Source of the DNA: Acidimicrobiales bacterium
GTDB lineage: Bacteria; Actinomycetota; Acidimicrobiia; Acidimicrobiales; SZUA-35
Reading direction: 5' to 3'
Length of the DNA stretch: 37,825 nucleotides
Assembly: GCA_024638805.1 (NCBI GenBank)
Contig: JAHEJO010000005.1
Location: forward strand, 1 to 37,825
Part shown: positions 1 through 37,825 of the stretch, one piece after another
Layout of the letters: each line of letters opens with the position of its first letter
Position numbering within the stretch: position 1 is the stretch's first letter
Notes under the pieces: generated by a model
The model's input: the letters and a program-made list of their open reading frames with translations, nothing else
Told to the model about the DNA's origin: nothing
Databases searched by the model: none
Made by a program: the position numbers and the translations under genes

Positions 1-878
1 TCCAGGAGGACCGGATCGAGGTGGGCCATGTCGCACTCGTAGTCGACGAGAGCAACAGCGATCTCCTCTTCCTGGAGGCCGGCCAGTGCGTCGGCGCGAG
101 CTCCGGTGAGATCCTCGAGATCGTCGCCGTCGAGCAGTTCGTCGAGGCGGTCACCGTATTCCTCGATGATCTCGTCCTGATCCTCGTAGTCGTAGCCGGC
201 CTCACCCATGCAGTCGCTCCACGCCAGTTGGGCGGCATCAACCCTGCCGTCACGCTCGATGAGCAGATCCTTGGGGTTCACGAAGTCCGGGTCGAGCTGC
301 TCGCTGGTGAAGCTGGCTTCGATCGCCTGGAGGGTGCAGCCGCCCACGGGCTCGAAATCCTCCTCGTCGAACTGGAACGAAAAGGTGGCCTCGGGGTCTT
401 CACCGTAGAGCGTCCTGTCGTAAGCCACCTGGTCGACCTCGGACAGCGAGTCGTGGATGGCCAGGTTCCGTTCGCCGAGCTCGATCTGCTTGGCGAGGTT
501 GTCGAAGCGGGTGGTCTTGCCGTAGCCCCACTGGCTCTTGTACTCCTCGGCGGTCATGCCCTGCTCGCTGCGTATCGATTGCATGGCCAGTTCGACGGTG
601 TCGACCCCGGCCGGGATGTACTCGAAGCCGGCTGCGGCCATGCAACTGGCGATCTCGGCCTGTACCGACTCCACTGCGACGGTCCACTCCTCGTCGGTGA
701 GACCGAACTCACGGGTCCCGAAACCGAGTTCGGCAGCGATGTCCGATACGTCCGACCCCGTGGCGGTGACGGTCGTGCAGCCGCTCCCGCAGGCGGTGGT
801 ACCCAGGCCGATGGCGACGACCCGTAGAGCCGTTGGCGCCCATCGACCGAAACCGACCTTGCTCTTGTGTGCTGACAT
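1..878 (-). CDS. Secreted Cys-repeat lipoprotein, C-terminus cut by window edge
   Basis: The frame is open from an ATG at 878 to the left edge, giving about 292 residues without a stop. A strong Shine-Dalgarno GGAGGG lies 6 bases upstream of the ATG. The N-terminus has basic residues, a short hydrophobic stretch and a Cys at residue 30 (context TTAC), which fits a lipoprotein signal, although Thr at -3 is atypical. Two related motifs of the form C-M-x-x-A-G-[FY]-x-Y occur near residues 73 and 220 (SCMAAAGFEY and DCMGEAGYDYE), so the mature protein is probably an internal duplication. No enzyme motif is recognisable. It diverges from a MacA/MacB-like ABC operon and may be a surface partner of it; that is inference. 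Confidence 0.75.
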   Translation of the reverse strand, partial: MSAHKSKVGFGRWAPTALRVVAIGLGTTACGSGCTTVTATGSDVSDIAAELGFGTREFGLTDEEWTVAVESVQAEIASCMAAAGFEYIPAGVDTVELAMQSIRSEQGMTAEEYKSQWGYGKTTRFDNLAKQIELGERNLAIHDSLSEVDQVAYDRTLYGEDPEATFSFQFDEEDFEPVGGCTLQAIEASFTSEQLDPDFVNPKDLLIERDGRVDAAQLAWSDCMGEAGYDYEDQDEIIEEYGDRLDELLDGDDLEDLTGARADALAGLQEEEIAVALVDYECDMAHLDPVLL

Positions 879-899
879 CTGCAACCCTCCGTCTAGTGC

Positions 900-913
900 C
901 CGCTGACCAGCGG
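900..913. repeat. Short palindrome with GCTGACC half-site
   Basis: CCGCTG-AC-CAGCGG is a 6-bp-arm dyad 22 bp upstream of the lipoprotein start. It contains GCTGACC, close to the GCTGACT heptamers further right. Its heptamer starts exactly 44 bp (four 11-bp turns) before the one at 946. Confidence 0.45.
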
Positions 914-945
914 ATTTCGCTTCACACCGTAACTACCACAGCTTG

Positions 946-1004
946 GCTGACTGCGAGCTGACTCGATCGGGAACTGCGAGGATCGCAGTCAGCTACCAGT
1001 CAGC
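946..1004. promoter_or_regulatory. Large inverted repeat made of tandem 11-bp-spaced heptamers
   Basis: GCTGACT occurs at 946-952 and 957-963. Its inverse AGTCAGC occurs at 987-993 and 998-1004. Each pair has an 11-bp period. The left arm (946-967) and right arm (982-1004) form a near-perfect inverted repeat around a 14-bp spacer. A nested dyad ACTGCGA-GGA-TCGCAGT lies at 973-989. The right pair ends 10 bp before a candidate -10 box (1015-1020) of the ABC operon. The spacing suits SARP or OmpR/PhoB-type activators. Confidence 0.7.
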
Positions 1005-1014
1005 TGTGACCTGC

Positions 1015-1020
1015 CAGACT
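1015..1020 (+). promoter_or_regulatory. Candidate -10 box for a leaderless export operon
   Basis: CAGACT ends 8 bases before the ATG at 1029, and there is no Shine-Dalgarno sequence. It keeps the A and final T of the TANNNT pattern seen at many genes here. The heptamer repeats lie where the -35 box would be. Confidence 0.4.
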
Positions 1021-1028
1021 TCGGGGCC

Positions 1029-2219
1029 ATGACGCGCCGCAAGACCGCCCTGATGTTCGTTGCTGCGGTGGTGCTTGCATCTGTTGGCGGCTGGATCCTG
1101 GGATCGAGGGTGACCTCGCCGGCGGAGATAGCGGCTCGGACCGCAGCCCCTCAACCTTCGCCGATCCTCGTGGCCAGCGAGACCCGCGTATTGTCCACGA
1201 ACGTGGTGACCAGAGGAACGGGTCGCTTCGGCGCACCTCGAGAAGTTGGGCTGGTCCGGAGCCTCCTCAAGGGCGAGACACAGGTTGTGACACAGCTCCC
1301 CGCCCTGGCGCAGCAGGCAGCCGAGGGCGACGTGCTGCTCACCGTGTCGGGGCGACCGGTCATCGTCCTCCAAGGCGACCAGCCGTCGTTTCGCGACCTG
1401 GGACCTGGCATGGCTGGCACCGACGTGGACCAGCTCGAAGCGGCCCTCGATCGGCTGGGGTACGAACCTGGCACGGTCGGTGAGGGATATGATCGTGACA
1501 CCGAACAGGCGGTCCGCGCACTGTACGCCGTCGCAGGGTTCGAACCCGCGCTGGCTTCCAGCAGACAGCTTTCAGAGGTCTTCTCGTCCGACACCGAGCT
1601 CTTCGCCGGTTCGATCCCGAGCGCTGGCGTCCTGGTCCCTGCCGACGAGATCTTCTTCTTGCCGGCACTGCCGGTACGGGTTGCCGATATCGCCATCGCC
1701 CTGGGCCAGGCGATCGACGGGCCGGCGCTCACCGTCACCGACGCCAACGTCTCCATCGACGGGTCGCTCCCGATCGAGCAGTCGGGGCTCGTGACCGCCG
1801 GGATGGCGGTGGTGATCGACGAGCCGGACCTCGGGATCGAGGCCGACGGGATCATCAGCCGAATCGCCGACGCCCCCGGCACCGACGGCGTCGACGGGTT
1901 TCATGTCTACTTCGAAGTCACGGTGGACAACGCCCCGCCAAACCTGGTGAACGCATCCGTACGACTCACCATCCCCGTCGAATCGACCTCCGACGAAGTT
2001 CTCGTGGTCCCCGTCACCGCGCTGACGCTGGCTCCCGACGGCTCATCACAGGTCCAGGTCGACCGCAACGGCTTCCTCGAGCCCGTCGAGGTCCGACCCG
2101 GTCTGTCGGCGCAGGGTCTCGTGGAGGTCGAGGCGATCGACGCCCGTCTGGAATCGGGGGATCTGGTCCTGATCGGCTTCGACAACGGTGGGACGGTGAC
2201 CGAGGAAGCCAATGGCTGA
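1029..2219 (+). CDS. Periplasmic adaptor (MacA/HlyD-like) with peptidoglycan-binding-like domain
   Basis: A 396-residue membrane-anchored adaptor of a tripartite-like ABC export or remodelling system. Residues 8-26 form an N-terminal membrane anchor. Residues about 122-172 look like a peptidoglycan_binding_1 domain (FRDLGPGMAGTDV then a helical LEAALDRLGY repeat). The rest is beta-rich, as in the barrel and membrane-proximal parts of HlyD/MacA proteins. The coiled-coil hairpin of Gram-negative MacA is absent, as expected without an outer membrane. The stop overlaps the start of the ATPase gene by 8 bases, indicating one operon with translational coupling. The substrate is unknown. Confidence 0.85.
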   Translation: MTRRKTALMFVAAVVLASVGGWILGSRVTSPAEIAARTAAPQPSPILVASETRVLSTNVVTRGTGRFGAPREVGLVRSLLKGETQVVTQLPALAQQAAEGDVLLTVSGRPVIVLQGDQPSFRDLGPGMAGTDVDQLEAALDRLGYEPGTVGEGYDRDTEQAVRALYAVAGFEPALASSRQLSEVFSSDTELFAGSIPSAGVLVPADEIFFLPALPVRVADIAIALGQAIDGPALTVTDANVSIDGSLPIEQSGLVTAGMAVVIDEPDLGIEADGIISRIADAPGTDGVDGFHVYFEVTVDNAPPNLVNASVRLTIPVESTSDEVLVVPVTALTLAPDGSSQVQVDRNGFLEPVEVRPGLSAQGLVEVEAIDARLESGDLVLIGFDNGGTVTEEANG

Positions 2220-3087
2220 GGTGGCCACCCTCGAGCTGGCATCGGTCAGCCGGCAGTACGGCGATGACGCGCCCATCCACGCCCTGAAGAACGTGGACCT
2301 CCGGGTCGAGCGAGGTGAATGGGTGGCCATCGAAGGTCCCTCGGGGTCGGGAAAGTCGACCCTTCTCAACATCTTGGGTTGTCTCGACCGGCCGACGAGC
2401 GGTTCATATTTGTTCAAGGGATTGGACGTTGGCGCCCTCGGTGATCGTGAGCGGGGCGGACTCCGTAGCCGTCACATCGCCTTCGTTTTCCAGTCGTTCC
2501 ATCTGCTCGCTCATCGCAGCGTCGTGGAGAACGTGATGCTGGCCGAGGTCTATCAGCGCGGTTCTCGGCGCGAGCGCCGGGCCAGGGCCGAGGCGATCCT
2601 CGATCGCGTCGGTCTGTCACACCGCTTCGATTATCTCCCGTCCAAGCTCTCCGGCGGAGAACGCCAGCGGGTGGCCATCGCCCGGGCTCTCCTCGGGTCA
2701 CGGGATGTGCTGCTGTGCGACGAACCGACCGGCAACCTGGACACGGCGACAGGCCTCGCGATCATGGAGCTGTTGGCCGGCCTCCACGCCGAGGGCCTGA
2801 CCATCGTGATGATCACCCACAGTCCCGAGTTGGCGATGATCGCCTCCCGCCAAGTCCGCATCGTCGACGGCGAGCTCTCCGACGGGTCCTCCGCTCACGG
2901 GCTCTCGGACTACGCGCCCCTCGAGGCGTGGGTGCCCCTCGAGGCTGCCGACGGCGGTGCCGACGGGTGGCCGACCGATTCGTTGCGCCTGGTCGGTCCG
3001 TTGATCGAAGGAACCCGGGTTCGAGAGGGTCCCGCCCACGGTGCAGACGTTGAGTCCTCGACGGGCAGCGACGCAGGTGGGTCGTGA
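2212..3087 (+). CDS. ABC transporter ATP-binding protein, MacB/LolD type
   Basis: A 291-residue cytosolic ATPase that powers the FtsX-type permease encoded next. Walker A is GPSGSGKST (42-50), the Q-loop Gln is about 94, the signature is LSGGERQRVAIARAL (146-160), Walker B is VLLCDEPT (166-173), followed by the D-loop NLDTAT and switch His 203. The core resembles LolD/MacB proteins, which usually end near 225-235. The remaining 60 residues are a low-complexity, Gly/Asp-rich tail of unknown role. The ATG lies inside the end of the adaptor gene, and its stop overlaps the GTG of the permease (GTGA). Confidence 0.93.
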   Translation: MAEVATLELASVSRQYGDDAPIHALKNVDLRVERGEWVAIEGPSGSGKSTLLNILGCLDRPTSGSYLFKGLDVGALGDRERGGLRSRHIAFVFQSFHLLAHRSVVENVMLAEVYQRGSRRERRARAEAILDRVGLSHRFDYLPSKLSGGERQRVAIARALLGSRDVLLCDEPTGNLDTATGLAIMELLAGLHAEGLTIVMITHSPELAMIASRQVRIVDGELSDGSSAHGLSDYAPLEAWVPLEAADGGADGWPTDSLRLVGPLIEGTRVREGPAHGADVESSTGSDAGGS

Positions 3088-4337
3088 GCGAGCTGACCGA
3101 TTTCGATCCCGATCCGCTCCTGAGGGTGGACGCGTCGGAGATGTCCCCGGTCGATCTGGCCGACGAAGCCTCGGCCGGACTGTTCGCTCGTCCCGGCAGA
3201 ACTCTGCTCACCGTCCTCGGCACCGTCATCGGGCTGGCCGCACTCGTCGCCACCCTGGGGCTGTCGAGCACGGCCAGCAACCGGATCGTCGGCCGATTCG
3301 ACGAGCTTGCCGCAACCGAGATCGTGGTCAGCTCCCGGCCCACGCCGCGGGCCGGGGTGTCCAACGAGATCCCCTGGGATGCTGCCGAGCGACTCAGCCG
3401 GCTGAACGGGGTCGTTGCCGCCGGAACCCTCAGCCGGGTCGACGCCGGGAACGTGTTGATCTCGACCGCTCCGGTCAGTGATCCGACCCGTCGGACCGAT
3501 TTCGATCTGTCGGTCCAGGCGGTCTCGCCGTCGGCCTTCCCCGCCGTTCGAGCCGAATTGAGCACCGGCCGGTTCTTCGACGAGGGATTCTCGAACCGGG
3601 CTGATCGGGTGGCGGTGCTGGGGACCAGTGCCGCGGAACGGTTGAGCGTCGTCAATCTGTCGACCCGCCCGGCGATCAGTATCGGGGACGAGGTGTTCAC
3701 GGTCATCGGTATCGTCTCCGATGTCGGGCGCCAGCATGACCTGGTCGGCTCGGTCATCATTCCCGAAGGCACGGCTCGGGAGCTCTACCACCTGAGGGCC
3801 CCCGAAATCGTTGTGGTGGAGACCGCCTTGGGGGCCAACGACCTGATCACCGCGCAGATCCCTCTGGCGCTCCGGCCCGACAACGACGTCGCGTTGAAGG
3901 TGGTTTCACCCCCCGATCAGCAGCGGGTCCGCGACGCCGTCGAATCCGACCTGAACCTGCTCTTCGTCGTCCTGGGGGGTGTGTCACTGCTGGTCGGTGC
4001 GATCGGTATCGCCAACGTCACCCTCGTTTCGGTCATGGAGCGGACCGGCGAGATCGGCTTGCGCCGCGCCCTCGGAGCCAGTCGGCTCCACATCGCCAGT
4101 CAGTTCTTGGTGGAGAGCAGCGCCATCGGTTTCGTAGGCGGGATCATCGGTGCCAGTGTCGGTGTGCTGATCGTGGTCTCGGTCGCCGCCTACCAGTCGT
4201 GGACACCGGTTCTCGATCTGTGGTTGGCCGTCGCCGCTCCGCTGGCCGGTGCCCTGATCGGGCTCCTCGCCGGCACCTACCCGGCGTCACGGGCGGCCGC
4301 GTTGGAACCGGTGGAGGCCCTGCGCTCGTCGACCTGA
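3084..4337 (+). CDS. ABC transporter permease, MacB/FtsX family
   Basis: A 417-residue permease with the MacB layout. It has one N-terminal membrane helix (about 40-62), a large extracytoplasmic MacB_PCD-type domain (about 65-280), and three C-terminal helices (about 288-312, 345-370, 382-405) forming the FtsX domain. The loop ERTGEIGLRRALGASR is the hallmark coupling segment of this family. The GTG start overlaps the ATPase stop by 4 bases. Together with the adaptor it forms a complete adaptor-ATPase-permease export or mechanotransmission module. It is convergent with the lipoprotein gene ending at 4353. Confidence 0.92.
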   Translation: MSELTDFDPDPLLRVDASEMSPVDLADEASAGLFARPGRTLLTVLGTVIGLAALVATLGLSSTASNRIVGRFDELAATEIVVSSRPTPRAGVSNEIPWDAAERLSRLNGVVAAGTLSRVDAGNVLISTAPVSDPTRRTDFDLSVQAVSPSAFPAVRAELSTGRFFDEGFSNRADRVAVLGTSAAERLSVVNLSTRPAISIGDEVFTVIGIVSDVGRQHDLVGSVIIPEGTARELYHLRAPEIVVVETALGANDLITAQIPLALRPDNDVALKVVSPPDQQRVRDAVESDLNLLFVVLGGVSLLVGAIGIANVTLVSVMERTGEIGLRRALGASRLHIASQFLVESSAIGFVGGIIGASVGVLIVVSVAAYQSWTPVLDLWLAVAAPLAGALIGLLAGTYPASRAAALEPVEALRSST

Positions 4338-4352
4338 GCCCTCGGGAGGTTC

Positions 4353-5348
4353 TCAGCTCAGGGGTTGTGTCGTGCCATACACGTCGGGGCTGAACTCGTA
4401 GGCGCGCGCTTCCATGGCCAGCGCGAGGGCGCGGTACTCCTCGAGCTCGGCGGGGGAGATCGGTCCGAAGTCGACCACTTCCAACTGCTCCTGCGTTTCG
4501 TCGTCACCACGAAAGTCGACCTGCACGTTGCCCACTCCCCGGGCGTAGGACTTGAGCTGGAAGATGCCTTCCTCCTCCAGGCTCGACTCGGCGATGACCA
4601 ACACCTCGAAACAGTCGAGTTCGACGCAGGTCTCCTCACCTATCGCCTCGACACGCCCGAAGTCGGACCATTCGACCGCAGGGCCCCAACCTTGGAAGTA
4701 GGGGGGCAGGTCCAGGGCGGGGTCGGCGTACATTTTGATCCCCGCCCGTGCTTCCGCGGCACCGGGGATCCATGCGGGCGCTGCCACGAACTCGCCGTCC
4801 TCGTATTCCTCGGGGTACTCCCCGAAGAACCACACGTTGCCGTCGTTGTCTTGGGCGTAGAACGCCAGCTCGGCCTCGACGAGTTCATCGTCGCTGTAGT
4901 CCTCGATCCACGCGACGACGGTTTCCACGCCGTCGATCTCCTTTGTCAGATCGATCACGGTGAATTCGATCCGGTGGTCGAGTGTCTCGCCTTCCTCGAC
5001 GGTGATCCCGTCGAGGATCAGACGGTTGCCGGGGGTCAGTGGGAACCACTCGTTGTCGACGGTGGTCGGGTCGTCGAAGACCGCAGACTCGAAGTCCTCG
5101 TGCACCGGTTCGATCGATGCGGTCTCGCCGTCATCGCTCTCGCCGTTCTCGGGGGCCTCGGTGGTTTCGGTGGTCTCGGCGCCGACCGTGGTCGCGGTGG
5201 TTTCGCTGGTCTCGGCGCCGACCGTCGTGGCGGTCGTTTCGCTGGTGGTGGCGCTGTCGTCGGTGCTGCTCCCGCAGCCGGTCAGCATCCAGAGCGAACA
5301 GACGAGTGCCAACCCTGCCGCTCCTCGGCGTCGTCTAGTGGTAGCCAT
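4353..5348 (-). CDS. Secreted lipoprotein with Thr/Glu-rich linker
   Basis: A 331-residue predicted lipoprotein. It has an Arg-rich N-terminus, a hydrophobic core and the lipobox LTGC with Cys 25. A Ser/Thr/Glu-rich linker (about 26-75) contains a 12-residue tandem repeat. A folded acidic domain of about 250 residues follows, with many Trp/Tyr/Phe residues and a Cys pair (ETCVELDCFE). No family was identified. The ATG at 5348 has an AAGGAG Shine-Dalgarno with 7-base spacing; the frame stays open upstream to 6146, but that part overlaps the next gene and is not coding-like. It is convergent with the export operon, 15 bp away. Confidence 0.82.
   Translation of the reverse strand: MATTRRRRGAAGLALVCSLWMLTGCGSSTDDSATTSETTATTVGAETSETTATTVGAETTETTEAPENGESDDGETASIEPVHEDFESAVFDDPTTVDNEWFPLTPGNRLILDGITVEEGETLDHRIEFTVIDLTKEIDGVETVVAWIEDYSDDELVEAELAFYAQDNDGNVWFFGEYPEEYEDGEFVAAPAWIPGAAEARAGIKMYADPALDLPPYFQGWGPAVEWSDFGRVEAIGEETCVELDCFEVLVIAESSLEEEGIFQLKSYARGVGNVQVDFRGDDETQEQLEVVDFGPISPAELEEYRALALAMEARAYEFSPDVYGTTQPLS
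5172..5243. repeat. Two 36-bp tandem repeats inside lipoprotein linker
   Basis: Copies at 5172-5207 and 5208-5243 differ at a few third-position bases and encode two copies of a 12-residue Ser/Glu/Thr/Ala/Val/Gly linker unit (TATTVGAETSET-like). This is in-frame duplication of a flexible spacer. Confidence 0.8.
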
Positions 5349-5464
5349 GGGTGTGCTCCTTGGTGTTTTCTGCCTCAGTGCGATATGGACGATTCGTGCA
5401 ATCAAGGTCTTTCCACCTTCTTGGTTGTTGCGGTGCTGGGTAGGACCGTTTCGGGTGAGGTCGG

Positions 5465-6058
5465 TCAGTTGAGTCGGCGCATCATGAGCAGGGTCATGTC
5501 GGAACGTATGAGCTGTTCCCCCTCGTCGAAGAGGGCAGAAAGGTTCTCGTCGGCCAACATCTTGGTGTTGGCTGTCTGAAGGCTGTCGGCGTCGCGGTGA
5601 TAGGCGAGCCACACGAGGCCGCCCACCTCGCCGAAAACGGTCACTGCGAAGGTCACCGGTACGGCTATGCCGCGGGCCAGACTGGCCCGCAGGCGGAGCC
5701 CCCAGTCGATAGCCTGCCTCTGGTGGCCAGGCCGTGCATGGGCTCGCAACGTGGTGAGGTACGGTGCCGGTTCCGTTGGTGGTGTTCCGAGGAACACCTC
5801 GACAAGCGTCTCCAGGTGAGGATCGGTGAACGACATCGCCATCTGCTGCAGGGTCTCGAGGTACTCCTTGGCGGAGAACAGCCTGGCCTGGGCGTCGTCC
5901 ATCTCCCGGATCGAGCCGAAGCGACTGCTCCACACGACCGAGTTGCCGTCGAGCGAGTACGGGCTGGCCCAGACGGTCACGGGAACATGTGTGATCGTCT
6001 CGACGGTCTCGGCCAGGTCGATCGAGTTGCCAAGAGCCGAATCGATGTCGACATCCAC
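5465..6058 (-). CDS. Protein of unknown function, 5' end uncertain
   Basis: About 197 residues with no recognised family. It has well-spaced Trp/Tyr/Phe, a segment rich in small hydrophobics (GIAVPVTFAVTVFGEVGGL), and a C-terminus ending LLMMRRLN. It reads like a soluble alpha/beta protein. The start is ambiguous. GTG at 6058 has no good ribosome site, and GTG at 6163 also lacks one. A strong GGGGAGGG at about 6092-6099 sits just before ATC/ATT codons in the same frame, with no ATG/GTG/TTG at the right spacing. It lies between a lipoprotein and the SARP gene in the same orientation, so it may belong to that regulatory group. Confidence 0.6.
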   Translation of the reverse strand: MDVDIDSALGNSIDLAETVETITHVPVTVWASPYSLDGNSVVWSSRFGSIREMDDAQARLFSAKEYLETLQQMAMSFTDPHLETLVEVFLGTPPTEPAPYLTTLRAHARPGHQRQAIDWGLRLRASLARGIAVPVTFAVTVFGEVGGLVWLAYHRDADSLQTANTKMLADENLSALFDEGEQLIRSDMTLLMMRRLN

Positions 6059-6291
6059 GAACGTTCGCCGCGTGCTGTGTATGAAAATGATCCCTCCCCT
6101 GCTGTGATGCGTCCGACCTTTCAGATGAGGCGGTAGTACCGACCATGACTGCTCATCGCTCACTGCGCAAGGTCGTTTGGCCGTCGGTGACAGCGCTGTG
6201 TCGCCACCGCAACGCGGCCGCGACACGAACGCGTCGGCGGCGCGACGACGCTCCTTCGGTCCCCGACGTTAGCCGATCCAGCGACGTCGGG

Positions 6292-7071
6292 TCAGCTGAT
6301 GATCATCGGCTCCTGGGCCAGCACCCGACGTTCGGTCTCACGCAGCTCAGGACCGGGGTCCACGCCGATTTCCCGCTGCAGGATGCTCCGGGCCTCGGTG
6401 TAGGCGCGCAGTGCCTCGCTCTGGCGCCCCGATTGGTAGAGAGCGATCATCAGCAAGCACCAGCGTCGTTCGCGGAGGGGTTCCTCGGTGGTGAGTTGGT
6501 TCAGATAGGCGACCGCCGGCTTGGCCATACGGATCATCAACTCGGCTTGGTCTTCCTCGGTCCGGCGGCGCAACTCGGTCATTCGAGCGGCGGCCGCCTG
6601 CCCGACCCGGCTCGTCGTGAGGTCTTCCCACGGTTCGCCCGAGGACGACAGGGCCAAAGCCATCGAATAGCTCCCGCTGCCGAGCTCCAGTTCTCCGTCC
6701 GAGACAAGGTCTCTGCCTTCGTTCACGAATCGCACGAATCGATGGACGTCGACCTGCTCGACATCGGCCACGATGCGATATCCGCTGGCGGTCGTCTCGA
6801 GATCGATCGGCGCGATGCGGCGGCGGAGCCGCATGACCAGTGTGCGCAGCGCATGACCTGGGTCGCGAGGCTTTCCGTTGGGCCAGAGCGCATCGGAAAG
6901 CCGGTTCACCGGCTGGTGGTCGCCGGGGTGGAGCAGCAGGGCGGCCAGGAGCGATCGTTCCCTATGACCGCCGGCGGGCTGAGCAGCTCCTCCGGCCACG
7001 AGCGACGTGGGGCCGAAGCACCGAAAAGAGGGGTCCCGCTCTGGGTCGAACGGTGTGCTCTTCACCGACAA
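6292..7071 (-). CDS. SARP-family transcriptional regulator (AfsR/DnrI-like)
   Basis: A 259-residue regulator with the minimal SARP architecture. An OmpR-like winged-helix DNA-binding domain lies at about 15-110 (LLAALLLHPGDHQPVNRLSD, then LRRRIAP and SGYRI). A bacterial transcriptional activation domain (BTAD, TPR-like) lies at about 118-255, ending EIGVDPGPELRETERRVL. SARPs are actinobacterial activators that bind heptamer repeats with 11-bp period. The likely start is TTG at 7071, because a GGAGGG ribosome site lies 7 bases upstream; a GTG two codons later has poorer spacing. No ATPase or sensor domain is attached. It is 5 kb from a matching heptamer array upstream of the export operon. Confidence 0.88.
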   Translation of the reverse strand: MSVKSTPFDPERDPSFRCFGPTSLVAGGAAQPAGGHRERSLLAALLLHPGDHQPVNRLSDALWPNGKPRDPGHALRTLVMRLRRRIAPIDLETTASGYRIVADVEQVDVHRFVRFVNEGRDLVSDGELELGSGSYSMALALSSSGEPWEDLTTSRVGQAAAARMTELRRRTEEDQAELMIRMAKPAVAYLNQLTTEEPLRERRWCLLMIALYQSGRQSEALRAYTEARSILQREIGVDPGPELRETERRVLAQEPMIIS

Positions 7072-7098
7072 GCTTCTCCCTCCAGATGCGGGAGGTCG

Positions 7099-7129
7099 AT
7101 CACCCTAGCCCGCCAACACACAGGGTGAT
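7099..7129. promoter_or_regulatory. Operator-like inverted repeat over SARP promoter
   Basis: ATCACCCT and AGGGTGAT are perfect 8-bp inverted arms separated by 15 bp. The promoter-proximal arm overlaps a candidate -10 (TAGGGT on the minus strand, 7102-7107), 30 bp upstream of the SARP start. This placement suits a repressor or autoregulatory site. Confidence 0.5.
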
Positions 7130-7525
7130 ACTACATCCCAACCCGGGGTCGGGGGAAACAAAGGGGCATGACTCCCTATGCCTGAAACACAAAGGCCCAT
7201 GCTCGGTGTGTGGATCTACCTCGATGTGCCTCGTTTACCCCAATGCACTGTCACGAAGTACTTCCATCGAGTGGCGATCCGAGATACTGCTGAAGTCCAA
7301 AAAGGAACTGGAGACTGCCACCGTGGGTGTCGGGTCGCTCGACAGCCGCGCAACGTCACAATCGACGATGGTGTCGAGTCCTCTGTCGTCGGGCCGCCTC
7401 GCGCCACCTGCCCGGGGAGCTGCCGAGCTCAGCATCGTGTGACCCGATGGGGCCGGCTCGGGTGAGTCGCGCCGCCATCGGCGATTTTAGGTCTCATCAG
7501 TTCGAGGTCGCTGGCGAGGTGCTCG
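7130..7525. other. Gene-free stretch between the SARP gene and hemB
   Basis: About 400 bp with no convincing coding frame, RNA fold or repeat. Short open frames exist but lack ribosome sites and protein-like composition. Parts are less GC-rich than the flanking genes. Only the SARP promoter region (left) and hemB promoter (right) can be pointed to. Confidence 0.5.
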
Positions 7526-7531
7526 TACGCT
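7526..7531 (+). promoter_or_regulatory. Leaderless -10 box of hemB
   Basis: TACGCT ends 8 bases before the hemB ATG and there is no ribosome site, so transcription probably starts at or next to the start codon. Confidence 0.55.
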
Positions 7532-7539
7532 GAACGGCG

Positions 7540-8520
7540 ATGTTCCCACAACGCCGGATGCGACGCTTCCGCCGCACCGAAACCCTCCGCAGAATGGTCG
7601 CCGAGACCAGCCTCGACGTCGACGACCTGATCGCCCCACTCTTCGTGAATGAAATCCTGTCAGAGCCCCTCCCGATCCCTTCACTGCCCGGGGTTGTGCA
7701 GCACTCACAGGACTCGCTTCGGGCCGAGGTCGAGAGACTGGCCCGACTGGGTGTTCCGGCGGTGGTCCTGTTCGGTGTTCCGGCGCGCAAGGACGACACC
7801 GGATCCGAAGCGTCCAATCCCGAGGGTGTGATCCAGCTGGCCTTGGGAAACCTGCGCGACGACGTGGGTGACGATGTCGTTCTGATCGCCGACCTGTGTG
7901 TGGACGAATACACCGATCATGGCCACTGCGGTGTCCTGGGACCGAGCGGTGGCGTGGACAACGACGCCACCCTCGGCCTGTACGCCGATATCGCCGTGGC
8001 CCAGGCCGACGCTGGCGCCGACCTCTGCGCCCCGTCGGGAATGATGGACGGGCAGGTGATAGCGATCCGAGATGCGTTGGACGAAGCCGGTCACACCGAC
8101 GTGGCGATCATGGCGTATGCCGCCAAATACGCCAGCAGTTTCTACGGTCCCTTCCGGGATGCGGTCGACGTCACGATCGCCGGAGGCGGGGATCGGAAGG
8201 GCTATCAGCAGGACTACCGCAACGGGCGCGAAGCGATCGACGAGATCGCACTGGACCTCTCCGAAGGAGCCGACATCGTGATGGTGAAACCGGCTCTCGC
8301 CTATCTCGACGTCGTGGCTGCGGCTCGGGCGATCACCAATGTTCCCATCGCCGCCTACCACGTCAGCGGCGAGTACGCCATGATCAGAGCCGCCGCCGCC
8401 AACGGTTGGATCGATGGTGATGCCGCCATGTTCGAGGTCATCACGAGCATCAAGCGGGCCGGGGCCGACCTGATCCTCACCTACTTCGCCAGCGAGATCG
8501 CCGAGGCGCTGGCGCGATGA
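7540..8520 (+). CDS. hemB: Delta-aminolevulinic acid dehydratase (porphobilinogen synthase)
   Basis: A 326-residue cytosolic enzyme that condenses two 5-aminolevulinate molecules to porphobilinogen, an early step of heme, siroheme and corrin synthesis. The active-site lysines are Lys 196 (MAYAAKYASSFYGPFR) and Lys 250 (DIVMVKPALAYLD). The metal loop reads LCVDEYTDHGHCG, with Cys 120 and Cys 130 but Asp 122 where zinc-type enzymes have the middle Cys, so the metal requirement may differ. Full length for the family. The stop overlaps the hemL start (ATGA). Transcription looks leaderless from a -10 at 7526. Confidence 0.97.
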   Translation: MFPQRRMRRFRRTETLRRMVAETSLDVDDLIAPLFVNEILSEPLPIPSLPGVVQHSQDSLRAEVERLARLGVPAVVLFGVPARKDDTGSEASNPEGVIQLALGNLRDDVGDDVVLIADLCVDEYTDHGHCGVLGPSGGVDNDATLGLYADIAVAQADAGADLCAPSGMMDGQVIAIRDALDEAGHTDVAIMAYAAKYASSFYGPFRDAVDVTIAGGGDRKGYQQDYRNGREAIDEIALDLSEGADIVMVKPALAYLDVVAAARAITNVPIAAYHVSGEYAMIRAAAANGWIDGDAAMFEVITSIKRAGADLILTYFASEIAEALAR

Positions 8521-9836
8521 CCGAGTCCCCTGCGATGGCTCCCGGCTCGATGACCGACCGACCTGCCACCAACGCCGCGGCATTCGCGGCGTCGCAAGAA
8601 GTGCTGGTCGGGGGGGTCAACAGCCCGGTCCGAAGCTTCAGATCCGTCGGCGGTACCCCCTACATCGTCGACCGGGCCGCCGGCGCCTACGTCTACGACA
8701 TCGAAGGCACCGACTACATCGACTACGTGCAGAGCTACGGCCCCTCCATCCTCGGCCACGCCCACCCCGACGTGGTCGCCGCCGTCACCGAGGCGGCGCA
8801 CCGCGGGACGAGCTACGGAGCGCCGACGCTGGGCGAACTGCGGCTGGCCGAGCTCGTCGTCGGGAGGATCCCCGGCCTCGAGATGATCCGCATGACCTCC
8901 TCGGGCACGGAGGCGGCGATGTCGGCGATCCGTCTCGCTCGCGGCGTGACCGGCAGAACCAAGATCGTCAAGTTCGACGGCAACTACCACGGTCACGTCG
9001 ACGCCCTCCTGGCCGCCGCCGGCTCCGGCGTCGCCAACCAGGGTCTGAGCGGTTCCGCCGGCGTTCCGGCTTCGGTCGTCGCCGACACCGTGGTGCTGCC
9101 GTACAACCGTGTGCCGACACTGGACGACGATGTCGCCGTCGTCGCCGTCGAACCCGTCGCCGCAAACATGGGCCTGGTACCCCCGGTGCCCGGATTTCTC
9201 GAGGGGCTCCGAGCTGAGTGCGATCGCGTGGGCGCACTGCTCCTCTTCGACGAGGTCATCACCGGTTTCCGGCTCGACCATGGCGGGGCCACCGCCTGGT
9301 CGGGCGTGACCCCCGACGTCTGGGCCTTCGGGAAGGTGATCGGCGGCGGACTGCCGGTCGGCGCCTACGGCGCCAGCCGGGAGGTCATGAGCTTCGTGGC
9401 CCCCCTCGGTCCGGTGTACCAGGGAGGGACACTGTCCGGGAATCCTCTGGCCATGGCCGCTGGGATCGCAACGCTGAACCTCCTGACCCCATCCGCCTAC
9501 GCCGAGCTCACCGCCAAAGCCGAACAACTGGCCGCCGGAATCGCGGCTGCGTTCTCGGCCGCCCCGATGGCCGTGCAGGTTCCTCGTGTCGGCCCCCTGC
9601 TCGGATTCTTCTTCGCCGCCCAACCGGTCGTGGACAATGGGGGTGCGACCGCGTCGGCCGACTCGGGCCACTACGCGCCGCTGTTCCACGCACTGCTCGA
9701 GCGGGGGATCGCCCTGGCACCCGGGCCCTACGAGATCATGTTCCCCAGTCTCGCTCACGGTGAGAAGGAGATCGACCGAACCATCGACGCATTCAGCGAT
9801 GCCGTCGAGACACTGTGGGGGAGCGGTCGAGACTGA
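8517..9836 (+). CDS. hemL: Glutamate-1-semialdehyde 2,1-aminomutase
   Basis: A 439-residue PLP enzyme that converts glutamate-1-semialdehyde to 5-aminolevulinate, the HemB substrate, in the C5 tetrapyrrole pathway. Family signatures include VGGVNSPVRSF near the N-terminus, the PLP-contact stretch SSGTEAAMSAIRLAR, LLFDEVITGFR, and the Schiff-base Lys 273 in WAFGKVIGGGLPVGAYG. The YQGGTLSGNPLAMAAG segment is also typical. The ATG overlaps the hemB stop by 4 bases, so the two are translationally coupled. The earlier pathway genes hemA, hemC and hemD are not in the window. Confidence 0.97.
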   Translation: MTESPAMAPGSMTDRPATNAAAFAASQEVLVGGVNSPVRSFRSVGGTPYIVDRAAGAYVYDIEGTDYIDYVQSYGPSILGHAHPDVVAAVTEAAHRGTSYGAPTLGELRLAELVVGRIPGLEMIRMTSSGTEAAMSAIRLARGVTGRTKIVKFDGNYHGHVDALLAAAGSGVANQGLSGSAGVPASVVADTVVLPYNRVPTLDDDVAVVAVEPVAANMGLVPPVPGFLEGLRAECDRVGALLLFDEVITGFRLDHGGATAWSGVTPDVWAFGKVIGGGLPVGAYGASREVMSFVAPLGPVYQGGTLSGNPLAMAAGIATLNLLTPSAYAELTAKAEQLAAGIAAAFSAAPMAVQVPRVGPLLGFFFAAQPVVDNGGATASADSGHYAPLFHALLERGIALAPGPYEIMFPSLAHGEKEIDRTIDAFSDAVETLWGSGRD

Positions 9837-9872
9837 CCCAACGTTCGCTCCGTGGTGGACGCGGGAGAGGTC

Positions 9873-9878
9873 TAGAGT
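9873..9878 (+). promoter_or_regulatory. Leaderless -10 box of the aldehyde dehydrogenase gene
   Basis: TAGAGT ends 8 bases before ATG 9887 with no ribosome site between. It supports choosing that ATG over an upstream in-frame one at 9815 that overlaps hemL. Confidence 0.6.
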
Positions 9879-9886
9879 CGAGCGCC

Positions 9887-11329
9887 ATGACAGAGATCAT
9901 CTCGCCCGAGCGTTGTCGGAGGTTCTACATCAACGGTCGGTGGGTCGATCCTGCCCGCCCAAATGACTACGAGGTGATCGACCCGGCAACCGAGGAAAGC
10001 GTTGCGACCATCTCCCTCGGCTCGGCCACCGATGTCGACACCGCTGTCGACGCCGCAGCCTCGGCCTTCACGAGCTGGCGGGCGACAACCGTGGAACAAC
10101 GGTTGGACCTGCTGGCCGCTCTGAAGGAAACATACCTGGCCCGGAGCGACGAGATCGCCTATGCGATGACCGTCGAGATGGGCACGCCGATCACGTTCAG
10201 TCGTGAGGTCCAGGCGCCCTGTGGAGACGGACACATCGAGGCCATGATCGAGGCGCTCGGAAACCATCGTTTCGAGCGTCCGAGCGGGCGTGGCGGCAGT
10301 ACGTTGCGCGACGAACCCGTCGGGGTGTGTGGATTGATCACGCCGTGGAACTGGCCGGTCAATCAGGTGGTCGTGAAGGTTGCCGCCGCCCTGGCTGCGG
10401 GCTGCACGATGGTGCTGAAACCGAGCGAGGAGTCGCCGCTCTCGGCGCTCATGCTGGCCGAGATGATCGACGACATCGGCGTACCCGACGGCGTCTTCAA
10501 CCTGGTCAACGGCGACGGGGCGGGGGTGGGATCGGCGATCGCCGGCCATCCCGGAATCGACCTCGTCTCCTTCACCGGCTCCACCCGGGCCGGTGTCGCC
10601 GTCACCAAGGCGGCTGCCGACACGGTGAAGCGGGTGTCCCTCGAACTCGGTGGGAAGTCCCCCAATCTCCTGTTCGCCGATGCCGACATCGATGCCGCGA
10701 CCACCTACAGCGTGCGGAGTTGTTTTTCGAATTCGGGCCAATCCTGCGACGCCCCCAGCCGCCTCCTGGTCGACGACAGCGTCTACGACAGGGTGGTCGA
10801 ACTGGCCGTCGGCGTAGCCGAACGAACCACGGTCGGTGACCCCAGAGTCGACGGCGATCACCTGGGTCCGGTCGTCAACTCCCGTCAGTACGACCACATC
10901 CAGCACCTCATCGGCACCGGCATCGACGAGGCGACCCTCGTCGCCGGAGGGCAGGGACGCCCGGATGGATGCGAGCGCGGCTTCTACGTGCGCCCGACCA
11001 TCTTCGCCGACGTCACCAATGACATGCAGATCGCAAGGATCGAGGTGTTCGGTCCGGTGCTGTCGATCCTCCGGTTCGCCGACGAGGACGAGGCCATCGA
11101 GATCGCCGACGACACGCCATACGGCTTGTCCGCCTACATCCAGACCGGGGACACCGACCGGGCTCGGAGGGTGGCTCGTCGCCTGCGGGCCGGCCAGGTG
11201 AACATCAACGGAGCCGAAGCTGACTACGACGTGCCCTTCGGCGGAGTGAAACAATCCGGGACCGGCCGGGAGAACGGCGCGTTCGGGATGGAGGAGTACC
11301 TCGACGTGAAGTCGATCACCGGCGCCTGA
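9887..11329 (+). CDS. NAD(P)-dependent aldehyde dehydrogenase
   Basis: A 480-residue member of the aldehyde dehydrogenase superfamily, oxidising an aldehyde to its acid with NAD(P)+. Visible residues are Asn 155 (TPWNWP), Lys 178 (VLKPSEESP, cofactor), Glu 253 (LELGGKSP, general base) and nucleophile Cys 287 (SGQSCDAPSR). GPVLSI and the C-terminal FGGVKQSGTGRENG complete the pattern. The typical family Cys context is GQxCxAxxR, which is kept. The substrate cannot be read from sequence. The following two genes also encode redox enzymes, so a small catabolic unit is possible, though it has its own promoter and a 165-bp gap downstream. Confidence 0.94.
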   Translation: MTEIISPERCRRFYINGRWVDPARPNDYEVIDPATEESVATISLGSATDVDTAVDAAASAFTSWRATTVEQRLDLLAALKETYLARSDEIAYAMTVEMGTPITFSREVQAPCGDGHIEAMIEALGNHRFERPSGRGGSTLRDEPVGVCGLITPWNWPVNQVVVKVAAALAAGCTMVLKPSEESPLSALMLAEMIDDIGVPDGVFNLVNGDGAGVGSAIAGHPGIDLVSFTGSTRAGVAVTKAAADTVKRVSLELGGKSPNLLFADADIDAATTYSVRSCFSNSGQSCDAPSRLLVDDSVYDRVVELAVGVAERTTVGDPRVDGDHLGPVVNSRQYDHIQHLIGTGIDEATLVAGGQGRPDGCERGFYVRPTIFADVTNDMQIARIEVFGPVLSILRFADEDEAIEIADDTPYGLSAYIQTGDTDRARRVARRLRAGQVNINGAEADYDVPFGGVKQSGTGRENGAFGMEEYLDVKSITGA

Positions 11330-11494
11330 ACCCCACGCGGTCTCACGGATCAACCAGGCCCGGAGATCGCCGCGACCGCAGGCGGCGCGGTTGATGGTCT
11401 GATTGAGGGAAGTGCCGTTGACCCGCATCTCCGTACGTCGCATGCTAAGTGGATGTCATCGAGTCGGTCGATGGCCCGGGACGAGGGTGTCGCG

Positions 11495-12421
11495 GTGGCT
11501 ACACGGGAGACGATCGGATTCATCGGGCTCGGCAACATGGGAGCGCCCATGTGCGGTCGGCTCCTCGACGCCGGTTGTGCGGTCGTTGCCTTCGACCTCG
11601 ACGCCGACCGGGTCGAGCGGGCTGTCGGGCGGGGCGCGGCAGCGGCGACGTCGGCGGCGGACTGCGCCGCTCGCGTCGATGTGCTCATGACCTCGTTGCC
11701 GCGGCCCGACGACGTGGATGCCGTGTTACGCAAGGCCGGTGCTCTCGACGCGCTCGGGCCGGGTTCGCTTTGGGTGGACCTGACCACCAATCGGAAAGAA
11801 CTCCTGGCAGCCCTCGCCACCGAGGCACCGGCCGGAGTCGGTGTGGTCGATGCGCCGGTGACCGGGGCGGTCGACGGGGCCCGCAACGGCCGCCTCACGA
11901 TCTTCGCCGGCGGTGCACCGGCACCTGTCGCCCGCGCCCGTGCGGTACTGGACGAACTCGGCACGGTGATCGAGTGCGGTCCGCTCGGCTCGGGCAATGT
12001 CGTCAAGCTCGTCACCAACCAGCTGTGGTTCGTCGCCGCTGCCGCCATCGGCGAGGGTTTCGCCCTGGGAATGGCTCACGGGGTGGACCTCGGCGTGTTG
12101 TACCGGTCGATCCGGCAGTCCGTCGGTGATTCGTTCGTCGCCCGCCATGATGCGCCGTCGATCTTTGCAGGTCACTACGACCCGAGCTTCACCCTCGACC
12201 TGTGCCTCAAAGACCTCGGTCTGGTCGAGGAGCTGCAAGTAGGTTTGGCAGGACCACTGCTCCTCACCGACGCCGCCCGAGCCGCATTCGGTGACGCAGC
12301 CGACCGATATGGCGCAGATGCAGGAGAACTCCACGTCGCCAAACGACTGGAGGACGACAATGGACTGGAGTTCCGGCTCGACGGAGACTGGACCGCACCG
12401 TGGGAGGTGACCGACGAATGA
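11495..12421 (+). CDS. 3-hydroxyisobutyrate dehydrogenase-like oxidoreductase
   Basis: About 308 residues of the beta-hydroxyacid dehydrogenase family, which oxidise 3-hydroxyisobutyrate-type or reduce tartronate-semialdehyde-type substrates with NAD(P). The Rossmann motif GFIGLGNMGAPM starts at about residue 8, the substrate loop DAPVTGAVDGA is at about 119-129, and the catalytic Lys 171 is in GSGNVVKLVTNQ with Asn 175. The chosen start is GTG 11495, preceded by GAGGG at 8-base spacing; ATGs at 11453 and 11471 are possible but would put the Rossmann motif unusually far in. The stop overlaps the next gene (ATGA). The exact substrate is unknown. Confidence 0.9.
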   Translation: MATRETIGFIGLGNMGAPMCGRLLDAGCAVVAFDLDADRVERAVGRGAAAATSAADCAARVDVLMTSLPRPDDVDAVLRKAGALDALGPGSLWVDLTTNRKELLAALATEAPAGVGVVDAPVTGAVDGARNGRLTIFAGGAPAPVARARAVLDELGTVIECGPLGSGNVVKLVTNQLWFVAAAAIGEGFALGMAHGVDLGVLYRSIRQSVGDSFVARHDAPSIFAGHYDPSFTLDLCLKDLGLVEELQVGLAGPLLLTDAARAAFGDAADRYGADAGELHVAKRLEDDNGLEFRLDGDWTAPWEVTDE

Positions 12422-13275
12422 ACCCAATGGCCGAATTCCTCGATCTGGATCGGTACCCCATCGATCAACTCGACGATCCCACTCGGGCGGCGGCTGTGCA
12501 ACACGCTCGCGACGCTCTGGCATCGCAGGGATGCGCGGTCGTCAAGGACCTCGTCCGGCCCGACATGGTCGAACGGCTCAACAGCGAGATCGTGGCCAGA
12601 AAACACACCACGCACTACTCCACCCAGTTGATGAACCCCTACTTCCACACCGAAGTCGATCCGGACTTCCCCACCCGTCATCCGGTCAACACCTTCATCG
12701 AACGGTCCAGCGGGTTCATCCCCGGTGACAGCTGGGAACCGGGGTCCGCCCTGGACACGCTGTTTCGGTCTCCGGTGGTGGCGGCGTTCATCGCTGAATG
12801 CCTCGACGTGCCGGAACTGCATTGTTACGCCGATCCGCTGGCCGGGCTCACCGCCAACATCCTCGATCCGGGCCAGCAGTTCACTTGGCATTTCGACACC
12901 AATGACTTCGCCGTCACCGTGCTCGTCGCCGAAGCGTCAGAAGGTGGGCGCTTCGAGTACTGTCCGTCGATCCGCTCCAGTCGCGACGAAGGTTTCGAGG
13001 CGATTCAGGTGATTCTCGAAGGAGGCAGCGACGGGGTGCACACCTTGGATCTGCGACCCGGGGATCTCCAGATCTTCCGAGGCCGGCACTCGCTGCATCG
13101 TGTCAGCCGGGTGGGGGTCGACTCGACGCCCCGCCATGCCGCCATCTTCGCCTACACCGAGAGAGCGGGTGTGATCGGCCGGGTCGAGCGGACCCGTCAA
13201 TTGTTCGGCCGGGTCTTGCCCGAACACCTTGCCGCAGAACGAGACCGCGTCCGATCCGATGCCCTGATCGATTAG
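12418..13275 (+). CDS. Fe(II)/2-oxoglutarate-dependent oxygenase, PhyH-like
   Basis: A 285-residue protein with the iron triad of a 2-oxoglutarate dioxygenase: His 158 and Asp 160 in TWHFDTNDF, and a distal His (224 or 227) in GRHSLHRVS. Arg 239 (STPRHAAIFAY) is placed to hold 2-oxoglutarate. The jelly-roll region spans about 135-250. The family hydroxylates or otherwise oxidises small organic molecules. The ATG overlaps the dehydrogenase stop and has a GGGAGG site 10 bases upstream, so the two are coupled and probably act in one pathway. It is convergent with the STAS gene, 10 bp away. The substrate is unknown. Confidence 0.85.
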   Translation: MNPMAEFLDLDRYPIDQLDDPTRAAAVQHARDALASQGCAVVKDLVRPDMVERLNSEIVARKHTTHYSTQLMNPYFHTEVDPDFPTRHPVNTFIERSSGFIPGDSWEPGSALDTLFRSPVVAAFIAECLDVPELHCYADPLAGLTANILDPGQQFTWHFDTNDFAVTVLVAEASEGGRFEYCPSIRSSRDEGFEAIQVILEGGSDGVHTLDLRPGDLQIFRGRHSLHRVSRVGVDSTPRHAAIFAYTERAGVIGRVERTRQLFGRVLPEHLAAERDRVRSDALID

Positions 13276-13285
13276 GAACAACCTC

Positions 13286-13624
13286 TTACTCGGCGAGCAG
13301 TGCGTCCTCGGCCTCTTCCAGGCTTTCGCTGACCGGCACGATCCGGTCGAACCCGGTGGTGTGTAGAAGGCGAACCAGCACCGGGCGGTCACAGGCCACC
13401 GCCACCGCATGGTCGGCTTCCCGGGACAGACGAATGCCACCGATCAGCGCGCCCAGACCGGCCGAATCCATGAATGAGACCCGGGACAGATCGATCAGGA
13501 GGTCACCCCCGGTTGCGAGGCGGGCGAGGGATTCGCGGAATGTTCCGACCGTGTAGGCATCGAGTTCGCCCGATGGCTGGATCAGGGTGTAATCGCCATT
13601 GTCTTCTGTGTGGATCTCGAGCAC
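13286..13624 (-). CDS. STAS-domain anti-sigma factor antagonist
   Basis: A 112-residue single STAS domain, like SpoIIAA/RsbV, which binds an anti-sigma kinase and frees a sigma factor when unphosphorylated. The phospho-acceptor is Ser 54 in SFMDSAGLGAL, and the GELDAYTV beta-turn is typical. Start GTG 13624 is chosen because GGAGG lies 5 bases upstream; the frame extends to 13651 without better support. It is divergent from a receiver-domain gene, 78 bp away. No partner kinase or phosphatase gene is in the window. Confidence 0.88.
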   Translation of the reverse strand: MLEIHTEDNGDYTLIQPSGELDAYTVGTFRESLARLATGGDLLIDLSRVSFMDSAGLGALIGGIRLSREADHAVAVACDRPVLVRLLHTTGFDRIVPVSESLEEAEDALLAE

Positions 13625-13689
13625 CGGTCCTCCTCTCTGACGACGACGCATCGGGCCACGTCAGGGCAACATGCTAACGCAGCGGCTGG

Positions 13690-13695
13690 TAACCT
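13690..13695 (+). promoter_or_regulatory. Leaderless -10 box of the receiver gene
   Basis: TAACCT ends 7 bases before GTG 13703. No ribosome site is present. Confidence 0.6.
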
Positions 13696-13702
13696 GCGCC
13701 CG

Positions 13703-14098
13703 GTGGTCGATGTCCTTCTCGCAACCGATTCCGACGACATCTTCTCCGCCGTCGACTCGGCGCTCGGGACCGATGACACGATGGTGTACAGGGTGCGCGA
13801 GGGCCAGCACGTGCTTCCCGTCGTCGAGGAGAAGCGTCCCGATCTCGTGATTCTCGACCTGCAGATCGGCAACATGGGCGGGATCGCCGCATGTCTGGCC
13901 CTGCGTCAGGAAGAAGGCGTTGACCGGCTGCCGAAGCGTCCGGTCGCCCTCCTGCTCGATCGAGAAGCTGACGGCTTCCTCGCACGACAGTCTCGGGCCG
14001 ACGGGTGGCTCGTCAAGCCGCTCGATCCGCTCCGGCTCCGTCGACTGGCCTCCACCCTGCTCGACGATGGCACGTATTTCGAGGGCCCGACCAGCTAA
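13703..14098 (+). CDS. Stand-alone response-regulator receiver protein
   Basis: A 131-residue CheY-like receiver with no output domain. Phospho-acceptor Asp 52 is in LVILDLQIGNMGG, the acidic pocket is formed by Asp 9 and Asp 11/12, and the conserved Lys 105 is in GWLVKPLDPLRL. The Thr/Ser switch position is not clear (VALLLDRE). Such proteins act through protein-protein contacts. The GTG start is chosen from the -10 box placement and because it puts the first beta strand at the N-terminus. It is divergent from a STAS gene, which hints at a shared stress-signalling route. A tRNA gene follows 19 bp downstream. Confidence 0.83.
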   Translation: MVDVLLATDSDDIFSAVDSALGTDDTMVYRVREGQHVLPVVEEKRPDLVILDLQIGNMGGIAACLALRQEEGVDRLPKRPVALLLDREADGFLARQSRADGWLVKPLDPLRLRRLASTLLDDGTYFEGPTS

Positions 14099-14117
14099 CC
14101 TGTCAGGCACGCAACAT

Positions 14118-14194
14118 CGGGTTGTGGCGCAGGTTGGTAGCGCGCCTCGTTCGGGACGAGGAGGTCGGGAGTTCAAATCTCCCCAACCCGACCA
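14118..14194 (+). tRNA. tRNA-Pro(CGG)
   Basis: A 77-nt cloverleaf. Acceptor arms CGGGTTG (14118-14124) and CAACCCG (14184-14190) pair fully. The anticodon stem CCTCG/CGAGG encloses loop TTCGGGA with anticodon CGG, which reads CCG proline codons. The T-arm is GGGAG-TTCAAAT-CTCCC, the discriminator is A, and CCA is encoded (14192-14194). Confidence 0.97.
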
Positions 14195-14200
14195 CTCGCC

Positions 14201-15250
14201 TCAGTCCAAGCGGGCGGCCATCTCCATGAGGGCGGCGAGCGGGTCCTCTTCGTCGGTCTCGGCGATCTCGACGAGGGGGTAGTCCCGAGCCAGTTCGCAC
14301 TCGGCCACCAGGTCCGCTTCGCTGTGGGCGAGACGATTGTGTTCTTCGACCGCCCGCTGGATGGCCTCGGGTGCCGAAGTCGGAGGAACGGGGACGGCCG
14401 GCAGGCGCCGGTTGAGGATGAACGCGGACGGGATGATGCCGCGATCGGTCACCGAGTCGGTGAGCCACGCGGCCGTAGCGAGAGGCTCGGGCCTGGCGGT
14501 GCTGACGACCGCGAGGTGGGTCCGTTCGGACCTGAGCAGATCGTCGACCTCCTCGGCCCGGTCACGGAACCCCTTGTCCATTCCCTCGAACAGAGCAAAG
14601 AACTCGATCACGTCGGACAGCAGGGTTGCGCCCACGACCTTGCCGATCAGACGGGCGGCCAGGTGGGTGGCGGCATTGAGTGTGCGTAGCAGACCGTGGC
14701 GGGGGGCGAGCAGCGTTCGATAGAGGCGGTGATCGACGAGTGCGGTGAGCCGGGCGGGGGCATCGAGGACGTCGACACCGTTCTGGGCGGGAGGGGTGTC
14801 GATGATCACGAGGTCGAAGCGGGGATCGTTCAGCAGCTCTCGGAACCGTTCGGCCGCCATGTACTCGCTCAGGCCGGACAGCGACGTCACGAGGCTCTGG
14901 AACAACCGGTTCCGATGGATCGCCGCGGCCCGCTCGGGATCGGGAGCGAACTCGTCGACCAACAAGCTCAGCGTATGGCCCGGGTCGAGCATCGTGGCGT
15001 GCAGCGAACCCTTGCGGCCGCCGACGCCACGCACAGCAACGACCTCGGACGAATAGGCCGAGGTCAGGCCGAGCGTCTCGATCAGACGTTTGGCCGGGTC
15101 GACAGTGAGCACTACGACTCGGCGGCCGCGTTCGGCGGCGGCGATCCCGAGAGCGGCAGCCGAACTCGTCTTTCCGACTCCGCCGGCGCCGAGCAACATG
15201 ATCGCGTTGGCCGTAGCGATGGGACGGGAGAGGGCGTGATCAGACACCAT
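14201..15250 (-). CDS. ArsA-family P-loop ATPase, second of a pair
   Basis: A 349-residue ATPase of the ArsA/GET3 subgroup. The P-loop is GAGGVGKTSS (about 21-30), where the usual deviant-Walker Lys (KGGVGKT) is Ala. The switch II-like motif is IIDTPPAQNGVDVLDAP, and VLTVDPAKRLIETLGL is typical of actinobacterial members. Its start overlaps the end of the first ATPase, so they form an operon and probably a heterodimer. Actinobacteria carry this pair next to a WhiB gene (Rv3679/Rv3680 by whiB4; the pair by wblA in Streptomyces), as here. ATG 15250 is chosen; ATG 15256 or GTG 15247 are alternatives. Despite older names, arsenite export is not indicated. Confidence 0.87.
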   Translation of the reverse strand: MVSDHALSRPIATANAIMLLGAGGVGKTSSAAALGIAAAERGRRVVVLTVDPAKRLIETLGLTSAYSSEVVAVRGVGGRKGSLHATMLDPGHTLSLLVDEFAPDPERAAAIHRNRLFQSLVTSLSGLSEYMAAERFRELLNDPRFDLVIIDTPPAQNGVDVLDAPARLTALVDHRLYRTLLAPRHGLLRTLNAATHLAARLIGKVVGATLLSDVIEFFALFEGMDKGFRDRAEEVDDLLRSERTHLAVVSTARPEPLATAAWLTDSVTDRGIIPSAFILNRRLPAVPVPPTSAPEAIQRAVEEHNRLAHSEADLVAECELARDYPLVEIAETDEEDPLAALMEMAARLD

Positions 15251-16145
15251 ACGCATCCGCCAACCGGTGAATGTCGGCCGGTCCCACCTGCGCTGTCCGC
15301 AGCTTCGGCAGATGGATCTGGGCCAGCGGCAGACCCTCGCTCAGGCGGTCCAACTGGCGGGCCTGGGTCCGCCCCTGACGGACACGCCGGTCGATCACGG
15401 TCGTGGTCGGTCCCGGGAGCCTGACCGTGCGAGCCGCCGAGATCAGGCCCCGTATCGGCGCCTGGATCTGATTTACCACGATCGGGGCCAACGACACCCC
15501 CAGGTCCTCTTCGAGAGTGAAGGCGGTGTCGATGCATTCGGTGACCGGCGTCGGTTCGGGGATACACACGAGCTGAACCCGGCATCGGCTCTCGTCGGCC
15601 AGGAATTCGATGGCGGCCTCGGCCTGCCGGTGCACCGGTCCACCCAAGCTGGCCCGGGCCAGCCCCGACGGCGTGCGCAGGAAGGAGATTGCATGGCCCG
15701 CGGCGGGACCGTCGACGACGACGAGATCGGCGAGGTGGCGATCGGCGATCTGGCGGATCTTGCCCAGCGCCATCAGATCGCGCAGTCCGACCGCGGCGGT
15801 GGTGACGACGTCGATGATTCCGGTCATCGTGAGGCGTCCGGTCATGCGTTCCAGACCGTGGGCGCCGAGGTAGTCCGAGAGGGCCTCGTCGGGCGTGATC
15901 CTGCGGCCGGTGATGGAACCGGCGCCAGCCTCGGGAGCGGACAAGAGCCGGGGTTCGAATGCGAGTGGACCTTGGCCGAAGAGCGACGCCAGCTGACTGC
16001 GCCCTTCGAGTTCGACCAACTGCACGTTGGCGCCCGCTCGGGCCGCCGCGATCGCAACGGTTGCGCCTACGGTTGTCTTGCCCACACCGCCTTTGCCGGC
16101 AACGATCAGGACCCGAGATGCCCCGACGACGTCTTCGACACGCAT
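15240..16145 (-). CDS. ArsA-family P-loop ATPase, first of a pair
   Basis: A 301-residue ATPase with a complete deviant Walker A, AGKGGVGKTT (about 16-25), a second ATP-contact region LVVVDGPAAGHAISFLRTP, and VVNQIQ. It is shorter than classical ArsA and has a single ATPase unit. ATG 16145 is the only good start; it sits 8 bases after a TAGCCT -10 box on the minus strand, so the message is probably leaderless. Its first 28 bases are also the first 28 bases of the divergent nfeD-like gene. The role in the family is poorly defined; redox or metabolic stress links are reported in mycobacteria. Confidence 0.88.
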   Translation of the reverse strand: MRVEDVVGASRVLIVAGKGGVGKTTVGATVAIAAARAGANVQLVELEGRSQLASLFGQGPLAFEPRLLSAPEAGAGSITGRRITPDEALSDYLGAHGLERMTGRLTMTGIIDVVTTAAVGLRDLMALGKIRQIADRHLADLVVVDGPAAGHAISFLRTPSGLARASLGGPVHRQAEAAIEFLADESRCRVQLVCIPEPTPVTECIDTAFTLEEDLGVSLAPIVVNQIQAPIRGLISAARTVRLPGPTTTVIDRRVRQGRTQARQLDRLSEGLPLAQIHLPKLRTAQVGPADIHRLADAYGV

Positions 16146-17392
16146 TACCTGCCAGGCTAGCGACAGCCCTGGTCATCCTGGCGATCGTAAGTATCTTCGG
16201 ATCGTCGACGGCTCGGGCTCAGGAGGACACCGACGCCCGGCGGGGGGACGTACGGATCATCGAGGTCTCGGGCCTTCTCGATGCCGTGACCGCCGATTTC
16301 CTGCTGTCCGAACTCGACCGGGCGGAGGAACAGGGAGCGCTCGCCGTGGTGCTCCAGGTGGATTCGTTGGCCTCGGTTGTCGATGAGGGCGTGTACCTCG
16401 AGTTGGCGACGCGATTGAGTGAAACGCCGGTCACCATCGCGTTCTGGGTCGGTCCCAGCGGCAGTGCCGCCGAGGGTGGGACCGCTGAGCTGGCCGGTGT
16501 CGTCGACATCGTCGGCGTGGCCGGTGGGTCCCGCATCGGGGCCACCGGACCGGCCCGTCTTCCGGACCGCTTCGGTCCAGCTTTCGGCGACGCCACGGCC
16601 CGGCTCGCCGATCAAGCCATCGGCGCCCAGGAGGCGATCGACCTCGGGATCTCCGTAGGCCCCCTCGTCGAAGTGTCGACGCTGCCCACCTTCCTGCTCG
16701 AGATCGAGGGTTACGAACTGGTGAGGAACGAGGCCGGCGATCAGGTTTCGAACGTCACCCAGGACTTCCTGAAGCTGCCGATCACGAGCCAACTGTTCCA
16801 CACCGTGGCCAGTCCCGAGATCACCTACCTGTTCTTCACCGGCGGCCTCGCGCTGCTCATTTTCGAGCTCTACACCGCCGGCGTGGGCATCGCCGGACTG
16901 GTCGGCATGGGGATGGTCGTCGCCGGGACGTACGGCTTGGCGACCCTGCCGTTCCGCACGGTCGGGGTGGTGCTCCTCGTCCTGTCCTTCCTGGCCCTGG
17001 CTGTCGATATCCAGACGAACCTGCCCCGCGCCTACACCGTGATCGGGCTGGTGCTGTTCGTCGCCGGCACGTTCGTCCTGTGGGATGGGATCACCATGAG
17101 CTGGGTCACCGGCATGGTCGGCATCGTCGGGGCGGTCCTCTACGCCTACATCGGGATGCCCACGATGGTCCGCACCCGGTTCTCGAGCCCTGTGATCGGT
17201 CGGAAGTGGCTGGTCGGCACCGATGGGCAGGCGCTCACCGAACTGAGGCCGAAGCTCGCCGGGGAGGTGAGGCTCGGTGGGGCCAAATGGATCGCCACGT
17301 CGGGGAGTGGTGTCATCGCAGCCGGTGAGCACGTCACGGTGATCGCCACCGAGGGGGTCGAGCTGGTGGTGGAGTCTTCGTCGAAGGGCTGA
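16118..17392 (+). CDS. NfeD-family membrane protein with degenerate ClpP-like domain
   Basis: A 424-residue NfeD1b-type protein. A signal peptide is present (RRRLRH then ALVILAIVSIFGSSTARA). A ClpP/SppA-like domain spans about 45-205. Four to five membrane helices (about 232-350) and an OB-fold (about 360-420, G-x-A-x-T-x-L-x-P-like) follow. In active members the nucleophile lies in an A-S-A-G motif; the aligned segment here is SGSAAEGGTAELAG, so the Ser appears replaced. The ATG lies inside the 5' end of the divergent ArsA-like gene; the signal peptide needs this start. The family associates with flotillin-like proteins and membrane quality control. Confidence 0.85.
   Translation: MPRRRLRHALPARLATALVILAIVSIFGSSTARAQEDTDARRGDVRIIEVSGLLDAVTADFLLSELDRAEEQGALAVVLQVDSLASVVDEGVYLELATRLSETPVTIAFWVGPSGSAAEGGTAELAGVVDIVGVAGGSRIGATGPARLPDRFGPAFGDATARLADQAIGAQEAIDLGISVGPLVEVSTLPTFLLEIEGYELVRNEAGDQVSNVTQDFLKLPITSQLFHTVASPEITYLFFTGGLALLIFELYTAGVGIAGLVGMGMVVAGTYGLATLPFRTVGVVLLVLSFLALAVDIQTNLPRAYTVIGLVLFVAGTFVLWDGITMSWVTGMVGIVGAVLYAYIGMPTMVRTRFSSPVIGRKWLVGTDGQALTELRPKLAGEVRLGGAKWIATSGSGVIAAGEHVTVIATEGVELVVESSSKG
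16154..16159 (-). promoter_or_regulatory. Leaderless -10 box of the ArsA-like operon
   Basis: TAGCCT (minus strand) ends 8 bases before ATG 16145. It lies inside the signal-peptide codons of the divergent nfeD-like gene. Confidence 0.55.
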
Positions 17393-17457
17393 ACCCGGCG
17401 GTGCGGTCAGCGGTCGGAAGACCCCGTCCGGAAAACCGGTGGGTTGTGGCTTTCTTG

Positions 17458-17471
17458 TGTGATCCATCACA
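17458..17471. promoter_or_regulatory. Palindrome TGTGAT-CC-ATCACA at whiB promoter
   Basis: Perfect 6-bp arms around a 2-bp centre. It overlaps a -35-like TTGTGT (17455-17460) placed 18 bp before a -10-like TAGCGT (17479-17484). The half-sites resemble CRP/FNR-family TGTGA but the spacing is 4, not 6. Its position suggests repression of the whiB gene. Confidence 0.55.
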
Positions 17472-17478
17472 TCGGATG

Positions 17479-17484
17479 TAGCGT
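17479..17484 (+). promoter_or_regulatory. -10 box of the whiB-family gene
   Basis: TAGCGT with a -35-like TTGTGT 18 bp upstream. The predicted leader is about 28 bases and contains a GGGGGG-rich ribosome site. Confidence 0.45.
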
Positions 17485-17517
17485 TGGGGATCGAACCGAG
17501 AGGGGGGGCGCAGTCTC

Positions 17518-17811
17518 ATGTCTGCTCTCACAGCTGTATCCGCACGGGCAACCAACAACACGAAGATGAGCGACCAGATCTGGGGCCTGGCCGCATGCCG
17601 AGGACCTCATCAGGAGATCTTCTTCCCACCGTCGGTTGCTGAGTCCCGACGCTCGAAGCGGCGGCGGGAGGCCAGGGCAAAGGAGATCTGCGGAACGTGC
17701 CCGATCAGCGAGGCGTGTCTGCGAACTGCGCTGGCTCGCAATGAGCAGCACGGCATCTGGGGCGGGCATACGGAGAAGGAGCGTCGACAGCTGCTGACGA
17801 TGAGCTCGTAG
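17518..17811 (+). CDS. WhiB-family Fe-S regulator (WblA/WhiB4-like by context)
   Basis: A 97-residue WhiB-like protein. Four Cys ligands for a redox-sensitive [4Fe-4S] cluster are Cys 27, Cys 58, Cys 61 and Cys 67 (CRGPH ... CGTCPISEAC). The GIWGG turn at 79-83 follows, then a basic tail. WhiB proteins bind the principal sigma factor region 4 and respond to oxygen, NO or redox stress. Linkage to the ArsA pair matches mycobacterial whiB4 and streptomycete wblA, so orthology to those is likely but inferred. ATG 17518 is used; Met 17 is a possible shorter start. It is convergent with selB, 10 bp apart. Confidence 0.94.
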   Translation: MSALTAVSARATNNTKMSDQIWGLAACRGPHQEIFFPPSVAESRRSKRRREARAKEICGTCPISEACLRTALARNEQHGIWGGHTEKERRQLLTMSS

Positions 17812-17821
17812 TCTCCCCGTA

Positions 17822-19534
17822 CTACAGGCGGGGTCCTGCGATCCGGTAGTCGCCGCGCCGGCGGGTCCTGCCGTTCCTGTCGAAGTGCGCCAGAAGAGCG
17901 AGGGTGTACTTGCGGGTCGTGTCGAGCAGGTCCCGCACATCAGCAACCGTGACACCGGACGGTTGATCTGCGAGGCGTTCCCTCAGACGTGCAGCCGCCA
18001 TGTCGATTGCCTCGGCGCTGAAGAAGATCCCATCGCTCTCGACCACCAGGCCCTGGCGGATCATCGCTCGGACCTCCTCTCGATCGACGCGGTCGGGGGG
18101 CGGGGGCCGAAATGGCGCAGCGTTGAGTTCGACGATCCACGGGTGACCGGTGAGTGGCGACACCGAAGCGCCGATGGTGATCCGGCCGTCCTCGACGACG
18201 AAGTCGTCGAGCTGTTCGACCAGCGCCCGTTGTTGCTGGACGAGGCGAGCGGCGTCGAGTCCTTGTTCGCCTGCAGCCTCCACCTGGCGACGAAGCTCGG
18301 TTTCGGTGTCGAGCAAAGCGTGTTCGCTGACCAGCCACGAACCCACCGTTGGGGTCCGCTGCTGCCCTGTCAGCCGGGCGAACGATTCCGCAGTTACCCA
18401 GCCTCGGTCGGCGATCACCCGATCGGGGTCACCGTCGGGTTGGGCCAGTCTCGCCGGCACGACCGGATCGACGTCGAGGAACCGTCCTCCGCCGATGGTC
18501 TCGGACCGTCCGGACTCGCGAAGGATGAGGTTGTCGCCCGGTAGAGCCGGAACGGGGCGATCCAGGTAGAGGCGGATGAGACCGGTTGCACCCGGGGCGA
18601 TCTCGCCGTGCCCGCCGAGCACCCGCAAGCGCACGGCGAACTCGCCCGATCCGATGTAGGCCATGTAGGCCCCCCGCCGTGTCACCGCGTGGGCCACCGC
18701 GGGAAGGACCCGCAATTCGGCGTCGACGACCGAGGCTGAGTGCCATCGATCCGGATGCACGAGGACGTCGCCCCGCACGACTTCGGTGTGCGAGACTCCG
18801 GACAGGTTGACGGCGACCCGGTTGCCAGGTGCGATCGAGTCGACCGATGCGTGATGGTTCTCCAGAGCACGGATCCGCCCCTGCCGCATCGTCGGGAATA
18901 CGGTTATGCGATCGCCGACGTCGAGCCGGCCGTCCATGAGAGTTCCGGTGACGATCGTGCCCGTTCCGGTGGCGGAGAACACACGATCGACCCACAACCT
19001 CGGGGTTCCCCGATCGGGAGCCCGACCGACGGCGTCGAAGAGATCGCCCAGGGCGGTGCGCAGTTCGTCGAGCCCGCTGCCGGTAGCGCCGGATACTGCG
19101 ATGACCGGGGCGCCCTCGGCGAAGGTGCCCGCCACATGGTCCTCGACGTCCAGCACGGCGAGTTCCAGCAGCTCCGAATCGACCAGGTCGGCCATCGTGA
19201 CCGCGATCACGGCATGGCGCAGACCGAGCAGATCGAGAATGCGCAGGTGCTCCTCACTCTGGGGTTTCCAGCCTTCGGTCGCCGAAACCACGAAGAGGGT
19301 CCCCTGCACGGCACCGACCCCGGCCAGCATGTTGCGGATGAACCGGACGTGGCCGGGCACATCGATGAAGGAGATCGATCTCCGGCGCGACAACCCGAGA
19401 CGAGCAAAACCGAGATCGATCGTGAGACCCCGGACCTTCTCCTCTTCGAGTCGATCGGGATCGGTCCCGGTCAGAGCCCGCACGAGGGTGGACTTGCCGT
19501 GATCGACATGCCCCGCTGTGGCGATGACCGTCAT
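17822..19534 (-). CDS. selB: Selenocysteine-specific elongation factor SelB
   Basis: A 570-residue translation GTPase that delivers Sec-tRNA to UGA codons followed by a SECIS hairpin. G1 is GHVDHGKS (8-15), switch I GLTIDLGFA (36-44), G3 DVPGH (58-62). The G4 motif reads TMAD (113-116) where [NT]KxD is expected; the specificity Asp is kept. Beta-barrel domains II/III follow. The C-terminus holds winged helices, ending in the typical TTRKYTLALLAHFDRNGRTR stretch. Its ATG overlaps the selA stop (ATGA), so selA-selB is one operon. Full length for actinobacterial SelB. Confidence 0.96.
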   Translation of the reverse strand: MTVIATAGHVDHGKSTLVRALTGTDPDRLEEEKVRGLTIDLGFARLGLSRRRSISFIDVPGHVRFIRNMLAGVGAVQGTLFVVSATEGWKPQSEEHLRILDLLGLRHAVIAVTMADLVDSELLELAVLDVEDHVAGTFAEGAPVIAVSGATGSGLDELRTALGDLFDAVGRAPDRGTPRLWVDRVFSATGTGTIVTGTLMDGRLDVGDRITVFPTMRQGRIRALENHHASVDSIAPGNRVAVNLSGVSHTEVVRGDVLVHPDRWHSASVVDAELRVLPAVAHAVTRRGAYMAYIGSGEFAVRLRVLGGHGEIAPGATGLIRLYLDRPVPALPGDNLILRESGRSETIGGGRFLDVDPVVPARLAQPDGDPDRVIADRGWVTAESFARLTGQQRTPTVGSWLVSEHALLDTETELRRQVEAAGEQGLDAARLVQQQRALVEQLDDFVVEDGRITIGASVSPLTGHPWIVELNAAPFRPPPPDRVDREEVRAMIRQGLVVESDGIFFSAEAIDMAAARLRERLADQPSGVTVADVRDLLDTTRKYTLALLAHFDRNGRTRRRGDYRIAGPRL

Positions 19535-20814
19535 CGACCGGTCGCGGCCAGAGCGGCGGAGAGAGCCCCGGCGAGTTCGCGGTCCAACAGCGGGTCGACG
19601 GTTCTGACGTCGCAGACGGTGGTGTTCTCGTGGACGCGGGCGATCACGGGCCGGGTGGCCTGGCGCAGAACGGCGGTGACATCTCCCGGACAGGACAGAC
19701 CGATGCTCGGGATCGTTCGGCCGGGGAGTGTTCCGCCGCCCGGCACGGCCTCGGTGGCGGCCACGGTCACACGATCCGATCCGACTCTGTGTGCGATGGC
19801 CTCTGCTCTGGCCCGCAGTTCTGCAACCGGCACCGACGCCATCCTCCAGAACGGGATGGCATCGGCATCGCGCCGCAGGTGATGCAGCATCGTCGATTGG
19901 AGCGCTTCGATGACGAGCGCGCCCGGACGCAACGCCCGCGCCAGGGGGTGTCGGGCGCAGGCCGCCACCAGATCGGACCGACCGGCGATGATGCCCGCCT
20001 GTGGACCGCCCAAGAGCTTGTCGCCACTGAAGATGACGAGATCGGCGCCCGCCTCGAGGGTCTGGCGGGCGGCAGGTTCCCCGTCCAACCACGCCGGTGG
20101 CGGGCCGGCGAGCCACGGACAGGCAGCGTCGAGGAGGCCGGATCCGATGTCGGCGGCCACGGGAGGCCCGAGTGTCGCCAGTTCGGCGATGCTGGTTCGT
20201 TCGCTGAAGCCGGTGATCCTGTAGTTGGACTGGTGGACGCTGAGGAGCAGGGCGACGTCGGTCGCCTTCGTCGCCCGATCGAAGTCGGTGAGTCGGGTCC
20301 GATTCGTCGTGCCGACCTCGATGAGCTGAGCACCCGACCGGACCATCACATCAGGAACTCTGAAGGCGCCGCCGATCTCGACCAGTTCGCCACGGCTTAT
20401 CGCCACTCCGCGGTCCTCGGCCAGGGCGGCGAGAACCAGAAGGAGTGCAGCCGCGCAGTTGTTGACCACTACGGCCGCCTCCGCCCCGCAGGCCAGCGCG
20501 ACGGTGTCGCCGATGACCCGCTGACGAGAGCCTCTCTGTCCCGTTGCCAGATCGAGTTCTACGTTGAGATAGGTCGTCTCATGGTGCAGGGAGATCGGCG
20601 CTCTGCCCAGATTGGTGTGCAGGAGCGTCCCTGTCGCATTGATGACCGGCGTGAGCAACCGGCGAGACCGCTGCAGGGCCATCGCCGCAGCATCGTCCAC
20701 CCTGCCGGCGTCGATCGCCTCCCGGGCGACCTCGACACAGAGCGGGTGGGGCAGACCCGACGAACCGAGCGACCGGGCCAGGCTGTCGACCGACGGCGGC
20801 CGCTCGGATCTCAT
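19531..20814 (-). CDS. selA: L-seryl-tRNA(Sec) selenium transferase
   Basis: A 427-residue PLP enzyme converting Ser-tRNA(Sec) to Sec-tRNA(Sec) with selenophosphate. The N-terminal helical domain contains the region RPPSVDSLARSL. The core has INATGTLLHTNLGRAP, NNCAAALLL, VGTTNRT and the PLP Lys 266 in FSGDKLLGGPQAGII. Start ATG 20814 is chosen because a TATCCT -10 box lies 7 bases upstream on the minus strand, indicating a leaderless message; the upstream in-frame extension to 20874 overlaps that promoter. It is co-directional and overlapping with selB. The substrate makers selD and selC are not visible in this window. Confidence 0.96.
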   Translation of the reverse strand: MRSERPPSVDSLARSLGSSGLPHPLCVEVAREAIDAGRVDDAAAMALQRSRRLLTPVINATGTLLHTNLGRAPISLHHETTYLNVELDLATGQRGSRQRVIGDTVALACGAEAAVVVNNCAAALLLVLAALAEDRGVAISRGELVEIGGAFRVPDVMVRSGAQLIEVGTTNRTRLTDFDRATKATDVALLLSVHQSNYRITGFSERTSIAELATLGPPVAADIGSGLLDAACPWLAGPPPAWLDGEPAARQTLEAGADLVIFSGDKLLGGPQAGIIAGRSDLVAACARHPLARALRPGALVIEALQSTMLHHLRRDADAIPFWRMASVPVAELRARAEAIAHRVGSDRVTVAATEAVPGGGTLPGRTIPSIGLSCPGDVTAVLRQATRPVIARVHENTTVCDVRTVDPLLDRELAGALSAALAATGR

Positions 20815-20821
20815 CCTTTCG

Positions 20822-20827
20822 AGGATA
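20822..20827 (-). promoter_or_regulatory. Leaderless -10 box of selA-selB
   Basis: TATCCT (minus strand) ends 7 bases before the selA ATG. A -35-like TTCGGC lies 18 bp further upstream. Confidence 0.6.
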
Positions 20828-20887
20828 GGACCCGTGCCGGCGATGGCCGAAGTCGTTCCCGGCTGTATCGCCAAAGGGCCACGCCGG

Positions 20888-20893
20888 TAGACT
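20888..20893 (+). promoter_or_regulatory. Leaderless -10 box of fxsA
   Basis: TAGACT ends 8 bases before ATG 20902; there is no ribosome site. It diverges from the selA promoter 60 bp away. Confidence 0.58.
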
Positions 20894-20901
20894 TCTGAAC
20901 G

Positions 20902-21378
20902 ATGGTGAGGAGATCCGGACTGGTCGGCACAGCGATCCTGCTGCTCCCCGTCGCGGAGCTGGCTGCGTTGATCGTCGTGGGCCGGGCTCTCGGGTTCCTG
21001 TGGACGGTGCTCCTGTTCGTCCTCCTCAGCCTGTTCGGCGTGCGGCTCTTCCGGCTCCGGGTCGCGGCCATCGCTGCAACCACCGTCGGTGCCGTCACCG
21101 CCGACGCCGAGGTCCCACGAGAGATCGCATCGGGCGTGCTGGCTCTCCTCGGAGCGGCGTTGGTCGTCCTGCCCGGATTCATCACCGGTGTGGTCGGTCT
21201 GTTGCTCCAGTTCGCCGTGATACGAGCGTTGCTCACCTCTCGCGTGACGGCACCTTTCACGACGGTGGTGGGTTCGGTCGGCACCCGATTCGCGGGCCGG
21301 GGCGATGTCATCGATGTCGACGTCGTGGATTCCGGGAGCAACTCACCTCCGTTTCCCTCGTCTCCGGAGCTCTCATGA
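20902..21378 (+). CDS. fxsA: FxsA-family cytoplasmic membrane protein
   Basis: A 158-residue integral membrane protein. Helices at about 8-30, 32-50 and 78-112 and the motif VLPGFITGVVGLLL are characteristic of FxsA (the family named for suppression of phage T7 F-exclusion when overproduced). The glycine-rich 'LPGFxTDxxG'-type loop is present with Gly in place of the Asp. The C-terminal tail is short and acidic. No enzymatic role is known. It is separated from the next gene by a promoter at 21383. Confidence 0.88.
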   Translation: MVRRSGLVGTAILLLPVAELAALIVVGRALGFLWTVLLFVLLSLFGVRLFRLRVAAIAATTVGAVTADAEVPREIASGVLALLGAALVVLPGFITGVVGLLLQFAVIRALLTSRVTAPFTTVVGSVGTRFAGRGDVIDVDVVDSGSNSPPFPSSPELS

Positions 21379-21382
21379 GCCC

Positions 21383-21388
21383 TAGACT
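21383..21388 (+). promoter_or_regulatory. -10 box of the MBL-fold gene
   Basis: TAGACT predicts a start near 21395 and a leader of about 25 bases carrying GAGGAG. This makes GTG 21421 a better start than ATG 21391. Confidence 0.5.
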
Positions 21389-21420
21389 GTATGACTGTGT
21401 TCGATAAGAGGAGACCTGCC

Positions 21421-21990
21421 GTGCCTGTGGAAGAACCGACACCGCCACCGCCGATCATTCCCGGGGTTGCTCGTGCCCTCAGTCCTCTCCTGCGCCGCAT
21501 CGCACACCACGGACCCGACGGCGAACCCGGTCTCAACACGTATCTGGTGGGTATCGACGAGATCGTCATCGTCGATCCAGGTCCGGGCGACCTCGAGCAC
21601 CTCGATGTGATCTGCGGCTGCGGTGGGGACCGTATTCGCTGGATCGTCATGACCCAGACCTCCGACGAGTACGCGGCAGGTGCAGTGGCCCTCAAGGAGA
21701 AGACCGGGGCCGAACTGATCGCCCCGCCCGGTTTTGATGGCGCCGACGACATCCTGGGTGACGACTACAAGATCGACGCCACGGAGTTCGTGATCCGAGC
21801 GTTGAGGACCGGCAGTGGCGACGACTTCGTTTACGTGCTCGAACAGGAGCGGAGCATCCTGGCCGGTGACCTGTTCGACCACGGTGTGCCCGAGGGGCTG
21901 CCGCAGCGTGTCAAGCAGTTTCGGGTCAAGACGATCGCTCCCGGTCATGGACAGTTCATCGAGGACGCCAAACGGGTGCTCGGCCTGTGA
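21421..21990 (+). CDS. Degenerate metallo-beta-lactamase-fold protein
   Basis: About 189 residues with the LACTB2/glyoxalase-II-like core: LNTYLVG, VIVDPGPG, then the metal loop, LAGDLF and APGHGQFI near the end. The signature THxHxDH reads TQTSDEY (78-84), so two metal His are Gln and Ser and the third is Glu. The His usually found in the PGHTPGS-like strand is also missing. The GDLF Asp and final His remain. Metal hydrolysis is therefore unlikely in the usual form; a pseudoenzyme or a different ligand set is possible. GTG 21421 has GAGGAG at 7-base spacing; ATG 21391 is an alternative. Confidence 0.78.
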   Translation: MPVEEPTPPPPIIPGVARALSPLLRRIAHHGPDGEPGLNTYLVGIDEIVIVDPGPGDLEHLDVICGCGGDRIRWIVMTQTSDEYAAGAVALKEKTGAELIAPPGFDGADDILGDDYKIDATEFVIRALRTGSGDDFVYVLEQERSILAGDLFDHGVPEGLPQRVKQFRVKTIAPGHGQFIEDAKRVLGL

Positions 21991-22226
21991 AACGGTCCTT
22001 TGCGGCGAATCCAGCGATTGACCTGAAAAGGAACTGAGAGACGGCTCCCGGACGGTGTTTCGCGCTCGCCCCGCGCCGCCTGGTCCCGCCGCAACGCTGC
22101 GAACTGGAACTACTACGTAGAGCGGTCAAATCTCACGGCTGTCACTTCTGGTGAGGCCCTGCTCGCTCTCGGCGGGCGCACCACGCGGTCACGACATTGA
22201 AACACCAACGCCGCGACTTGTTGCCC

Positions 22227-22232
22227 TATGTT
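22227..22232 (+). promoter_or_regulatory. Candidate -10 box upstream of the CmpX-like gene
   Basis: TATGTT predicts a leader of roughly 48 bases before ATG 22287, whose AGGGAG ribosome site is 8-9 bases upstream. The rest of 21991-22286 shows no gene. Confidence 0.4.
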
Positions 22233-22286
22233 TCGTCTACGTCGTGTCGGCAACTACGCCACACATGAACCAAGGGAGAAACAAAC

Positions 22287-22988
22287 ATGCTTGCTGTGGA
22301 GTTTTCGCAGCCGATCGAGGATGCGTTCAGCAAACTCTTCGGCTTCATTCCGAATCTGATCGTCCTGATCCTGATTCTCGTCGTCGGGTACTTCATCGCC
22401 CGTTTCATTCGACGTGCCATCGTCACCCTGTTGCGCAAGATTCGTTTCGACGACTACATCGACAAAGCCGGTATCGGTGGCCCGCTCGAGTCGGCCGGTT
22501 TCGCCGACAGCGGCAGGTTCCTGGCCATGATCATCTACTACCTGATCATGCTGGTGGTCCTGCAGATCGCCTTGAGCGCGTTCGGTGACAACCCGGTAAG
22601 CGACGTGGTCAACGAGCTCATCGCCTTCATTCCAAAGGCGATCGTCGCCATCGTCATCGTGATCGTGACCGGACTGATCGCCAACGCCGTTCGCAACATG
22701 CTGGCCCCGGCGGTGGCGAACCAGGAATTCGGCGGTTTGGTCACCACGCTCGCGGTCGTCGCCATCTGGGTGATCGGTTCCTTTGCCGCCCTCGACCAAC
22801 TCGAGATCGCCTCGGTCATCGTCGACCGTCTGTTCACCGCGATCATCGGGAGCTTGAGCCTGATCCTGGTCATAAAGTTCGGGGTCGGTGGGATCTGGGA
22901 AGCCCGCGATCGGTTCTGGCCGGCGGTCTACGACCGGATCACAGGAACGGTCAAGGACGACAGGGTCGCACCGCCACCGCAGCGTTAG
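22287..22988 (+). CDS. CmpX/MscS-related membrane protein with conserved TM helices
   Basis: A 233-residue polytopic membrane protein of the family with the 'conserved TM helix' of mechanosensitive-channel relatives (PF05552 type). About five helices lie near 22-43, 77-100, 108-132, 145-167 and 180-203. The helix-loop FIRRAIVTLLRKIRFDDYID after TM1 is typical, and a related block recurs in the second half. It lacks the MscS beta domain, so it is probably not a channel by itself. It stands upstream of an ECF sigma operon that ends in a second related gene. Confidence 0.82.
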   Translation: MLAVEFSQPIEDAFSKLFGFIPNLIVLILILVVGYFIARFIRRAIVTLLRKIRFDDYIDKAGIGGPLESAGFADSGRFLAMIIYYLIMLVVLQIALSAFGDNPVSDVVNELIAFIPKAIVAIVIVIVTGLIANAVRNMLAPAVANQEFGGLVTTLAVVAIWVIGSFAALDQLEIASVIVDRLFTAIIGSLSLILVIKFGVGGIWEARDRFWPAVYDRITGTVKDDRVAPPPQR

Positions 22989-23002
22989 AACATCCATGGA
23001 GT

Positions 23003-23071
23003 GGTCGCGTCCGACAAGTTCGCGACCAACACCGGGCCCCGAACGTCGGTAGTCGATGTACGGGGCCGGTG
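23003..23071. other. Two adjacent hairpins after the CmpX-like gene
   Basis: GGTCGCG/CGCGACC (23003-23009, 23021-23027) forms a 7-bp stem. CACCGGGCCCCG (23030-23041) pairs with CGGGGCCGGTG (23061-23071) with one bulge. No T-tract follows, so these could be a GC-rich termination zone or leader structure. Confidence 0.35.
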
Positions 23072-23190
23072 GGCGATCCGGCCTCGTTGGCGGGGGGAGT
23101 CAGACCTCGGTCCGGCTTCCCCCGCCGTCATTTCATGCCTCACGCCTGAGCGCTGATCGACGCCCTCTGTCCAACAGACACAGGCTCACC

Positions 23191-23196
23191 TACTCT
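23191..23196 (+). promoter_or_regulatory. Candidate -10 box of the ECF sigma gene
   Basis: TACTCT ends 10 bases before ATG 23207 with no ribosome site, so the message would be nearly leaderless. Confidence 0.35.
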
Positions 23197-23206
23197 CTCT
23201 TCTGCG

Positions 23207-23818
23207 ATGCTGCCGACCGCTTCACTCCCGCCGTTGCGGCGGTCACTCATCCTCGTGTGGGCCCTGCCGACGGGCGAGTCGGCCGGGCATCCGGGCGAGG
23301 GTGCCGAAGCGGCGATCGACCCGGACGACCTGAGCCGTCTCGTGACCGACTACGGCGAAGCGATCTACCGGGTGGCGCTGTCGGTGGTCCGGGATCGGGC
23401 AACCGCCGAAGACGTTGCTCAGGAGACGCTGGTGAAGGCGTGGGTGGCGCTACCGACGTTTCGGGGTGACGCTTCGCTGAAGTCCTGGGTTCTGCGTATC
23501 GCCCACAACACCGCCATCTCCTGCGTCCGTGCGCGTCGGGCGGTGGTCATGGATCCATTCACAATGCCCGATGCGACGCTCCCGCAGGAGAGGTCCGTTG
23601 AACGCAGGGTCGAGAACATTGCTGCGATGGGCGACTTCGTGAACGCGCTCGGCGAACTCGACGAACTGTCCCGCTCCGTCGTTGTATTGCGGGAGGTCGA
23701 AGGGCTCCACTACGACGAGATCTCCCAGATCCTGGACGTTCCGCTGTCCACTGTGAAGACTCGATTGATGCGGGCTCGGCGGCGGCTGGGATCGGCGCTG
23801 GAGGGGTGGGCACCGTGA
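23207..23818 (+). CDS. ECF-type RNA polymerase sigma factor
   Basis: A 203-residue alternative sigma factor with only regions 2 and 4. Region 2 spans about 45-110 (YGEAIYRVALSVVRDRATAE, then DVAQETLVKAW and RGDASLKSWVLRIAHN). Region 4 spans about 145-200 (GELDELSRSVVVLREVEGL and PLSTVKTRLMRARRRLG). The N-terminal 35 residues are not conserved and the true start could be downstream. The end overlaps the anti-sigma gene (GTGA), giving the classic sigma/anti-sigma pair. The operon continues into an MscS-like membrane protein, suggesting an envelope or osmotic stress signal; that is inference. Confidence 0.93.
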   Translation: MLPTASLPPLRRSLILVWALPTGESAGHPGEGAEAAIDPDDLSRLVTDYGEAIYRVALSVVRDRATAEDVAQETLVKAWVALPTFRGDASLKSWVLRIAHNTAISCVRARRAVVMDPFTMPDATLPQERSVERRVENIAAMGDFVNALGELDELSRSVVVLREVEGLHYDEISQILDVPLSTVKTRLMRARRRLGSALEGWAP

Positions 23819-24147
23819 GACTTCGCCATCCCTCCCGCGATCGTCTGAAGCGCTGGCTCGACGGAGCCGAGGGCGATGATCCCAAACTGGACGCGCATCT
23901 CGAGACCTGCGCCCGCTGCGCATCGGTGATCGAGGCGATCGCCGAACCGGGTACAGAGGTGACGATCTCCAATGCATTGATCGATGTTCTGTCCGGACCT
24001 CCGGACCTCTCGGCCCGGCTGGAACGACAGGTGATGACTCAGCTCGGCTCGCGGGAGTGGCTCGGCCTGATGGCCGAGCTCTTTGGAGCCGGTGTGGAGA
24101 CCGGGCGTATGCTGATCGAGGAGCCACCATCGAGGGATGAGACGTGA
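23815..24147 (+). CDS. Zinc-binding anti-sigma factor (ZAS type)
   Basis: A 110-residue protein with the ZAS motif HLETCARCASVIEAI (H-x3-C-x2-C, about residues 28-36) that binds zinc and occludes its sigma factor. The rest is helical and no clear membrane helix is present, so it is likely a cytosolic, possibly redox-sensitive anti-sigma factor. GTG 23815 overlaps the sigma stop and has GGAGGGG 7-8 bases upstream; GTG 23806 is an alternative. Its own stop overlaps the GTG of the next gene, so all three genes are coupled. Confidence 0.87.
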   Translation: MRLRHPSRDRLKRWLDGAEGDDPKLDAHLETCARCASVIEAIAEPGTEVTISNALIDVLSGPPDLSARLERQVMTQLGSREWLGLMAELFGAGVETGRMLIEEPPSRDET

Positions 24148-24878
24148 CCAGTAGCGATTGGATTCTTGTTGGGGCGTTTCTCGTCGGCGGTGTTGCCGCG
24201 GGGATCGTCGCCAGCCGGTTGACCCATCGGTTGTTGTCCCAACCGGGACGACCGGAGCCGATTCAAGACGCCGCCGCTCCGCTGTCCAGCCTGGTCACGT
24301 CGGGCTTCGTGATCGCCGGGCTGATGGCGGCGCTGGGGATCCTGCAGCCGTCGGCGCTCGAGGAGATCCCGAGAGATCTCATCGCGTTCCTTCCGCGGAT
24401 CCTGTCGGCGGCGATCATCATCATTGGCGCCAACGTTCTCACGTCGTTCGCTCTGGCGGCGCTCAAGCCGATGCTCGGACGGTCCAGCCCGTCGGTCCAG
24501 CGTCAGGTCAACCTCACGGTCAAGGCGTTCATTCTGGGATTGGCCACCGTTCTGGGCGTGACGCAGATCGGTATCGACACGACGGTGGTCAATCTCGCGC
24601 TGGCGGCCGTGTTCTTCGGCGTCGCAGCCAGCTTGACCCTTCTGGTCGGGATGGGCGGTCAGGAGGTTGCCCGAGAGGTTGCCGCCGGTCGAGCGGTTCG
24701 GCGTCTGGTCCACGAGGGTGATGCGGTCGTCCTGGGGACTGTCGAGGGCACGGTGGTGGCGGTCCGGCCCACGGCGGTGGAAGTCCAGGTCCTTCAGGGG
24801 GAGAGCGTGCTCATCCCCTCGAGCCACTTCGTCGGTCAGCCGCTGACCGTGCGGCGTCCGGAGAGTCCGCCGGCTTAG
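24144..24878 (+). CDS. MscS-related membrane protein, third gene of sigma operon
   Basis: A 244-residue membrane protein with about four helices (5-25, 48-70, 85-110, 125-170) followed by a small beta domain (about 195-240, DAVVLGTVEGTVVAVRPTAV and VLIPSSHFVG) like the MscS middle domain. The 'conserved TM helix' type region RILSAAIIIIGANVLTSFAL is shared with the CmpX-like gene at 22287. The GTG overlaps the anti-sigma stop (GTGA). It may be a sensor or effector controlled by the sigma factor. It ends 63 bp before the convergent mrp gene. Confidence 0.8.
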   Translation: MTSSDWILVGAFLVGGVAAGIVASRLTHRLLSQPGRPEPIQDAAAPLSSLVTSGFVIAGLMAALGILQPSALEEIPRDLIAFLPRILSAAIIIIGANVLTSFALAALKPMLGRSSPSVQRQVNLTVKAFILGLATVLGVTQIGIDTTVVNLALAAVFFGVAASLTLLVGMGGQEVAREVAAGRAVRRLVHEGDAVVLGTVEGTVVAVRPTAVEVQVLQGESVLIPSSHFVGQPLTVRRPESPPA

Positions 24879-24941
24879 GGAACCACGGGACGCTACCAAG
24901 CGCCTCGGCCCCACCGGCATCCATCGGCAGTGTCGCGGCGC

Positions 24942-26120
24942 CTACAGCGCCGCGTCGAGGGCGGCCTCGACCGATGCCATCATCCTCGCCGTGCAGCTGG
25001 CCATGCTGACCGGCGGAATCAATTCGTCGACGATTCGGTCGGCAATCCTGTGGAACACGGCGGCGCCCGGACCGTTGCCGAAGGCCACCGGTACGCCGTC
25101 GTCACCCCCGGCTGACACGAGCGGCTCGATCGGAATACAACCCACGAGTGGCACGCCGGCCATTTCGGCCAGCGCAGCCCCCCCGCCCGACCCGAAGAGC
25201 GCATGAACCGAACCGTCAGGCGCGGTGAAGGCGCTCATGTTCTCGATCACCCCGGCGACGCGGAGGTAGGACTTGCGGGCCATCGACACAGCCCGCGCCG
25301 CAACCTTCTGTGCACCTTTGGCGGGCGTTGTCACAATCAGCATCTCGGCCCGGGGCAGCATCCTGGCCAAACCCATCGCCACATCGCCGGTCCCCGGCGG
25401 CATGTCGATCACCACGTAATCGAGATCGGCGGCCCAGACGACGTCTTCGAGGAAGTGTTGCACCGCGCGGTTGAGCATCAGGCCCCGCCAGAGCAGCGCC
25501 GATTCCTCGTCCTCGACGAGGAAGCCCATCGACACCACATCGATACGCCCGGATCCGAAGGTGAGGCGGTGGGGGGTGATCCTGGCTCCGGACTCCGCAT
25601 CGGACTTCTCGGCGTTGAGTCGCCCTTCGAGACCGAGCATCCGGGGGATCGAGAATCCCCAGATGTCCGCATCGATGAGCCCGACCTTCATCCCCTTCTG
25701 GGCGAGCGCAGCCGCGAGGTTGGCCGTCACGGTCGACTTGCCGACGCCACCTTTGCCCGACGCGATGGCGATCACCTTGGTGCTGGCCGGGATGGCGGTG
25801 TCCCCGGCTCGTTCGGTGGCCTTGCGTCGTGCGATTGCCATCGTTTCGGCCTTCTCGGCATCGTTCAACTCGGTCCACTCGATCGTGACGGTCGAGACAC
25901 CATCCATATCGCCGATGCGGCTGCGGGTTTCGGACTGCAGGTGTGCTCGCAACGGGCAGCCGGCGGTGGTGAGGGCGATCGTCACCACGACGTTGCCGTC
26001 GGCATCGATCGATACGCCCTTGGCCATGCCCAGGGTGACGATGTCGGCGCCCAGCTCGGGATCCATCACCGTGGACAGAACGTCGGTGATCTCCTGTTCG
26101 GCGGGACGGCGCGACGGCAT
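24942..26120 (-). CDS. mrp: Mrp/ApbC-type Fe-S cluster carrier ATPase
   Basis: A 392-residue protein with an N-terminal MIP18/DUF59 domain (about 5-95, VMDPELGADIVTLGM and TTAGCPLRAHL) and a C-terminal P-loop ATPase (from about 115). The Walker A-type motif is SGKGGVGKST, followed by IDADIWGFSIPRMLG and VIDMPPGTGD. The family carries [4Fe-4S] clusters to apoproteins. The C-terminal CxxC that bridges the cluster in Nbp35/ApbC is not seen; only a single Cys occurs near VGCIPIEP. ATG 26120 is used because a TACCCT -10 lies 6 bases upstream (leaderless). It is divergent from the erpA-like gene. Confidence 0.93.
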   Translation of the reverse strand: MPSRRPAEQEITDVLSTVMDPELGADIVTLGMAKGVSIDADGNVVVTIALTTAGCPLRAHLQSETRSRIGDMDGVSTVTIEWTELNDAEKAETMAIARRKATERAGDTAIPASTKVIAIASGKGGVGKSTVTANLAAALAQKGMKVGLIDADIWGFSIPRMLGLEGRLNAEKSDAESGARITPHRLTFGSGRIDVVSMGFLVEDEESALLWRGLMLNRAVQHFLEDVVWAADLDYVVIDMPPGTGDVAMGLARMLPRAEMLIVTTPAKGAQKVAARAVSMARKSYLRVAGVIENMSAFTAPDGSVHALFGSGGGAALAEMAGVPLVGCIPIEPLVSAGGDDGVPVAFGNGPGAAVFHRIADRIVDELIPPVSMASCTARMMASVEAALDAAL

Positions 26121-26126
26121 TCGCCC

Positions 26127-26132
26127 AGGGTA
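26127..26132 (-). promoter_or_regulatory. Leaderless -10 box of mrp
   Basis: TACCCT (minus strand) ends 6 bases before ATG 26120. Codons upstream in the same frame lie in the erpA promoter region, so the longer frame to 26243 is unlikely. Confidence 0.52.
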
Positions 26133-26179
26133 ACGAAGGGCTCGGCGGCTCCGCCTAGCCGGGTGCGTGTGAATTCCGG

Positions 26180-26185
26180 TAAGGT
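26180..26185 (+). promoter_or_regulatory. Candidate -10 box of the erpA-like gene
   Basis: TAAGGT predicts a leader of about 44 bases ahead of GTG 26236, which has a clear GGAGG site. Confidence 0.4.
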
Positions 26186-26235
26186 GAGGTAGGAGTGGTG
26201 GCTCGCCATCGCGCAGGATTCTCTTGGAGGTTGAC

Positions 26236-26562
26236 GTGCTCACACTTACCGACAGCGCCTCGGCGAAAGTCGCACAGTTGCTGAAGGAAGAGAACGATGC
26301 CGCACTCGCATTGCGAGTCGCGGTTCGTCCCGGCGGTTGCTCGGGCTTCAGCTACGAAATGTTCTTCGACGCCGAAACCGATGCCGAAGTGGACCAGGTC
26401 GCCACGTACGGTGGCGCCGTGCGGGTCGTGATCGATGCCACGAGTGCCCAGCTGCTCACCGGAGCGACGCTCGACTACAAAGACGGTCTCCAGCAGACCG
26501 GTTTTTCGATCGACAACCCCAACGCCCAGCGGACCTGTGGCTGCGGTCAGTCCTTCTCCTAG
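26236..26562 (+). CDS. erpA: A-type Fe-S carrier (ErpA/IscA/HesB family)
   Basis: A 108-residue scaffold/carrier that passes Fe-S clusters to target enzymes. The three family cysteines are Cys 35 (RPGGCSGFSYE), Cys 101 and Cys 103 (TCGCGQSF), and the length is typical. GTG 26236 has GGAGG 5 bases upstream; a TTG at 26224 in the same frame is less likely. It is divergent from mrp, another Fe-S carrier, 115 bp away. The symbol is a family-level call: IscA or SufA cannot be excluded. It is convergent with the Tat lipoprotein, 9 bp away. Confidence 0.92.
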   Translation: MLTLTDSASAKVAQLLKEENDAALALRVAVRPGGCSGFSYEMFFDAETDAEVDQVATYGGAVRVVIDATSAQLLTGATLDYKDGLQQTGFSIDNPNAQRTCGCGQSFS

Positions 26563-26571
26563 GCCCAACCC

Positions 26572-27525
26572 CTAGCTGCGCACGAGCCGCTGGAGGGCTT
26601 CGGTTAGTTCGCTGTTGTCGAACACGTTGTCGATCCGATCGACGATGATGCGATCAGCGTCGACAAGGAACAGAGAAGGTTCAAACGGGAGACCGAGGTC
26701 GGTCACCGTCGGTGAACTCACGAGGTTGGGGTCGAGCAGGTTGCCGCCGACCTCGTTCGGATTGGCGTAGACTTCGGCGTGGAGGAACTCGATCCCGTCG
26801 AACCGGGGCCGGAGCTCGAGGAGAACGTCGAGTACGGGACCGCAGTAGGCTGTCGAGCAGTACGCCGGCGTGGCCACCAGCAGTGCGACCGGACGGCCCG
26901 AGATGATGGCATCGTCGATCGTCTTCGCGTGCAAGGGGCACGGTCCGCCGAAGCGGGTACAGATCGGATCCATGCCCATCGGGTTGTCGAAGGTCGGGAA
27001 CGCGACCGGAGCCAGCACTTCGCCGGGGAGCGGGACGACGACCTCGTCGGGCGCGAACATCTGGAATGGCAACGTGGCCCGTCGCCCGTCCATTCGGATG
27101 TCGAGATCGTAGATGCCCGGCTCGTCCAAGGTGACCCGCACGGCGAAGTAGCGGAGCAGATCGGCGTGTTCGTGACGCGTGGCGGCATCGCCGGCCGGGT
27201 GATCGTGGGCGACGATGCGACCGACGACCTCGGTTGTGGCGACGACAACACCGTCCCTGGTGATCTCGACGGGAAAAGGTCCCGTCTCGTCGCTCAGCGG
27301 TAACCCCTGGTCGATCAGTCCGAACGGGATCCGCTGCTCTTGCCCAGCGGCCAGAACGTAGGAAGGGCTGAACAGCGCAACCAACCGGGGAGCAAGTTCT
27401 TCGGCGGAATCCTCTCCGCAGGCAGACGCTCCGAGCGTCACCAGTCCCGCACCTGCGATGGTGGCAATGCCGCGTTGCAGGAATCGGCGTCGACTCCAGG
27501 GCGGGAGAACGGAAGGTCCAGTCAT
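26572..27525 (-). CDS. Tat-exported lipoprotein with thioredoxin-like Cys motif
   Basis: A 317-residue protein. The twin-arginine motif SRRRFLQRG (11-19), a hydrophobic stretch and lipobox GASAC (Cys 36) predict Tat export and lipid anchoring. An Ig-like beta region (about 50-165) precedes a thioredoxin-like half. That half has Cys 223 and Cys 228 in AYCSTAYCGPVLDVL, and another pair, Cys 189 and Cys 196 (ICTRFGGPCPLH). The following EFLHAEVYAN and EPSLFLVD fit a thioredoxin fold. It probably handles extracytoplasmic thiol redox or a metal; the exact role is unknown. It shares a 24-bp bidirectional promoter with the molybdenum-hydroxylase-like gene. ATG 27525 is chosen from that promoter. Confidence 0.82.
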   Translation of the reverse strand: MTGPSVLPPWSRRRFLQRGIATIAGAGLVTLGASACGEDSAEELAPRLVALFSPSYVLAAGQEQRIPFGLIDQGLPLSDETGPFPVEITRDGVVVATTEVVGRIVAHDHPAGDAATRHEHADLLRYFAVRVTLDEPGIYDLDIRMDGRRATLPFQMFAPDEVVVPLPGEVLAPVAFPTFDNPMGMDPICTRFGGPCPLHAKTIDDAIISGRPVALLVATPAYCSTAYCGPVLDVLLELRPRFDGIEFLHAEVYANPNEVGGNLLDPNLVSSPTVTDLGLPFEPSLFLVDADRIIVDRIDNVFDNSELTEALQRLVRS

Positions 27526-27533
27526 CACCCGAG

Positions 27534-27543
27534 AACGTATCCT
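27534..27543. promoter_or_regulatory. Overlapping divergent -10 boxes, leaderless both ways
   Basis: Minus-strand TACGTT (27534-27539) ends 8 bases before ATG 27525. Plus-strand TATCCT (27538-27543) ends 6 bases before GTG 27550. The two hexamers share 2 bp. Confidence 0.6.
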
Positions 27544-27549
27544 GTGGCG

Positions 27550-29139
27550 GTGAGCGTGGATGAGTCGGATCGAGGGCTCGACCTGATGGTCAATGGTCAC
27601 ATCCACTCCATCGCCGATCGTGGAGGCTCACTGCTGGATGTGTTGCGGGATGATCTCGGCCTGACCGGCGCCAAGGACGGTTGCAGCCCCCAAGGGCAAT
27701 GCGGATGTTGCACCGTGCTGATCGACGGTCGCCCTCGTGTCGCGTGCGTCACCCCGGCTCGCCGGGTGCAGGGTCGGGAGGTCGTCACGATCGAGGGCCT
27801 TGGCGCCGAGCGGGCCGCGGCCTGGGGACGGGAGCTGTGCGCCAGCGGGGGAAGCCAATGTGGCTTCTGCACACCAGGGATCGTCCTGCGCCTCGAGGCT
27901 GCAGCTGCCGCCCTCGAGAACCCCACGGTCGAGGAGCTCGAAGCGACAAGCGACACGGCCCTGCTCGCACACCTGTGCCGTTGCACCGGTTGGCAGACGA
28001 TCACCGAGGCCTTCGTCGCGCTGCACACAGGCGTTGTTTCCTCTGCGGTCGACCAGACTCCCGATCGCCAGCAGCGGATCGACCTCGAGAGCGCGACGCC
28101 CCAGGTGATCTCACCGTCCACCACGCTGGGTAGCGGCGGATTTGCGGCCGATTCCGCACCATCGGATGCCCTGGTCGCCGTACGGGACGCCGGCGGCGAG
28201 TGGGTTGTCGGTGACACGCTGGCCCAGGCCCGACGCGTGGCCGGCAAGGTTCAAGGTCGACGTACCACGAAGGAACACCACCACCCGATACCGGTTCCCA
28301 CCGGGGAATTCGTCGCAACGCTGCAAACCGGGTGGACCGACCCCGGCTACCTGGAGACCGACGCGTCCTGGTGTTCCCCCGGCGGGGAACCGGCGTCATG
28401 TCTGGGAAACGGTGGCGCCTTCGGTGGCAAGGCCGGCCGGGATGTCGAACGGGCTGCGCGTCGCCTCGCCGACGCCCATGGCCGGCCGGTGCTGGCGTTG
28501 TTCAGCCGGGAGGACGTGATCCGGCTCGGCCCCAAACGACCACCGGTGTCGGGTGGCATCCGCGCTGACGGCAGCGGTGTTCTGCGTATCGCCACAACCG
28601 ATGGAGCCGACGATGTGCTGCGGGCGTACGCACCGGAGTTCGACATCGAACAGGTCACGATTGCCGGACCACCGACGAGCGTCACCATCCGCGGGGCGGT
28701 GTGGGCCGAGGTCGCCGTCCTGCGCTCGGCCCTGCAGCCGGGCCCCGAGCCCATCGTGGTCGAGGGCCCATCCGGATCGATCGCCAGGGTGTCCGGGGGG
28801 CCCCACGGCATCGATGTATCGGTACGGGCAGGGGCGGTCGGCGATCCGGTCGTGCTTCGTTCCTACTGCATCGGGGCAGCCCATGCGGGTTGGTCGTGGG
28901 CGACCTCCGAAGCCCTCACGGTCACCCCCGACGGCGAGATCCACGATCTCACGGTGCGCAGCCTCGGCATCGGCAGTGCCGCTGATACACCTCCCATACG
29001 GGTCGAACTCGTCGACGAACCCGGTCGGCGGCCGATCAACGGGAGTGACGCCGTCTTTGCCGCGGTCGCCGCACTCGCCTGGCGCCATCACGGCCTGGCT
29101 CCGCGCTTCCCGCTTCTGTCGCAACTCCCGGGCCGCTAG
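27550..29139 (+). CDS. Compact fused molybdenum-hydroxylase-like protein (2x[2Fe-2S] plus shortened Mo domain)
   Basis: A 529-residue fusion. Residues 8-80 form a ferredoxin-like [2Fe-2S] domain (GCSPQGQCGCCTV, Cys 45/51/54 and Cys 66, with one extra residue in the first spacing). Residues about 85-160 are the helical [2Fe-2S] domain (CGFC 104-107, CRC 143-145). A segment like the xanthine dehydrogenase large subunit follows: YLETDASWCSPGGEP, GNGGAFGGKAGRDVE, LFSREDV, then HAGWSWATSEALTV and AADTPPIRVELVDEP near the end. Normal large subunits are about 700-800 residues, but only about 300 remain, so roughly 400 are absent, including most Mo-cofactor contacts and the GVGEPP active-site Glu motif. 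It may be a reduced or repurposed enzyme. Confidence 0.8.
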   Translation: MSVDESDRGLDLMVNGHIHSIADRGGSLLDVLRDDLGLTGAKDGCSPQGQCGCCTVLIDGRPRVACVTPARRVQGREVVTIEGLGAERAAAWGRELCASGGSQCGFCTPGIVLRLEAAAAALENPTVEELEATSDTALLAHLCRCTGWQTITEAFVALHTGVVSSAVDQTPDRQQRIDLESATPQVISPSTTLGSGGFAADSAPSDALVAVRDAGGEWVVGDTLAQARRVAGKVQGRRTTKEHHHPIPVPTGEFVATLQTGWTDPGYLETDASWCSPGGEPASCLGNGGAFGGKAGRDVERAARRLADAHGRPVLALFSREDVIRLGPKRPPVSGGIRADGSGVLRIATTDGADDVLRAYAPEFDIEQVTIAGPPTSVTIRGAVWAEVAVLRSALQPGPEPIVVEGPSGSIARVSGGPHGIDVSVRAGAVGDPVVLRSYCIGAAHAGWSWATSEALTVTPDGEIHDLTVRSLGIGSAADTPPIRVELVDEPGRRPINGSDAVFAAVAALAWRHHGLAPRFPLLSQLPGR

Positions 29140-29142
29140 AAT
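29137..29142 (+). promoter_or_regulatory. Leaderless -10 box overlapping the upstream stop codon
   Basis: TAGAAT begins with the TAG stop of the preceding gene and ends 7 bases before GTG 29150. Confidence 0.55.
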
Positions 29143-29149
29143 AGCGGAG

Positions 29150-29305
29150 GTGATCGGTACCTTCATCATCATCGGGGTCCTCCTCCTCATTCCTGTTCTG
29201 TTCCTGGCATCGACACCGATCGCGGCGGCAGCGATCGGCTGGGCGCTGAAGAACAATGCCGAGCTCGATCACGCCGGCTCCGAACTCCTCGACTGCAACA
29301 ACTGA
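29150..29305 (+). CDS. Small single-pass membrane protein, 51 aa
   Basis: Reads from GTG 29150 as VIGTFIIIGVLLLIPVLF, continuing to a stop at 29305. Residues 1-30 form one long hydrophobic helix, followed by a short polar tail ending in DCNN. The start is supported by the -10 TAGAAT exactly 7 bases upstream; the GGAGG present is too close to serve as a ribosome site. There is no recognised family. It lies between the molybdenum-hydroxylase-like gene and serS. Confidence 0.62.
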   Translation: MIGTFIIIGVLLLIPVLFLASTPIAAAAIGWALKNNAELDHAGSELLDCNN

Positions 29306-29374
29306 TCACAAGATGGCATCGACCGACGTACTGGGCGTGATGGGTGGTCCACCGCGGCGTGTTGTCGATCCACG

Positions 29375-30631
29375 ATGATCGATCTCCGCCGGCTCGGTGT
29401 CGACGCCGACTATCGAGCCGGCATTGCGGCAAAAGGGGTCGATGACGCCGAGATCGATGCCCTGATCGCAGTGGACCGGCACGCCCGCGCGGTTCGCACA
29501 TCGACCGAGCTTCTGCGAGCCGAGGCCAACCAGGCGTCGAAGGAGATCGGGCATGCATCGCCCGAGGACCGCCAGAGCAAGATCGAAGGCGCCAAGGATC
29601 TGAAGGATCGGCTGGCCTCGGCAGAGCGGGAACTCACCGAGGTCGAAGCCGAGCTCACCGATCTGGCGATCTCGGTACCCAACCCGGCCCACCCGTCGGT
29701 TCCCTTGGGCGACGCGGACAGCTTCAGAGTGGAGCGGGTTGTGGGCGCCCAAACCGAGGCACCGCCGCTGTCACATGCCGAGATCGGTGATGTGCTCGGT
29801 ATCGTCGACACCGAGCGGGCGGTGCGGATGAGTGGGAGTCGGTTCGCCTACATCCTCGGTGACGCCGTCCGACTCCAGTTCGCTCTGGTGCAGTGGACGC
29901 TGAACAGACTCATCGATCGGGGTTTCACACCGGCGGTCGTGCCGGTCCTCGTTCGAGAGGACATGCTCGTCGATGCCGGGTTTTTCCCGACCGATCGTCA
30001 ACAGGTCTATGCAGTCGAACGCGACGAACTCTTCCTGGTCGGGACAAGCGAGGTGGCGCTCGCCGGGTTCCATCGCGGTGAACGGCTGTCCGAGACCGAA
30101 CTACCGGTCCGCCTCGCCGGCTATTCGACGTGTTTCCGTCGAGAAGCGGGCACCTACGGCAAGGACACCCAGGGCCTGTTCCGGGTCCACCAGTTCGACA
30201 AGGTCGAGATGTTCTCCTACAGCCATCCCGACGACTCGTGGGCTGAGCTCGAGTACCTGCTGGAGACCGAGGAGCAGATCTTCGCCGACCTCGAACTCCC
30301 GTACCGGGTGATCACCGTCGCCGCCGGCGACCTCGGTGCGGCGGCAGCCAAGAAGTACGACATCGAGGTCTGGATCGGCAGCGAGCAGCGGTACCGGGAA
30401 CTCACGTCGTGTTCGAATTACACGGACTACTCCGCACGGCGCATGGGGACCCGTGTGCGTTCGGAAACGTCGGGGCCAGAACTCGTCCACACCTTGAACG
30501 GGACCGCCTGTGCGATCGGGCGCACCCTGCTGGCGATCTTCGAGAACCATCAGACCGCCGACGGGACCATCGCCGTGCCCGAGGTGCTCCGCCCCTACTG
30601 CGGTGGTCTCGAAACGATCATTCCCCGGTGA
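29375..30631 (+). CDS. serS: Seryl-tRNA synthetase
   Basis: A 418-residue class II synthetase that charges tRNA-Ser and, where present, tRNA-Sec with serine. The N-terminal coiled-coil arm spans about 30-105 (ASKEIGHASPEDRQSKIEGA). Motif 2 is YSTCFRREAGTYGKDTQGLF and motif 3 is LNGTACAIGRTLLAIFENHQ. VGTSEVALAGFH is the serine/ATP pocket segment and normally reads TAEV-x-L; here it is TSEVAL. Full length. ATG 29375 opens the conserved MIDLR start. No ribosome site is seen. Its proximity to selA-selB (8.6 kb) is notable but could be coincidence. Confidence 0.97.
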   Translation: MIDLRRLGVDADYRAGIAAKGVDDAEIDALIAVDRHARAVRTSTELLRAEANQASKEIGHASPEDRQSKIEGAKDLKDRLASAERELTEVEAELTDLAISVPNPAHPSVPLGDADSFRVERVVGAQTEAPPLSHAEIGDVLGIVDTERAVRMSGSRFAYILGDAVRLQFALVQWTLNRLIDRGFTPAVVPVLVREDMLVDAGFFPTDRQQVYAVERDELFLVGTSEVALAGFHRGERLSETELPVRLAGYSTCFRREAGTYGKDTQGLFRVHQFDKVEMFSYSHPDDSWAELEYLLETEEQIFADLELPYRVITVAAGDLGAAAAKKYDIEVWIGSEQRYRELTSCSNYTDYSARRMGTRVRSETSGPELVHTLNGTACAIGRTLLAIFENHQTADGTIAVPEVLRPYCGGLETIIPR

Positions 30632-30650
30632 GTTCGTTCCCGGGCCCCGT

Positions 30651-31913
30651 CTACGGGAAGATGCCGCGCCGGTCGTAGACGTCGGACAGGCGCAACAGCG
30701 AGACGGCGTAGGCGGCATCTCGATGTGAGCAACGCAGTTGGGCCTTCATCGCAACCACTTTGTCGTTTGCGTCCCAGATGATCTCTCTCAACCGAGTGCC
30801 GACGTCGTCGACCCGCCACGATCGGCCGCTCTGGTTCTGCAGCCACTCGAAATAGCTGACGACGACGCCGCCGGCGTTGGCCAGGATGTCTGGGATGATC
30901 TCGATCCCCTTGGACGTGAGGACCTCCTCCCCAGCGGCGGTGGTCGGTCCGTTGGCAGCCTCGATGACGACATGGCATTCCATGTCGATCGCCCGTTCCT
31001 TGGTGATCTGGTTCTCGAGCGCGGCCGGCACGAATGCGTCGACGGGGATCGCGAAGAGGTCCTCGGTTTCGATGCGGTTCGCTTTGTCGAATCCGGCGAG
31101 GGCCCGGTTCTGTCGGGCGTGGTCGAACAGCGCCGGGATGTCCAGCCCGTTCTCGTCGGCGAAGGTCGCCGACTGGTCACCGACGGCCACGACGATACAT
31201 CCCTCGTGGGCGGCGAGTCGGGCGAAATGGCTGCCGACGTTGCCGAAGCCCTGCACTGAGATCCGGAGCCCTTTCAGTCTCTGACCGGTCTCGCCGCACC
31301 AGTGACGCAGCGCGTAGAGCACACCCTGGCCGGTGGCCGCTTCGCGCCCGACCGAGCCGCCGCACTCGATCGATTTGCCGGTGACCACGCCCTTGAGCTG
31401 TTGTCGGCCTCCGGGACCCGACACGTTGGCGTAGGTGTCCATGATCCAGTCCATCATCTGAGCGTTGGTGCCGACATCGGGTGCCGGGATGTCCACCGTC
31501 GGCCCGATCGTGTCGCCCAACTGGTGCGTGAAGCGGCGAACCAACCGTTCGATCTCGCTGTCGGAATACTCTCGGGGATCGACGGTGACCCCGCCCTTGG
31601 CACCGCCATAGGGAAGGCCGACGAGCGAACACTTGAACGTCATCCAGGCGGCCAGTGCTTTCACCTCGTCCAGGTCGACGTCGGGATGGAACCGGAAACC
31701 GCCTTTGTACGGACCAAGGAGGTTGTTGTGCTGAATTCGATATCCGCGGAACAACCGGATCTCACCCGAGTCCAGAATGACGGGGAAGTTGACGATGACC
31801 TCCTTCTCCGGCTCGGACAGGATCGCCCGGTAGGGCGCTTTGAGATCGATCAGTTCGGCGGCCCGCTGAAACTGTTGATTCGAGACCTGGTGCAGCGAAG
31901 TCGGATCGTTCAC
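30651..31913 (-). CDS. gdhA: Glutamate dehydrogenase (Glu/Leu/Phe/Val dehydrogenase family)
   Basis: A 420-residue enzyme interconverting glutamate and 2-oxoglutarate plus ammonia. The substrate pocket includes GPYKGGFRFHP, Lys 94 and catalytic Lys 106 (LPYGGAKGGVTVDP), and Asp 146 in DIPAPDVGT. The Rossmann motif is GFGNVGSHFA. PDILANAGGVVVSYFEW is diagnostic of the family. The length fits the short hexameric group, often NAD-linked. Start GTG 31913 has a CACACT box 7 bases upstream, so it may be leaderless. It ends 19 bp from convergent serS. Confidence 0.96.
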   Translation of the reverse strand: MNDPTSLHQVSNQQFQRAAELIDLKAPYRAILSEPEKEVIVNFPVILDSGEIRLFRGYRIQHNNLLGPYKGGFRFHPDVDLDEVKALAAWMTFKCSLVGLPYGGAKGGVTVDPREYSDSEIERLVRRFTHQLGDTIGPTVDIPAPDVGTNAQMMDWIMDTYANVSGPGGRQQLKGVVTGKSIECGGSVGREAATGQGVLYALRHWCGETGQRLKGLRISVQGFGNVGSHFARLAAHEGCIVVAVGDQSATFADENGLDIPALFDHARQNRALAGFDKANRIETEDLFAIPVDAFVPAALENQITKERAIDMECHVVIEAANGPTTAAGEEVLTSKGIEIIPDILANAGGVVVSYFEWLQNQSGRSWRVDDVGTRLREIIWDANDKVVAMKAQLRCSHRDAAYAVSLLRLSDVYDRRGIFP

Positions 31914-32001
31914 GCACTCAAGTGTGACTCACGGCGGCGTGTGGGCCGGTCATCCGGAGAGACTTTCGCGGTCGTGTCGCCTCGGTCGTCTGGGTGCGGT
32001 C

Positions 32002-32976
32002 CTACACCGCCAGAAGGTCGCGGGCGCCGGTATCGGAGGACGGGTGGCGAAGTTTGCTCATCGCCCGTGCTTCGATCTGTCGGATCCGCTCCCTTGTGAG
32101 GTTGAAGTGCTCCCCGACCTCCTCGAGGGTCCGAGGTTCACCGCGATCGAGTCCAAAGCGGAGTTTGAGTATCTCCCGCTCCCGCTCGTCGAGCGGTGAC
32201 AGAAGGCGGCTGATCTCTTCGGGAAGCAGGGAGGTGGCGGCCACTTCGAACGGCGAGTCGGCTCCCCGGTCTTCGACTACATCGCCGAGTTCGGCGTCGC
32301 CGTCTTCTCGCAGGGGTTCGGACAACGAGAGGGGTTCGGCCGCGAAGCGCAGGGCTTCGGTCACCTTGTCCTCGGGCATCTCCACTTCTTTTGCCAGTTC
32401 GACCAAGGTTGCCGGGCGGCCGTATTTCAACTCGAGACGCGAACGCGCCTTCTGGAGGCGGGCCAACGTGTCGCCGGCATGGACGGGGAGGCGAATCGTG
32501 CGTCCGGTGTTGGCGATGCCGCGGGTGATCGCCTGGCGGATCCACCATGTGGCGTAGGTCGAGAACTTGAAGCCTTTGCGCCAATCGAACTTCTCGACGG
32601 CGTGCATGAGCCCGAGGTTGCCCTCCTGGATCAGATCGAGCAGCGGCAAGCCCGACGCCTGGTACTTCTTGGCGATGCTGACGACGAGGCGGAGGTTCGA
32701 TTGAACGAAGGTCCGCTCGGCTTCGCGTCCCTGACGAATCGCCCGACGTAGTTCACGTTTGCGGGCCGGCGTGAGTTCGGTGGCCGCTTCCATCTCGTCG
32801 GCCGCGGCTTTGCCCGCTTCGATCGCCTGGGCGAGTTTGACTTCGCCTTCCTTGGTGAGAAGTGGATACTGACCGATATCGGTGAGATACAGCCTGACGA
32901 GGTCTTCCTCGTCCCTCTCTACGCGCTCCTTAGCCAATGAAAAACCTCTCATGCTGGCGGTGACTACGGCATCCAC
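32002..32976 (-). CDS. RpoD-like sigma-70 factor (group 1/2)
   Basis: A 324-residue sigma-70 protein. Region 1.2 is about 22-56 (DLVRLYLTDIGQYPLLTKEG). Region 2 is about 85-160 (SNLRLVVSIAKKYQ, LDLIQEGNLGLMHAVEKFD, FSTYATWWIRQAI and NTGRTIRLPVH). Region 3 follows, then region 4 (LSPLDEREREILKLRFGL and LTRERIRQIEARAMSKLRH). It lacks the long acidic N-terminus of primary HrdB/SigA, so it is likely a SigB-like group 2 factor, although a primary factor with a short N-terminus cannot be excluded. GTG 32976 follows a TACCCT box by 5 bases; ATG 32952 is an alternative. Confidence 0.93.
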   Translation of the reverse strand: MDAVVTASMRGFSLAKERVERDEEDLVRLYLTDIGQYPLLTKEGEVKLAQAIEAGKAAADEMEAATELTPARKRELRRAIRQGREAERTFVQSNLRLVVSIAKKYQASGLPLLDLIQEGNLGLMHAVEKFDWRKGFKFSTYATWWIRQAITRGIANTGRTIRLPVHAGDTLARLQKARSRLELKYGRPATLVELAKEVEMPEDKVTEALRFAAEPLSLSEPLREDGDAELGDVVEDRGADSPFEVAATSLLPEEISRLLSPLDEREREILKLRFGLDRGEPRTLEEVGEHFNLTRERIRQIEARAMSKLRHPSSDTGARDLLAV

Positions 32977-32981
32977 AATGC

Positions 32982-32987
32982 AGGGTA
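32982..32987 (-). promoter_or_regulatory. -10 box of the sigma-70 gene
   Basis: TACCCT (minus strand) ends 5 bases before GTG 32976, so the message is leaderless or starts just inside the gene at ATG 32952. Confidence 0.42.
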
Positions 32988-33040
32988 GAGGTAAGGCTAC
33001 CGAACGGTCGGGGTGTTCCTACCATCGGGCATCGGCAATG

Positions 33041-33382
33041 TCAACGGGGGCCTTGAACCGTAAAACGATGTGGAGGTCCGGTTCGTATCGTCCCGAAAAT
33101 GCAGTCGACGACGATCGGCGCGTCGAAGTATTCCACCGTGGGCTGAACCCCGTACTTGTCGGCGACCCCCGCTCGCCATCGGTCGTTGAACCTGTTTTCG
33201 GCCGACGACCGGTCGGTCCACCAATACACCGCACCGACCGAACCGTCCTCGGCCCGCAGGTACAGCTTGGCGATGAGACCCGCAACATCGAGGTACCGGG
33301 GGGCGGATTCGGCGAAAATCGCCGTTGCCTCCTCAAGCGATTCGGTGGTGGCGCCGGGGAAACGGACCTGGGTCAGAATCAT
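33041..33382 (-). CDS. Small dimeric alpha/beta-barrel (YdhR/ABM-like) protein
   Basis: A 113-residue protein starting MILTQVRFPGAT. It resembles the dimeric alpha/beta-barrel monooxygenase-like group: a first strand (ILTQVRF), helix EEATAIFAESAPRYLDVAGL, strand YLRAEDGSVGAVYWWTDRSS and helix AENRFNDRWRAGVADKYG. These proteins range from YdhR-type putative monooxygenases to heme or quinol binders. The ATG overlaps the nadE stop (ATGA), so it is translationally coupled. No catalytic residue can be assigned. Confidence 0.75.
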   Translation of the reverse strand: MILTQVRFPGATTESLEEATAIFAESAPRYLDVAGLIAKLYLRAEDGSVGAVYWWTDRSSAENRFNDRWRAGVADKYGVQPTVEYFDAPIVVDCIFGTIRTGPPHRFTVQGPR

Positions 33383-35097
33383 CCCCGGTACCGATTGGTC
33401 ATCGGCATACGTCGGTCCCGGCCGAATGCTTTGCCACTGACCCGAACCCCCGGCGGGTTCTGGCGCCGCTTGTACTCGGCGACGTCGACGAGTCGCACGA
33501 CGCGGTCCACGGTGTCGGGGTCGAAACCCCTGTCCTTGATCTCGGTGCCGGTGAGATCGTTCTCGACGTAGAGCGCCAGGATCGCGTCGAGGACGTCGTA
33601 AGGGGGAAGGCTCTGATCGTCCCGCTGATCGGGACGGAGTTCGGCCGACGGGGCTTTGTCGATGATGGACTCCGGGATCAGCTCGGTACCGGCCCGGTGG
33701 TTGCGCCAGCGACACAGTTGGTAGATCTGGGTCTTCCACAGGTCCTTGATCACGGCATAACCGCCGGCGGTGTCGCCATAGAGTGTCGAGTAACCCACCG
33801 ACGTCTCGCTCTTGTTGCCGGTTGTGAGGATCAGCCACCCGAGTTTGTTGGAGAGCGCCATCATCAGCACCCCGCGAATCCGTGACTGGAGATTCTCCTC
33901 AGCGGTGTCGGTCGGCCGCTCTTCGAAGCTCGGGGCGAGCATGTCCAGAAACGATGCGTGGGCCGGCTCGATGGGGATCGTCCGGTACTCGACCCCGAGG
34001 TTGGCGCACAGTTTCTCCGAATCGGACAGGCTGTGGTCGCTCGAGAAGCGACTTGGCATCAGTACACAGTGCACATTGGCCGCGCCGAGGGCATCGGCGG
34101 CGATCGCGGTCACGATCGTCGAATCGATCCCGCCCGACAGAGCGATTCCGACACGGCTGAACCCGTTCTTGACGACGTAATCGCGGGTTCCCAGAACGAG
34201 GGCTTCCCACAGTTCCTCGTACGGGTCTAACGGTGGCGTGATCGGCGAGTCGACCAGTTCCCGCGATACCTCGCTCGCCGTGCTCACGGTGATGACCGGG
34301 AGGTCGGGGGTGGCGGTGAGTTCGCCCCGTGGATCGAGACGCCGTTTCCGGTAGCTCGGTACGACGTCGAGATCGCAGAACATCAGGTGTTCGGTGAACT
34401 GGGGGGAACGGGCCAGGAGACGGCCCTGGTGGTCGAACACGACCGAACCGCCGTCGAACACGAGTTCGTCCTGCCCTCCGACCTGGTTGGCGTACACGAT
34501 GTACACCGAGTTGTCGGCGGCGCGGGTGCTGACGACCATGTCACGATCGAGCGCCTTGCCCTGACGGTAGGGCGAAGCGTTGGGGCACAGGATCACCTCA
34601 GCGCCGCCCCGCGCCTGCTCCAGGATGGGTCCTGTGGGACTCCAAAGGTCCTCGCAGATCACGATGCCGCAGCGAACACCGTTGATCTCGACCAGATCGA
34701 GCGCGTCGGTCCCGGGGGTGAAATAGCGGTTCTCGTCGAAAACCGAGTAGTTCGGCAGCAGTCGTTTGTTGTGGACGGTGACCACCTCGCCGCCTGCGCA
34801 CAACGCCACCGCATTGTGGATGTTGCGCCGGCCGCCGACGAAGCCGACGACGGCGGCGCACCGTCCGGTCGTGGCGGCGGCGACTTCGGACAGCGCGACC
34901 TCGCAGTCCTCGACGAACCCGGTCTTCAGCACCAGATCCTCCACCGGGTAGCCGCAGACTGACATCTCGGGGAACACCGCGACGTCGGCTCCGCCCGCTT
35001 CGGCCCGGCCCAGAACGTTGATGATCTTGTCGACGTTGCCGTGCAGATCGCCGACCACGGTGTTGATCTGGCAGGTGGCAACCCGGAGTCGTCGCAT
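33379..35097 (-). CDS. nadE: Glutamine-dependent NAD(+) synthetase
   Basis: A 572-residue two-domain enzyme converting nicotinate adenine dinucleotide, ATP and glutamine to NAD+. The N-terminal nitrilase-type glutaminase has the triad Glu 44 (VFPEMSVCGYP), Lys 111 (VHNKRLLPNYSVFDE) and Cys 148 (GIVICEDLW). The C-terminal synthetase has the PP-loop LSGGIDSTIVT (320-330) and TGNKSETSVGYSTLYGD. Start ATG 35097 follows a TAAACT -10 box by 6 bases (leaderless). It is the first gene of a two-gene unit with the small barrel protein. Confidence 0.97.
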   Translation of the reverse strand: MRRLRVATCQINTVVGDLHGNVDKIINVLGRAEAGGADVAVFPEMSVCGYPVEDLVLKTGFVEDCEVALSEVAAATTGRCAAVVGFVGGRRNIHNAVALCAGGEVVTVHNKRLLPNYSVFDENRYFTPGTDALDLVEINGVRCGIVICEDLWSPTGPILEQARGGAEVILCPNASPYRQGKALDRDMVVSTRAADNSVYIVYANQVGGQDELVFDGGSVVFDHQGRLLARSPQFTEHLMFCDLDVVPSYRKRRLDPRGELTATPDLPVITVSTASEVSRELVDSPITPPLDPYEELWEALVLGTRDYVVKNGFSRVGIALSGGIDSTIVTAIAADALGAANVHCVLMPSRFSSDHSLSDSEKLCANLGVEYRTIPIEPAHASFLDMLAPSFEERPTDTAEENLQSRIRGVLMMALSNKLGWLILTTGNKSETSVGYSTLYGDTAGGYAVIKDLWKTQIYQLCRWRNHRAGTELIPESIIDKAPSAELRPDQRDDQSLPPYDVLDAILALYVENDLTGTEIKDRGFDPDTVDRVVRLVDVAEYKRRQNPPGVRVSGKAFGRDRRMPMTNRYRG

Positions 35098-35103
35098 GTG
35101 TCG

Positions 35104-35109
35104 AGTTTA
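35104..35109 (-). promoter_or_regulatory. Leaderless -10 box of nadE
   Basis: TAAACT (minus strand) ends 6 bases before the ATG; there is no ribosome site. Confidence 0.6.
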
Positions 35110-35193
35110 CGGAGACTGGGTGGGCCTCTGTCTCCCCAGCGCGGTCAAGTGGCAAGATATCCAGGGCGGCGCCAACGGCGATGCCGATTGGTC

Positions 35194-35199
35194 TAGCAT
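35194..35199 (+). promoter_or_regulatory. Candidate -10 box of the VanY-like gene
   Basis: TAGCAT predicts a leader of about 16 bases before ATG 35222. Confidence 0.4.
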
Positions 35200-35221
35200 T
35201 TCGGTGCGGGCCGTCGACACC

Positions 35222-36451
35222 ATGAATCAAACGCGTCCCCCCAGATCCTTCCCCACTCGCCGATCGATGGTCGTCGTATGCGTGTCGTTGGTCGTGGCTC
35301 TGATCGGTTCGGCCGGTCCGCTCCTCGCCCAGGACGACGATGGACACTCGTCGGACAAGCTCGACGAGATCCGCGCCGAGCAGGAACGTGTCGAAGGGCT
35401 CAGAGTCGAAGCCGCACGTGGTATCGACGGCACGCTCGCCGACATCTCAGAGCTTACCGAAGCGATGGCGGTCCTCGAATCCGAAATCAACAAACAGGTT
35501 CTGGACGTTGCCACCGCCAAGGCAAAGTTGTCGGTCGCCAATCAGCGCTTCGGGGACTCCACGGAGGCGGTCACAGCCGCCGAGCTGGCACTGGTGGAAC
35601 TGGAGAAACAGGTGCGGGAGCGGGCGGTCGAGGCCTTCATCGGTCAGGACGTCTCGACGCCCGACATCGTCTACACCGACCAGCCCAATCTGACCGTCCG
35701 GATGCAATCGCTGTTGAATGCGGTCCTGACCGGAGAGGCCGACATCGCGGATGCGTACGCGGCGGTACGGAACGAACTCGCCGTCGAACGCGAGAATGCC
35801 CGCCTGAGCCGCATCTCGGCCGAGAAGTACCGACTCGAGGTCGAGACGGTGCAGCGCAAGCTCGAAGCCGACCGCGAGATCCAGCAGGAACTGATCGCTG
35901 CCAGCGAAATCCGGTTGGAGCGGCTGCTGTCCGAGCGCCAATCGTTGGAGGCGCTCGGGATCGACCTCGAGCAGGCCGAACAGCGTGAGTTGAATCGCCT
36001 GGCTCGTGAACTCGCCCGCTACAGCGGGCCGGGAGGTCTCGCCGGCCCGATCGCCACGCCCGACGAGATCGTGTGGGTACGCGGCATCGCCATCCACCAC
36101 ACGGTGGCGGACAACCTCGAGGCACTTCTCGCTGCGGCCGAGGCGGACGGCATCCTCCTCGCCGGCGGGGGCTGGCGGGACGCGCAGGCTCAGGTCAGAC
36201 TGCGCCAGGCTCATTGTGGCACGTCGGACCATGCGATCTGGGAAGCCCCGCCCAGCTCGTGTCGGCCGCCGACGGCTCGGCCCGGTTCATCGAACCACGA
36301 GCGCGGTCTGGCCATCGATTTCACCGATGACGGCCGATCGATCAACAGCCGAAACTCACCCGGATACCGGTGGCTGGCGGCCAACGCCTCACGCTTCGGG
36401 TTCTACAACCTGCCCAGCGAACCTTGGCATTGGTCCACCACCGGTTCCTGA
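35222..36451 (+). CDS. Secreted coiled-coil protein with VanY-type D-Ala-D-Ala carboxypeptidase domain
   Basis: A 409-residue exported protein. The signal peptide is at 12-37 (RRS then VVVCVSLVVALIGSAG, cut near LLAQ). A long helical, Glu/Arg/Leu-rich coiled coil covers about 44-285. The C-terminal VanY/peptidase M15 domain (about 300-409) has zinc-site motifs SNHERGLAIDF (H and D) and EPWHWST (His). VanY enzymes trim D-Ala from peptidoglycan precursors. The coiled-coil plus peptidase layout resembles actinobacterial cell-wall hydrolases controlled by FtsX-like transporters. Its 3' end overlaps the convergent glycosyltransferase gene by 63 bp. Confidence 0.9.
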   Translation: MNQTRPPRSFPTRRSMVVVCVSLVVALIGSAGPLLAQDDDGHSSDKLDEIRAEQERVEGLRVEAARGIDGTLADISELTEAMAVLESEINKQVLDVATAKAKLSVANQRFGDSTEAVTAAELALVELEKQVRERAVEAFIGQDVSTPDIVYTDQPNLTVRMQSLLNAVLTGEADIADAYAAVRNELAVERENARLSRISAEKYRLEVETVQRKLEADREIQQELIAASEIRLERLLSERQSLEALGIDLEQAEQRELNRLARELARYSGPGGLAGPIATPDEIVWVRGIAIHHTVADNLEALLAAAEADGILLAGGGWRDAQAQVRLRQAHCGTSDHAIWEAPPSSCRPPTARPGSSNHERGLAIDFTDDGRSINSRNSPGYRWLAANASRFGFYNLPSEPWHWSTTGS

Positions 36452-37729
36452 CACCGCCTTCGACGGGTGCCCGTTGATCGGGGCGCGCCGTTCTCCCGTG
36501 TCCTCACGCGGTCGGTCATCGGTGATCGAGTCGTAGAGCTCGACGAGTCTGCGGGCTCGTTCACCCCACGTATTGCAGTGCCCTGCCCGAAGGGCAGCGG
36601 CTCCCATCCGCCGGCGTGCATCGACATCTTCGGCAAGGTTCACGATCGCCGAAGCCAACCCGTCGACCGACCCTTGCGGTGTCGTGAGTGGAATCTTCAC
36701 CGCCCACTGATCGTCGGTGATCTGCGCGGGGCCCTGGTGGTCGAGAACGATGGCGGGAAGCCCCCACCGGGTGGCCTCGTGAAGCGGCGCCGAGCCGTTG
36801 TCCCGAAGGCTGTTGTAGAGCAGTACGTGGCTCGATGCGAACGCGTCCTCCATGGCCTGCCGATCGACCCATCCGTGGTCGGCCACGATGCCGAGGGCGC
36901 TCAGATCGACGAGACGGTTGGCGAGACGGCTACGGTCAGGACCGTCGCCCAGGACGTCCAACACGACGTCGCACTCCTTGGCTGCGAGCTCGACTGCGTC
37001 CAGGGACAGCTCGAGCGCCTTGAACTCCAGCATGCGGCTCACCCAGAGTAGGCGGAGGGGTCCCTCGGATTGCTGGGCTACCGGGTGAGGCCGAAGATCG
37101 GCCTCCGCGACCCCGTCGTCCATCATCAGGCTCACTCTGGTCGTGCCCAGGTGTTCGATCAGGTGTTGAGTCTCGGCGTTTGAAGCGATGACGAGATCGG
37201 CCTTTCGCATCGTGAACCGAGCGAAGGGGTTGAACGCAACCGACTCGACCAGCCGGTTCCTGAGCCGCTCGTAGTTCCAGGTGGTCGAAACGAGCTGCCG
37301 GTAGGCGATCGGAAACCGGGTCCCCCCGCCGATGGGGCCCATCACGAACGGTGGGTCGAGATCGGCGAGCAACGATCCGTAGTTGAGACTGCCCCACGAC
37401 AGGTGGTGGATGAGGTCGACGGACCCTTGGCGCAGCCGTTTCTTGACGAGCCGCCGGACTTTCGATTGCCAGATGAAATAGTCGATGGCGGTGTAGACCG
37501 GGACTGGAACAACGCGGGGGATGCGACGGCTGCGCACGTCGACGAGTTCCACCCCCGGCGGCGGATCGCCAGGGCCCTCCACCGCGGTCGGATCGGCACC
37601 GTTGTAGAACACGGTCAGTCGAACGCCGAGTTTGGCCAACGCGCTCACCCAACTCCACGACATCTTCGCCTCCGATCCGCCGTCGGTGGCGAGGGAATGG
37701 CAGATGAGAATGACGTGGCGTTCGCTCAC
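36389..37729 (-). CDS. GT4-family glycosyltransferase
   Basis: A 446-residue GT-B fold glycosyltransferase. The N-terminal domain begins HVILICHSLATDGGSEAK and contains GPIGGGTRFP; the C-terminal domain has LRLLWVSRMLEFKALELSLD, DVLGDGPDRSRL, and the donor-binding PLHEATRWGLPAIVLDHQGP region (the E-x7-E-like element appears modified). It probably adds a sugar during surface polysaccharide or lipid-linked glycan synthesis. GTG 37729 is 2 bases after the stop of the preceding gene, so the two are coupled. The C-terminal 25-30 residues are poorly conserved-looking and lie over the VanY gene's 3' end. Confidence 0.9.
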   Translation of the reverse strand: MSERHVILICHSLATDGGSEAKMSWSWVSALAKLGVRLTVFYNGADPTAVEGPGDPPPGVELVDVRSRRIPRVVPVPVYTAIDYFIWQSKVRRLVKKRLRQGSVDLIHHLSWGSLNYGSLLADLDPPFVMGPIGGGTRFPIAYRQLVSTTWNYERLRNRLVESVAFNPFARFTMRKADLVIASNAETQHLIEHLGTTRVSLMMDDGVAEADLRPHPVAQQSEGPLRLLWVSRMLEFKALELSLDAVELAAKECDVVLDVLGDGPDRSRLANRLVDLSALGIVADHGWVDRQAMEDAFASSHVLLYNSLRDNGSAPLHEATRWGLPAIVLDHQGPAQITDDQWAVKIPLTTPQGSVDGLASAIVNLAEDVDARRRMGAAALRAGHCNTWGERARRLVELYDSITDDRPREDTGERRAPINGHPSKAVSGTGGGPMPRFAGQVVEPEA

Positions 37730-37731
37730 GA

Positions 37732-37825
37732 TCAGCTCCGGCTCATTACCGCTTGGAGCTTGCCCACCCAGCTGAACCAGCCGTTGAGTTTGGCTTCGAG
37801 CGAGCGGGGGGTGTCGTACGGGTAG
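37732..37825 (-). CDS. C-terminal end of a gene running off the right edge
   Basis: The last 31 codons read as YPYDTPRSLEAKLNGWFSWV and end GKLQAVMSRS with a TGA at 37732-37734. The fragment is too short to identify. The 2-base gap to the glycosyltransferase GTG indicates one operon, probably for surface glycan synthesis. Confidence 0.6.
   Translation of the reverse strand, partial: YPYDTPRSLEAKLNGWFSWVGKLQAVMSRS

Follow-up and report, generated by a model that had tools for sequence, protein, structure and literature searches.

A conserved back-to-back heptamer site before an ABC export operon in Acidimicrobiales, probably an operator for a two-component response regulator

Operators of the OmpR/PhoB family with 11-bp direct repeats are already well known, PhoB, PhoP and CopR being examples. 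The boxes of E. coli PhoB (CTGTCAT-N4-CTGTCAT), M. tuberculosis PhoP (TCACAGC-N4-TCACAGC) and S. coelicolor PhoP (GTTCACC-N4-GTTCACC) have been set out, and a PhoP-DNA structure displays a head-to-tail dimer with a strict 4-bp spacer (PMC4832192). CopR, an actinobacterial OmpR-type regulator, uses an 11-bp tandem repeat in a divergent promoter region to activate exporter-side genes and its own operon; in C. glutamicum the site, TGAAGATTTnnTGAAGATTT, lies between copR and cg3286 (PMC3353115). SARP-type regulators follow a similar geometry: their repeats are spaced at 11 or 22 bp, and 8 bp separate the 3' one from the -10 element (PMC10936776).

The stretch considered here (the window, 37,825 nucleotides of contig JAHEJO010000005.1 from an Acidimicrobiales bacterium) carries an export operon preceded by a double set of such repeats (Table 1). 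A sequence-only reading of the window had proposed that these repeats control the operon, and possibly the divergent lipoprotein gene, perhaps through the SARP encoded nearby; an OmpR/PhoB regulator was mentioned as an alternative. Comparison with related genomes supports the site and its placement, and points to a different regulator.

Conservation and promoter geometry of the double site

Both pairs picked out in that reading, GCTGACT at 946 and 957 and its inverse at 987 and 998, are where it placed them. Over 18 nt, complementarity between the arms (946-963 and 987-1004) amounts to 89%, and 946-956 pairs with 983-993 at 11 of 11 positions. Among 100,000 dinucleotide-shuffled versions of 885-1028, 12 contained any 7-mer pair accompanied by its inverse at an equal period of 8-14 bp. 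When one mismatch at most is tolerated, the assembly of the window genome (G000; 2.79 Mb, about 85% complete) has GCTGACT-N4-GCTGACT at one location, the window site, where it reads once on each strand; the regulon scan of this genome was confined to one pattern. An exact-pattern search that covered as many as 298 genomes from the order returned the known loci and four unrelated matches, and nothing else.

Table 1. Features of the window: the export operon, its neighbors and the putative control site
Feature	Position	Strand	Remarks
Divergent lipoprotein-like gene	3..878	-	runs off contig end
Fifth related heptamer, GCTGACC	902..908	+	44 bp upstream of 946; from sequence
Leftward -10 candidate, TAGTTA (weak)	930..935	-	10 bp from S1; predicted from sequence
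Double operator (putative): two facing direct heptamer pairs, 11-bp period	946..1004	.	23 bp between arms; from sequence and four orthologous loci
Half-site S1, GCTGACT	946..952	+	nearest the leftward (lipoprotein) promoter; aligned in G003, G035, G036, G325
Half-site S2, GCTGACT	957..963	+	11 bp from S1; CTGACT-NNN-AGCTGA invariant in four genomes
Half-site S3, + strand reads AGTCAGC	987..993	-	single half-site replaces the S3-S4 pair in G035/G036
Half-site S4, + strand reads AGTCAGC	998..1004	-	ends 24 bp before ATG
-10-like element, CAGACT	1015..1020	+	10 bp after S4, 8 bp before ATG; like geometry in orthologues and regulator promoters
Membrane-fusion/adaptor protein, first operon gene	1029..2219	+	peptidoglycan-binding domain (weak Pfam match)
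MacB/LolD-type ABC ATPase	2212..3087	+	
MacB/FtsX-type ABC permease	3084..4337	+	
SARP-type regulator	6292..7071	-	BTAD and winged helix; about 2 kb past operon

Full-length orthologues of the adaptor are found in a sister species of the same genus (G003, 73% identical), in two members of the same family (G035 and G036, 58-59%) and in Acidimicrobiales OFTM337 (also L058 and G325; 53%). The sequence-only reading would have been undone by absence of the repeat upstream of orthologous operons; all four of these close orthologues have the operator upstream. The sister species carries CCTGACT-N4-GCTGACT-N21-GGTCAGC-N4-GGTCAGG; G035 and G036 carry TCTGACT or CCTGACT, then N4-GCTGAAC and a single inverted half-site, with three good half-sites in each; and OFTM337 has a degenerate version, CCTGAAC-N4-CCTGACA-N13-GTTCAGC-N4-CGTCAGG. 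A TCAG/CTGA core is present in all good half-sites. The 11-bp period within an arm is constant, while the inter-arm distance varies among the species (23, 21, 24, 24 and 13 nt). The end of the last heptamer keeps close to the start codon, at 24 bp in the window and 22, 21, 21 and 21 bp in the orthologues. The fifth heptamer is present as described, and is probably incidental, since the G003 orthologue lacks a counterpart at that offset. The four main repeats are a real and conserved site before an export-pump operon, presumably a protein-bound switch.

In the orthologues a -10-like box lies 8-10 bp past the last half-site and 6-8 bp before the ATG; the matching geometry is seen in G003 (CAGACT), G035 (TACGAT) and G325, and in regulator promoters such as that of L058 (CACACT). 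The equal spacing backs the -10 candidate that had been proposed 10 bp beyond the last heptamer, and CAGACT would give the adaptor operon a near-leaderless promoter. No clear -35 hexamer was seen beneath the site. On the leftward side, G035 and G036 have better -10 matches than the window (TACAAT and TAGAAT, 9 bp from the outer half-site, S1); there the divergent gene encodes an ABC-2 ATPase. The divergent lipoprotein of the window has a 73% identical counterpart in the sister species and related genes in G035, G036 and G325.

Two further genes lie between the operon and the SARP gene. A convergent lipoprotein-like gene on the minus strand, from 4353 to about 5.4 kb, is about 80% identical in G003 and adjoins the orthologous cluster in G036; it has no Pfam match. 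An ORF of 253 aa on the same strand (5465-6226), between this gene and the SARP gene, likewise has no Pfam match.

The same code before response-regulator genes

The one-mismatch search also yielded a single match just before a response-regulator gene, in the sister species (G003:C7), and the protein-sequence relatives of this regulator supplied a set of 44 promoters, all but the first chosen by protein similarity and not by motif. The sense-strand pattern TCAG-N7-TCAG, with a period of exactly 11, is present in 26 of these 44 (shuffle mean 0.16, maximum 1), which are related to one another and so do not amount to 44 independent events. Periods of 8, 9, 12 and 13 gave none, and a period of 10 gave five. 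In 19 of the 26 motif-bearing promoters, the distance from the end of the last heptamer to the start codon is 21-24 bp, matching the adaptor operons; among control promoters of other OmpR-type regulators, one of 35 has the motif. Across five genomes, TCAG-11-TCAG placed 22-25 bp before RTG was matched 33 times, against 7 for the reversed pattern; the period-10 version, a control for spacing, gave 15 against 10.

The gene order in OFTM337 brings site and regulator together. Two lipoprotein genes on the minus strand are followed by the operator, the adaptor, ATPase and permease genes, a histidine kinase and a response regulator on the minus strand, and a divergent ABC-2 ATPase. The regulator has Pfam Response_reg (receiver) and Trans_reg_C domains and a partner kinase beside it, as expected of the OmpR/PhoB type. 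Its promoter holds a double inverted operator of its own, CCTGACA-N4-CCTGACT-N14-ATTCAGC-N4-GTTCAGG-N9-CACACT-N8-GTG, and the opposite arm is equally far from what may be the GTG start codon of the ABC-2 ATPase gene. As each arm here faces its own start at equal spacing, this promoter offers the clearest clue to the working of the window site. In the sister species an ABC-2 ATPase 54% identical to that of OFTM337 is encoded about 32 kb from the adaptor operon, on the same contig, and its gene carries GCTGACC-N4-CCTGACC followed directly by AGTCAGG-N4-AGTCAGG. The best reading is that elsewhere the regulon also takes in an ABC-2 exporter and the two-component genes.

Related layouts were noticed in other genomes. 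In six loci (L161, L162, L165, L166, L168 and L164, respectively G001:C140, G013:C20, G019:C142, G020:C185, G009:C114 and G025:C8) a related regulator gene is divergent to a lipoprotein and adaptor cluster, and the intergenic regions hold facing CTGAGA and TCTCAG repeats with 10-11 bp periods; the layout matches that of the window, with C in place of G or T before TCAG. Upstream of a subfamily regulator gene, L140 (G082:C3) repeats the unit GTTCAGC-CGAC four times in tandem, exactly every 11 bp. In L155 (G039:C164) the gene of a clade-mate regulator is preceded by GCTGAAC-N4-GCTGAAC / GTTCAGC-N4-GTTCAGG, an almost perfect double inverted operator; an adaptor homologue was sought in G039 and not found.

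A candidate mechanism, its regulator and the alternatives

The repeats, their conservation, the promoter geometry, the synteny of OFTM337 and the recurrence of the code in regulator promoters together argue that the site is, very probably, a divergent operator at which an OmpR/PhoB-family two-component response regulator would act as an activator, the likely regulator being the one found at G000:C51. Direct half-sites about one helical turn apart, as the 11-bp period gives in both arms, are what such regulators bind. On each arm, a pair of heptamers with core TCAG/CTGA, the phosphorylated regulator would sit as one tandem dimer, head to tail. Ending 10 bp upstream of the -10-like box, the right arm (987-1004) would occupy the place of a -35 element, and the dimer on it would recruit RNA polymerase to the adaptor-ATPase-permease operon at its near-leaderless promoter. 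The divergent lipoprotein gene, which the left arm (946-963) faces, would be served likewise at its own promoter.

Control by the window SARP, which would bind the heptamers and activate the operon, was a natural suggestion: the gene encodes BTAD and winged-helix domains and lies close past the operon, and both the 11-bp repeats and the distance to the -10 box (10 bp from the right arm, 8-10 bp in the orthologues) suit a SARP box. The geometry fits SARPs and PhoB-type regulators alike, however, and the decision therefore falls to co-occurrence, promoter content and synteny. The SARP homologue of the sister species (55% identical) is on another contig, unlinked to the operon. G035, G036 and G325 keep the site, yet have no close homologue: SARP matches there reach at most 38% over the domain and mostly lie inside large multi-domain proteins. 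Autoregulation is no strict requirement for a SARP, and the motif is found in none of 16 SARP promoters. SARP sites as described are direct repeats, which leaves the second, inverted arm unexplained, and the regulator adjoining the operon in OFTM337 is a response regulator. The window SARP is thus very unlikely to be the reader, and was rejected on co-occurrence, linkage and promoter controls. What survives of the earlier proposal is the 11-bp head-to-tail site for a winged-helix protein, its placement and its conservation; the link to the SARP falls, and the alternative mentioned beside it gains the comparative evidence of regulator promoters, OFTM337 linkage and start-codon spacing.

The sign of control is a separate matter, as position alone does not fix it, and repression by response regulators is on record, for CutR at certain promoters (PMC12802291). 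A repressor that blocks the promoters is nonetheless improbable: in about 20 promoters a constant gap of 8-10 bp separates the proximal heptamer from the -10 box, the placement from which SARP/AfsR are described as activating, and the missing -35 hexamer also speaks against it. As for structure in RNA, the two arms could pair if transcribed, but an attenuator or terminator hairpin, or a palindrome due to chance, is scarcely credible: both predicted transcript starts lie outside the arms, the inter-arm distance differs between species while the period inside the arm is kept, and the shuffles rarely reproduce such a structure. The hairpin was rejected on the placement of the predicted starts and the variable arm spacing.

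Within the preferred reading, an activating response regulator, it remains to name the protein that acts in the window genome. In a maximum-likelihood tree the operon-linked regulator of OFTM337 forms one clade with G000:C51, G003:C190 and G036:C152 (support 100/98). The G000:C51 regulator (contig C51, 6326-7003) is the best match in the window genome to that of OFTM337 (69.5%), and the kinase beside it (4968-6326) is likewise the best match to the OFTM337 kinase. The code stands in the promoter of the clade member itself in L058 and in G003:C190 (AGTCAGC-N4-GGTCAGC), and weakly in that of C51, where AGTCAGC-N4-GGTCCGA combines one good half-site with a poor second. In both G000 and G003 the regulator is unlinked to the adaptor operon. 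G035 has the operator, yet no clade member was found in its assembly (81% complete, 980 contigs), and several clade members sit in genomes in which no full-length adaptor orthologue was found. From this comparison the C51 regulator is the likely reader of the window site.

Another subfamily member, G000:C37, might instead read sites of this type, or share them with C51; this is a less probable account, though one to be taken seriously. The C37 promoter has TTGTCAG-N4-TGTTCAG, 21 bp from the start, and its 90% identical orthologue in the sister species is G003:C7, whose promoter alone, among those of regulators, turned up in the one-mismatch search of genomes. Against this, G001 and G002, two genomes that yielded no full-length adaptor orthologue, have C37 orthologues as well; the sites of C37 and G003:C7 consist mostly of TTCAG half-sites; a second site of the C37 type precedes a gene near the C37 system itself; and the operon-linked regulator of OFTM337 belongs to the C51 clade. 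The second TCAG-11 sites (G000:C37:5596-5636 and G003:C7:72094-72133) are conserved in both species with equal start-codon spacing; they precede a gene for a small exported-looking protein downstream of the two-component genes, probably a second regulon.

Implications and comparison with described systems

A wider perspective treats these promoters as a family-wide code of the Acidimicrobiia: an expanded regulator subfamily would read xTCAG-N7-TCAG at 21-24 bp from near-leaderless starts; back-to-back pairs would drive divergent promoters; MacB-type and ABC-2 exporters and lipoproteins would form one regulon; and the nucleotide preceding TCAG (G, T or C) would track the clade. The case for and against this generalization is about evenly balanced. 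The literature searched contained neither the TCAG code, the back-to-back layout or the exporter regulon in Acidimicrobiia, nor a described binding motif for that group, and nothing specific on divergent back-to-back response-regulator operators. The outcome is an operator code concrete enough to test, together with a candidate two-component regulon of Acidimicrobiia exporters; the fixed start-codon distance makes the code usable for regulon prediction in uncultured genomes. The nearest SARP, an inviting candidate, gives way to a two-component system encoded elsewhere in the genome, to which the site, the promoter geometry and the synteny of a relative all point.

Some described classes were set aside. 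The actinobacterial Pho box (GTTCACC-N4-GTTCACC) has a TCAC core, and the half-sites here have TCAG/CTGA; the CutR motif TAWATAAA (PMC12802291) and the C. glutamicum MprA motif TKTTAAGAAM do not match the site. The best models for the OFTM337 regulator and kinase are CztR/SilR/CopR and CztS/SilS/CopS, both below cut-off; for the regulator, TIGR01387, a model of this heavy-metal class, scores 227 bits against an NCBIfam cut-off of 279.2 bits.

Set beside MacAB-TolC and Lol-type exporters, the operon similarly combines an adaptor, a LolD/MacB-like ATPase and an FtsX/MacB-like permease; it differs in the peptidoglycan-binding domain of the adaptor, the separate ATPase and permease genes and the flanking lipoproteins. 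SARP boxes such as the afs box (PMC10936776) share with the window site the 11-bp direct repeats over the -35 region and a weak -10 that lies some 8 bp past the 3' repeat, but not the recognized sequence, the inverted second arm, the regulator family or a conserved SARP linkage. The CopR site is likewise an 11-bp tandem repeat in a divergent promoter region; its sequence is different, and it has one pair where the window has two inverted pairs. The PhoB and PhoP boxes, finally, are two 7-bp direct repeats with a 4-bp spacer, read by a head-to-tail dimer of the OmpR/PhoB family, as is proposed for each arm of the window site; the window departs from them in its TCAG core (GTCAGC, TTCAGC) in place of TCAC or GTCAT, in its two facing pairs and in the regulator subfamily that would read them.
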